Source: Deltaproteobacteria bacterium (GTDB taxonomy: Bacteria > Desulfobacterota > Binatia > HRBIN30 > JACQVA1). From it: a DNA stretch of 45,932 nucleotides. The translations under genes were made by a program, and so were the position numbers. This document shows positions 1 through 45,932 of the stretch, in pieces. A model generated the notes under the pieces. The model had not been told where the DNA came from. It did no database searches and saw nothing but the letters and a program-made list of their open reading frames with translations. The stretch lies in NCBI GenBank assembly GCA_016210005.1, contig JACQVA010000116.1, forward strand, positions 1-45,932. The letters run 5' to 3'. Numbering within the stretch: position 1 is the first letter of the stretch; every line of letters starts with the position of its first letter.

Positions 1-129
1 CCCTTCGACTACCTGGTCCAACTCCAGCGCCACGCCACCGAACTCACGGCGAACCCGGGACAGTGGATGCCCTGGAGCTACCGCGACCCGCTCGCCGCAC
101 TGAACACCGGTCCCGATCCACCGCGCTGA
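1..129 (+). CDS. IS66-family transposase, C-terminal fragment (cut by window edge)
   Basis: The frame opens at base 1 and reads 42 residues to a TGA at 127-129. It begins PFDYLVQLQRHATEL and contains NPGQWMPWSYRDPLAAL. This matches the conserved extreme C-terminus of IS66-type transposases (pattern P-F-D-Y-L-x-x-L-Q-R-H ... N-P-x-x-W-M-P-W-x-Y-R), recognised from memory of the family. The DDE catalytic core would lie to the left, outside the window, so whether the element is intact cannot be judged. No convincing IS66 right terminal inverted repeat was found in the 134 bases after the stop, which hold no gene I can support. The fragment could be a functional element's end or a remnant. Confidence 0.75.
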   Translation, partial: PFDYLVQLQRHATELTANPGQWMPWSYRDPLAALNTGPDPPR

Positions 130-263
130 CCGGTGGCGGCTCAGCCGGCTCTCACCCCGCTGATCCGTCGCTCCGTCTCGGTGGCCCGGTCGCAACCGAT
201 CGCCCCGGGAAAATCGAGCTATGCATGCTCACCGGAAGGACACGATGAAGCAGAACGTGCGGC

Positions 264-683
264 TCAGAGCGCGCGCCCGTGCACCAGCACCTTCGGACCA
301 TCGGGAAACAGCACCTCGATTTTGTTACCGTCCTTGGTCGCCACGACCACTCCGAGCCCGAAGCTGGAGTGGCGGATCACGTCCCCCTTAGCGAAGCGTT
401 CGCCGGCCGCATAGCGCTGGGCCGCGGCCTGGTCACGGCCGCGCAGCAAGCTTTGGTAATCCGGCGTCCGCGGGCTGGCGGCAGGCTTAGGCGAACGGCG
501 CGAGCGCGCGCCGGCGGCCGACTCGCCTGGCGGATGTGGCCGGAAGGCGTGCTGCGCCCCGCAGGTGTTGCAATGCACGCGCGTGATCTTGCCCGCGATC
601 ATGGCCTCCACGGTGTGCGCCAGCATCAGTTTGCAACGCGTGCACCAGCTGTCGACGTCCTTTCCGACACTGACCGGTTTCAT
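264..683 (-). CDS. Small zinc-ribbon protein with C-terminal tudor/CarD-like module, function unknown
   Basis: The product is 139 residues. The N-terminal half carries two CxxC pairs (CTRC near residue 15 and CNTC near 38), as expected for a treble-clef or ribbon zinc site. A basic, Pro/Ala-rich linker follows (about 50-95). The last 45 residues read RFAKGDVIRHSSFGLGVVVA and end in a beta-rich segment with FPDGPKVLVHGR. That pattern (F-x-x-G-D-x-V-x-H-x-x-F-G-x-G-V-V) resembles the small SH3/tudor-like barrel of CarD-type and UvrD C-terminal domains, so nucleic acid or RNA polymerase contact is possible; this is inference. The start ATG abuts the stop of the upstream rRNA methyltransferase gene (TAATG), implying co-translation. 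No enzymatic motif is visible. Confidence 0.7.
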   Translation of the reverse strand: MKPVSVGKDVDSWCTRCKLMLAHTVEAMIAGKITRVHCNTCGAQHAFRPHPPGESAAGARSRRSPKPAASPRTPDYQSLLRGRDQAAAQRYAAGERFAKGDVIRHSSFGLGVVVATKDGNKIEVLFPDGPKVLVHGRAL

Positions 684-1966
684 TATCCCTCCGTACGTTG
701 GGCGGTTTCACGCCGCTGACTGTGAGATGAGGATCTTGCACCATCTTGCCCAAGGTGCTCCCGGCGCCAGCGCGGCCCGCCCTCATCGCGCACCGGGTTG
801 GGTGAGATCGGGAACGCCAACAGGCGGCACTCGATTGCACCATTGAACAAGATGTGACGGCGAGCGGCGCGCAAGCCGATGCGCTGGCCCAACTCGCGGT
901 CACCGGTCAAGACATACCCGGTCCAGCCGACAAACTTGCGGCGCAGGGTATCACCCAGGGTAGCGTACAGGTGGGCCAAAGCGGCGCGCTCGCCTAGCCG
1001 CACTCCGTACGGCGGATTGGTGACCACCAGCCCGGAGCTGGCCCCGCGTGCCGCGATCGGCTCGCACTCGCTGAGCGCGCGTTTTTCAATGTGCACGCAG
1101 CCGCGCATGCCGACCCGCTCGACATTGCCAATGGCAGCGCGGACCGCGCGCGGATCTTCGTCGTAGCCGCAGATTCGCGGCAGACGCTTGGGGTCACGGA
1201 TCGCGCCCGCCGCAGCCTCTTGGCGCAGCCTGTCCCACAGCTGCGGCTGATGGCCGTGCCATTTGAGAAAACCGAAATAGCTTCGCTCACTGCCCGGTGC
1301 CACACCGGCTGCCATCAGCGCCGCTTCGATCGGCAGTGTGCCCGAGCCGCACATCGGGTCGATCAGCGCAGCTCCGGTGCTGGCTAGGCGCGGCCAGTCC
1401 GCCAGTAGCAGCACGGCGGCGGCCAGGTTCTCTTTCAACGGCGCGCCGGCCTGCTGCTGGCGGTAGCCGCGCCGATGCAGACTGTCGCCGGAGAGATCGA
1501 GGCTGACGACCGCGCGGTTGCGATGGAGGTAGACGTTGACGCGGATATCGGGGCGGACCGTCGAGACCGATGGTCGAGTACCGGTGCGCTCGCGTAGCTG
1601 GTCGACGATCGCGTCCTTGGTCTTCAGCGCACCGTAGTGCGAATGGCAGACGGCGGACTCGGTGGCCGCGAAGTCGACCGCGAGGGTTTGCTGCGGCGAC
1701 AGCTGCTCCCACCAGCGCACGTTACGCACCCCGTCATAGAGCGCTGCGGGCGTCTCGGCCTGGAAAGAGGCCAGCGGTAGGAGTACTCGATTGGCAACAC
1801 GCGACCACAGGCAGGCACGGTAGGCAACCTCCAGCGGGCCGCAAAAGGCCACGCCAGCCCTTTGCTCTACAACCTTGGTGCCGCCGAGTTGGCGCAATTC
1901 CGCCGCGAGCAATGCCTCCATGCCCTTGGCGGTGGTGGCGAAGAAAGAGTGCGAGACGGGCGCCAT
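683..1966 (-). CDS. rlmL: THUMP-domain class I SAM-dependent RNA methyltransferase (RlmL-like)
   Basis: The product is 427 residues. An N-terminal ferredoxin-like/THUMP region (about 8-160, beginning SFFATTAKGMEALLAAEL) recognises RNA. A Rossmann methyltransferase domain follows, with SAM-binding motif I DPMCGSGTLPIEAAL (about 205-220) and catalytic motif IV NPPYGVRLGE (about 317-326). This is the architecture of the RlmL half of E. coli RlmKL, which makes m2G2445 in 23S rRNA. The RlmK half is absent, as in many bacteria. After the methyltransferase fold a low-complexity, Arg/Ser-rich tail of about 35 residues has no counterpart that I recognise. It is followed directly by the zinc-ribbon gene (TAATG overlap). 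Related N6-adenine DNA methylases share motif IV, but the THUMP region argues for RNA as substrate. Confidence 0.88.
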   Translation of the reverse strand: MAPVSHSFFATTAKGMEALLAAELRQLGGTKVVEQRAGVAFCGPLEVAYRACLWSRVANRVLLPLASFQAETPAALYDGVRNVRWWEQLSPQQTLAVDFAATESAVCHSHYGALKTKDAIVDQLRERTGTRPSVSTVRPDIRVNVYLHRNRAVVSLDLSGDSLHRRGYRQQQAGAPLKENLAAAVLLLADWPRLASTGAALIDPMCGSGTLPIEAALMAAGVAPGSERSYFGFLKWHGHQPQLWDRLRQEAAAGAIRDPKRLPRICGYDEDPRAVRAAIGNVERVGMRGCVHIEKRALSECEPIAARGASSGLVVTNPPYGVRLGERAALAHLYATLGDTLRRKFVGWTGYVLTGDRELGQRIGLRAARRHILFNGAIECRLLAFPISPNPVRDEGGPRWRREHLGQDGARSSSHSQRRETAQRTEG

Positions 1967-2082
1967 GTCACCAGCCCGAACTGGTGAGTTGCTGGCGGCG
2001 ACTGGGGAGAGAGCTGCCGGGCATGGGGTTGTTTGTCGCAGGCTGGCGGCAGCGATTCAAGCCAGCGACGAGCAGCAGGGGA

Positions 2083-2118
2083 CCCGCGAGACGGAGGAGG
2101 GGGGAACCGTCTCGCGGG
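2083..2118 (-). terminator. Perfect 12-bp hairpin, probable terminator of the isc-Rrf2 operon
   Basis: CCCGCGAGACGG at 2083-2094 and CCGTCTCGCGGG at 2107-2118 form a perfect 12-bp stem with a 12-base loop, 25 bases beyond the stop of the preceding minus-strand gene. A second, weaker stem (GCTGGC at 2042-2047 with GCCAGC at 2061-2066) lies just downstream. No T-tract follows on the minus strand, so termination may be imperfect or the hairpin may act as an RNA-stability element at the 3' end of the operon. Confidence 0.5.
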
Positions 2119-2143
2119 CCGGGGTCACGGGGTGGCTTCGCCT

Positions 2144-2554
2144 CTACGCCACCCGGGCGTTACTGTCGTCCGGTGCCGCGTACGGCTCGAGGTTAATAAC
2201 CTTACCCCGTGATCGTTCAGCGAGCTGACGCTCCTTCCAAGTGAGCAAGCCGCGGCGCAGGTACTCGGGATTGAGATCGAGCAGCTCGCAGATGTTCGCA
2301 AACGAGAATGGCCAGTCGCGATCGTCGGAGAGGATCCAGGCCTCCGAGTCCTCGAACAACTGACGCGCCTTGTGATCGCGCGCAAACAGATGCTTGTGGA
2401 AGCAATCCACGGCGTCCTCTAAGATCGCTACGACCAGCCGCCGCTCCGGCTCCTGGGGGGCCTTACGGCGCAGGGTCGAAAAGAACTGGGCTGGGAGCAA
2501 GACGTCCGGCTGGAACAGCCGGGAATCGCGCTCGCCTACAATACTCTCTCTCAT
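2144..2554 (-). CDS. Conserved hypothetical protein downstream of Rrf2 regulator
   Basis: The product is 136 residues, soluble, with no signal peptide or membrane segment. It contains LLPAQFF, then a mostly helical stretch with RRLVVAILEDAVDCF and ARQLFEDSEAWI, then FSFANICELLDLNPEYLRRGLLTWKE and a basic tail. I recall similar short proteins in many deltaproteobacterial genomes, always without assigned function. The phrase around NICELLDLNPEYLR resembles a helix-turn-helix-like element, but I cannot assign a fold. The ATG at 2552-2554 is preceded by AAGGAG with seven bases of spacing, which fixes the start. It sits 19 bases after the Rrf2 gene and is the last gene before the 2083-2118 hairpin, so it is probably co-transcribed with the Fe-S genes. 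Confidence 0.65.
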   Translation of the reverse strand: MRESIVGERDSRLFQPDVLLPAQFFSTLRRKAPQEPERRLVVAILEDAVDCFHKHLFARDHKARQLFEDSEAWILSDDRDWPFSFANICELLDLNPEYLRRGLLTWKERQLAERSRGKVINLEPYAAPDDSNARVA

Positions 2555-2573
2555 GGATCGCTCCTTCGGCCGA

Positions 2574-3017
2574 TTAGACGGAAGCCCCCTGATTCGTATT
2601 CACCACCGCCAGCGTCCTGATATCGGCCAGTGTGGTATCGGAGAAGAACTCCAGCATCCGCCGCTGCCCTTCCTGCCAGATACGCTGCATATTACAGCTT
2701 GCCAGCACCGAGCAGTCACGTTGTTCGGTTACACAAACGTTCAAGGAAATCGGCCCTTCGATGGCCTCGATAACGTCGCGGAAGGTGATTTGTTCCGCCG
2801 GCCGGCTGAGCGTGTAACCGCCGTGCGAACCGCGGTGGGGCACGACCAAGCCGGCCCGGGTGAGGTCCTTGATGATCTTCTCCAGGAACTTCTGCGGCAC
2901 CCGGCGCCGGGCGGCAATCTCTTTTACCGAGGCCGGCTGATCGGTGCGTTGTACGGAGAGATAGATAATCGCCCTCAGGGCGTAATCCACCTTGCGGCTG
3001 ACTTGCATCATCGACAC
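2574..3017 (-). CDS. Rrf2-family transcriptional regulator with three-cysteine Fe-S motif (IscR-like)
   Basis: The product is about 147 residues. The N-terminal winged helix begins MMQVSRKVDYALRAIIYLS and includes the recognition-helix region VPQKFLEKIIKDL followed by a wing HRGSHGGYTLSRP. These are hallmarks of the Rrf2 family (IscR, NsrR, CymR). Three cysteines near residues 94-107 are spaced C-x6-C-x5-C (CVTEQRDCSVLASC), close to the [2Fe-2S]/[4Fe-4S] motif of IscR and NsrR, so it probably senses Fe-S status. GGAGGG at 3025-3030 lies seven bases before the GTG at 3015-3017, supporting that start over the ATGs six and nine bases inside. Unlike E. coli iscR, it is at the distal end of the isc operon. 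An NsrR-like role in NO sensing is the alternative. Confidence 0.85.
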   Translation of the reverse strand: MSMMQVSRKVDYALRAIIYLSVQRTDQPASVKEIAARRRVPQKFLEKIIKDLTRAGLVVPHRGSHGGYTLSRPAEQITFRDVIEAIEGPISLNVCVTEQRDCSVLASCNMQRIWQEGQRRMLEFFSDTTLADIRTLAVVNTNQGASV

Positions 3018-3035
3018 GTGGCTACCCTCCCGCCC

Positions 3036-3248
3036 TCAGGCACGGGCCTCCCGATATTCCTGAAGCCACGCCATCTGGATGGCCTCCAACTTGGCTTCGT
3101 TCGAGGCCTTGGGATCGTCCTGGAAATCGTCGAGCTGGGTTACCCAGCGGTGCAGGTCAGTGAAGCGCACCTCGAGCGGATTGATCTCCGGGTGACGTTC
3201 CATCAGCCCGATGGCAATGTCTTCAGTATCGATCCACTTCAGTCCCAT
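3036..3248 (-). CDS. iscX: IscX, Fe-S assembly adaptor
   Basis: The product is 70 residues, the usual IscX length. It carries the family pattern MGLKWIDTEDIAIGLMER, VRFTDLHRWV, LDDFQDDPKASNEAKLEAI and a C-terminal aromatic/acidic helix. IscX (YfhJ) is a small acidic helical protein that binds IscS and iron and modulates the rate of cluster formation; that role is established knowledge. GAGGG lies five bases before the ATG. It lies 17 bases downstream of hscA, where E. coli has fdx between the two; no ferredoxin gene is present here. Confidence 0.93.
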   Translation of the reverse strand: MGLKWIDTEDIAIGLMERHPEINPLEVRFTDLHRWVTQLDDFQDDPKASNEAKLEAIQMAWLQEYREARA

Positions 3249-3265
3249 GACACCCTCGTTGAATT

Positions 3266-5074
3266 TCAGGCAACCTCTTGGACGCGCTTGTGTTCGAGCG
3301 CTTCCCGGATCGAGACATCCATCAGGCGCTGCGCCAGCGGCGTGGTGGCCTGATTGAGTTCCTCGGTCAGATCACGGATGCGATTATAATCGGTCCCTTG
3401 CATCGCCGCTTCGAGTCGGGCCAGCGCCGCCTCGATCGCCGGGCGCTCGTCGGGCCAGGCGTGATCGAGTTGCTTGCGCGCCGCCGCCGCTAGCGCCGCG
3501 CCATCGTTGTTGGCTTCGATCAGGAGCCGAGCACTGACATCCTCTTCGGCGTGGTCGATCGAGGCTTCGAGCATCTGCTCGATTACGTCGTCAGTGAGGC
3601 CGTACGACGGCTTCACGTCGATTGACTGCTCGCGGCCGGTGCGCTGGTCGCGGGCGGTGACGTTGAGGATGCCGTTGGCGTCGATCATGAACGTGACTTC
3701 GAGGCGCGGCACGCCGGCCGGTTGCGGCTCGACGCCGCGCAGCTTGAAGCGCGCCAAGCTGCGGTTGTCGCGGACCAGCTCGCGCTCGCCCTGCAACACG
3801 TGAAAGTCCACGGCGGTCTGGCCGTCGACATAGGTGGTGAACTCCTGCCGGGAGATGACAGGAATGGTGGTGTTGCGTTCGATGATCCGTTCCATCACGC
3901 CACCGACGGTTTCAATTCCCAGCGACAGCGGCACGACGTCGAGCAGCAGCATGTCGGAGCGGCGGCCCGAAAGCACCCCTGCCTGTACCGCGGCCCCGAG
4001 AGCCACAACCTCCTCGGGATTCAGTTCGCAGTGCGGGCGGCGGCCGAAGAAAGCTTCCACCCGCCGGCGTACCAGCGGCACCCGCGTCGAGCCGCCGACC
4101 AGCACCACCTCGTCGATCTCCGCGCCGCTGAGCCGGGCGTCCTTGAGCGCTTGCCGGCACGGATCCAGGGTGCGCTCGACGATGTCGGCGATTGCGGCCT
4201 CGAATTGCGCGCGCGTGAGTCGGCGCGAGACATCGATCTGCAGCGCCGGAAGCGAAAGGCGCATGGTGGCTTCCTCAGCCTCGGTGAGCTCAATCTTGGC
4301 CTGCTCGGCCACGCGCGTGGCGGCCTGGGCGACCTCGGGATGATCGCGCAAGGTTGCGGGCACCAGCTCGAGCACCAGCGCGGCAAGGCGCCGATCGAGG
4401 TCGTCACCACCGAGGCGCGTATCACCGCTGGTCGACAATACCTGGAAGATGCCTTCGTGCAGGCGCAGGATCGAAATGTCGAAAGTGCCGCCGCCGAAGT
4501 CGTACACCGCGATCGTTCCTTGGTTGCGCTGATCGAGACCGTAGGCCAGCGAGGCGGCCGTCGGTTCGTTGACCAGACGCAGAACTTCGAGCCCAGCGAG
4601 CCGGCCGGCGTCCTTGGTAGCTTGCCGCTGGCTGTCGTTGAAATAAGCCGGGACCGTGATCACCACGCGATTAACGGCCTCGCCCAGCACGGCCTCGGCG
4701 CGCAACTTGAGCTCGCGCAAGATCAGCGCCGAGACCTCGGGCGGCGTAACCGTCCGGTCGTGCACTTGGAAGCGCACCAGGTCAGCCCCGTTGCCGTCGG
4801 CGAAACGAAAGAAGCGCCGATCTTCGGTGGTAACGTGGCTCAGGCCCAGCCCCATGAAACGCTTGACCGAGGCAATGGTCTCCAGCGGATGGTGGGCGGC
4901 CAGATCACGAGCGGCTGCGCCCACTACTACCCGGGTGGTTTCCGGGAAGCACACCACTGACGGGAGCAACGCGCTGCCGCTCTCGGGATCACGGATGACC
5001 CGCGGCGTATCGCCGTCGAAGTAGGCGATCAGGCTGTTGGTGGTGCCGAGATCGATGCCGAAGATCCGCTCCAT
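3266..5074 (-). CDS. hscA: HscA, Hsp70-type Fe-S assembly chaperone
   Basis: The product is 602 residues, near the 616 of E. coli HscA. The ATPase domain opens FGIDLGTTNSLIAYF and contains the phosphate loop VYDFGGGTFDISIL, the connect region VVITVPAYFNDSQRQATKDA and VVLVGGSTRVPLVRRRVEAFFG. The substrate-binding beta domain and lid follow from about residue 380, and a DnaK-type C-terminal EEVD tail is absent, as in HscA. HscA with HscB remodels IscU by binding its LPPVK motif, which is present in the IscU here. The start ATG overlaps the hscB stop (TAATG), indicating translational coupling inside the isc operon. Confidence 0.95.
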   Translation of the reverse strand: MERIFGIDLGTTNSLIAYFDGDTPRVIRDPESGSALLPSVVCFPETTRVVVGAAARDLAAHHPLETIASVKRFMGLGLSHVTTEDRRFFRFADGNGADLVRFQVHDRTVTPPEVSALILRELKLRAEAVLGEAVNRVVITVPAYFNDSQRQATKDAGRLAGLEVLRLVNEPTAASLAYGLDQRNQGTIAVYDFGGGTFDISILRLHEGIFQVLSTSGDTRLGGDDLDRRLAALVLELVPATLRDHPEVAQAATRVAEQAKIELTEAEEATMRLSLPALQIDVSRRLTRAQFEAAIADIVERTLDPCRQALKDARLSGAEIDEVVLVGGSTRVPLVRRRVEAFFGRRPHCELNPEEVVALGAAVQAGVLSGRRSDMLLLDVVPLSLGIETVGGVMERIIERNTTIPVISRQEFTTYVDGQTAVDFHVLQGERELVRDNRSLARFKLRGVEPQPAGVPRLEVTFMIDANGILNVTARDQRTGREQSIDVKPSYGLTDDVIEQMLEASIDHAEEDVSARLLIEANNDGAALAAAARKQLDHAWPDERPAIEAALARLEAAMQGTDYNRIRDLTEELNQATTPLAQRLMDVSIREALEHKRVQEVA

Positions 5075-5748
5075 TACCGCTCCAGCTCCTTGTCGACGTC
5101 CCGCATCAGCGTACGCAGGTACTTGATGGCCGAGAGCGCGGCTTTGAGTTCCTGCGTCAGAGCAGCGGTGTCGGCGGCGCGGGTGTCCCAGCGCGCGAAG
5201 TTGCGCGCCAGTGCGGCTAGGTGTGCCTGGCGCTGATCTTCGAGGGTCGCCCTAATCCGCCTGATTTCATCCCTGAGCGCACTGGCGGCACCATCTTGTT
5301 GGCGCAGGACTTCGAGCTTCTCCTGGACTTCGAAAACCAGCGCTGCCAAGTCCGGTGGCACGCGGTGGTTCTTCCCACCGAGGGTCTCACCGTGCAGCCC
5401 GAGCCAGTAGATGCCACGCTCGACGGGATCGCGCAGCGTGCGATAGGCGCGGTTCAACATCGCCGTGTTCCCCAGGCTGGCGATGCGCGCCTGCGCTGGG
5501 CCCCGGAGATGAACATCCGGGTGCAGCCGGCGGCTCAGGTCGAAGTAGCGCCGCTGGAGATGATCCAAGTCGAGGTCGAGCCGGCGTTCGATGCCGAGGA
5601 TGCGGAAGTAGTCGGTCTGCGCCGCCAGCGCCTGGATGGCATCACAGGTCAGACAAAAAAGGCTGGGGACGTTGGTGGTGCCGCACTGCCAGCAGCGCAC
5701 ACGTGCCACCGCTTCCTGGGGTGCCGGTGTGGGAGGAGTCGGTTCCAT
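5074..5748 (-). CDS. hscB: HscB, J-domain co-chaperone with N-terminal zinc finger
   Basis: The product is 224 residues, longer than E. coli HscB (171). The J-domain spans about 45-120 (YFRILGIERRLDLDLDHLQRRYFDLSRRLHPDVH) with the HPD motif that stimulates HscA ATPase. The C-terminal helical bundle (about 130-220) should bind IscU. The extra N-terminus contains CWQCG and CLTC (residues about 19-35), two CxxC pairs spaced as in the zinc-binding extension of eukaryotic HSC20; in bacteria this extension is seen only in some lineages. It is preceded by a Pro/Thr-rich start. It lies 14 bases after iscA in the operon. Confidence 0.93.
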   Translation of the reverse strand: MEPTPPTPAPQEAVARVRCWQCGTTNVPSLFCLTCDAIQALAAQTDYFRILGIERRLDLDLDHLQRRYFDLSRRLHPDVHLRGPAQARIASLGNTAMLNRAYRTLRDPVERGIYWLGLHGETLGGKNHRVPPDLAALVFEVQEKLEVLRQQDGAASALRDEIRRIRATLEDQRQAHLAALARNFARWDTRAADTAALTQELKAALSAIKYLRTLMRDVDKELER

Positions 5749-5762
5749 ACACGCCTAATTCG

Positions 5763-6086
5763 CTACACCGTAAAGGAAGAGCCACAGCCGCACGACCGTT
5801 TGACGTTGGGGTTGTGCAAGTTGAAGCCGGAACTCATCAGCCCATCCGAGTAATCCAGTTCGGTGCCGTTGAGGTAAAGAAAGCTCTTGCGGTCAACGAA
5901 GACCTTGGCGCCGTCACGCTCGAAGATCTTGTCGCCCGGGCGCTCGGTGTCGATGTCCATCTTGTACTGGAGCCCGGAGCAGCCTCCGCCCACGACCTTC
6001 ACTCGCAGCCCGCACTCTGGCTTCTGCTGCTGGGCCAGCAAAGCTTGAATCTTCCTGGCCGCGTTCTCGCTCAAGCTGATCGACAC
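5763..6086 (-). CDS. iscA: IscA-type Fe-S carrier/scaffold
   Basis: The product is 107 residues with the A-type carrier signature: VVGGGCSGLQYKMD (first Cys about residue 35) and SCGCGSSFTV at the C-terminus, giving the conserved Cys triad C-x(n)-C-x-C. A-type carriers accept clusters from IscU and deliver them to apo-proteins. The start is GTG (6084-6086) preceded by GGGAG with six bases of spacing; no suitable ATG is in frame. It sits between iscU (15-base gap) and hscB. Confidence 0.93.
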   Translation of the reverse strand: MSISLSENAARKIQALLAQQQKPECGLRVKVVGGGCSGLQYKMDIDTERPGDKIFERDGAKVFVDRKSFLYLNGTELDYSDGLMSSGFNLHNPNVKRSCGCGSSFTV

Positions 6087-6101
6087 GGGAGTCTCCCATC
6101 A

Positions 6102-6533
6102 TTATTTCGCGGCCGCCGCCTGCGCTGTTGCCGGTGCTTGGGCGCCCGCATGCGTCTCCTTGCGCCTTCGCCAGTCATGGATGGCGGCCTTGATCGCATC
6201 CTCGGCCAGCACCGAGCAGTGGATCTTGACCGGCGGCAAGCTGAGTTCTTCGACGATCTGACTGTTCTTGATCTGCAGCGCCTCGTTGTAAGTCTTGCCC
6301 TTGACCAGCTCGGTGACGTAGCTGGAGCTGGCGATCGCGCTGCCGCAGCCGAAGGTCTTGAAGCGGGCGTCTTCGATGACACCGGCATCACTGATCTTGA
6401 GCTGGAGCTTCATCACGTCGCCGCACTCGGGAGCGCCGACGACTCCGGTGCCGACGTTCTCCTCTTCCTTGGCGAAGGAACCCACGTTGCGCGGGTTCTC
6501 GTAATGGTCGATGACCTTGTTGCTGTAAGCCAT
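6102..6533 (-). CDS. iscU: IscU scaffold protein
   Basis: The product is 143 residues. The conserved ligands are visible: GAPECGDVMKL (with the following Asp), FKTFGCGSAIASSSYVTELVKG and LPPVKIHCSVLAEDAIKAAI. The LPPVK peptide is the HscA recognition site, matching the hscA/hscB genes downstream. After the fold there is an Ala/Gln/Thr-rich tail of about 17 residues beyond the usual IscU end (ETHAGAQAPATAQAAAAK). The start ATG has AAGGA eight bases upstream. IscS delivers sulfur to this scaffold for [2Fe-2S] assembly. Confidence 0.96.
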   Translation of the reverse strand: MAYSNKVIDHYENPRNVGSFAKEEENVGTGVVGAPECGDVMKLQLKISDAGVIEDARFKTFGCGSAIASSSYVTELVKGKTYNEALQIKNSQIVEELSLPPVKIHCSVLAEDAIKAAIHDWRRRKETHAGAQAPATAQAAAAK

Positions 6534-6564
6534 ACACGCGTCCTTCCCCGGTGGCCGTTTGCGG

Positions 6565-7782
<1,218 letters not shown>

Positions 7783-7823
7783 CAGCATCTCCTTACGCCA
7801 GCAGAGGTTTCTCCGGTACCCGC

Positions 7824-7839
7824 GGCCCACGGCTGGGCC
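7824..7839 (-). other. Small hairpin in the iscS leader
   Basis: GGCCCA (7824-7829) and TGGGCC (7834-7839) form a perfect 6-bp stem with a four-base loop, 42 bases upstream of the iscS start on the transcribed strand. No T-run follows it, so a terminator role is not supported. It could affect RNA stability. Confidence 0.35.
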
Positions 7840-7890
7840 TCGTTTGTGGTCTGGTCAAAAAGTCGGTGCGGGGCCGGGGCATCAGTCAAT

Positions 7891-7909
7891 TCAGACCTGA
7901 ATGGTCTAA
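7891..7909. promoter_or_regulatory. Candidate dyad operator between iscS and nth
   Basis: TCAGACCTGAATGGTCTAA is an imperfect palindrome: AGACC and GGTCT arms flank a five-base AT-richer centre, with one further outer matching pair. It sits in the 223-base region between the divergent iscS and nth genes, about 110-125 bases from each start, in a locally AT-rich patch. Rrf2 regulators bind dyads of about this size, and an Rrf2 gene lies in the same operon, so autoregulation of isc (and possibly nth) is plausible. The match to the E. coli IscR type 1 box is poor. No confident -10/-35 pair was found on either strand. Confidence 0.35.
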
Positions 7910-8005
7910 TATCGTCCGGGAATCACCGAGTCAAGGGGTTCTTGCCCTTCGGACGTCGGGAGCGGCTGGCGGCCACGACCGCCGGCGTGCTATGCGCCCG
8001 GGTGA

Positions 8006-8713
8006 ATGGCCAGCCCCAGTACTCAGCCGGATCGCGAGCGTCTGGCGGAAATCATCCGGCGCCTCAAGAAGGCATACCCGAAGGCCAAGCTCGCCCTGGA
8101 ATTCTCCTCGCCATTGGAACTGCTGGTCGCGCTCATCTTGGCCGCGCAATGCACCGACGCCAGGGTCAACGAAGTCAGCGGCAGCCTGTTCAAGAAGTAC
8201 CGCACGGCCCGAGACTACGCCGGCGCGGGCCAGGAAGAACTCGAGCAGGACATCCGCCCCACCGGCTTCTACCGCAACAAGGCCAAGGCCATCCGCGAGT
8301 GCTGCCGGCAACTCGTGGCGAGTTTCAACGGCGAGGTGCCGAACCGGCTCGAAGATCTGGTGAGTCTGCGCGGCGTTGGGCGCAAGACCGCGAACATCGT
8401 GCTCGGCAACGCCTTCGGAATTCCCGGCATCGGGGTCGATACGCACGTGTTGCGTTTGGCGCAGCGGCTCGGCTTCAGCCGGCATACCGAGCCCGACAAG
8501 GTCGAAGCCGAGCTGACCCCGCTGGTTGCGCCGCGCGCCCAAGTGAAGTTCTGCCACCTCATCCAAGCGCATGGCAGAGCAGTCTGTTTGGCGCGCAAAC
8601 CGGCGTGCGTCACCTGCGTAATCGCCGACTTGTGCCCGTACCCGGACAAGACCGCCGCCGCCCCCGCTCGTCCAAAGCGTCCCGCCTTCGGACGCAAGCC
8701 GGGCGAGATCTGA
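8006..8713 (+). CDS. nth: Endonuclease III, [4Fe-4S] DNA glycosylase/AP lyase
   Basis: The product is 235 residues. The helix-hairpin-helix LVSLRGVGRKTANIVLGNAFG holds the catalytic Lys (GRKTA), and the catalytic Asp is in GVDTHVLRLAQRLG. The C-terminal cluster loop CLARKPACVTCVIADLC has the canonical C-x6-C-x2-C-x5-C spacing for a [4Fe-4S] cluster. The enzyme removes oxidised pyrimidines and cleaves AP sites in base-excision repair. A basic tail of about 20 residues (PARPKRPAFGRKPG) extends past the cluster. Its position divergent from the Fe-S assembly operon may be functional, as it needs a cluster, or chance. Confidence 0.95.
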   Translation: MASPSTQPDRERLAEIIRRLKKAYPKAKLALEFSSPLELLVALILAAQCTDARVNEVSGSLFKKYRTARDYAGAGQEELEQDIRPTGFYRNKAKAIRECCRQLVASFNGEVPNRLEDLVSLRGVGRKTANIVLGNAFGIPGIGVDTHVLRLAQRLGFSRHTEPDKVEAELTPLVAPRAQVKFCHLIQAHGRAVCLARKPACVTCVIADLCPYPDKTAAAPARPKRPAFGRKPGEI

Positions 8714-8750
8714 CACAGGTTCAGAAAAGCCCGCTAGCCGGTACGGTCCC

Positions 8751-9197
8751 CTACGCCGCGAACGGGTCCCACTTCAAGTGAAAGCGCAGGTCGCCCATGA
8801 GGTCGACGAACATGAGGCGGTCAGTGAAGTACCAGCCGGATTCATCGCGGGCGAAGCGGTCGTGGTAATGGCCGGCGATGATGATCTGCAACGGCAGCTC
8901 GGCGGTGGCTTGCAAGACGGTGTAATACGAACGGGCGAAGGCCGTCAGAGCGCTTTCGTCGACCTCGACGATCAGATTGGTGGTCACGTGCTTGGTGCAC
9001 GGTTGGCCGCCGTACAATCGAACGGTACTGCGATAGAGATCCAGCACCTCAGTGGTGCCGCGGCGCACTTCGGCAAAGCCGTCGGCGCGGACCGTGGCGC
9101 GGGCGAAGAGCTGTGCCGTGCCTTCAAGGTCGCCGGCATCCAGACGCTCGGCGTAGGTGTAGACGAGATTGGCTATCTGATCACGGTCGCAGGTCAT
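8751..9197 (-). CDS. SnoaL/NTF2-like protein
   Basis: The product is about 148 residues from the ATG at 9195-9197; a TTG start ten codons upstream is possible. The sequence has the NTF2-like/SnoaL pattern: an N-terminal helix (DQIANLVYTYAERLDAGDLEGTAQLFA), a tyrosine/arginine-rich middle with LYGGQPCTKHVTTNLIVEV, and beta strands ending YHDRFARDESGWYFTDRLMFVDLMGDL. Family members include hydroxylating-dioxygenase small-subunit relatives, polyketide cyclases and isomerases, often using a His or Asp in the cone-shaped pocket; a candidate is His in TKHVTTN. The substrate cannot be inferred. It converges with nth across a 37-base gap that shows no terminator hairpin. Confidence 0.75.
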   Translation of the reverse strand: MTCDRDQIANLVYTYAERLDAGDLEGTAQLFARATVRADGFAEVRRGTTEVLDLYRSTVRLYGGQPCTKHVTTNLIVEVDESALTAFARSYYTVLQATAELPLQIIIAGHYHDRFARDESGWYFTDRLMFVDLMGDLRFHLKWDPFAA

Positions 9198-9290
9198 GTC
9201 GCAGCCAATATCCGGTGGCGCAAGCAAGGTCCAGCACGGTTAGAATCGCGCCCCCTCGCGCTCGTGCCCAATCTCCGCTAAGAGCCACCA

Positions 9291-9920
9291 ATGTCGCACG
9301 CCGCCGCCAACCCCTTTCACGTCAGCGCCTTTATGCACGGGCTCGCCCGGTTGCTCTTCCGCCTGTTCGGCTGGAAGACCGAAGGCGCCGTCCCGCAGCC
9401 GGCACACTTTGTGATCATTGCCGCGCCCCACACCTCCAACTGGGACGCCTTCATCATGGTGACCGCGGCCTACATCTTTCGCGTCAAGCTGTCATGGTTC
9501 GTCAAGGACGCCGCGTTTTTCTTTCCGCTGGGGCCGATCGTGCGCTACTTCGGCGGCATTGCGATCGACCGCAGCCGGCGCGGCCACATGGTCGAACAGG
9601 CCATCGAAAGCTTCGCCACCACCAAACAACTGATCCTGGCCGTCCCCCCCGAGGGCACGCGTAAGCGCTCCACTCATTGGAAGACCGGTTTCTACTACAT
9701 CGCCTACGGCGCCCGCGTGCCGATCGTGCTTGGATATCTCGACTACAAGCGCAAGGTCGCCGGCCTCGGTCCGGCATTCATCACCACCGGCGACATTGAA
9801 GCTGACTTCAGAGTATTCGATGAGTTCTACGCCAAGGTGACGCCGAAGTATCCCGAGCTGCGTGGGGTGGTCGCGACCCGCGCGGCGCCGCGCCCCGACC
9901 CGCTGGCGATGTCGGCGTAG
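9291..9920 (+). CDS. PlsC-like 1-acylglycerol-3-phosphate acyltransferase family protein
   Basis: The product is 209 residues. The acyltransferase block I HTSNWD gives the H-x4-D catalytic dyad (about residue 46), and block III is AVPPEGTRKR (about 117-126), the phosphate-binding motif of glycerolipid acyltransferases. Block II-like GGIAIDRSRR is also present. There is only a weak N-terminal hydrophobic segment (LARLLFRLFGW), so it is probably a peripheral membrane protein. Short members with PHTSNWD and PPEGTR are widespread and of uncertain acceptor; lysophosphatidate is the default guess. It ends eight bases before the convergent GST-like gene. Confidence 0.85.
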   Translation: MSHAAANPFHVSAFMHGLARLLFRLFGWKTEGAVPQPAHFVIIAAPHTSNWDAFIMVTAAYIFRVKLSWFVKDAAFFFPLGPIVRYFGGIAIDRSRRGHMVEQAIESFATTKQLILAVPPEGTRKRSTHWKTGFYYIAYGARVPIVLGYLDYKRKVAGLGPAFITTGDIEADFRVFDEFYAKVTPKYPELRGVVATRAAPRPDPLAMSA

Positions 9921-9928
9921 GTACCGGT

Positions 9929-11029
9929 TTACTGCGGCGGCTCGAAGACCAGCTTGTAGTGCTGCTTGCCCAATCGGTAGCGCGGCTCGAAGTCGAGCAG
10001 CGCCAGCAGGCCGGTGCCATCGAGGGCGCGGCGTATGGAAGCTTGCTCGCCGGCTGCCAGGCGGGCAAAGGCGTCGCGCGGGCGCTGTACCATCCACAAG
10101 GTGTACGGGCTGGTGAAGCGCTGGAAGCGCACGTCGCGCAACTCGGTTTCGTGAAAGCCGACGCCGCGCGGAGGCTCGCTCACGTCGGCCGGCCGCGTTG
10201 CAGCCCAGGCCTCGAAGGCGCGCAGGTTATCGAGCAGCAACGGCGCGGCGTCGCCGCCGATCAGTTGCAGCAGCGGGCGCAGAGTCGGCGCCAGCGCGTC
10301 GGTGGGCAAGAACTCACCGGCGCCAGGCTGAGGATGGTTCATCCGTTCGATCCAAGCACACACCTGCGGCGCGCTCTGGCGCAGTAGCCGGCCGGGCACG
10401 GCATCGAGATAAAGATGCGCATAGAGCGGCCCGAGTAGCGCCAAGTCGGCCAGCGACATGCGGCTGCCGAGCAAGAAGTCGTGCGCGGTGAAGTGTCGCG
10501 AGAGGATGTCGAGCAGAGCGCGGGTGTGGGCCTCGATTGCCGGAATCGATTCGGGCGTGATGCCCAGGAACGGCAGCGTGCCGTGCATGCGGTCGGCGAA
10601 TTTCTGCGCCGCCGCCGGGTCGCCGTTGGCGCGCGTAAAATCGGCGCGCGCCTTGGCCTCGCTTTCGGCAAAACTCCAGCGGTAGTGCATCGCCGGCAAA
10701 ACGCAGAACTCGTCGGCGTAGACCTCTATGAGATACGCCACGATGCGTTGCACCGGTGTCGGCGGATAGACCGGAGGCGTGGGAAAACGGCGCTCTAACT
10801 CGTCCAAGATCTCGCTGGTGTCCTGCAGCGTATCGCTCTCGGGCGTTACCACCACCGGAATGAAGGCGAGACCGGTGCGCGGAATGATGACCTCGCGGTA
10901 GACCTGCGGGGTCGGCGCAATCTCCTCGAACGGGATCTGCTTGTAGCGGAAGAACGGACGGACCTTGCCGGAGAAGTAGGAAATCTCGGCGGCGTAGAAA
11001 CGATATGGGTTCTCGGCTCTCATCGGCAT
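9929..11029 (-). CDS. Glutathione S-transferase-family protein with long C-terminal extension
   Basis: The product is 366 residues. The N-terminal thioredoxin-like domain (about 8-90) has YRFYAAEISYFSGKVRPFFRYKQIPFEEI and the cis-Pro region FIPVVVTPESDTLQDTSEILDELERRFP. The all-helical GST C-domain (about 95-235) contains FLLGSRMSLADLALLGPLYAHLYLDA, the N-capping box of GSTs. About 130 residues follow that are not part of a standard GST and include FTSPYTLWMVQRPRDAF. An S/Y active residue could be the Ser-Gly of YFSGKV. It starts 12 bases after pdxH and is probably in the same operon. Detoxification or metaxin-like roles cannot be separated from sequence alone. Confidence 0.8.
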   Translation of the reverse strand: MPMRAENPYRFYAAEISYFSGKVRPFFRYKQIPFEEIAPTPQVYREVIIPRTGLAFIPVVVTPESDTLQDTSEILDELERRFPTPPVYPPTPVQRIVAYLIEVYADEFCVLPAMHYRWSFAESEAKARADFTRANGDPAAAQKFADRMHGTLPFLGITPESIPAIEAHTRALLDILSRHFTAHDFLLGSRMSLADLALLGPLYAHLYLDAVPGRLLRQSAPQVCAWIERMNHPQPGAGEFLPTDALAPTLRPLLQLIGGDAAPLLLDNLRAFEAWAATRPADVSEPPRGVGFHETELRDVRFQRFTSPYTLWMVQRPRDAFARLAAGEQASIRRALDGTGLLALLDFEPRYRLGKQHYKLVFEPPQ

Positions 11030-11041
11030 CTCGGCCGCGCC

Positions 11042-11620
11042 CTACGGCTGCAGCAGCTTACAACTCCAGCTGTTGCGGGTGCGGGTGAACAGCTCGCGGT
11101 GATGCAGGCGGTGATCGCCGCGGTGCCAGAACTCTATCTCGGACGCAATGATGCGGTAGCCGGTCCAGCCGCTGGGCCGCGGAATCGCTTCGCCGCGGTA
11201 GTGATGGCGCAGCTTGCGCCAGGCTGCCAGCAGCTGTGCGCGACTGACCAGCTCGCTGCTCTGCCGCGATGCTACCGCCGCCAGCTGGCTCTCGCGCGGG
11301 CGAGTGGCCCAATAGGCGTCGGCTTCGGCGGCGGTCACCGACTCGATTCGGCCATCGATGCGGACCTGCTTGCCGAGCTTGTCCCAGTAGACCGCCAGCG
11401 AGGCCTGCGGGTTGTCGCGCAGTTCGCGGCCCTTGCGGCTGCCGGCATTGGTGAAGAACACGAAGCCGCGCTGATCCACGCCCTTGAGCAATACAAAGCG
11501 CACGGCCGGGCGGCCGCGGGCATCGGCGGTGGCCAGCGCCATCGCCTCTGGCAGGGCCTCGCCGGCTTCACCAGCTTTCCTGAACCAACGACGGAAACGG
11601 GCAATCGGTACGTCTGTCAT
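11042..11620 (-). CDS. pdxH: Pyridoxamine 5'-phosphate oxidase
   Basis: FMN-dependent enzyme oxidising PNP/PMP to PLP. From the ATG at 11618-11620 the protein has 192 residues; a TTG 13 codons upstream is the alternative. Family motifs are intact: ALATADARGRPAVRFVLLKGVDQRGFVFFTNAGSRKG-type FMN/substrate region, VRIDGRIESV, AYWATRPRESQLAAVASRQS, and the C-terminal block FWHRGDHRLHHRELFTR ending W-x5-LQP, close to the usual W-x-x-x-R-L-x-P end. The 285 bases up to the DAHP synthase stop contain no gene; two 5-bp hairpins (11830-11843 and 11847-11859) lie about 50 bases beyond that stop and may be a weak terminator. Confidence 0.93.
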   Translation of the reverse strand: MTDVPIARFRRWFRKAGEAGEALPEAMALATADARGRPAVRFVLLKGVDQRGFVFFTNAGSRKGRELRDNPQASLAVYWDKLGKQVRIDGRIESVTAAEADAYWATRPRESQLAAVASRQSSELVSRAQLLAAWRKLRHHYRGEAIPRPSGWTGYRIIASEIEFWHRGDHRLHHRELFTRTRNSWSCKLLQP

Positions 11621-11905
11621 CTTGCCCTGGACCTTACCGGCAGCAAGCTCGCGGATCAACTGGACGGCCGATCGGTGCGTGACGCGGGGGGAACCGGGCG
11701 CGACCTTTCTGTCGCCCTGCCGATTGTGCCTCCGAGAGCCTATGAGGAAATCAACTATGTGCCCGCGGTCGCGGCGAAGTGCGGCGGGAGCACCGCTCCG
11801 CGCTCAAGATCAGAAGGCGGAGCGAACGGCATCATTGTTGATGAACGGAGCATTGCTCCACCCCTCCGAGTTCTTCACAGCCCCCGAGAGGAGCCGGCCG
11901 AGGGC

Positions 11906-12991
11906 TCAGGCCGCGCCAACGGCCGCCGGTGCGAGATTGCGCGCCGCCTTCACTGTCTGCGCCGCCTCGTAGAGCAGCGCTTCGGTTTCGTCCCAGCCGA
12001 TGCACGCATCAGTGATCGAGACGCCGTATTCGAGCGCCGCCCCTTCTCGCCACGTCTGTTTGCCGGGCCGCAGGTTGCTCTCCAGCAGCACACCCATGAT
12101 GGGCTCGTAACCGTCGCGCACCTGCCGCAGTACTTCACGACACACGTGGGCCTGCCGGGTGTGATCCTTGTTCGAGTTGTCGTGCGAGCAATCGACCATG
12201 ATCGGGCGCGCCACGCCTTGCTGTGAGATCAGCCGCGCCGCCCGGGTGACATCGGCCGCCGAGTAGTTCGGCTTGCCGCCCCCGCCGCGCAACACGACGT
12301 GTCGATCGGGATTGCCCTTGGTCTTGATCACCGAGGTCACGCCCTCGGCGTTGATGCCCAGGAAAGCATGCGGACTGCGCGCCGAGATCATGGCGTTGAG
12401 GCAGACTTCCAAGCCGCCGTCGGTGCCGTTCTTGAATCCCACCGGCATCGACAGGCCGCTGGCCATCTCGCGATGGGTTTGGCTCTCGGTGGTGCGCGCG
12501 CCGATGGCGGCCCAGCTGAGCAGATCGGCGATGTACTGGGGCGTGACCGGGTCTAGCGCTTCGTAGCCGCACGGCAGGCCGAGCCGGTTGATGTGTAGGA
12601 GAATCTCGCGCGCCAGTTTCAAACCGGTGGCGACATCGCACGACCCGTCGAGATGGGGGTCGTTGATCAATCCCTTCCAGCCGATGGTGGTGCGGGGTTT
12701 CTCGAAATAGGTGCGCATGACCACGACGAGTTGGTCGCGGGTGGCCTCGGCCACGGCAGCCAAGCGCTGGGCGTAGTCGCAAGCGGCTTCGCGGTCATGA
12801 ATCGAGCACGGGCCGACCACCACGAGTAACCGCTGCCGGTCGCGGCCATGGATGATGTCGCGGATCGCCCGCCGTGCGTGCAGCACCACGCGGCTGGTCT
12901 GCTCCGTACGCGGCAACTTCGCCTGCACGGCTTTGGGCGAGATCAACGGGATCACCTCGGCCAAGTTCGCGTTCTCGATTTTCTCTGCCAT
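11906..12991 (-). CDS. aroG: 3-deoxy-7-phosphoheptulonate (DAHP) synthase, class I (AroG/F/H type)
   Basis: First enzyme of the shikimate pathway, condensing PEP and erythrose 4-phosphate. From the ATG at 12989-12991 the product has 361 residues (E. coli AroG 350). Signatures of the type I-alpha enzymes are present: LLVVVGPCSIHD, MRTYFEKPRTTIGWKGLINDP, IGARTTESQTHREMASGLSMPVGFKNGTDG, KTKGNPDRHVVLRGGG, IMVDCSHDNSNKDH and the metal-binding end YGVSITDACIGWDET. Which isozyme (Tyr-, Phe- or Trp-sensitive) cannot be read with certainty, so the symbol is generic. The leader upstream contains a terminator hairpin and an aromatic-rich leader ORF, so expression is very likely controlled by attenuation. 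GGAAAGGCAGGCG precedes the ATG as a loose ribosome site. Confidence 0.95.
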   Translation of the reverse strand: MAEKIENANLAEVIPLISPKAVQAKLPRTEQTSRVVLHARRAIRDIIHGRDRQRLLVVVGPCSIHDREAACDYAQRLAAVAEATRDQLVVVMRTYFEKPRTTIGWKGLINDPHLDGSCDVATGLKLAREILLHINRLGLPCGYEALDPVTPQYIADLLSWAAIGARTTESQTHREMASGLSMPVGFKNGTDGGLEVCLNAMISARSPHAFLGINAEGVTSVIKTKGNPDRHVVLRGGGGKPNYSAADVTRAARLISQQGVARPIMVDCSHDNSNKDHTRQAHVCREVLRQVRDGYEPIMGVLLESNLRPGKQTWREGAALEYGVSITDACIGWDETEALLYEAAQTVKAARNLAPAAVGAA

Positions 12992-13019
12992 TGGTCGCCT
13001 GCCTTTCCGTCTTGCGGGC

Positions 13020-13053
13020 AAAAAAAAAGCCCCGAGATTGCTCCCGGGGCTTT
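13020..13053 (-). terminator. Attenuator terminator in the DAHP synthase leader
   Basis: On the minus strand GCCCCGGGA pairs with TCTCGGGGC (13029-13050) in a 9-bp stem containing one G-T pair, closed by a GCAA tetraloop. AAA (13051-13053) and TTT (13026-13028) extend the stem, and the T-run reaches 13020 (nine T in total). This is a textbook intrinsic terminator. It ends 28 bases before the DAHP synthase ATG and follows no gene end, so its job must be to control read-through into aroG. Confidence 0.9.
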
Positions 13054-13123
13054 CGGTTTCTGCGCCGTCAATCGGCCGTTACACGCTCACGCAGACTCCA
13101 GCGGCCCCGGTACCCACCAGGGG
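13044..13123 (-). promoter_or_regulatory. Mutually exclusive pairing segments of the aroG attenuator
   Basis: Three segments on the minus strand can pair alternatively. Segment 1, CCCCTGG (13123-13117), and segment 2, CCGGGGC (13110-13104), lie inside the leader ORF and can form a hairpin with one bulged T. Segment 2 is also perfectly complementary over 7 bp to segment 3, GCCCCGG (13050-13044), which is the 5' arm of the terminator. Pairing 2:3 would prevent the terminator. Caution: segment 2 starts only three bases after the second Trp codon, so a ribosome stalled there would cover it. Stalling at the earlier Tyr/Phe codons leaves it free. Confidence 0.6.
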
Positions 13124-13164
13124 AAGCTAAAATACGCGAAGGCGTAGCGGCTCGTGGAGATCAT
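13087..13164 (-). CDS. Aromatic-rich leader peptide of the DAHP synthase attenuator
   Basis: ATG at 13162-13164, TGA at 13087-13089, 25 residues. Residues 7-17 read YAFAYFSFPWW: two Tyr, three Phe and two adjacent Trp in 11 codons. It has no other recognisable property. The stop is followed after 33 bases by the intrinsic terminator and then by aroG. Such residue bias directly before a terminator and a biosynthetic gene is the signature of ribosome-mediated attenuation, as in E. coli trpL and pheL (established knowledge). The mix of all three aromatic residues fits control of the common first step of the pathway. AAGG lies about eight bases upstream of the ATG. It is too short for ordinary gene calling. 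Confidence 0.88.
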   Translation of the reverse strand: MISTSRYAFAYFSFPWWVPGPLESA

Positions 13165-13172
13165 GTGCTGCC

Positions 13173-13217
13173 CTTGTAGCTCGCCCGCCGGATTGCGTCA
13201 ACCGGATCGTGCCGGTT
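13173..13217 (-). promoter_or_regulatory. Candidate promoter and overlapping palindrome upstream of the leader ORF
   Basis: TTGACG (13201-13196) and TACAAG (13178-13173) on the minus strand are separated by exactly 17 bases, a reasonable sigma-70-like pair. A palindrome AACCGG-ATCGTG-CCGGTT (13200-13217) overlaps the -35 and the stop codon of the HAD gene and could be an operator. Transcription from this site would begin within a few bases of the leader ATG, making it nearly leaderless and excluding the AAGG sequence, so the true start may be further upstream. Confidence 0.35.
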
Positions 13218-13930
13218 CAATCAAGCAGGGCGAGCAACTCCGGGATGCGCCGGATGACGTGGTGCGGGCGCGGCTCGCTCTCGGGCGGCTGGCGGTCGTC
13301 GCGGTGCCAGAGCAGCACGGAGCGCAGCCCGGCCTGGTTCGCGCCGGCGATGTCTTGCAGCAACGTGTCGCCGACGAAGAGCGCTTCGTGCGGCTCGCAG
13401 CCGGCGCGCCGCAGGGCTTCGGTGTAGATAAGACCATCGGGTTTGCACGACCGCGCCTCTTCGCTGGAGAGCACGGAGTCAAACTGTGCCGCGATCCGGG
13501 CCACGGCGAGCAGGTGTTCGAGCTGGTCAACGTCGATATTACTCACGATGCCGAGATGCAGGCCGCGTTCGCGCAACTGCTGCAAGGTGTCCAGCACCCC
13601 GTCGCGCAGCGTGAAGTCGCGGGCGTGGCGCTGCCACTGAGCCGCGCGATAGCGGTCGAGCTGAAGCGGGTCAGGAGCCACGCCGAACGCCGCCAGCATG
13701 CCGAGCGCGGCATCGCGAAACAGATCGCGGTGGAGGTAGAACCGCCGCGGCACGTAGGCGCGGAAGACGCTGCGCAGGGCTTCCCGGTACGCGCTCTGGA
13801 TTACCGGCGGCTCGGCGGTGATACCGGCCCAGCGCGCCAGCTCGACCAGGCTCTCGCGCTCCGCCGCTTCGAGCGTGGCGTAGTCGTACAGAGTCCCGCC
13901 GAAATCGAACAGTACTGCCTTGGTGCTCAT
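13217..13930 (-). CDS. HAD-superfamily hydrolase
   Basis: The product is 237 residues. Motif I is LFDFGGTLYD: the nucleophile Asp is present but the usual second Asp of D-x-D-x-T is Gly (DFGGT), a pattern typical of a subset of phosphatase-like HADs. Motif II is GIVSNID (Ser), motif III the Lys in SCKPDGLIY, motif IV FVGDTLLQDIAGA. The cap is helical between motifs I and II (subfamily I). Its phosphorylated substrate, if any, is unknown. It lies 16 bases after the PLP decarboxylase gene and is likely co-transcribed with it. Its stop overlaps a palindrome ahead of the aroG leader. Confidence 0.85.
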   Translation of the reverse strand: MSTKAVLFDFGGTLYDYATLEAAERESLVELARWAGITAEPPVIQSAYREALRSVFRAYVPRRFYLHRDLFRDAALGMLAAFGVAPDPLQLDRYRAAQWQRHARDFTLRDGVLDTLQQLRERGLHLGIVSNIDVDQLEHLLAVARIAAQFDSVLSSEEARSCKPDGLIYTEALRRAGCEPHEALFVGDTLLQDIAGANQAGLRSVLLWHRDDRQPPESEPRPHHVIRRIPELLALLD

Positions 13931-13946
13931 CGCCGTGCTCGTGTTG

Positions 13947-15194
13947 CTAGCTGTAGCGCGCCGCCACCCCGCGGGCGGGGCCGTGCCGGGAAACGGCTTC
14001 CCGCAGATCAGTGAGGAAGCCCTCCACTATCTTGGCGTGATTCGGCGTCACCATCATGTGCAAGGCGTGGGGATTTTCCTGGCGATCGAGATGCCAACCC
14101 TTGTCGTCCATTGCGTCACCCACGGCCATGATGTCGATTTCGTCGGAACCGAACGCCATCAAGCTGGTGTCGGGCTGGCCCCAGATCTTCAACGGCCCGA
14201 TGGCCTCGATCCCAGCACGCAGCCGCTGCGCCGTCTCCATGACGAGCGACTGCAATCGTAAATAGCCGGCCTCGCCGAGGTAGTTCATTACCGCCCAGGC
14301 CGCCGCGATCGGCGCCGCCGGACGGGTGCCGGCAAACGCCGCCGAGCCGTACAGCCCGCCGGGCCAGTCATCGTACATGAACATCTGGTATTGAATCGTC
14401 GCCTGGCTGCGATGGGCGATCACCGAGGCGCCCTTGGTGCAATAGCCGTATTTGTGCACGTCCGCCGAAATCGTGGTCACGCCCGGCACGCGAAAATCCC
14501 ACGGTGGCACCGGATAGCCGAGCCGCTCGATGAACGGCAGCAGGAAGCCGCCGACGCAAGCGTCGGTGTGGAACGAAATGTTGTGCTCGGCTGCCAGCCG
14601 TGCCAGCTCGGCGATCGGGTCGATGACGCCGTGCGGATAACACGGCGCCGAGCCCACCATCAGTACGGTGTTGCCGGTGATCAGCTTCGCCGCCGCCGCA
14701 ACGTCAGCCCGCAGATCATCACGCAGGGGCACCGGCTTCATCTCGACGCAGAGATACTTGCCGGCCTTCGCAAACGCGGGATGCGCCGAGCGCGGGATCA
14801 CCATTTCCGGCGCCGTAATCCCCCGCTCCGCATGCGCGCGGTCACGCGCCGTCTTGACCGCCATCAGGATGCTCTCGGTACCGCCCGAGGTCATCGCCCC
14901 GGTCGCGTCCTCGCCGCCGTGCAAGAGATCGGTGGTCATGGCGACAATATCCGCCTGCATCTGGCGCAGGCTGGGGAAGCGGAAGGGGTTGAGGGCATTC
15001 TCGAACAGGTAGAGATTATTGGCCTCGCGCAGCACCTCATCGACGTCATCGCCCGCCGGGTAGACCAGGCTCCAAGTCCGCCCACCATGCCAGTCGGCAT
15101 CGCGGGTCTTCATCTCTCGCATTGCGGCGAAGAGGTCAGCGCGCGGGATTCCGGTTCTCGGCAGCTTCATCTTCTTGCGACTGCGCTCGCTCAT
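13947..15194 (-). CDS. PLP-dependent decarboxylase/lyase (sphingosine-1-phosphate lyase or group II decarboxylase-like)
   Basis: The start is the ATG at 15192-15194, which overlaps the amidase stop as ATGA, giving 415 residues; the open frame continues upstream antisense-like through the amidase and is not coding. It contains GAMTSGGTESILMAVKTARD (substrate/PLP phosphate region), SAHPAFAKAGKYL, HTDACVGGFLLPF (Asp to the PLP ring nitrogen), and SADVHKYGYCTKGASVI with the Schiff-base Lys. These are hallmarks of fold type I decarboxylases; the HKYGY form with a following Cys-Thr-Lys-Gly is most like sphingosine-phosphate lyase and archaeal MfnA relatives. Substrate unknown. There is no membrane anchor, unlike eukaryotic SPL. 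Confidence 0.85.
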   Translation of the reverse strand: MSERSRKKMKLPRTGIPRADLFAAMREMKTRDADWHGGRTWSLVYPAGDDVDEVLREANNLYLFENALNPFRFPSLRQMQADIVAMTTDLLHGGEDATGAMTSGGTESILMAVKTARDRAHAERGITAPEMVIPRSAHPAFAKAGKYLCVEMKPVPLRDDLRADVAAAAKLITGNTVLMVGSAPCYPHGVIDPIAELARLAAEHNISFHTDACVGGFLLPFIERLGYPVPPWDFRVPGVTTISADVHKYGYCTKGASVIAHRSQATIQYQMFMYDDWPGGLYGSAAFAGTRPAAPIAAAWAVMNYLGEAGYLRLQSLVMETAQRLRAGIEAIGPLKIWGQPDTSLMAFGSDEIDIMAVGDAMDDKGWHLDRQENPHALHMMVTPNHAKIVEGFLTDLREAVSRHGPARGVAARYS

Positions 15195-16642
15195 TGCGCC
15201 AGGGCGTGCACCGGCGGGCGTCGGCCGGCCCATGGGCGCGCTTGCTCCAGTTGTGCCGCGACGCGAATGAGCAAGTCCTCTCGCCCATAGGCGGCCGCCA
15301 GTTGCACGCCGATGGGCAACCCGTCCGCGCTCCAATGCAGCGGTAGCGAGATTGCCGGCTGGCCAGTGACGTTGAAGGCGGCGGTAAACACCGTGCACGG
15401 TGTGCTGCGGAACAAGCCGCGCAGCGGATCTTCCGCTGTCGAGCTCAGCTCGCCGAGCTTCACCGGCGGTGTTGCCATCGTCGGTGTCAGCAGGAGATCG
15501 AACCCCTCGCTCCACCAGCCGGCGATACGACGGGTGAAGCCGTGCATCCATTCCACCGCGCGGACATATTGCAGCGCCGACACCGCTCGGCCCATCTCCG
15601 CCAGCCCCCAGCTGTTGGGTTCGACGTCGGTCGCACCGATCGGGCGGCCGAGCTGCTCGCTCCAGTACGCCAGGTCACGGGCCGTCCAACTGGTTACGAC
15701 GCTGGAGAAGTGCGTCATGAAGTCGGGGTCCGCGAGCGCGCGTGGATAGGCATCCTCGACTACGTGGCCGAGCGACTCCAGCAGGCGCGCGGCGCTGTTG
15801 GCCGCGGCCACGCAGTCAGCGTGCACCGGCACGGTGTCGACCGGTGAGCTGGTCATCAGGCCGATGCGCAAGCGGCCTGCCGGCGCGCCGACCTCGTCGC
15901 GAAACGGCCGCGGCGGTGGCGGTGCGGTGTACGGGTCACCCGGCATTGCTCCCGAGACGGCGTCAAGAATAGCTGCGGTGTCGCGCACCGAGCGGCTGAT
16001 GGCGTGCTCGATAACGCAGCCGGCCCAAGTCTCCCCGGCATCGGGGCCGAGCGAGACCCGCCCGCGCGAGGGCTTCAAGCCCACCAGGCCACAGGCGCTG
16101 GCCGGGATGCGGATCGAGCCGCCGCCGTCATTGCCGTGCGCCGCCGGCACCATGCCCGCCGCCACTGCGGCCGCCGAACCGCCGCTGGAGCCGCCGGGCG
16201 AGCGCGTAATGTCCCACGGATTGTGAGTTGGGCCAAAGGCGCGCGGCTCGGTGGTCGGCATCGGACCCAGCTCGGGCACGTTGGTCCTGCCTACGAACAC
16301 AAAACCCGCCGCGCGGAACTTGGCTGCCAGATAGCTGTCGTGCGTCGCCACCCAACGGCGCTCGCGCAGCAGCTGCATGCCGGCATGATAGGGGTCGCCG
16401 GCCGACTGGCAAACCAGGTCCTTCAGCAAGAACGGCACCCCGCGAAACGGCCCCTCCGGCAACGCTGCGACAGCCTGCGCCCGCGCCTTGTCGAAGAGCG
16501 GGGTGATCACCGCGTTGAGCTTGGGGTTGACCCGCTCGATGCGGGCAATGGCAGCATCGACCAGCTCGCGCGGCGTCAGTTGACCGCGCCGCACCAGGTC
16601 GGCTTGGGCCGTGGCATCCAAGGTGGCAAGTTCGTCTCTCAT
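15191..16642 (-). CDS. Amidase signature family enzyme
   Basis: The product is 483 residues. It has the amidase-signature triad: Lys in FLLKDLV (about residue 74), cis-Ser and nucleophile Ser in SPGGSSGGSAAAVAAGMVPAAHG-type block (about 148-170), and GGGSIRIPASACGLVGLKPSRGRVS. The GatA subunit shares this fold, but no gatB or gatC is nearby, and the sequence around the pocket (WAGCVIEHAISRSVRDTA) looks like broad-specificity amidases. It probably hydrolyses a carboxamide, with the product perhaps passed to the overlapping decarboxylase gene; the link is inference. No signal peptide. Confidence 0.9.
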   Translation of the reverse strand: MRDELATLDATAQADLVRRGQLTPRELVDAAIARIERVNPKLNAVITPLFDKARAQAVAALPEGPFRGVPFLLKDLVCQSAGDPYHAGMQLLRERRWVATHDSYLAAKFRAAGFVFVGRTNVPELGPMPTTEPRAFGPTHNPWDITRSPGGSSGGSAAAVAAGMVPAAHGNDGGGSIRIPASACGLVGLKPSRGRVSLGPDAGETWAGCVIEHAISRSVRDTAAILDAVSGAMPGDPYTAPPPPRPFRDEVGAPAGRLRIGLMTSSPVDTVPVHADCVAAANSAARLLESLGHVVEDAYPRALADPDFMTHFSSVVTSWTARDLAYWSEQLGRPIGATDVEPNSWGLAEMGRAVSALQYVRAVEWMHGFTRRIAGWWSEGFDLLLTPTMATPPVKLGELSSTAEDPLRGLFRSTPCTVFTAAFNVTGQPAISLPLHWSADGLPIGVQLAAAYGREDLLIRVAAQLEQARPWAGRRPPVHALAQ

Positions 16643-16731
16643 GGCGGCACACTACGACGCCGTCAGGCGCAAAGTCCAGACGGCTTTCCAATAAACCAAT
16701 CGCGCAGGCAAGGGGGGAAGCAGGCAACTGC

Positions 16732-17100
16732 TCAGGCCGCCAGCACCGCCGCGATCGCGCCTGCCACTTGCTCGGCGGCGAAAGGCTTGTTGAGGAAGGC
16801 ACGCGCCCCGGCGGCTTGGCAGCGGGCGCGCACCGTGGCTTCGGTCTCCGCCGAGGTGGCTGAGGCTAGGATCACCCGCGGCGCTCCGTCGATCTGCCGC
16901 AATCGTTCGAGCACTTCGATGCCCGAGATGTCTTCGAGGTTGAGATCCAGGACGACCGCGTCGGGGCGCTCACTTTCGTAGTGCCGGACCGCCGTTGCCC
17001 CATCCCGCGCCTCAATGACCTGGTAGCCGCGCGCGACCAGTATTCGGCGTAGCAGCAGGCACATCATCGACGAGTCATCAACCACAAGCACCTTCACCAT
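16732..17100 (-). CDS. cheY: CheY-type single-domain response regulator
   Basis: About 122 residues from the ATG at 17098-17100. TGAGGAG ends six bases before it; an ATG two codons upstream has no spacing. The fold is a complete receiver: acidic pair in VLVVDDSSMM, phospho-Asp in DAVVLDLNLEDISGIEVL, Thr/Ser in ILASATSAE and Lys in AFLNKPF. No output domain. As the last gene of the chemotaxis cluster it is the likely phosphate acceptor from CheA and would bind a flagellar or pilus motor. Chemotaxis genes on this strand end here; the 89 bases to the amidase start hold no obvious terminator. Confidence 0.88.
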   Translation of the reverse strand: MVKVLVVDDSSMMCLLLRRILVARGYQVIEARDGATAVRHYESERPDAVVLDLNLEDISGIEVLERLRQIDGAPRVILASATSAETEATVRARCQAAGARAFLNKPFAAEQVAGAIAAVLAA

Positions 17101-17110
17101 GCTCATCTCC

Positions 17111-18202
17111 TCATCTGCGGGCCGCTACCGGCGCCGCCATGGCCACCCCCGGCGAGCGTCCGGCAACGCGCACCGCCCAGGCGATGATCTCGGGGGCGAT
17201 ACGGTCCAAAGCGACACTGGCGTCGGCCGCACCCAACGCCACTGCCTCCCGCGGCATGCCGTAAATCGCCGCGGTGGCCTGGTCTTGCGCGAGCGTGCGG
17301 GCCCCCGCCCGGTGCATGGCGAGCAAGCCCACGGCTCCGTCAGCGCCCATACCGGTCATCAGCACGCCGAGCGCATTGGGCCCGGCGCAGCGCGCTACGG
17401 AGTGGAACAGCACATCCACCGATGGGCGATGGCCACTGACACGCGGCCCGTGGAACACGCGGACGTGGTACTGCGGGCCGTCGCGTACCAATTCAACTTG
17501 GGCATCGCCAGGTGCGAGCAGCACACGGCCGGCGTGTACCAGGTCGCCGTCGTTGGCTTGCTTCACCGCCAGCGCGCAGCACTGATCGAGCCGTTCGGCA
17601 AATGGCCCGGTGAAGCGTTCCGGCATGTGTTGAACAATCACAATGCCGGGGGCATCTGCCGGCAAAGCCGCCAAGACCGCCGCCACGGCCGCCGGGCCGC
17701 CGGTCGAGGCACCGATGGCCACGACCGCTTTCGGGGCGATTTGTCCGAGCCGACGCCACGGCGCTGCCGGGGCGCGGCCGCCCCCTGGCGGTACCATACG
17801 CGCCTGCGCCGCCACCTTGACCTTCTGCACCAGCTCTGCGGCGATCGCCTCCAGCCGCCCGTCTGAATCGAGCCGCGGCTTAGTGACGAAGTCGATAGCG
17901 CCCAACTCCAGCGCCCGTAACGTGGTGGCGCAGCCGTGCTCGGTCAGTGCCGACACCATCACCACCGGCAGCGGATGCCGGCGCATGAGTTCGGCGAGGA
18001 AGGTCAGGCCGTCGACGTCGGGCATCGACACATCGAGAGTGATGACATCGGGCTGCAGCGCCGCGATCTTGCGCCACGCATTGGAAACATCTGCGGCGAC
18101 TCCCACCACCGCAATCGCCGGATCAGTGGACAACAGGCGCGACAACAGCTGGCGCGCAAAGGCAGAGTCGTCGACGACGAGCACCCGGATCGCTCCCGCC
18201 AT
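17111..18202 (-). CDS. cheB: CheB, receptor methylesterase/deamidase
   Basis: 363 residues from the ATG at 18200-18202, which has GGAGGT six bases upstream; the frame extends 44 codons further but overlaps cheD. The N-terminal receiver has VLVVDDSAFARQLL, phospho-Asp in VITLDVSMPDVDGLTFL and Lys in FVTKPRLD. The C-terminal methylesterase has the catalytic Ser in AIGASTGGPAAV, His in VQHMPERFTGPFAERLD and Asp in GMGADGAVGLLAM. It removes methyl groups added by CheR to the MCP. Two bases separate it from the cheD stop. Confidence 0.95.
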   Translation of the reverse strand: MAGAIRVLVVDDSAFARQLLSRLLSTDPAIAVVGVAADVSNAWRKIAALQPDVITLDVSMPDVDGLTFLAELMRRHPLPVVMVSALTEHGCATTLRALELGAIDFVTKPRLDSDGRLEAIAAELVQKVKVAAQARMVPPGGGRAPAAPWRRLGQIAPKAVVAIGASTGGPAAVAAVLAALPADAPGIVIVQHMPERFTGPFAERLDQCCALAVKQANDGDLVHAGRVLLAPGDAQVELVRDGPQYHVRVFHGPRVSGHRPSVDVLFHSVARCAGPNALGVLMTGMGADGAVGLLAMHRAGARTLAQDQATAAIYGMPREAVALGAADASVALDRIAPEIIAWAVRVAGRSPGVAMAAPVAARR

Positions 18203-18204
18203 GG

Positions 18205-18720
18205 TCAACCTCCGTCGCGCAGCGACGCGGCGGCAGGAGGCCAATGCGCCGCTCGCTCTGGGTTGACGCGGGCTACGCGAGCCCGCCCGGTATCGGGCTC
18301 GAAACGCAGGTGGCGCGCATAGTGGCCGCCGCAATCGCTGGCGACCACGATGATCTTGGCCGCCGCCAGAAAGTGCAGGGCGTAGCTGATGTTGCGCCGG
18401 GCGATGTCGTTGCGCAGCGGCAGCTCCAGCAGTTGGGCGCCGCCGAAGAGCTTGGCCACCACCCGGCCGCAGTCGGCGCCCAAGGCCGCCAACGCCGCCA
18501 GCAGCTGGGGCATGGCGTCGCTGCCGAAGCGCGCCGATCCGCTGCTAGCGCTGCCGCATGCCGGCAATGCGAAGTGATTCATGCCGCCGATACCCGCCCT
18601 CGCGTCGTAAAGACACACCGCCACGCAGGAACCCAGCACGGTGCGCAGCACCACCGCCTCACGGCTCGCCCGCACCTCGCCCACGTGCAAGTCGATCTCA
18701 GGACGCCGCAGTTTGGACAT
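18205..18720 (-). CDS. cheD: CheD, chemoreceptor glutamine deamidase
   Basis: The product is 171 residues. CheD hallmarks: LRTVLGSCVAVCLYD with the catalytic Cys, GGMNHFALP with the catalytic His, and KLFGGAQLLEL plus IGRRN-like region DIARRNISYALHFL. It deamidates Gln residues of receptors and in some bacteria interacts with CheC; no cheC is present here. The last 25 residues are Ala/Pro/Arg-rich and outside the fold. Its start lies inside the 3' end of cheR (23-base overlap), indicating translational coupling. Confidence 0.93.
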   Translation of the reverse strand: MSKLRRPEIDLHVGEVRASREAVVLRTVLGSCVAVCLYDARAGIGGMNHFALPACGSASSGSARFGSDAMPQLLAALAALGADCGRVVAKLFGGAQLLELPLRNDIARRNISYALHFLAAAKIIVVASDCGGHYARHLRFEPDTGRARVARVNPERAAHWPPAAASLRDGG

Positions 18721-19600
18721 GGTGAGCAGCGCCGCTCCGGCGCTGGTACATCGTCGGGCCGACGACGCGGAAACCGGCGCCCAGCCCCAGCAACCCTTCC
18801 GAGTGCCCGAGCAACAGCAGCCCGTGCTCGCGCAACCTGGACTCGAAGCCTTGCACGATGCGGCCCTTGGTGGGCCGGTCGAAGTAGATCAACACGTTGC
18901 GACAGAAGATGGCATCGACTTGCCCCGGTAGCGGCCACGCTTGATCGAGCAGGTTGACGTTGGCGAAGCCGACGAGTTCGCGCACACGGGCGCTGAGGCG
19001 TACTAGACCGCGACCGCTGCCCGTGAAATAGCGGCGGCGCAGGAACGCCGGCAACCGCGCCACCTCGGCGCGAGAATAGTGGCCCGACTGCGCTTGTTCG
19101 AGGGCGTCGCTGTCGATGTCCGAAGCGAAGATGCGGATGTCCCACCGCTGTCCGGCTGGCAGGCTCTCCAGGATCGTCATCGCGATCGAGTACGGCTCCT
19201 GGCCGGTGGCGCAGCCCGCGCTCCAGATGCGTAGGCAGCGCGTGCCGTTGCCGCGCGCTTGCGCGAACCACGCCGGCAGCCACACATCCTTGAGGTACGT
19301 GAAGTGGTGCAGCTCGCGGAAGAAGGCGGTCACCTTGGTGGTCACCGCGTTGATGAAAGCGGTGCGCTCGACGCCCTCGGGGTCGTAGCGCGTCAGATAC
19401 TCGCAATATTCGCCGTAGCTGTGCAGGCCGAGATGCCGCAACCGCTTGCTCAGTCGCGTTTGCAGCAACGAGCGCTTGCTCGCGCTCAGCGCGATGCCGG
19501 TGTGGGTGACGACCAGCTGGCGCAACCAGCCGAACTCCCGGTCCTCGAGCGCCGGCAGATCCACGTGCCGCTCCCCCAATCCCTTAGATATCTGCACCAT
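18698..19600 (-). CDS. cheR: CheR, chemoreceptor methyltransferase
   Basis: 300 residues. The N-terminal helical domain (about 20-85: LRQLVVTHTGIALSASKRSLLQTRLSKRLR) is followed by the SAM-dependent methyltransferase: FINAVTTKVTAFFRELHHFTYL, IWSAGCATGQEPYSIAMTI (SAM motif), FASDIDSDALEQAQSGHYS, and VDAIFCRNVLIYFDRPTKGRIV. FCRNVLIYF is the CheR signature. Methylates glutamates on the MCP. One pentapeptide-binding insertion is present but the MCP of this cluster lacks a C-terminal NWETF-like peptide, so recruitment must differ. Starts 17 bases inside the cheW 3' end. Confidence 0.95.
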   Translation of the reverse strand: MVQISKGLGERHVDLPALEDREFGWLRQLVVTHTGIALSASKRSLLQTRLSKRLRHLGLHSYGEYCEYLTRYDPEGVERTAFINAVTTKVTAFFRELHHFTYLKDVWLPAWFAQARGNGTRCLRIWSAGCATGQEPYSIAMTILESLPAGQRWDIRIFASDIDSDALEQAQSGHYSRAEVARLPAFLRRRYFTGSGRGLVRLSARVRELVGFANVNLLDQAWPLPGQVDAIFCRNVLIYFDRPTKGRIVQGFESRLREHGLLLLGHSEGLLGLGAGFRVVGPTMYQRRSGAAHHVQTAAS

Positions 19601-20072
19601 CGGATACGTGCGCCCCGGGAGCGAGATCTCGATCCAGCAGCCGCTCGATGTCGAGAAGCGTGACCAGCTGCTCGCCCGCGATGATCATACCGGCGACAAA
19701 CGATGCTCTGCCCGCGCCCGCCACCTCTGGCGGCGGTTGTACCTCACCGGGGTCGACTGACAGGACATCCGAGACCGCATCCACGAGCAGGCCCATCACC
19801 CGGACACCGACACTAACGACGATGATGACGGTAAACGGGCTGACGGCCACAGGCGGCAGGCCGAACTTCTGCCGCAGATTGATCACCGGGATGATGGTGC
19901 CGCGCAGATTCATCACCCCGCCGACATGGGCCGGGGTGTTGGGAATGGGCGTGATCGCCGAAGGCCCTTTGATCTCCTGCACCTGGAGAATGCTGATGCC
20001 GTACTCCTGCTCCGCCAAGCCGAAAGTCAGGTACTGCACCGTCTGTGACGCAGTGACTGCGAGTTCGGCCAT
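19584..20072 (-). CDS. cheW: CheW coupling protein
   Basis: 162 residues from the ATG at 20070-20072; the frame extends upstream into the mcp gene but without the family pattern. The CheW fold reads QYLTFGLAEQEYGISILQVQEIKG, PNTPAHVGGVMNLRGTIIPVINLRQKFGLPP and GLLVDAVSDVLSV, ending with IIAGEQLVTLLDIERLL. It links the MCP to CheA. The gene follows the mcp stop with a two-base gap and overlaps cheR. Confidence 0.95.
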   Translation of the reverse strand: MAELAVTASQTVQYLTFGLAEQEYGISILQVQEIKGPSAITPIPNTPAHVGGVMNLRGTIIPVINLRQKFGLPPVAVSPFTVIIVVSVGVRVMGLLVDAVSDVLSVDPGEVQPPPEVAGAGRASFVAGMIIAGEQLVTLLDIERLLDRDLAPGAHVSDGADI

Positions 20073-20074
20073 GC

Positions 20075-21664
20075 CTAGAACTCCCGCGCCTCGGGATACG
20101 GCAACTGGCCGTTGCCGTGGGCGCGCGGTACCCACGCCTTCCAAGCGGTAGCACTGGGAGCATGCACGTCGTGGGGGGCGAGGACGGCCGGATGGGAGCC
20201 GCCGCCCGCCGGTACCTCCGGCGCACCGGCGAGGTTAGCCGTTACCCGGAATTGCCGCATCACTTCTTCCAGCGCCCGTGCCTGGCCGGCGAGAGATTGC
20301 GCGGTCGCAGACAACTCCTCGGTCTGCGCGGCAGTGGACTGGACCACCTGATCCATATGCGTCACGGCGGTGTTGACCTCGGAGATCCCCGCCGCCTGTT
20401 CCTGGGCGGAGGCGGAGATGTCGCGAATGAGGTCGGTGACCTTGCGCACCGAGGCCACGATCTCGTCGAAGGTCGCGCCGGTCTTAGACACCAGCTCCGA
20501 GCCGGCGTCCACCTTGCGGACCGATTCGTTGATCAGCCCTTTGATTTCCTTGGCTGCCTGCGAGCTGCGCTGCGCCAGATTGCGCACTTCAGTGGCCACC
20601 ACGGCGAAGCCACGGCCGTATTCGCCGGCACGCGCGGCTTCTACCGCGGCGTTGAGGGCGAGCAGGTTGGTCTGAAAAGCGATCTCGTCGACGACATTGA
20701 TGATCTCGGCGATGCGCGTAGAGGTAGTGGCCAACTCCTTCATCGACGTGACTGCGGCGGTTACTACCGCGCCGCCACGCTCGGCGCCTTCACGGGCGGT
20801 GGTGGCCAGGTGGGTCACCTGCAGGGCGTGCTCGGCGTTTTGCTTCACCGTGCTGGTGATTTGCTCCAGCGACGCCGCGGTCTCTTCCAGGCTGGAGGCT
20901 TGCTCCTGGCACCCGCTGGAGAGCTGCTCAGTAGCCGCCGCCAGCTGCTGCGAGGCACTGGCGACCGAGCCGGCGATGCCCACGGTCTGCCGCAACGCTC
21001 GCGTGACGCCGCGGGCGATGACAGAAGCGAGCCCGAGCGCCAGCGCGAGGATGGCGATCCCGATGAGCAGCAGCACTTGCTGGCGGTCGCGAATGAGTTC
21101 GCCGGCATGGGTCTCTTGCAAATCGCGCCACTGCTGCGCCAGGCGCACGACCTCGTCCATCGCCGCTTCGTGCTCCAAGTACTTGGCGCGCAGGGGGCCG
21201 GAGATCAGCCTGGTGGCTTCTGCTAGATTCGCCGCGTTCACGGCGGGAATAAACTCGTTGTCGCGCAGCGCGAAGAATTCCTTTGCTGGTGTGTAGGCGC
21301 GCTGAATGAGGACCTCTTTCAGCTTGCCCTCGGGTAGGGTCCGCTCATAGTACGCATGGCGCTCTTCGAACTGCGCGCGCTGCGCCTTGCTGTGCTCGAT
21401 CAGCCGTTCCAGGCGGGCGCGATCCGGTTCGTCGAGCATCTCGAACACGAGTAAGTACGCCTCCAGGGCGTTCAACGGCGGCGGCAACACGTCCCTCACG
21501 AGATCGTCCGCCAGCATGATCTCCTGGTAAATGGGACCATTTACCTTGGTCGTGTGCAGCGCGTGAATCGCCAAGCCGGCGAAGCCGAGGAATCCCACCA
21601 GGAAGCTGCCGACCAGCAAGCCCAATCGGACCCTCATGCCGCGACGATGAATGATGTTGAACAT
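20075..21664 (-). CDS. Methyl-accepting chemotaxis protein
   Basis: About 529 residues from the ATG at 21662-21664, where GAGG lies six bases upstream; a GTG four codons earlier overlaps the cheA stop. A first membrane helix (about 12-33: [23 protein letters not shown]) and a second near 200-222 ([20 protein letters not shown]) bracket a helical periplasmic sensor of about 165 residues that resembles four-helix-bundle type domains. HAMP is not clearly recognisable. The cytoplasmic domain contains the hairpin tip [35 protein letters not shown]-type sequence. The ligand cannot be inferred. The C-terminal 50 residues are Ala/Pro/His-rich and have no CheR-binding pentapeptide. Confidence 0.93.
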
Positions 21665-21672
21665 ATGATACC

Positions 21673-23397
21673 TCACACGTGCATGATGCCGGGGGCGTAC
21701 ACGCGGCCTTCGCTCACAACCGATGAGCGAGTCGCCCGCGCCAAGTCCATCAACCCGAGCACGTCCAGAATCAGTGCGACACGCCCGTCGCCGAGAATCG
21801 TGGCGCTGCCGATTCCGGGGACGCGCCGGAAGTTGGTTTCTAAGCTCTTGATGACGACTTGCCGCTGCTCCAGCAGATGATCCGCCAGCAACGCCACTCG
21901 GGTGCTGCCGTTGCGTGCCACCACCAGAATGCCGCGGCTGGGGTCGGTGGACCCCGGGGCCAACCCGAAGAGAGCGTGCAGGCGCAGCATCGGAATCATT
22001 TGCCCGCGCAGGCGCAGCATCTCCCCGGAACCGACGACGTTGGTGACGTCGGCGGGCGCCGGCCGCAGCGATTCGAACACATTCACCAGCGGGATCACGT
22101 AAGTCTGCGCCCCGACTTGCAGCAGCTGCCCGTCCAGCATCGCCAGCGTGAGCGGGAGAGTGAGCTGAAAGCGGGTGCCGGCACCGGGTTCGGTGGTGAT
22201 GTTGATCGTGCCGCCGAGTTCCATGATGTTGCGCTTGACGACGTCCATACCCACCCCGCGTCCGGAGACCGCGGTTACCGACTCGGCGGTGGAGAAGCCG
22301 GGCCGGAAGATCAGTTGATCGATCTCCTCAGGGCTCAGGGCTTCGCCCGGTCGTACCAGGCCGGCGGCCTCGGCGGTGCGGCGGATGCGCTCACGGTCTA
22401 GCCCGCGCCCGTCATCGGCGACCTCGACGTAGATCTGACCGCCCTGCTGATAAGCGTGCAGTGTCAGCGTGCCTTGCGCCGGTTTGCCTCGGCGTTGGCG
22501 CTCGGCCGGCGGCTCGATGCCGTGATCGATGGCGTTGCGAATGAGGTGCAACAGCGGATCGGCAACCTTTTCGATCACCGACTTGTCGAGCTCGGTGTCT
22601 TCTCCGTGCACGACCAGCGCAACCGGCTTGGCGCACTGCGCCGCCAGATCGTGGACCAGGCGCGGGAAGCGGCCGAAGAGGTTACGCACGGGTACCATGC
22701 GGATACCCATGACGCGCTCCTGCAAGTCGCGGGCGTTACGCTCCATCGTCGCCACGGCTTCACGCAGCTGCGGCAGCTTGTCAGCGGTGAACGTCGTCAC
22801 CAGCTGCACGACCATCGACTGCGCGATGGCCAGCTCCCCCGCCAGATTGACCAAGGTGTCGGCCTTCTCGATCGGGACGCGGATCGAATTGCTGTCGCTG
22901 CCGAGGTCGCGCATGCGCTCTGGTCGATCGGCTGACCGAACAGGCGTTGCCGGCTGGGGGCCGGTCTCGGCCGCGATGGCGGGATTCTCGCCCAGGGCGC
23001 CCAGTTGCGCGAGCACGTGGTCACGCGCAGGAGGCACCGAGGTGCTCTCGCCGCGCAGGCAGAGGAGTAGTCCTTTGAGCACATCGGCCGCTTCCAGGAG
23101 CACCGCGATGGTGGCCGGAGAACAGCGCAGCTCCCGGTCGCGCGCGCGCGCCAGTACGTGTTCGAAAGCGTGGCTGAAGTCGGCAATGTCCGTCAGGCCG
23201 AGCATGCCGCCGTTGCCCTTGATGGTGTGTACGCAGCGAAAGGCGCAGTTTACGGCCTCAGCGTTCTCGGGCGCGCCTTCCAACGCCAGCAGGCAATGCT
23301 CCAGGCGGCCATGGAGATCGATGGCTTCATCGAGAAACGCATCGCGTACTTCCGGGTCGTCAATCATCGCCGTCACGTCAGAGCATCCCTCAGGCAT
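21673..23397 (-). CDS. cheA: CheA histidine kinase without a recognisable P2 domain
   Basis: About 574 residues from the ATG at 23395-23397 (a GTG two codons earlier is possible). P1/HPt spans about 15-115 with the phospho-His in [14 protein letters not shown]. After a Pro/Ala linker of about 45 residues comes P3 dimerisation ([24 protein letters not shown]), P4 ATPase (N box [17 protein letters not shown]1 DDGRGLD, G2 [18 protein letters not shown]) and P5/CheW-like domain from about 420. A P2 CheY-docking domain is absent; CheY and CheB would be phosphorylated directly from P1. First gene of the cluster; overlaps mcp by four bases at GTGA if the GTG start of mcp is used. Confidence 0.94.
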
Positions 23398-23403
23398 AGC
23401 CAC

Positions 23404-23808
23404 CCCGGACTAACAGATGAGCACACATCGTACCGCTCGCCAGGTGGCGCGCTGGGCGCGTGCCCGGGATGCGCACTAGCCGCGAGCCGATCGAGATCAG
23501 TAAGGTTTTCGAGAACGCGCGGTCCGAGCCGGGGGTTCGAAAGGGCGGCGACCGCTGTCAACGATTCGTCGAAATCGAGCAGATCAACCAATGCGTGACT
23601 ACCAGGGACCGGCGCCCGCTGGAGTTCGCCGAAGCGGGGCGCACGGCCGGGCCCCAATCGCCAAACCCGCCAGGCCGGCAAGACTGAGGGGTTACCGCTC
23701 GTTTGACTTAGAACCAGCGACCGTTCATGCGCACGCGGCAGCCGGTGGGAACATTTTGCTTGAGACCGCCGGGGCGGATGTGGCACAGCTACGTGTCAGC
23801 GAGGGGTT
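23404..23808. other. 405-base intergenic region between divergent cheA and cotH-like genes
   Basis: No protein-coding frame here is convincing: a minus-strand frame of 137 codons running into cheA (23373-23786) has no recognisable motif, and neither do the plus-strand frames. A perfect TTGACA -35 hexamer lies at 23561-23556 on the minus strand, 160 bases from cheA, but no good -10 follows at 16-18 bases. The region must hold promoters for both the chemotaxis cluster and the CotH operon. It is also rich in short inverted repeats around 23630-23690. No tRNA or riboswitch could be identified. Confidence 0.5.
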
Positions 23809-26550
23809 ATGAGGACGTATCCAGGGTGCGTTGTCGGCGCGCTGCTGCTGACCTGCGGGGCGATGAGTGCGAATCGCGCGTTCGCGGCGCCGCTGCTTCT
23901 CAACGAGTACAACGCAGTCCGTTCCGATCAGTTCCTCAACGGCGGCGATGCCGGTGCGGACGATGATGGCGGCCAGGCGGCCGATCCGTTCTTCGGCCGC
24001 GTTGCCGGCAACGGCGGCGATTGGTTCGAGCTAGTGGTCGTCGCCGACAATCTCGACATCCGCGGTTGGCAGGTCGCCGTCAGCGACAACGACGGTGCGA
24101 CCCAAGCGGTCCTGACTTTCTCCAACGCTGCACTCTGGTCGAACCTGCGCGCCGGCAGCATTATCACCGTTGCCGAGGATAGCCCGGAGGATGTCAGCTA
24201 CGACCCGGCGGGCAACGACTGGTGGATCAACCTGCGCGCCGGCCTTAACGGCACCGGCACTTATGTCAGCGCCACCGACTTCGAGACCTCCAACAACAAT
24301 ACCCAGTTCGAGATTCGCAGCGCGCAGAACATCGCCGTTTTCGGCCCGGCCGGCGAGGGTATTCGCCCGACCAGCGGCATCAACAGCCGCGAGGTGTTTC
24401 AATTGCAGGCCGACCCCGCGGCCGTGATTGGCCCGCAGTCGAACGTCTTCGGCAACGCTGTCACCAGCACCTTCGGCGCGCCTAACGTCTACGGCGCCGG
24501 CGCTCACGTCCAGGACTTCTTCGCCCTGCGCTCCAGCACGCCCGCGGACGACCAGGACCGCGACGGCATCGCCGACTGCGCCGACAACTGCCCCGCACAA
24601 CCCAACCTCGATCAGCGTAACAGCGACGGTGATGAGTTTGGCGACGCCTGCGACGCGGACCAGGGCGGCGAGCCCGGCCCCGGACTGCCGCCCGGTGGCT
24701 GCGAGCCTAACCCGTTCGACACCAGCCGCCTACTGCAAGTCGAGGTGCGCATCACGCAAGCCAACTGGGACGCCCTGCGCCTGCAAACCCGCCGCCTCAC
24801 CGATGTGTTTCAGTGCAGCATGACGCCGACCCCGACCGATCCCTTCACCTTTTTCCCCGCAGACGTGGTCGTCGACGGTACCCTGATCGCCAACGCCGGC
24901 GTACGCAAGAAGGGCTTCCTCGGCTCGCTCGATAGCACCCGGCCATCGCTGAAGGTCAAGTTCTCCGAATTCGCGCCGGACCAGCGCTGGCTGGGGCTGG
25001 AGCGGCTCACGCTCAACAACGGCCGGCAGGACGACTCGCGCATCAAGCAATGCGTCGGTTACCACCTGATGGCCGCCGCCGGCGTGCACGCGCCGCGCTG
25101 CAGCATGGCGCAAGTGCGCGTCACCACCGAAAGCGGCACGCAGGATCTCGGCATCTACGCCAACGTCGAGAGCATTGACGACACTTTCCTCGATCGGTCG
25201 TTCGGGAGCCACAGCGGCAACTTGTACGAGGCCACCGGCGGTGATTTTCGCCCGACGCGGCTGGTCGGCCTGGCCAGCAAGAACAACGAAGGCAGCAACG
25301 ACCGTAGCGACATCGAGGCGCTCAGCCAGTTGCTCGGGAGCAGCGCCGACGAGGACCTGTTCACCGCCCTCGAGCCGCTCGTCAACCGCGACGCCTTCTT
25401 GAGCTACTGGGTCATGGAGGCGCTCACCGGGCACTGGGACAGTTACTCCGGCGGCACCAACAACAACTACTTCGTCTACCACAACCGGGCCGACGATCGC
25501 TTCTACTTCATTCCTTGGGGCATGGACGACATCCTCGGGCAGGGCAGCCTGTTCTTCGCCGACGGTCCGGTGGCGCCGCTGCTGTGGGCGCGCGGTAAGC
25601 TGCCGCGGCGCTGGTATCTCCACCCGCAGGGGGCGCAGCAGTATGTCGAGCGCATGCAGGCGCTGTTCGACACGGTGTGGAACGAAGCCGCCATCCTCGC
25701 CGAGATCGATCAGGCGCAGGCGCTGGTGGCTCCGGTCATGGGTGATATCACGACACGGGTAGAGTCGGTTCGTAACTTCGTGACCGATCGCCGCGCTAAG
25801 TTCAGTGCCGAGTTCGCCGACGGGCCCCCGCCGTGGACCGAAGAGCTGCCTTTCGGCTTCCCCTGCCTGCGCCAGGTCGGCGAGCTGGCGGTCGACTTCA
25901 CCACCACGTGGATGCGGACCATCCCGCAGACGCCGCCGCGGGGCACGCGCGTCAGTGTCAGCGGCTCGCTCTACGATTACACGCTGCCGGACGACCTCGG
26001 CTTGTTGATGCTCACCGCCGGCGGGCCCGACAGCGCGATGATGGGCAGCACCGGTCTGTTGCGGTTGATCTTCACGCTCGCCGATCTCGGCCTCTACGTC
26101 GTGCAAGTCAATCTGCCGGCGTCACAGGTCGCCCCCGGCAACCAGATTGCAATCGAGGGCGACTTCATGAACGCCTTCGTCTCGGTCGACAGCGAGTTGA
26201 AACCCACACTCCTAGGTGTGCTCACCGAAGGGTTGGTGACACTCGACAGTGAGCAGGCCTCGGCCGTGCCCGGCCAGATAATCGCCGGACACTTCGAGGC
26301 CAAGGTGGCGCAGTTCGCGCCGGCGCCCGGCAGTTGCCCCAACGACTGCAGCGGCGACCACGAGGTTACTGTCGATGAGCTGGTAGCCGGCGTCAACATC
26401 GCGCTGGGCGCCGCCGATGCGGGCAGTTGCCGCCCGGCCGATCGCGACGAGGACTTCACCGTCACCATTGACGAGCTGGTGCGGGGCGTCAACGCGGCGC
26501 TGGAGGGTTGTCCGTTGGTGTCGACCTTCATCACGATTCCGGAGAACTGA
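23809..26550 (+). CDS. Secreted CotH-kinase protein with lamin-tail, TSP3 and dockerin-like domains
   Basis: 913 residues with a signal peptide ending about ANRAFAAP. Domains: lamin-tail-like beta domain (about 27-190; LLLNEYNAVRSDQFL, GNGGDWFELVVVADNLDIRG); calcium-binding TSP3 repeat (about 244-285; DQDRDGIADCADNCPAQPN, NSDGDEFGDACD); CotH kinase-like domain (about 300-680; GVRKKGFLGSLDSTRPSLKVKF, GIYANVESIDDTFLDRSFG, TGHWDSYSGGTNNNYFVYHN, FYFIPWGMDDILG); a beta-rich module (about 700-840); and two EF-hand-like, dockerin-type repeats (CPNDCSGDHEVTVDELVAGVN, then DRDEDFTVTIDELVRGVN) at the end. CotH proteins are atypical protein kinases. Where most members read W-D-x-D this one reads W-G-M-D-D, so activity is uncertain. 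First gene of a five-gene plus-strand operon; about 80 bases before the VTC gene. Confidence 0.88.
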   Translation: MRTYPGCVVGALLLTCGAMSANRAFAAPLLLNEYNAVRSDQFLNGGDAGADDDGGQAADPFFGRVAGNGGDWFELVVVADNLDIRGWQVAVSDNDGATQAVLTFSNAALWSNLRAGSIITVAEDSPEDVSYDPAGNDWWINLRAGLNGTGTYVSATDFETSNNNTQFEIRSAQNIAVFGPAGEGIRPTSGINSREVFQLQADPAAVIGPQSNVFGNAVTSTFGAPNVYGAGAHVQDFFALRSSTPADDQDRDGIADCADNCPAQPNLDQRNSDGDEFGDACDADQGGEPGPGLPPGGCEPNPFDTSRLLQVEVRITQANWDALRLQTRRLTDVFQCSMTPTPTDPFTFFPADVVVDGTLIANAGVRKKGFLGSLDSTRPSLKVKFSEFAPDQRWLGLERLTLNNGRQDDSRIKQCVGYHLMAAAGVHAPRCSMAQVRVTTESGTQDLGIYANVESIDDTFLDRSFGSHSGNLYEATGGDFRPTRLVGLASKNNEGSNDRSDIEALSQLLGSSADEDLFTALEPLVNRDAFLSYWVMEALTGHWDSYSGGTNNNYFVYHNRADDRFYFIPWGMDDILGQGSLFFADGPVAPLLWARGKLPRRWYLHPQGAQQYVERMQALFDTVWNEAAILAEIDQAQALVAPVMGDITTRVESVRNFVTDRRAKFSAEFADGPPPWTEELPFGFPCLRQVGELAVDFTTTWMRTIPQTPPRGTRVSVSGSLYDYTLPDDLGLLMLTAGGPDSAMMGSTGLLRLIFTLADLGLYVVQVNLPASQVAPGNQIAIEGDFMNAFVSVDSELKPTLLGVLTEGLVTLDSEQASAVPGQIIAGHFEAKVAQFAPAPGSCPNDCSGDHEVTVDELVAGVNIALGAADAGSCRPADRDEDFTVTIDELVRGVNAALEGCPLVSTFITIPEN

Positions 26551-26632
26551 GGCGCATGATCCAGGCCGGGCGGCAGCGCGCGGGAGCGCAGGCCGGCGCG
26601 TATGGCGCGCCGGTGGCGCGAGGGGTAAGGCG

Positions 26633-27439
26633 ATGATCGATCTGAGCGGGGCGGGCCAAAGCGTCATCGCGCGCTACGAGTTCAAGTATCGCATCGCACC
26701 GGCTATGGTCGCGCCCATCCGCGCGGCGGTGCGGCGCTTTTGCCAGAGCGACGACGCCAGTGTGCGTGCGCCCTACGTGATCTCGAGTTTGTATCTCGAC
26801 TCGCCCCGGCGCGTGCTCTACCGGCACACCAAGGAGCGCCGCCCGCGGCGCTACAAGCTGCGGATTCGCCGCTATGACAGCGGATCGCTGTACTTCGAGG
26901 TCAAGCGCAGGGAGAAAGGGGTGATCGTCAAGAGCCGCGTGGCGGTTGATCCGGAACACTGGCCGGCGGTGCTGTTGGATCCGCGTACGCTCGGCCGCTG
27001 CCGGCTGTCGCCGGCTGATACCCGCAAGCTGCAAGATTTTCTCGATCGCAGCCTACGCATCGGCGCCGAGCCGGCAACCGTGGTGCGCTACCGGCGCGAG
27101 GCCTATGTTAGCCGCGCCGACGATTACGGTCGTGTGACATTTGACTGCCAGCTGGAAGCGCTACGCCCGCAGGGATACGAGATTCCGATTGGCGACGAAG
27201 CCGCCTGGCTGCCGTTCGATGACCCGCAGCGCTTCGGCCTGCCGATATCCGCCGTGATCCTGGAGCTGAAGTGCCTGACCGCAGTGCCGCTGTGGATGAG
27301 TGACTTGGCGGTGCGATTCAACTTGCAAGCGCTCGGTTTCAGCAAGTACGGCGGTGGTGTCGAAACCGTCGGCGGCTTGCCGTTCGGCCGCGACCGGCAG
27401 CGGCGCCCGGCGCCCTGGGTGAGGAGGTCGCCGTGGTAG
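26633..27439 (+). CDS. VTC-domain protein (polyphosphate polymerase-like)
   Basis: 268 residues from the ATG at 26633, with AGGGG seven bases upstream; the frame opens 72 codons earlier but that part overlaps cotH and lacks family features. VTC tunnel-domain landmarks: YEFKYRIAPAMVAPIRAAV, YVISSLYLDSPRRVLYRHTKERRPRRYKLRIRRYDSG-type basic patch, LYFEVKRREKGVIVKSR, and a late ILELKCLTAVPLWMSDL. In Vtc4 the same fold uses ATP to build polyphosphate (established knowledge), with Arg/Lys lining the tunnel and an acidic metal residue; the basic residues are retained here. No membrane segment, so it probably acts in the cytoplasm and depends on the next gene for membrane attachment. Overlaps DUF4956 by seven bases. 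Confidence 0.88.
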   Translation: MIDLSGAGQSVIARYEFKYRIAPAMVAPIRAAVRRFCQSDDASVRAPYVISSLYLDSPRRVLYRHTKERRPRRYKLRIRRYDSGSLYFEVKRREKGVIVKSRVAVDPEHWPAVLLDPRTLGRCRLSPADTRKLQDFLDRSLRIGAEPATVVRYRREAYVSRADDYGRVTFDCQLEALRPQGYEIPIGDEAAWLPFDDPQRFGLPISAVILELKCLTAVPLWMSDLAVRFNLQALGFSKYGGGVETVGGLPFGRDRQRRPAPWVRRSPW

Positions 27440-28119
27440 ATTTCTTCGATCTCTTCAATACCGGTCTGGGGCCGGTGTCGTGGGAGCAAGCCGCGCTCTG
27501 CCTACTGCTGGCGTTTGTTTTGGGCAAGGTGGTGGCGGTGACCTACGAGCGCACGCACTTCGGCTTGTCCTTTTCGCGCAGCTTTGCCCAGGCGCTGGTG
27601 CTGGCCGCGGTGGTGGCTTCGATGCTGATGCTGGCGATCGGCGACAACCTGGCGCGCGGGCTGGGCATCCTCGGCACGGTCGCGCTGGTGCGCTTTCGCA
27701 CCAACGTGCCCGATAGCCGCGATATGATCTTCATGTTCGCGGCGCTGGCGGTCGGCATTGCCGCCGGGGTGCGCAGTTACCCGGTGGCGCTGGTGGGCGC
27801 GCTCGGCTTTGCCGGCGCGGCGCACGCGCTCAACTGGGAGCCGCTCAAGGTGCGCCAGCGCTTCGATGGCATGCTGCGCTTCTGGCTGGCGCGCGACGCC
27901 GTCAGCTGGGCGGGCGTGCAGGCCGCCCTTGACACCCATTGTGATACAGCGGTGCTGGTGGCAATGCGTGATCTCGCCCAGGGCGACACCATCGAGTACG
28001 CCTATCAGCTCAAGCTCAGGCGCGGCGCCACGCAGGACCAGCTCTTCCATGCCCTCGCTGCGGTGCCCGGCACCGGCGGTATCACCTTCATGATCGAAGA
28101 CGCTCACGGCGAGATATGA
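27433..28119 (+). CDS. DUF4956 integral membrane protein
   Basis: 228 residues. The GTG at 27433 has GAGGAGG five bases upstream and overlaps the VTC stop. Membrane helices are at about 20-36, 48-70, and a set in 78-130 around the family core GLGILGTVALVRFRTNVPDSRDMIFMFAALAVGIAAG, which is the DUF4956 signature. The C-terminal 95 residues (from LNWEPLKVRQRFDG) form a soluble alpha/beta domain with strand DTIEYAYQLKLR and a final TFMIEDAHG, ferredoxin-like in pattern. DUF4956 and VTC genes are regularly adjacent, often with CotH (recalled). The function is unknown; a membrane partner or exporter for the VTC product is inference. Confidence 0.88.
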   Translation: MVDFFDLFNTGLGPVSWEQAALCLLLAFVLGKVVAVTYERTHFGLSFSRSFAQALVLAAVVASMLMLAIGDNLARGLGILGTVALVRFRTNVPDSRDMIFMFAALAVGIAAGVRSYPVALVGALGFAGAAHALNWEPLKVRQRFDGMLRFWLARDAVSWAGVQAALDTHCDTAVLVAMRDLAQGDTIEYAYQLKLRRGATQDQLFHALAAVPGTGGITFMIEDAHGEI

Positions 28120-30101
28120 ACGAGCACGGGCGCTGGCGAAGGTGGCTGGTGTGGACGGCGGCGGCCGGCGCCGCGGCCGGGTTGTGGTGGTATCAGGAGC
28201 CCGGGCGCAACGCGCTGCCGGCAGTCGTCGGTGCCGCCCGCCATCAGCTCGGCGCCCTCGAAGCCGCACGCCTGCAAGCGGTCTTCGTCAAACCCGGTGA
28301 CGCGGTGCGCGCCGGCCAGCCGCTGGCACAGTTCGACTGCAGCGCCATCGACGCCGATCTCGGCGTTGCCCGCGCCCAGTCGCAGGAGCAGTTGGCGGAG
28401 GTCGAGGCCCTGGCGGTGCAACTGGCGGCGGATGCCCGCCGCCGGCGCCTCGAGATCGAAACTGAAGCGGCGCGGGTGCGGGCCGCCATTGCAAGCGCCA
28501 AAGGATTACAGCAAGCCCAGCAGGCCGAGCTCAACGCCCTCAGCGAACAAATGCAGCGGCTCGACCAGGCGATCCGCACCCGGCTGGCCGAGGCCGACAA
28601 GGTTGCCGCGCTGCGCTCGCGCCAGCTGCGGCTGATCAGCCGCACTCAACAGGCGCCGGAAACGGTACGTGCCTGGGTGGAAGTCGCGGAGCAGGTCCGC
28701 AGCGCGCTCGACAGCCTCGACGGCGATGACATCGCGGTGCGCGTGCGCCCGCTGCGGGCGCGGGTCGAAACCCAGAGCCAGCGCATCCAGCAATTGCTGG
28801 AGCGCCAGGCCCGCTGCACCGTCCGCAGCCCGGCCGACGGCCAAGTGTCGTCGGTGCTGCACGCTGCGGGTGATGCCATATCACCCGGATCTACGGTGGC
28901 GGTGGTGGTCGGAACGCAGGCCGCCTACGTCACGGCTTACCTGGCGGAAGACGCGCGGCGGCCGCCGCGGGTGGGTGAAGCGGTGGTGGTGGCAGCGCGA
29001 CAGCGCCCGGGCGCCGCCGGCGCCCGCGGGGTGGTAGCCCGCATCGGCCCGGAGATCGTCGAACTGCCGGCGCGGCTGTGGTACGCCCCCAACCGGCCGC
29101 AATACGGCCGCCCCGTTCATATCGAGGTCGATGCCGGCGCCGATCTGCTCCCGGGCGAGCTGGCTTCGGTCCGCGGCACCGGCGGCGAGGCCCAAGCCGC
29201 CCCGGTAGCGGCCGCGCTGGCGTTTCCGGCGCGGGTTCCCGGCGGCTTGGGCCGCCGTACCCGGCTGGAGCTCAGCGGCCTGGTCTGGTTGCCTGGGCGT
29301 AGCCGCTTCCTGCTCGTCAGCGACGACACCGGGCTAGCGGGCGTCGATGAGGGCGCGCCGTGGGTCTTCAGCGGGGATGCCGAGGGCCAGCTCGACCCCG
29401 AGCCGCTACTGCTCGACGGGGTAGAGGCGGTGTCTGACTTGGAGTCGGCGACACGCGCGCCCGACGGTACGATATATCTCCTGGCCTCACAGAGCGTGAG
29501 TCGCAAGGGCAACCGGCCGGTGAAACGGCAGTGGTTGCTGCGCGTGCAAGAGGCGCCGCCGGGGTTGCGCGTGATTGGCAAGCTGGCGCTCTACGATCAG
29601 CTTCTGGCCCGAATCGAGAGTGATCGCCGTGCGGAGCTGGGAGTGTCGGTGCAGCTGGATATCGAGGGCATGGCCTGGCATGCCGGCGGCCTGCTGCTGG
29701 GCCTGAAGTCGCCCCTCGACGCTGCCGGACGGGCGCGGCTGTGGTATCTCGCCGATGCCGACAGCCTGCTGGCGGCGACCGAGCCGCCGGCAGAATACGG
29801 CGAGAAGCTGTCGCTGTTCGGTGCCCTGGCGCTGCCGAGCTGCGCCAGCGGCGCCGCCGGCGGCATCTCTGACTTGTATCTCGAAGGCAAACGGCTGTAC
29901 GTGCTCTCGACCCTCTCCGAGGGCCCGGCGTGCGGTTCGGCTTGGCGAGTGGATTTGCCGCTCGGTCAGGCGTCGCCGCACAAACTCGCAGACTGGCCTG
30001 ACTTGCGGCCAGAGGGCATCGCCCGTGCCGGCAGCGGGCCGCTGCTGATCGCCTTCGACAACGGGGCCGCGGTACCAAGCTTCGCCCACCTGGCGCAGTG
30101 A
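28116..30101 (+). CDS. HlyD-type periplasmic adaptor fused to a DUF3616/phytase-like propeller
   Basis: 661 residues; ATG overlaps the DUF4956 stop (ATGA). One N-terminal membrane helix (about 8-26; RRWLVWTAAAGAAAGLWW), then a half-barrel (VFVKPGDAVRAGQPLAQFDCSAI), an alpha hairpin/coiled coil about 80-235 rich in Gln/Ala/Arg/Leu, and the returning lipoyl/barrel segment CTVRSPADGQVSSVLHAAGDAISPGSTVAVVV; this is membrane-fusion-protein architecture. From about residue 383 a second module begins (LELSGLVWLPGRSRFLLVSDDTG) with DIEGMAWHAGGLLLGLKSPLDAAGRA and GGISDLYLEGKRLYVLSTLSEGP. It resembles DUF3616 and phytase/esterase-like beta-propellers. Such a fusion is one I do not recall. Followed by a TolC-like gene overlapping by four bases. 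Confidence 0.8.
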   Translation: MNEHGRWRRWLVWTAAAGAAAGLWWYQEPGRNALPAVVGAARHQLGALEAARLQAVFVKPGDAVRAGQPLAQFDCSAIDADLGVARAQSQEQLAEVEALAVQLAADARRRRLEIETEAARVRAAIASAKGLQQAQQAELNALSEQMQRLDQAIRTRLAEADKVAALRSRQLRLISRTQQAPETVRAWVEVAEQVRSALDSLDGDDIAVRVRPLRARVETQSQRIQQLLERQARCTVRSPADGQVSSVLHAAGDAISPGSTVAVVVGTQAAYVTAYLAEDARRPPRVGEAVVVAARQRPGAAGARGVVARIGPEIVELPARLWYAPNRPQYGRPVHIEVDAGADLLPGELASVRGTGGEAQAAPVAAALAFPARVPGGLGRRTRLELSGLVWLPGRSRFLLVSDDTGLAGVDEGAPWVFSGDAEGQLDPEPLLLDGVEAVSDLESATRAPDGTIYLLASQSVSRKGNRPVKRQWLLRVQEAPPGLRVIGKLALYDQLLARIESDRRAELGVSVQLDIEGMAWHAGGLLLGLKSPLDAAGRARLWYLADADSLLAATEPPAEYGEKLSLFGALALPSCASGAAGGISDLYLEGKRLYVLSTLSEGPACGSAWRVDLPLGQASPHKLADWPDLRPEGIARAGSGPLLIAFDNGAAVPSFAHLAQ

Positions 30102-31330
30102 CGGCGGCGGTAAACCAAGCGCCCTGCGGCGGAAGTATGGCAACGAATTCGGCGTCAATTGGCAGCAAGCTGAGGCGCCGTCTCGTCTGGTCGCTGCTGC
30201 TAGCGGTCTTAGGCGCTCGGGTGGATGCCGCGGATTGCGACAGCGTGGTGGCGGCGGCGGTGGCCGAGGATCCGGCGATTCGCGCAGCGCAAGCGGCGGT
30301 GAGCGAGGCCCGCGCCGGTGCCAGCGCGCTGCGCTGGCTCGACCCACCCGAGGTGCGCCTGCGTAGCGATGCGGCGACGCGCAATGATCAGGCCAGACTC
30401 GGCGTGCGCTGGCCGCTGCCGGGGCCGGGTGTTGCCAGTGCTTCGGCGCAAGCGGCGCAAGCACGTGAGGCGATGGCGCTGGCCGAAGTCGACGCCCTGG
30501 CCGCACGCACCGCCGCAGCCGTACGCGCCGACTGCGCTGAGTTGCGCCACGCGCGCGAGCAGCGCGAGCTGAGCGAGCACCTGATGACGGCGGCGGCCAG
30601 GCACTCGCAAGCGGTGCAGACGCGTACCAGCGCGGGCATCAGCACGGCGCTGGCGGAGGAGCACGCTCTGCTTGACGCCGCTGAAGCACAGGAGCAGGCG
30701 TTACAAGCCCGCGCCCGCGAGGATGCTGCGGTCACTGCCATGCGGCGGTGGACGGCGGAGCCGCTCGCGCTTGATCGCCACGTCTGTATCGCACCGGCTG
30801 AGATCAACGCCGAAGATGCCGCCGGCCGGCATCCGAGCGTGCGGCTTGCCCGGGCCGCAGTCTTGGCCGCAGAGTCCGAAGACCTAGCAGTGCAGCGCCG
30901 ACACTGGCTGTGGCCGTCGTTCGTACAAGTCAGCTGGGTGCGTGAGCTGAGCGAGCGACACGATGGCGTGCTGGTGGAGACCGGCGTCAAGCTGCCGCTG
31001 CCGGACAAAGAGACGGCCGCCTCCGCGGCGCGGCTGGACACCCGCCGCTTCGAGCTGCAAGCGGCCGAGCGCCGGGCGGAGGCGGAAATCACGGCGGCGG
31101 CCGCGGCTGCGGGCGAGGCCGCCGCCGCCGTTAACAGAATGGAGGCCGGTGCCGACAGCTTGGCGCGCGCGCAGGCACTGGTTGGCAGCGGCACGGAGGC
31201 GGGCGCCGACCCGCAGGAGCTGTGGCGGCTCGATCGCCGCCTGGCCGAGCGGCGACAGCGTCTCAGCACCGCTCGTTATCAAGCAGAACTCAAGTGCATA
31301 GAACTGCGGCGAATGCTGGGCCAGCGCTGA
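30098..31330 (+). CDS. TolC-like outer-membrane efflux protein
   Basis: 410 residues if translated from GTG at 30098 (overlap GTGA with the previous stop); ATG at 30137 is an alternative with the signal sequence RRRLVWSLLLAVLGARVDAADC directly after it. The mature part has the outer-membrane-factor pattern of two long Ala/Glu/Arg-rich helical pairs: DPAIRAAQAAVSEARAGASALRWLDPPEVRLR, with VGVRWPLPG-like strand LGVRWPLPGPG, and the second repeat HPSVRLARAAVLAAESEDLAVQRRHWLWPS. The single C-terminal end RRMLGQR lacks an obvious beta-signal, and the protein is shorter than E. coli TolC (471 mature residues). It probably pairs with the adaptor upstream to form an envelope conduit. Confidence 0.82.
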   Translation: MTAAVNQAPCGGSMATNSASIGSKLRRRLVWSLLLAVLGARVDAADCDSVVAAAVAEDPAIRAAQAAVSEARAGASALRWLDPPEVRLRSDAATRNDQARLGVRWPLPGPGVASASAQAAQAREAMALAEVDALAARTAAAVRADCAELRHAREQRELSEHLMTAAARHSQAVQTRTSAGISTALAEEHALLDAAEAQEQALQARAREDAAVTAMRRWTAEPLALDRHVCIAPAEINAEDAAGRHPSVRLARAAVLAAESEDLAVQRRHWLWPSFVQVSWVRELSERHDGVLVETGVKLPLPDKETAASAARLDTRRFELQAAERRAEAEITAAAAAAGEAAAAVNRMEAGADSLARAQALVGSGTEAGADPQELWRLDRRLAERRQRLSTARYQAELKCIELRRMLGQR

Positions 31331-31353
31331 ACCAAATGGCGCGGCCGGGTGCG

Positions 31354-31368
31354 GCGGCCGCTGGCCGC
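31354..31368. terminator. GC-rich hairpin between convergent genes
   Basis: GCGGCC (31354-31359), loop GCT, GGCCGC (31363-31368): a perfect 6-bp stem 24 bases beyond the TolC stop and 22 bases beyond the stop of the convergent receiver gene. There is no T-tract on either strand, so the terminator call is weak. It may serve both directions. Confidence 0.3.
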
Positions 31369-31389
31369 AGAGCTGGTGCGAAGTGTGAC

Positions 31390-31821
31390 TCAGCCGGCGA
31401 TCGGCGGCCCGCCGACGCCGGTGCGCGCGGCCAGCGTGTCCTTGAGCTGGTCCACGTCCACCGGCAGCGACAGACAGCTCACCGTCTTGCAGTCTGCTAG
31501 GGCAGCCCGCAAGCGGGTGGTTTCGCCTTCGGCGAGAATGATGATGGGCAGGGTCGGCTGCTTGCGGTGTACCTGTTCGAGCACGGTCAAGCCGCACACC
31601 GACCCGGGCAAGAACACCTCCGAGATGACCGCATCGTAGGCGCCGGGCTCGAAGCGAACCAAGGCATCCTCGCCGGACTCGGCCCCATCGACGGCATAGC
31701 CACAGCGGCACAGGATGCGCTCCAGCGTGCGGCGAAAATTGGAGCTGCAAGCAATCAGCAGCAAGCGCTTCTTCGGTTCGCTCGATTCATATTCGGCGGA
31801 CATCGCAACGCACCCTGACAT
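31390..31821 (-). CDS. Degenerate receiver-domain protein (Asp-to-Glu)
   Basis: 143 residues forming one receiver-like fold: KKRLLLIACSSNFRRTLERIL, a helix ending AESGEDALVRF, YDAVISEVFLPGSVCGLTVLEQV, PIIILAEGE and VSCLSLPVDVDQLKDTL. In active receivers the first strand ends with two acidic residues (D-D or D-E), but here it is A-C-S-S. The phospho-acceptor position, normally Asp in I-S-D-V-x-L-P-G, is Glu, and the conserved Lys of K-P is Leu (SLPVD). The acid pocket is therefore dismantled while a Glu could mimic phosphorylation; function is probably phosphorylation-independent. The ATG at 31801-31803 six codons inside is an alternative start. It follows the NtrC gene by 141 bases on the same strand; that gap has no gene. 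Confidence 0.75.
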   Translation of the reverse strand: MSGCVAMSAEYESSEPKKRLLLIACSSNFRRTLERILCRCGYAVDGAESGEDALVRFEPGAYDAVISEVFLPGSVCGLTVLEQVHRKQPTLPIIILAEGETTRLRAALADCKTVSCLSLPVDVDQLKDTLAARTGVGGPPIAG

Positions 31822-31962
31822 GAGGCCTCTTAAGTCCGGCTCAAGCGGCAGCAGGAATGGTGCCAGGCGCGGCGAATGCCGCTCGGCTCCGGCTGATCGT
31901 AGCCAGCTTCATCCCACGTGTGTTGAAACGCAACTGGCAGCCGCCAAAACCGGACAGCCGGC

Positions 31963-33318
31963 TCACCCCAAGCCATACTTCTCCAGCTTGCGGTAGAGGC
32001 GCTGGCGATCGATCTGCAGCAGGCGGGCGGCTTCGTTCTTGTTGCCGCTGCTCTTCCTGAGGGCGGCCAGGATGTTCAGCCGCTCCAACTCGTCGAAGGG
32101 GACGGGTTCTGCCAGCGCCTGCGCCCCGGCGAGCGATTCGCCGCTGCTGAGCAAGCCGGCGGGCAGGTCGTGCTCGGTGATCACCGGCTCGGCGGAGAGG
32201 GCAAAGGCGCGCTCGATGACGTTCTGCAGCTCGCGGATGTTGCCCGGCCAGCGGTACTCGACGATGCGCCGCATGGCTTCGGGGGTGACCCGTTTGGGTT
32301 CGACGCCATATGCGTGGCTGAACTCAGCGACGAAGTGGTTGACCAACAGCGGGATATCATCAGGGCGCTCGCGCAGCGGTGGCAGGTGCAGGGGAACGAC
32401 GTTGAGGCGGTAGAACAGGTCGCTGCGGAAAGTACCCTCGCGCATCGCCGCCTCGAGATCGCGATTGGTGGCGGCGATGATGCGCACGTCGACCGGCACC
32501 GCCTTGGTCGAGCCCAGCGGGGTGACTTCCTTTTCTTGGATCGCGCGCAGGAACTTCACCTGCAGCGATAGCGGAATCTCCGAGATCTCGTCGAGAAACA
32601 GCGTGCCGCCGTCGGCGGCTTGAAACACGCCCTCGGGCTCTTCCACCGCCCCGGTAAAGGCGCCGCGGCGGTGGCCGAAGAGTTGGCTTTCGAGCAAGGT
32701 CTCCGCCAACGCGCCGCAATTGACCGCTTGAAACGGGCGCTCGGCGAGCGGGCTCTTGCCGTGGATGGTGCGGGCGACCAGTTCCTTGCCGGTGCCGTTC
32801 TCGCCGTAAATGAGCACGTTGCTCTTGTTGCGGCTGACCGCCTCGATCACGCGATAGATCTCTTGCATCGGCTCACTGGTGCCGATGATTTGCCCGTAGC
32901 GATCGTACTTGCGCAGCTGAGCGCGCAGCTGCGTCACCTCGCGCCGCAAGCGCCGGGCTTCGAGCTGGCGTTCGACGACGATGAGCAGCTCGTCGGGATG
33001 GCAAGGTTTGATCAGGTAGTCGGCGGCTCCCAGTTTCATCGCCTCGACCGCGGATTGCAGCGTGCCGTGGCCGGTGAGCACGATCGTCACCGGCGTCAGT
33101 TGGCGCGCGTGCATCGTGCGGATCAGCTCCATGCCGTCCATGACCGGCATGTTGAGATCGGTGATGACCACGTCGATGTCGTGTGTCCCCAACTGCTGCA
33201 GGGCCACTTGCCCATTGGCGGCCGACTCGACCTGGTAGCCTTTGCGTTCGAGGATCTTGGCCAACGTGCGCACCATGTTGACCTCGTCCTCGACGAGCAG
33301 AATACGGGTGGCTGGCAT
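31963..33318 (-). CDS. NtrC-family sigma-54-dependent response regulator
   Basis: 451 residues. Receiver (1-120): LLVEDEVNMVRTLAKIL, phospho-Asp in VVITDLNMPVMDGMEL, Thr in IVLTGHG, Lys in YLIKPCHPDE. AAA+ domain (about 145-380): Walker A IYGENGTGKELVARTIH, the sigma-54-contacting GAFTGA loop intact (HRRGAFTGAVEEPEG), Walker B GGTLFLDEISEIPL, and arginine finger region ERPDDIPLLVNHF. A Fis-type helix-turn-helix at the C-terminus (about 410-450; NILAALRKSSGNKNEAARLLQIDRQRLYRKLEKYG). Activates transcription with sigma-54 RNA polymerase when phosphorylated by the adjacent kinase, whose stop lies three bases upstream. Confidence 0.95.
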   Translation of the reverse strand: MPATRILLVEDEVNMVRTLAKILERKGYQVESAANGQVALQQLGTHDIDVVITDLNMPVMDGMELIRTMHARQLTPVTIVLTGHGTLQSAVEAMKLGAADYLIKPCHPDELLIVVERQLEARRLRREVTQLRAQLRKYDRYGQIIGTSEPMQEIYRVIEAVSRNKSNVLIYGENGTGKELVARTIHGKSPLAERPFQAVNCGALAETLLESQLFGHRRGAFTGAVEEPEGVFQAADGGTLFLDEISEIPLSLQVKFLRAIQEKEVTPLGSTKAVPVDVRIIAATNRDLEAAMREGTFRSDLFYRLNVVPLHLPPLRERPDDIPLLVNHFVAEFSHAYGVEPKRVTPEAMRRIVEYRWPGNIRELQNVIERAFALSAEPVITEHDLPAGLLSSGESLAGAQALAEPVPFDELERLNILAALRKSSGNKNEAARLLQIDRQRLYRKLEKYGLG

Positions 33319-33321
33319 CGA

Positions 33322-34923
33322 CTAGTGCACCACGACTTCCTTGGCTGCCCCGTCGCAGTGGCAGGGCAACTCGATGATGAAGGTGGTGCCTTCGTCGACC
33401 TTGCTGTGCACCGTGATGTCGCCGTCGAAGCGCTTGACCACGGAGTGCACAACCGAGAGCCCCAGACCGGTGCCTTGGCCGGGAGCTTTGGTGGTGAAGA
33501 AGGGATTGAAGATGTCCTTCAGCTGATCCTCGGGAATACCGACGCCGGTGTCGGCGAACTCGATCAGGATGCGGTTGTCGGGGCGCGCCGCCGTGCGCAC
33601 CCGCAGTTCGCCGCCGCGCGGCATGGCTTGCACCGCGTTGGTGATCAGATTGAGGAAGATCTGCCGCAAGGCGTTCTGGTTGGCCAGGCAGGGCGCGGCC
33701 AGGGCGAAGTCGGTGACCACGCGCACGTCGGCGTTCTGCAGGCTCTTGCTCAGCAGCTGCAGCGTCTTGCGCAGCAATTCGTTGATGTCGACGCGCTCCA
33801 ATTCAGCACGCGACTCGCGCGAGAATTCCAGCAAGTTGTTGATGATCTCCTGCACCCGCGCCATCTCGTCCTTGGCGATCTGAAGGTCTTCCTGCACCTC
33901 GGGGTTGGCGGCGTCGATCAGCTCGCTCAAATCGTAGAGCGCGTTCATGATGATGCCGAGCGGGTTGCGGATCTCGTGCGCAATGCCGGCGGCGAGCTGG
34001 CCGATGGCGGCCATCTTCTCCGACTGGATCAGCTGGCTTTCGAGCCGTTTGCGGTCCGACATGTCGACGCAAATGATGTGGAAGTAGCGCCGCTGGCCAT
34101 ACTCGATCAGGCCGGCGGTGAAGATGATCGGCAGCAAGTCGCCCAAGCGGGTGAGCAGGTGGAGGTCCTCGCGGCTAGAGTGGCCGCGCTGCTTGGCTTG
34201 TTCAAGCAGGCGCTGGGCGCGCGAGCGCTCTCCGGGCGGCACCAGGTCCCACAAGCGCATGCCGGCCATTTCATCGCGCCGGTAGCCCATCATTCGTTCG
34301 GCGACGATGTTGGCGTCGATCACCGTGGCGATGTCGTAGTCGAGCGCAAACATGGCCGCGGGGGCGTTGTCGACGAACTTGCGGTAGCTGGCCTCCTGCT
34401 CGCGCAGGTCCTCCTCGCGACCTTCAACAAAGAAGTCGGTAATGTGGAGCAGCCGCTCCTGAAACTCTTGCTGCAACAGCGCCGACAAGGCCTCGAGTTT
34501 TTCCGGCTGGCCGGCGTAATGCTCGCGCAGCCGGTCGGTGAGCATGTGGCGCAGCTTCATCTGACCGCTGAGAAAGCGCGAGGCCGAGAACTGTGAAATG
34601 AAGCCGCGCCGGGCGTGGCTGCGCAGATAAACGTAGGTCTCGATGTCCTTGGGGTCGGCGACATGGTTGCCCCAGCGTTGCAGGGCGTCGTTCATGGCCG
34701 CGCTGATGCCGGGGCGCTCGGGCTCGGGGATGCTCAGCGCCGGGCCGATCAACTGCACCCAGGCGTCGACCACCTCGGGGCCGACCTCGCGCATGAAGGC
34801 CGCCAACTCGTCCCGCAGCGGGCTGCGGGTACGCGGATACATCAGCAGCTGGCAGCCGCGCATGTATCCCTCGATGCGCCGTAAGTGCGCTTCCAACGAG
34901 GAATCGTAGACCAGCTCCATCAT
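33322..34923 (-). CDS. PAS histidine kinase partner of the NtrC-type regulator
   Basis: 533 residues, without membrane segments, so probably cytosolic. Residues about 1-160 are helical (VYDSSLEAHLRRIEGYMRGC, DAWVQLIGPAL, ISQFSASRFLSGQMKL) and resemble the N-terminal helical regions of RsbR-like/globin-like sensors; unsure. A PAS domain is about 185-320 (FVDNAPAAMFALDYDIATVIDANIVAERMMGYRRDEM-type, ending HIICVDMSDRKRLESQLIQSEKMAAIGQLAAG). HisKA has the phospho-His in AAGIAHEIRNPLGII, and HATPase has N box NLITNAVQAMPRGGEL, G1 DTGVGIP, F box FNPFFTTKAPGQGTGLGL. It directly precedes the NtrC-like gene and belongs to the NtrB-like class. Confidence 0.92.
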   Translation of the reverse strand: MMELVYDSSLEAHLRRIEGYMRGCQLLMYPRTRSPLRDELAAFMREVGPEVVDAWVQLIGPALSIPEPERPGISAAMNDALQRWGNHVADPKDIETYVYLRSHARRGFISQFSASRFLSGQMKLRHMLTDRLREHYAGQPEKLEALSALLQQEFQERLLHITDFFVEGREEDLREQEASYRKFVDNAPAAMFALDYDIATVIDANIVAERMMGYRRDEMAGMRLWDLVPPGERSRAQRLLEQAKQRGHSSREDLHLLTRLGDLLPIIFTAGLIEYGQRRYFHIICVDMSDRKRLESQLIQSEKMAAIGQLAAGIAHEIRNPLGIIMNALYDLSELIDAANPEVQEDLQIAKDEMARVQEIINNLLEFSRESRAELERVDINELLRKTLQLLSKSLQNADVRVVTDFALAAPCLANQNALRQIFLNLITNAVQAMPRGGELRVRTAARPDNRILIEFADTGVGIPEDQLKDIFNPFFTTKAPGQGTGLGLSVVHSVVKRFDGDITVHSKVDEGTTFIIELPCHCDGAAKEVVVH

Positions 34924-35085
34924 CGTCTCCGCTCACCGGCGGCCGGTTGCGGCCCTCCGGGGTCGGCTTGTCTTACCAGCTCGTCACTGCTCAGGCTACC
35001 AACCCCACGCTTGGTTCGGCGTTCGCGACGCACTTGCGGCGGCCGGCGAAACCACGGCGCCGGGCGGCGGCGGCCAGCGGGGCTG

Positions 35086-35910
35086 CTATCGCGGGACCTT
35101 GGCGAGGAAGTCGTTGACCGCGCGGGCGAACTCAGCCGGGCGATCGAGCATCACATGGTGGTGCGCGCCGGCGATCTCACAATCTTCCAACCGCGGCGCC
35201 GCCGCGCGCAGCGCAGCGATGCCGGCCGGCGGCATCAGCGGGCTGGCGGCGCCGCGGATGGCGAGAATCGGACAGCGCAGCTGTGGCAACGCCGCGGCGA
35301 TGTCGTGAGGCCTGATGGCCGCCAACGCCGCGCGATCGAACTTGTAGGTCCAGTGCTCGCCATCCGCGCTGCGGCACAGGGCATGGGCCGCAAGGTGCTG
35401 CAGGATCGCCGGTGGTGCGCTGCAGTCGCCCGGCAACAGCCGGTATTGCGCGATGCCTTGCTCACGGGTGCGATAGCGCGGGTGTTGCATTTGGGCTAGA
35501 CGCTGCATGAAACGCAGGCCGCTGTCGCCGGATTTGAGGCGCGAGTCCACAAGGACGAGCGCGGCGGGGTCGCCGGCTGCCGCGGCGATGGCGGCAACGG
35601 TGCCGCCCAACGAGTGCCCGATCAGCCGTACTCGGCGCAGCTCGAGGGCGGCGATGAAGGCCACCACGTCGGCGGCGTAATCGTCGACCTCGTAGGCCGC
35701 CGGCTGCGCCCACTCGCTGTCGCCATGGCCGCGCAGATCAAGTGCGATGACGTGGAAGCGATCGACGGCGGAGGGCGCAAACCAGTCCCACCAGTGCGCA
35801 TGCGCCGAACCACCGTGCAGCAACAGCAGCGGCGCCGCCCCCGGGTTGCCCCAGTCGAGATAATGCAGCCGTAGGCGGTTGAGCGAGATGAAGTGGTCGG
35901 TGGCTGGCAC
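35086..35910 (-). CDS. Alpha/beta-hydrolase fold protein
   Basis: 274 residues from a GTG at 35908-35910, with AAGG about eight bases upstream; the frame opens 23 codons earlier but the N-terminal part there lacks the fold. Fold motifs: LLLLHGGSAHAHWWDWF (oxyanion-hole HGG), VIALDLRGHGDSEW, nucleophile Ser in RLIGHSLGGTVAAIAAA, acid Asp probably in LRCPILAIRGAASPLM region, and catalytic His in IAGAHHHVMLDRP. No signal peptide. Substrate unknown; esterases, epoxide hydrolases and meta-cleavage hydrolases share these features. The 162 bases between it and the kinase contain no supported gene. Confidence 0.88.
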   Translation of the reverse strand: MPATDHFISLNRLRLHYLDWGNPGAAPLLLLHGGSAHAHWWDWFAPSAVDRFHVIALDLRGHGDSEWAQPAAYEVDDYAADVVAFIAALELRRVRLIGHSLGGTVAAIAAAAGDPAALVLVDSRLKSGDSGLRFMQRLAQMQHPRYRTREQGIAQYRLLPGDCSAPPAILQHLAAHALCRSADGEHWTYKFDRAALAAIRPHDIAAALPQLRCPILAIRGAASPLMPPAGIAALRAAAPRLEDCEIAGAHHHVMLDRPAEFARAVNDFLAKVPR

Positions 35911-36066
35911 GGCGCGCCTTTGATCTGTGGGAGATTTAGAAGGGAAGGGACCAACCAACCACGGACGCGCAGGGGACACCGAGCCGGAGCATTGACGGAA
36001 AATCAGAGCGTCGGCGAGGTCGCGGCTTCATTCTATTGCTCTTGCCGCTCATTAGCAGCTGTGCGG

Positions 36067-37767
36067 TTATGGCACCGCCGCGGTGGTGGGTGGCAGCAAG
36101 CCGCGCGCGGCGGTGGCGATGGCGCTGACGGCCTCAGCCTCGGCGGCGAGTACCGGCAGGTCTTCAGTCAGGCGCGCAAACTCCGCCTCGTTGGCGGCGA
36201 AATTGGTTTCGGTCCGGATCTGTTGCAGCTCGCTTTGCGCCCGGCGATCGATTTCGGCGAGGCGCTCGGCGGTGGTGTCCGCGGCACCGAGACGTGCTTC
36301 GCTGGCGAAGGCGGTGATCCAAGCCGCCTGGCCGGCGACATCGGCACCGATACCGGTGCGCTCGATCGCGGCGAGTCCGGGCAAATACCAGCGCTGCCAC
36401 AGAGCGCGCCGTAGCCACTGCGCGTGGCCGGTGGCAGCCAGCTGACGGCGATCGTCCGGTGCGAGATCGGTCAGCGTCAGCTCGGCGTGCGCCGGCGGGC
36501 GGCCGGCCACGGTGGTGCCGAAGTCCGCGGCCGCGGAGCAGATGGCCTCGCCGGCCGCGTGCAGCGCGCGCTGCACCTCGCCGGTGTAGCGCGCTAGTGC
36601 GGCCAAGGTGGTGGCTTCAAGCTCGGCGAAGTCGCCGCGCCACAACCAGCGCCGGCGGGCACGCCGTAACCGTTTGCTAAAGGCCGCGGCTGCTTTGGTG
36701 GCAGCGCTGGTATGCTGCGCCACGAGTCGAGCGAGGCCGGCGTCGAACTCGGCCAGCTGCGCCTGCGCCGCGGCTGCTTCAGCAGCGGCAGTATCTTGCG
36801 CGTCCTGCAAGCGCGTGCGGGCCTCGATCAGCGCGCGATCCAATTCGGCGCGGCGCCGGCTCAGGGTGGCGTGGGCGGCGCGCAGCTGCGGCTCGCTGCG
36901 CTTGGCCGCCTCGCGCAAGGCGGTGACGTTACGGCTGTCTGATGACACGAAGCGCGCGAGCGCATCGGTCAAAGCGCTAATCCCGGTGGCCGCGGTGCCG
37001 GCCGGGTCGCGCGCTTGCGCCGCGCGGAAGGCGGCGCGGGCGTCTACGAGAAACAGCTCGTGTGCCCCGGCGACGTTGGCGCGCAAGTTCTCGGCGTGGC
37101 GCGCGCGCTCCGCGCCAGCCAGTTCGGCACAGGCGCCGTCGAGGTTCCAGACCACGAACAGCTTGCCGGTGTCCGCCTGCAAGCCGGTCATGAGCCGGCG
37201 AGTGAACTGGGTGAACAGGGCGGGGTAGCGTACCACCAAGATCACGGCGTCAAGGGTACGCAGGGTGTTGGCAGTGACAGCGTCGAGCTGAGCGGCACTG
37301 CCGAGCCCGGGCGTATCCAGCACTTCCACCTGGCCGCCGAGCTGAAGCAGATCGAGCGGGGTTTCGACCACCACCTCGTCGATGCCGGCGCCGTTGTCGC
37401 GCAGCAGCGGCTCGATCCCGTCGCTGCACTCGAAACGCCGGCCCGCTGCCAGCCAGGTGGTGGCTTCACCGTAAGTGACGCGCAGGGGAACCGAGGTGAG
37501 CGGCTCGAAGGCGACCGGCGACAAGGGTGCGCCGGCGATGGCGTTGAGCAGTGTCGACTTGCCGGCCTTGACCTCGCCGTACAGGGCGATGCGCACACGC
37601 CGGCGCGCCAACTCGGCGAGCACCGCGTCGAGCGCCGCCAGCGTGCCCTGCGGCAGGAGCGTGGTGTGCGGGTGCAGCACGTCGTGCGCGCGCGCTACCG
37701 CCTGGTTCAGTTGAGTTGCCAGCGCTCCCCAGGCCCGCGGTTGTGCTTCGCCGCTGCGATCAGACAT
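36067..37767 (-). CDS. Bacterial dynamin-like GTPase
   Basis: 566 residues from the ATG at 37765-37767, preceded by GGAGGG; a GTG seven codons earlier is possible. G1 is LYGEVKAGKSTLLNAIAG (P-loop), G2 has the Thr in PLTSVPLRV, G3 is LDTPGLGSAAQL, and G4 is WNLDGAC. A middle/stalk region follows with long Ala/Arg/Glu helices (about 300-420), a short basic membrane-active segment KRLRRARRRWLWRGDF and a second helical tract. This is the layout of bacterial dynamin-like or LeoA/YdjA-type GTPases that act on membranes; it lacks a detectable transmembrane helix. A partner dynamin gene is usual, but only one is present. The role could be membrane repair or vesiculation; inference. Confidence 0.8.
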   Translation of the reverse strand: MSDRSGEAQPRAWGALATQLNQAVARAHDVLHPHTTLLPQGTLAALDAVLAELARRRVRIALYGEVKAGKSTLLNAIAGAPLSPVAFEPLTSVPLRVTYGEATTWLAAGRRFECSDGIEPLLRDNGAGIDEVVVETPLDLLQLGGQVEVLDTPGLGSAAQLDAVTANTLRTLDAVILVVRYPALFTQFTRRLMTGLQADTGKLFVVWNLDGACAELAGAERARHAENLRANVAGAHELFLVDARAAFRAAQARDPAGTAATGISALTDALARFVSSDSRNVTALREAAKRSEPQLRAAHATLSRRRAELDRALIEARTRLQDAQDTAAAEAAAAQAQLAEFDAGLARLVAQHTSAATKAAAAFSKRLRRARRRWLWRGDFAELEATTLAALARYTGEVQRALHAAGEAICSAAADFGTTVAGRPPAHAELTLTDLAPDDRRQLAATGHAQWLRRALWQRWYLPGLAAIERTGIGADVAGQAAWITAFASEARLGAADTTAERLAEIDRRAQSELQQIRTETNFAANEAEFARLTEDLPVLAAEAEAVSAIATAARGLLPPTTAAVP

Positions 37768-37931
37768 CTGCCCTCCGCTATCCGTCACGGCCGCCAGTCA
37801 TACGGGGTGACGCGCGCGAGTTCAACCAGGGCCGCACGGGCTGTGCTTGCGCCGGCTTGCGGGCCGACCGCCGCCGCTGGCACAGTCATGGGGGTTTCGG
37901 GTAGATCATCAAGCCGGGAGGACAGTTTGCC

Positions 37932-38567
37932 ATGCTGACTGATGCGGAGGCCAAGGAACAGATCATCCAGATCACGAACGAGCTATTCGCGATGGGGCTG
38001 CTGACCGCCACCGGCGGCAATATCAGCGCCCGTGCGGGTGACGGCGAGAGCTTCTGGATTACCCCGAGCCGCATGTACAAGGGCGGCATCGCGGACGAGG
38101 ATCTCGTACACGTCTTGCCCGACGGCACGGTGATCGAGGGCACGCGGGCGCCGTCAGTTGAGCATCAAATGCACGCCCAGTCGTACCGCGTGCGGCCGGA
38201 TGCGCTGGGGGCGGTGCACACGCATGCGCCGTTCGCGACCGCCTTCGGCATCTGCAACCAAGCGTTTCCGCCGATCAATACCGACGCTGTGTTTCTGCGC
38301 GATACGGTGACGGTGCCATGGTACATGCCGGGCTCGCGCGAGTTGGCCGACGCCGTCGGCGAGGCGCTGAAAAAGAGCCGCGGGGCAATCCTGCAGAACC
38401 ACGGCCTGATGGCGGTGGGCAAGACCCTGCGCGACGCGGCGACGCGCTCGATGATGCTGGAAGAAACCGCGAAGTTGACGCTCTACTGCAAGCAGTTCGG
38501 CGGCACCGTCAGCCTGCTGCCCGGCGATTGGGTAGAGCAACTCGCCGGGCTCGCCGAATTCATCTGA
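37932..38567 (+). CDS. Class II aldolase/adducin-family protein
   Basis: 211 residues. GGGAGGA lies about nine bases before the ATG. The family core is LTATGGNISARAGD, WITPSRMYKGGIADEDLVHV, the zinc-binding VHTHAPFATAFG (His-x-His) with a further His in AILQNHGLMAVGKTLRDA, and VEHQMHAQSYRVRPDALG. These enzymes act on phosphorylated sugars (fuculose-1-phosphate aldolase, ribulose-5-phosphate 4-epimerase) or on methylthioribulose phosphate; the substrate here is uncertain. Converges with the Mo-oxidoreductase across 66 bases without a convincing hairpin. Confidence 0.88.
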   Translation: MLTDAEAKEQIIQITNELFAMGLLTATGGNISARAGDGESFWITPSRMYKGGIADEDLVHVLPDGTVIEGTRAPSVEHQMHAQSYRVRPDALGAVHTHAPFATAFGICNQAFPPINTDAVFLRDTVTVPWYMPGSRELADAVGEALKKSRGAILQNHGLMAVGKTLRDAATRSMMLEETAKLTLYCKQFGGTVSLLPGDWVEQLAGLAEFI

Positions 38568-38633
38568 ACCGCGAGTGAGCGGCCCGAGCTTCTGTTGGCT
38601 ACGGCTGCCAAGGCCGTGCCTGGGCGGGCGCCG

Positions 38634-41402
38634 TCAGCCGAGCTTCTGCAGGTCGACCCGCACGGCTCGATCGGTCGGCACCGGCTGCCAGGAGAAGGCC
38701 CGGTACTTGAGATGGCCGTAGCCTCCCGCCAAGCCGAGCCATTTCATCTGCCCGGGTTCAAGCTCCGACTGGCCGCGCCAGCCCGGGTGCATGAAGGGCT
38801 CGAAACCGTTGTACAGGATCAGTTGGCCCGGACGGCAAGCGGGTGAAATCTTGCCGCTGACGCGGATCTCGCCGACGTCGCTGACCACCCGCACCAGCTC
38901 GCCGTTGGCGATGCCGAGCGTGGCGGCGTCGCCGTCGTTGATGAACACGAAGGGCTCGCCGCGATGGGTGTTGAGCAACGTTCGGTTGAGCATGTTCATC
39001 GAGTGAATGCTCCAACGGTTGTGGCCGCTGGTGAGCTGAAAGCGGCGCTGCGGGCCGCCATGGCCGGGGGACTCCTTGTGCACCGGTAGTTCCTCGCCGG
39101 CTTCGAGGAACCACTCGTGGTCGATGTAGAACTGAGCCCGCCGCACCAAGGTGTCGTAGGGGACTTTGTCCTCGGTGTGCCAGCGCAACGGGTTGTGGAC
39201 CTCGTCGGGCCGCAAGGGCGAGGCTTGCGCGGCCCCGTGACCGACAATGCCCCAGCCGGAGAAGCGGATGGCGCCCTTTTGGCGCAGCGTCGCCAAGCTA
39301 GTGCCGGGCGGTAGCACGCCGTAGACGGCGTTGTCGCGCACGGCCTCATCGAAGCGTGCCTCGTCATCGCGCACCGCGCCGCCTAGGGTGAAGGCGGCAA
39401 CCAGGCCCTGGAGGCTGCGGGCGCGGCCGTTGCGGTCGGTGAACTCGCTCAGGCCGCGAGCCGCTGCGCATTGCTCGATCTTTTCCAGCAGGCGCACGCC
39501 GATCTCGTAATCCGAGAGCGCCGCGCCGGCGGGCGCCACCGCGCGATCGGCGAGCACGCAGTTGAGGTGATGCACCGAGGGCATGCTGTGCTGGAGCTTC
39601 TCGCCGTGTTGGGCCGCGGGCAAGATGTAGTCGCAGTACATGCCGGTGGTATTGAGCCGCGAGTCGATCGACACGATCAATTTGAGCTGCGGCCACAGGT
39701 GCTCGAGCAGCAGCGCTTGTCCACCACGCTGGCGGCGGAGCAGGTTGCCGCCGGCTTCGATCAGCACTCGCGGTGACACGTCCTGCCAGATTTGCGGCAG
39801 GCTGCCGTCCCACCAGCCCTTGGCGGCGGCTTCGTTGAGGTAGGCGGAGAAAGGCCGCGGCATGGCGGGGTCGTGATTGTCGGGGTTATCCCAGCGCTCG
39901 CGGTAGCCGTACCGGTGGTACCAGAGGAAGACCGGCGCGACGGTGCGGCCCATGCCGCCGAGTTCACCGGCCATTTCGGCGGCGCGGTTCTGCAGCATCT
40001 CGGTGGTCATAGTCGGATCGGCGGCGCCCAGCAGACGGCGCATGCGGGTGAGATTAGCCAGGAAGCGCTGCGCCGCCTCTTGGCCGGCGGCGCCTTTCTG
40101 CGCCATGAAGGCCTGGCCGTCGAGGCCGATGACGGCCCACGAGCGCACGCCGGTGCCCTTCTTGCCCCAGTTGCCGGTGAGCGCCAGCAGCAACGCCATG
40201 GCGCGCTCCATCAGGTCGCCGTGGTACGACTTGCCCGAGTTGCAGCCGACGAAGATCTTGGTCTTGCGCGTGGCCACCTTGCGCGCCAGCGCACGGATGT
40301 TGTCGGGGTGAATCCCGCACAGCGTGCCGGCTCGCTCCGGCGTGTAGTGTTCGAGGTGGCGGACCAAGCGCGCGAATACGGGCTCGGCCTCGACCTCGCT
40401 GCCGTCGGCGAGGGTGACGGTGAAAGTACCCGAGAGCGCGGGGTCAACGCCGGTGGCCGCCAGCGTGCCGCGCGGCGCCGGTGTGAGTACGTTGGTGAGC
40501 GCGTCCCACCAGAAGAACTGGTCGTCGCGGTCATCGGGGCTGAGGTCGCTGCCGCGCAGAAAGCGGCCGGTGTCGCGCCGCACGAGCAGGGGCAAGTCGG
40601 TCTGCTCCTGCACGAACGCTCTGTTGAACAGCCCGGCGTCGATGATCACCTTGCACATGCCCAAGGCCAGGGCCGCGTCGGTGCCGATGCGAATGGGCTG
40701 GTGGTAGTCAGCGTGGATGGCCGACGGGCTGTAATCGGGCGCGATGGTGACGACTTCGCCGCCGTTGTAACGCGACTCGGCGAGGTAGTGGTACATGGTG
40801 ATGTAGGTGTAGACCGGGTTGGCGTGCCAGATCAGCGTCAGCTCGGCGAGAAACCAGTCGTCCATCGACGCCACCGGATTGAACAGGCCCCAGGTGAGGT
40901 GGAAGCCGGGGCTGAAGTCGTGGAATTCCGCGCTGCCGTCGGTGATGACGGCGCCGAGGTAGTTGGCGAAGATGCGCGCAGGCGCCGCGCCCATCTCCGG
41001 CGTCATGGGCACGATGATCGACTCCGGCCCCTGCTCCTGAATCGCGTCGAGGATGGCGCCGGCGATGTCACCTAGGGCTTCGTCCCACGACACCGCTTTG
41101 AACTTGCCCTCGCCGCGCTCGCCGATGCGCTTGAGCGGCTGGGTTACGCGATCGGGTGCGCTCAGCAGCTGCGGCCAGCACGCGCCTTTTTGGCAGCCCA
41201 TGGGATTCATGTCCGGAATGCCCGCTTCGATCTGGGGCAAGGAGCCGGCCGCCTCCTCGCGCACAATGCGGCCGTCCTTCACGTAGGCGTGTAGTGGGCA
41301 GCCCGAGGGGTAGCAGTCGACGTTGTGGCTGCTCCATGCCACCCGCTCCCAGCTCCACTTGCGGCGATACGCCTCAGCCCAGTCGCCGCGCAGCTTTTCC
41401 AT
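38634..41402 (-). CDS. Molybdopterin-dependent oxidoreductase catalytic subunit (type II DMSO-reductase-like)
   Basis: 922 residues from the ATG at 41400-41402, which has GAAGGAG eight bases upstream. The N-terminal Fe-S site reads SHNVDCYPSGCPLHAYVKDG and later MNPMGCQKGACW: a His and three or four Cys, like the H-x3-C...C...C FS0 site of NarG/ethylbenzene dehydrogenase-type enzymes rather than the four-Cys site of FdhF. The Mo-bis-PGD core continues with IVREE, GNWGKKGTGVRSW, IEAGGNLLRRQRGGQ, a C-terminal MoCo-dinucleotide domain (LTSGHNRWSIHSMNM, GIANGELVRVVSDVGEIRV). No Tat signal, so cytoplasmic. No beta/gamma electron-transfer subunits are adjacent. Its substrate is unknown. Confidence 0.85.
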   Translation of the reverse strand: MEKLRGDWAEAYRRKWSWERVAWSSHNVDCYPSGCPLHAYVKDGRIVREEAAGSLPQIEAGIPDMNPMGCQKGACWPQLLSAPDRVTQPLKRIGERGEGKFKAVSWDEALGDIAGAILDAIQEQGPESIIVPMTPEMGAAPARIFANYLGAVITDGSAEFHDFSPGFHLTWGLFNPVASMDDWFLAELTLIWHANPVYTYITMYHYLAESRYNGGEVVTIAPDYSPSAIHADYHQPIRIGTDAALALGMCKVIIDAGLFNRAFVQEQTDLPLLVRRDTGRFLRGSDLSPDDRDDQFFWWDALTNVLTPAPRGTLAATGVDPALSGTFTVTLADGSEVEAEPVFARLVRHLEHYTPERAGTLCGIHPDNIRALARKVATRKTKIFVGCNSGKSYHGDLMERAMALLLALTGNWGKKGTGVRSWAVIGLDGQAFMAQKGAAGQEAAQRFLANLTRMRRLLGAADPTMTTEMLQNRAAEMAGELGGMGRTVAPVFLWYHRYGYRERWDNPDNHDPAMPRPFSAYLNEAAAKGWWDGSLPQIWQDVSPRVLIEAGGNLLRRQRGGQALLLEHLWPQLKLIVSIDSRLNTTGMYCDYILPAAQHGEKLQHSMPSVHHLNCVLADRAVAPAGAALSDYEIGVRLLEKIEQCAAARGLSEFTDRNGRARSLQGLVAAFTLGGAVRDDEARFDEAVRDNAVYGVLPPGTSLATLRQKGAIRFSGWGIVGHGAAQASPLRPDEVHNPLRWHTEDKVPYDTLVRRAQFYIDHEWFLEAGEELPVHKESPGHGGPQRRFQLTSGHNRWSIHSMNMLNRTLLNTHRGEPFVFINDGDAATLGIANGELVRVVSDVGEIRVSGKISPACRPGQLILYNGFEPFMHPGWRGQSELEPGQMKWLGLAGGYGHLKYRAFSWQPVPTDRAVRVDLQKLG

Positions 41403-41556
41403 AAACCATACTCCTTCACGCACCTTGATTCGGGCAGGACGCCGGCGGGATGACAGCGGCCGTATACAGGCCGCTGCTTACGCGAAAGCACCGCCTTCCG
41501 CTACGGCCTGTGGCGCGGCCGTAGACCGGGAGCGATGCGTCTGCGAGTGGTGGCGC

Positions 41557-42498
41557 TCATGCCACAGCTCTACCGGATGCGCCCGCATCGGCCGGCGCTT
41601 GCACCGGCCCGGCGGCCGAGTAGCCGAGCTTGGCCGCCAGGTTGAACACTACCCAGGCACCACAGCGACTGCAGTCAACGTCGTTGCCGTAGCAGCAGAA
41701 GGGGGTGACGAATTGATCGCCTTCCATCCACAGCGGCAGAACGTTGGCCTGAGATGGGCACGCGGAGGTGACCCGCTCGCAATGCGGCGGCAACATCAGC
41801 TCCAAGCTCCGCGCCGAGTTGCGGATGAAGCCGGGGTAGCACGTCTTCAGCCGCACGACTTCGCGTACGGCGGCCGCCCGCTCTTCGTTGGTTGCCCAAG
41901 CGTCTTCGCTGACGCCGCGAGCCGGCGGCACATAGAAGGAGAAGGTCATCCAACCGACGCGGGTAGGGCGCAGCGCGCGCACGAGTTCTTCGAGCCGGTG
42001 CTGGTTGCGTTTGGTCACCACGCACTGCACCTGCACCGGCGTGGCGAAATCGGCCGCCATGCGCTCGAAGGTGCGCAGCACCTTGGCGTACGTGCCGCGG
42101 CCACGGATGGCGTCGTTGATCTCCTGCGGGCCGTCGAGGCTGACGACGTAGAGTACGTCGGGGCCGAAATCGACCAGCGCCACCGTGCCGTTGGTGGTGA
42201 TGGTGTTGCGTGCAAACAATTTCACCCCTTCGGCGAGCAGACGATGGCGCAGCAGCGGCTCGCCGCCCATCCAGAGCATCGAGACGATGCCATGACGATC
42301 GCGCAGCCCGGCCAGGGTTTCGAGCATGGCGTCATCGCCCATCTCATCGCGCACCGAGGCGGGCTCTTCGTTGGGGTTGCCGTCGCGGTAGATGAAGCAG
42401 TGCGCGCACGCGAGGTTGCAGCGGTTGGTGATGTTCACCATCGCCGCCGGATAGCGCGCGTCCTCGCGGTAGTGCCCAGTCAGCCTGGCGCGAATCAT
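41557..42498 (-). CDS. Radical SAM protein with C-terminal cysteine-rich region
   Basis: 313 residues from the ATG at 42496-42498; a TTG 13 codons earlier is possible. The radical SAM cluster motif is CNLACAHC (NITNRCNLACAHCFIYRDGN), followed by MLWMGGEPLLR, the GGE motif for SAM. C-terminal cysteines (about 235-310: PHCERVTSACPSQANV, FVTPFCCYGNDVDCSRCGAW) resemble a SPASM/twitch auxiliary cluster site. It may modify a peptide, cofactor or the neighbouring Mo enzyme; 154 bases upstream of that gene on the same strand. The 154-base gap has no supported gene. Confidence 0.85.
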   Translation of the reverse strand: MIRARLTGHYREDARYPAAMVNITNRCNLACAHCFIYRDGNPNEEPASVRDEMGDDAMLETLAGLRDRHGIVSMLWMGGEPLLRHRLLAEGVKLFARNTITTNGTVALVDFGPDVLYVVSLDGPQEINDAIRGRGTYAKVLRTFERMAADFATPVQVQCVVTKRNQHRLEELVRALRPTRVGWMTFSFYVPPARGVSEDAWATNEERAAAVREVVRLKTCYPGFIRNSARSLELMLPPHCERVTSACPSQANVLPLWMEGDQFVTPFCCYGNDVDCSRCGAWVVFNLAAKLGYSAAGPVQAPADAGASGRAVA

Positions 42499-42545
42499 TA
42501 CGCCAACCCGGCTACCCCAGCCGCAGCCCAAAGGCAACCGCGTAT

Positions 42546-42565
42546 GAGGTATGGCGAGGTATGGC
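42546..42565 (-). repeat. Tandem 10-bp repeat upstream of the radical SAM gene
   Basis: GAGGTATGGC occurs twice in a row (42546-42555 and 42556-42565), 47 bases upstream of the radical SAM start in the 272-base region between it and the divergent acyl-CoA dehydrogenase. It is a candidate binding site for a regulator or a chance duplication. The surrounding region holds no gene I can support. Confidence 0.55.
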
Positions 42566-42642
42566 CAACGGCCGCGCCGCGACCACGATGCTCACCGCTC
42601 AGCCAGCCTTGTGCTGGACTACGCACCGCACCCTGCCCGCGG

Positions 42643-42670
42643 TTGAGCACGTAGGTGTAGACCTTATGCT
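42643..42670 (+). promoter_or_regulatory. Candidate promoter for the acyl-CoA dehydrogenase pair
   Basis: TTGAGC (42643-42648) and TATGCT (42665-42670) on the plus strand have a 16-base spacer, a fair match to a sigma-70-like pair. The predicted start lies about 95 bases before the ATG of the first acyl-CoA dehydrogenase. Only pattern matching supports it. Confidence 0.35.
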
Positions 42671-42770
42671 CATGTCGCGATGGTCCCGGCTTGTGAGCCG
42701 TACCAAGATAGTGATCCAATTGAACTAGCGCCGGCCCTTGGCTACGGTTCGCGCCGGGAGGAGTTCTCGC

Positions 42771-43949
42771 ATGGACCACGAACAATTTCGTGCCGAGACC
42801 AGCCACTGGCTGCGGGCCAATGCCCCGGAGTCGATGTTTGGTGCGCCTAAGTCAGTGGACGAAATCTGCTGGGGCGGCCGCAAGGCTAGCTACCCGCCCG
42901 ACGTCAAGCGTTGGCTCGAGGTCATGGCCGAGCGCGGCTGGACGGCTCCGATGTGGCCCAAGCAGTACGGCGGCGGCGACCTCAGCCGCGAAGAGGCGAA
43001 AATCTTGGCTCAGGAAATGGCCAAGCTGCAGCTGCGCCCGCCATTGACCGGCTTCGGACTCTCAATGATCGGCCCACTGCTGCTGCAAGAGGGTAGTGAG
43101 GACTTGAAGCGCATCCACATCTCGCCGATCGTCCGCGGCGAGATTCGCTGGTGCCAAGGCTACTCCGAACCCGGTGCCGGCTCGGATCTCGCCAGCCTGC
43201 AAACCCGCGCCGAGATCGACGGCGACTACTTCGTCCTCAATGGCCAGAAGATTTGGACCTCTTACGCTGACAAGTCGGACTGGATGTTCATCCTCGTGCG
43301 CACCGACCCCAACGCCCGCAAGCAAGACGGCATCACCTTCCTGTTGCTGGATATGGGCAGCCCCGGCGTCTCGGTGAAGCCCATCCTGCTCATCAGCGGA
43401 TCGTCGCCATTCTGCGAGACCTTCCTCGATAATGTCCGCGTGCCGCGCGCCAACGTGGTCGGCAAGGTCAACGGCGGCTGGGCCATGGCCAAGGCCCTGC
43501 TCGGCCATGAACGCACGATGATCGCCGATGTCTTCAAGGATCGCGTGCCCGGCAACCCGCTGGTCGACTTGGCGCGCAAGTACATCGGCGGTGACACCCA
43601 CGTTGCCGACCCGATCGTGCGCGATCGCATCGCACAGGTGGAGATGGACCAACACTGCTTGGATCTGACGCTCGACCGCGCCCGCGACGGCGCCAAGGCC
43701 GGCCATAAGCCGGGCCCGGAGACCTCGATCTTCAAGTACTACGGCACCGAGACCAACATGCGCCGCCGAGAACTGATGGTCGATATCTTGGGCCCACAAG
43801 GCCTGGGCTGGGAGGGCGCCGGTTTCGACGACAAGGAACTGGCAATTACCCGCGACTGGCTGCGCTCACGCGGCAACTCGATCGAGGGCGGCACTTCCGA
43901 GATCCAACTCAACATTATCGCCAAGCGCGTGTTGGGTTTGCCGGACTGA
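42771..43949 (+). CDS. Acyl-CoA dehydrogenase (large/catalytic subunit type)
   Basis: 392 residues; GGAGGAG lies seven bases before the ATG. Typical ACAD layout: N-terminal helical domain to about 120 (WTAPMWPKQYGGGDLS, LSREEAKILAQEMAKLQL), beta domain with YSEPGAGSDLASLQTRAEIDGDYFVLNGQKIWTSYA, and C-terminal helical domain with ILGPQGLGWEG, and SIEGGTSEIQLNIIAKRVLGLP near the end (the E-G-T-S-E-I motif binds FAD). A Trp/Arg-rich stretch and the extra ISGSSPFCETFLDNVRVP are typical of the large-chain FadE/CaiA group. Oxidises an acyl-CoA thioester; substrate not inferable. It lies 67 bases before a second ACAD. Confidence 0.92.
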   Translation: MDHEQFRAETSHWLRANAPESMFGAPKSVDEICWGGRKASYPPDVKRWLEVMAERGWTAPMWPKQYGGGDLSREEAKILAQEMAKLQLRPPLTGFGLSMIGPLLLQEGSEDLKRIHISPIVRGEIRWCQGYSEPGAGSDLASLQTRAEIDGDYFVLNGQKIWTSYADKSDWMFILVRTDPNARKQDGITFLLLDMGSPGVSVKPILLISGSSPFCETFLDNVRVPRANVVGKVNGGWAMAKALLGHERTMIADVFKDRVPGNPLVDLARKYIGGDTHVADPIVRDRIAQVEMDQHCLDLTLDRARDGAKAGHKPGPETSIFKYYGTETNMRRRELMVDILGPQGLGWEGAGFDDKELAITRDWLRSRGNSIEGGTSEIQLNIIAKRVLGLPD

Positions 43950-43975
43950 CCGATGCCAGCGCCCAGCGCACGGTA

Positions 43976-44011
43976 ATCCGCAATTCGCAATCGGAGATCC
44001 GCAATCGGGAG
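43976..44011 (+). repeat. Short interspersed CGCAAT repeats between the two ACAD genes
   Basis: ATCCGCAAT occurs at 43976-43984 and 43997-44005, and CGCAATCGG at 43986-43994 and 44000-44008. The unit CCGCAAT or TCGCAAT therefore appears three times in 30 bases directly before the ribosome site (GGGAG) and ATG at 44017. Repeats of this kind occur as dispersed families; only one locus is visible here. Confidence 0.5.
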
Positions 44012-44016
44012 ATGTC

Positions 44017-45159
44017 ATGGCCCTGGTCTTCACCGAAGAGCAAGAACTGCTGCGCCACAGTGCGCGCGAGTTCGTCACCAAACAGAAGCCGCTGCGGCGG
44101 CTGCGGGCGCTGCGCGACGGCAATGATCCGGTCGGCTTCTCGCGCCAGGTGTGGGGCGAGATGGCACAGCTGGGCTGGCTGGCGATTCCGTTCCCGGAGC
44201 AGTACGGCGGCGCCGCGCTCGGCTACATGGACCTGATCGTGTTGATGGAGGAGCTGGGGCGCGGCTTGTTACCCGAGCCGATGCTGTCCGCGGTGTTGCT
44301 GGGCGGCAACGCGATCGCGCGCGGTGGTTCGGGGACACAGAAGGAAACGCTGCTGCCGCCTCTGATTGAGGGCAAACTATTGGTGACCGTTGCGGTGCAG
44401 GAGCCCGGGAGCCGCTACGATCTCTGCCATGTTGCTACCCGTGCCGCTCGTGCCGGCGCCGGCTGGCAGTTGAGCGGCACCAAGGCGCTGGTGCCCGACG
44501 GCCATGTCGCCGACCGCATCATCATTCCGGCGCGCACCGCGGGTGAGGTCACTGAGCGTGCCGGTGTGACACTGTTCTTAGTGAGCCCACAAGCGGCGGG
44601 CGTCTCGGTTGTGCGGCAGTCAACCGTCGATGGTCGCAACGCGGCGCTCGTGCGATTGCAGAACGTCGCGGTTGGCGAAGATGACGTGATCGGCAGCATG
44701 GGCCAGGGGGCAGAGCTGCTGGCTGCGGTCGTGGATCGGGCCACCATTGGGGTTTGTGCCGAGATGCTCGGCAGCATGGCCGCGGCCTTCGAGATGACGC
44801 TGGACTATCTCAAAACCCGCACGCAATTCGGTGTGCTCATCGGCACCTTCCAGGCGCTCAAGCACCGCGCCGCCAAGATCTTTGTCGAGCTCGAACTGGC
44901 GCGCTCGGCGGTGATGGCGGCAGCGCAAGCGGCGGACGCGCAGCAGCCCCAGCTGCCGCGCCTGGTATCGCTCGCCAAGGCCCGCTGCGCCGATGCTTTC
45001 ATCCTTACCGCCAACGAAGGCGTACAGATGCACGGCGGTATCGGCATGACCGACGAGCACGACATCGGCTTCTTCCTCAAGCGCGCCCGCGCCGCCGCCA
45101 TGATCTTCGGCGACGCCGCTTTTCATCGCAACCGTTACGCGGCTACTGGCGGATACTAG
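44017..45159 (+). CDS. Acyl-CoA dehydrogenase (partner subunit type)
   Basis: 380 residues; GGGAG precedes the ATG. ACAD fold: LVFTEEQELLRHSAREFV, EMAQLGWLAIPFPEQYGGAALGYMDLIVLMEELGRGLLPEPM, LSGTKALVPDGHVAD, DYLKTRTQFGVLIGTFQALKHRAAKIF, and C-terminal GVQMHGGIGMTDEHDIGFFLKRARAA. Where the catalytic subunit has E-P-G-A-G-S-D-L, this one has QEPGSRYDLCHVATRA, a divergence seen in partner subunits of heterotetrameric FadE pairs (recalled). The neighbouring ACAD has the intact version. The two likely form a heteromer, though each could act alone. Confidence 0.88.
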   Translation: MALVFTEEQELLRHSAREFVTKQKPLRRLRALRDGNDPVGFSRQVWGEMAQLGWLAIPFPEQYGGAALGYMDLIVLMEELGRGLLPEPMLSAVLLGGNAIARGGSGTQKETLLPPLIEGKLLVTVAVQEPGSRYDLCHVATRAARAGAGWQLSGTKALVPDGHVADRIIIPARTAGEVTERAGVTLFLVSPQAAGVSVVRQSTVDGRNAALVRLQNVAVGEDDVIGSMGQGAELLAAVVDRATIGVCAEMLGSMAAAFEMTLDYLKTRTQFGVLIGTFQALKHRAAKIFVELELARSAVMAAAQAADAQQPQLPRLVSLAKARCADAFILTANEGVQMHGGIGMTDEHDIGFFLKRARAAAMIFGDAAFHRNRYAATGGY

Positions 45160-45313
45160 GGCGAGGCGGAGCGGAGTAGTGACTTCGCACGGCCGCTATC
45201 CGCGGGGTCGGCGTGCTTCAGCGAACCCGGGCCGGTCATGTTGCTCGATCGCAGCGCTATTGCTCGCGTGCCACGTGTGATAGTGGTGACCGCATCCGCA
45301 AGAGGTTCTCGTT

Positions 45314-45838
45314 GTGAGTGGGCCGGCACGTCTCCCCTATTACACGTACTCAGATTATCGGTGCTTCGAGGAATCGACGGACGCCAAGCACGAATATGTG
45401 CACGGACAAATCCTGGCGATGGCCGGCGGCACTCCGGAACACGCAGCCCTAGCTACCGCCATAATCGGTCTCCTCGAACGGCGCCTGGCCGGTGGTCCGT
45501 GCTACCCGTTCTCGTCGGATCTTCGCGTGCGCGTGCGTGCGACCGGCCTCGCCACCTATCCCGACGTGACGGTCATCTGTGGCGATCTGGAGCGGGACGC
45601 GGAGGATCCAAATGCAGCGGTGAATCCGACGGTATTGGTAGAGGTACTGAGCCCCAGCACCGAGGAGTATGATCGCGGCGAGAAGGCAGCTCACTACCGA
45701 ACGATCCCGTCATTGCGCGAGTATCTGCTGGTGTCGCATCGCGAGCGGCGCATCGAGCGCTGGTGGCGACACGGAACAGACGACTGGGAGCGCCAGAGCG
45801 CCGGCGGGGGCGAGGTCCTGCACCTATCCGCGCTCTGA
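45314..45838 (+). CDS. Uma2-family (DUF820) putative restriction-like nuclease
   Basis: 174 residues from the GTG at 45314. PD-(D/E)xK-fold signatures: EYVHGQILAMAGGTPEHAAL, YPDVTVICGD (acidic residue), LVEVLSPSTEEYDRGEKAAHYRTIPSLREYLLVS with Glu and Lys. Uma2 proteins are common as multi-copy, orphan proteins in many bacteria with no proven function. The stop comes soon after EVLHLSAL. A shifted frame would continue LTLPDLWPLDTEVGLR, similar to typical family tails, so a frameshift or sequencing error near 45833 is possible. The 154 bases upstream and 94 bases downstream contain no other supported gene. Confidence 0.8.
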   Translation: MSGPARLPYYTYSDYRCFEESTDAKHEYVHGQILAMAGGTPEHAALATAIIGLLERRLAGGPCYPFSSDLRVRVRATGLATYPDVTVICGDLERDAEDPNAAVNPTVLVEVLSPSTEEYDRGEKAAHYRTIPSLREYLLVSHRERRIERWWRHGTDDWERQSAGGGEVLHLSAL

Positions 45839-45932
45839 CCCTGCCCGACTTGTGGCCTCTGGACACGGAGGTTGGATTGCGGTAGACGTACATGCGTGAC
45901 GGCGGTGGTGGAAGCGGCGGGGTTGGTTTTTC

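Follow-up and report, generated by a model that had tools for sequence, protein, structure and literature searches.

A predicted leader-peptide attenuator with aromatic control codons upstream of the DAHP synthase gene aroG in Binatia and related bacteria

In Escherichia coli, DAHP synthase is encoded by three repressor-controlled isozyme genes. The E. coli leaders trpL (RF00513) and those of the multi-residue ilvL type work by the mechanism proposed below for a bacterial DAHP synthase gene, and in ilvL one leader already answers to several end products of a common path. The E. coli pheL-pheA system (RF01859) likewise has a Phe-rich leader and the logic of 1:2, 2:3 and 3:4 pairings, but its target is pheA rather than DAHP synthase and its Rfam model gives no match on the DNA analysed here. 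As cited in PMC8632094 and PMC2659441, an attenuator of E. coli aroF-tyrA was hypothesised in 1980. In Corynebacterium glutamicum, the aroR leader attenuates the DAHP synthase gene aroF (Neshat et al. 2014, as reported in PMC11802643); this system is likewise ribosome-mediated, with aromatic codons (Phe-Tyr-Phe) and a DAHP synthase target, but it belongs to another phylum, no Trp is reported in it and Tyr is without effect, and it is likened here by description (PMC11802643). The uORFC-13-1 motif upstream of aroF in Acholeplasma, a proposed attenuator with predicted Phe sensing, also combines a conserved uORF with a terminator before a DAHP synthase gene, but occurs only in Acholeplasma and environmental sequences and is likened here by description (PMC8632094). 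Aromatic attenuators go unmentioned in a regulatory survey of metal-reducing delta-proteobacteria (PMC545781). The initial annotation of the present locus gave no earlier description of such a leader; this stands for these bacteria, many of which appear from their sequences to conserve the same design and for which we found no earlier report in the open-access literature, but not more broadly, given the attenuators known in Corynebacterium and proposed in Acholeplasma.

The locus lies on the minus strand of a 45,932-nucleotide contig (JACQVA010000116.1, hereafter the window) from a Binatia genome. A predicted promoter (13201-13173), leader ORF, terminator and aroG follow one another in that order. 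Our preferred reading, to which we would assign a probability of roughly 0.9, is that transcription attenuation of the trp/phe type, mediated by the ribosome, controls aroG.

13164-13087, minus strand: leader ORF of 25 aa, MISTSRYAFAYFSFPWWVPGPLESA, from the ORF list, with ATG at 13164 and stop TGA at 13089-13087
13114-13146, minus strand: control codons 7-17, Y A F A Y F S F P W W, from the ORF translation
13020-13053, minus strand: intrinsic terminator, with 5' arm 13053-13042, loop GCAA 13041-13038, 3' arm 13037-13026 and nine T to 13020
12991-11906, minus strand: aroG, type Ia DAHP synthase of 361 aa by TIGR00034, with ATG at 12991

The initial annotation had placed YAFAYFSFPWW at codons 7-17 of a 25-codon minus-strand ORF, which is correct to the base, and had followed it 33 nt later with a terminator (9-bp stem, GCAA loop, nine T) and then aroG; the terminator, the distance from the leader stop to its 5' arm and the gene order all hold. 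The 9-bp core of the terminator is GCCCCGGGA/TCTCGGGGC with one G.U pair, and the stem reaches 12-13 bp when flanking A/T pairs are counted. An aromatic-rich short ORF upstream of a pathway gene and an intrinsic terminator between that ORF and the first gene are thus both present, as expected of an attenuator. The aroG product scores 477 bits against TIGR00034 (aroFGH; cut-off 173), and aroG is the sole type Ia DAHP synthase gene of the host genome, present in single copy. Leaders were also looked for at trpE, pabB and prephenate dehydratase in this genome, and none was seen. Upstream, a HAD-family gene ends only ~50 nt before the leader, and beyond it lies a gene for a PLP-dependent decarboxylase of the MfnA/glutamate decarboxylase group (13947-15551, minus strand), whose product scores 233 bits against TIGR03812, under that model's cut-off.

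Seven of the eleven control codons specify aromatic residues; among the window's 600 short ORFs the runner-up reaches four. Across 20 Markov-simulated windows (18,235 ORFs of 10-45 aa) the maximum was five per 11 codons, and in 136 kb from 34 related loci the only ORF to reach seven was the homologous leader L082. The comparison that the initial annotation had proposed, for aromatic codons and a terminator in relatives, found both upstream of a DAHP synthase gene at 28 loci besides the window: 11 from Binatia, 16 in a second set (14 from other classes of the phylum and two Deltaproteobacteria records, L059 and L063) and one from Polyangiaceae. With the window, the Binatia leaders number 12, plus the truncated L117, and the aroG genes behind the leaders of the relatives are 60-80% identical to that of the window. 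Binatia cores read FAYFTFPWW (L082), FAYFTFPW (L091), YFAYFTWP (L083, L084, L090), FYVGFFTWP (L089), YTGFTWP (L088), WFFGYFTW (L092), FFWYFSLW (L093), VVWYFIF (L095) and VVWSYF (L118); the second set has the types FFWFYFS, YYYFYFYY or YYYYYY, and the Polyangiaceae leader (L072) has FFWFGYW. In the homologous FAYF core, Phe and Tyr codons vary at the third base while the residues are unchanged. Leader-like ORFs at L019, L050 and L012 were dropped, as their upstream sequence shows no terminator. The leaders of L063, L191 and L197 are rich in Tyr, with up to six Tyr codons running, which suggests that the DAHP synthase downstream is a Tyr-specific isoform.

On an AroG tree, possession of a leader is clustered in two separate clades (6 changes, versus 20 in shuffles). 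The leader is absent from family f8, L094 and Nitrospira, whose aroG genes are close and fall inside the clade of the window. A leader model (R1) ranked its 12 source leaders first across 148 genomes of the class and recovered distant leaders but not leader-free loci; in the host genome it found no second copy. No riboswitch, T-box or leader family of Rfam fits the window, which falls below the gathering score for Phe_leader and Trp_leader, and the E. coli controls do match. A 15-nt string, TTTTACCTTCCCCTG, located where the control codons end, is common to the leader of L082 and to pheL of E. coli (L230), which is probably convergence.

Among the Binatia sequences four pairs of the terminator have changed on both sides with all cells paired (0/500 shuffles), and in the leaders examined, with L175 and L072 re-anchored, the terminator begins 22-36 nt past the leader stop. 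At seven loci (L164, L169, L170, L172, L175, L182 and L183) a second terminator-like hairpin lies directly before aroG, after the attenuator and with no second leader.

Alternative pairings involve the following segments.

13116-13122, minus strand: segment 1, CCCTGGT, which includes the first Trp codon and pairs with 13111-13105 in the MFE fold
13104-13110, minus strand: segment 2a, CCGGGGC, outer antiterminator strand and perfect complement of 13050-13044
13090-13100, minus strand: segment 2b, TGGAGTCTGCG, inner antiterminator strand, which abuts the leader stop codon and pairs with 13064-13054 in the MFE and centroid folds
13054-13064, minus strand: segment 3b, CGCAGAAACCG, inner antiterminator strand in the inner-stem fold
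13044-13050, minus strand: segment 3a, GCCCCGG, common to antiterminator and terminator by complementarity and covariation

The exact complementarity of CCGGGGC (13110-13104) to GCCCCGG (13050-13044) is as the initial annotation had it. Its proposal that an earlier segment, CCCCTGG, sequesters segment 2 survives in part: a 7-bp pairing is present in the MFE fold, with strands better given as CCCTGGT (13122-13116) and ACCGGGG (13111-13105). An antiterminator that uses the terminator 5' arm, and so excludes the terminator, is available, but taken alone that of the window is weak evidence, as dinucleotide shuffles equal its 2:3 complementarity in 40/200 cases. Since this is within chance, the case for the antiterminator needs the relatives. 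There, no shuffle gave a better summed 2:3 duplex energy (0/200), in Binatia or in the second set, when the terminator loop was included in the test; with the loop omitted, the second-set pairing was missed. In the second set, five pairs of the antiterminator covary (4/500 shuffles) and every slid control was worse. Covariation of 2:3 is thin inside Binatia (two pairs, 64/500 shuffles), where the core is invariant: across the 12 sequences the GGGC/GCCC part does not change and 90.6% of cells are paired. In L082, segment 3b reads GTAG opposite CTAC, with pairing kept.

On transcripts cut before segment 4, a long antiterminator of outer and inner stems was predicted in 11/11 folded Binatia sequences, window included (z -2.2 to -4.7); the signal was weakest in the window (8/200 shuffles). 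Mean z was -2.4 in each group versus -0.6 for aroG upstream regions without a leader. RNAalifold on a MAFFT alignment recovered the outer stem and missed the inner one, because the arms shift register. This composite antiterminator, with its inner part abutting the leader stop codon, is newly found here by modelling; because, in the window, the inner stem has a 5' strand that runs right up to that codon, a ribosome finishing the leader would have to break the stem.

Transcription is predicted to start a few nucleotides before the leader ATG, from two boxes:

13196-13201, minus strand: predicted -35 box TTGACG, with TTGMC at the same place in all 12 Binatia leaders
13173-13178, minus strand: predicted -10 box TACAAG after a 17-nt spacer, ending 8 nt before the leader ATG

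None of 200 shuffles reached the promoter score of the window. TTGMC followed 16-18 nt on by a second box is found upstream of the leader ATG at 12/12 Binatia loci; the second box ends 7-12 nt from the ATG in 11/12 and 18 nt away in L093, and at 9/12 loci the score was equalled by at most 5/200 shuffles. A scan for sigma-70 patterns found no promoter, the conserved element scoring under the scan cut-off, and no such pattern was seen in the second set. A start so near the ATG would give almost no 5' UTR, and the leader mRNA is thus predicted to be leaderless or nearly so. The trpL transcript of Sinorhizobium meliloti starts at the leader ATG (PMC7298713), and its leader peptide is leaderless in the way predicted for the window, the start being mapped only in S. 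meliloti; it differs in that it has Trp codons only and acts on trpE(G).

The ORF, the terminator, the complementarities and their conservation or covariation can be read from the sequences; the start of transcription, coupling, stalling and the choice of relevant amino acids are what we infer in the following course of events. Transcription would begin a few bases upstream of the leader ATG. With charged Tyr-, Phe- and Trp-tRNA plentiful, the ribosome would reach the stop codon and cover 2b and part of 2a, so that the 3:4 pairing forms and transcription stops before aroG. In an aromatic shortage it would stall at W16 or earlier, at one of the Tyr and Phe codons in the stretch 7-14, covering segment 1 and leaving segment 2 free, and the long antiterminator of 2a:3a and 2b:3b would form before segment 4, allowing aroG to be transcribed. 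If the leader were not translated, 1:2 pairing would form and the terminator would stand.

Which residues are sensed was approached with a stall model that sets the ribosome edge 9 or 12 nt past the first base of the A-site codon. In this static model, whose chosen footprint serves to rank codons and not to predict rates, segment 3a of the window was paired in the antiterminator with probability 1.00 for stalls at Y7 to F14, 1.00 or 0.57 at W16 and 0.57 or 0.45 at W17, by assumed edge, and 0.42 with the ribosome at the stop codon. The Tyr and Phe codons are thus placed so that stalling would expose segment 2 and completion of the leader would hide it; W16 is borderline in this respect, and W17 is not so placed. 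The concern of the initial annotation that the Trp codons are very close to segment 2 is justified: W16 is 9 nt and W17 6 nt from it, nearer than in E. coli trpL, where the Trp codons of the published segments lie ~20 nt before segment 2. In E. coli controls, the gap from the last codon to segment 2 is 9 nt for Thr in thrL and 10 nt for Phe in pheL. W16 therefore equals the thrL gap and stands at the limit, and W17, being closer, is probably beyond it. By reading of the sequences, the spacing is similar, 7-10 nt, in the remaining Binatia leaders that have an edge Trp.

On this modelled geometry, Phe and Tyr sensing is well supported and likely, and Trp sensing is possible. The attenuator proposed in the initial annotation is supported, and its sensing of all three residues is something we infer, Trp being the weakest. 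We give a little less than an even chance to the reading that a single leader translated from its own 5' end responds to each of the three aromatic residues, with Tyr and Phe codons at an ordinary distance and Trp at the edge of segment 2, and gives graded control of the first common step, so that one gene does the work of three in E. coli.

An attenuator sensing only Phe and Tyr, whose Trp codons persist because the segment 1 helix needs TGG, we regard as rather unlikely. TGG of the window does sit within segment 1, a stall at W17 has about the same outcome as one at the stop codon with W16 borderline, some control stretches of the second set have Tyr alone or Tyr and Phe (L063, L191, L197, L059), and the Corynebacterium AroR (Phe-Tyr-Phe) answers to Phe only (PMC11802643). 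Against this, at least one Trp, a rare residue, is present in 12/12 Binatia leaders; L095 and L118, which have no edge Trp, have one in the upstream cluster, at a canonical distance of ~22-24 nt from segment 2; and FFWFYF leaders carry a mid-cluster Trp 25-31 nt before that segment.

Highly improbable is a TnaC-like nascent-peptide arrest, in which the leader peptide and a free aromatic amino acid would stall the ribosome. The pattern F-x-Y-F-T/S-x-P-W recurs in several Binatia leaders, but it overlaps in part with RNA pairing, second-set leaders have the aromatic content without it, and stalling in excess product would switch in the wrong direction unless the geometry were inverted. That the hairpin is a plain terminator of the HAD-family gene beside a chance aromatic ORF, with the aroG promoter downstream, is close to negligible: the leader does begin only ~50 nt past that gene, but the arrangement is kept at 28 other loci, the predicted Binatia promoters lie upstream of the leader and the aromatic ORF exceeds chance in simulated windows.

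With ribosome-mediated attenuation of aroG, tRNA would directly control entry into aromatic synthesis, both in Binatia and in further members of the phylum. The leaders form a natural series (Tyr only, Phe/Tyr and Phe/Tyr/Trp, with varying Trp distances) that could serve as a gauge of the reach from stall to segment 2, and of how a single attenuator weighs several amino acids.

Run on the 148 genomes of the class, the leader model also finds leaders rich in Leu that precede leuA in family f12, where L245-L250 have such leaders (e.g. MNLHLGLLLILALSGAHAAGVEVQA) and a terminator. The host genome likewise has a Leu-rich leader, MNANAHTALGQLLLALLLLLLRCPPGASGGA, upstream of leuA (L252; contig C138, ATG near 5246, minus strand), together with a promoter-like element close by and two hairpins that resemble terminators. 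From these leaders, attenuation by leader peptides appears to be in wider use across Binatia.
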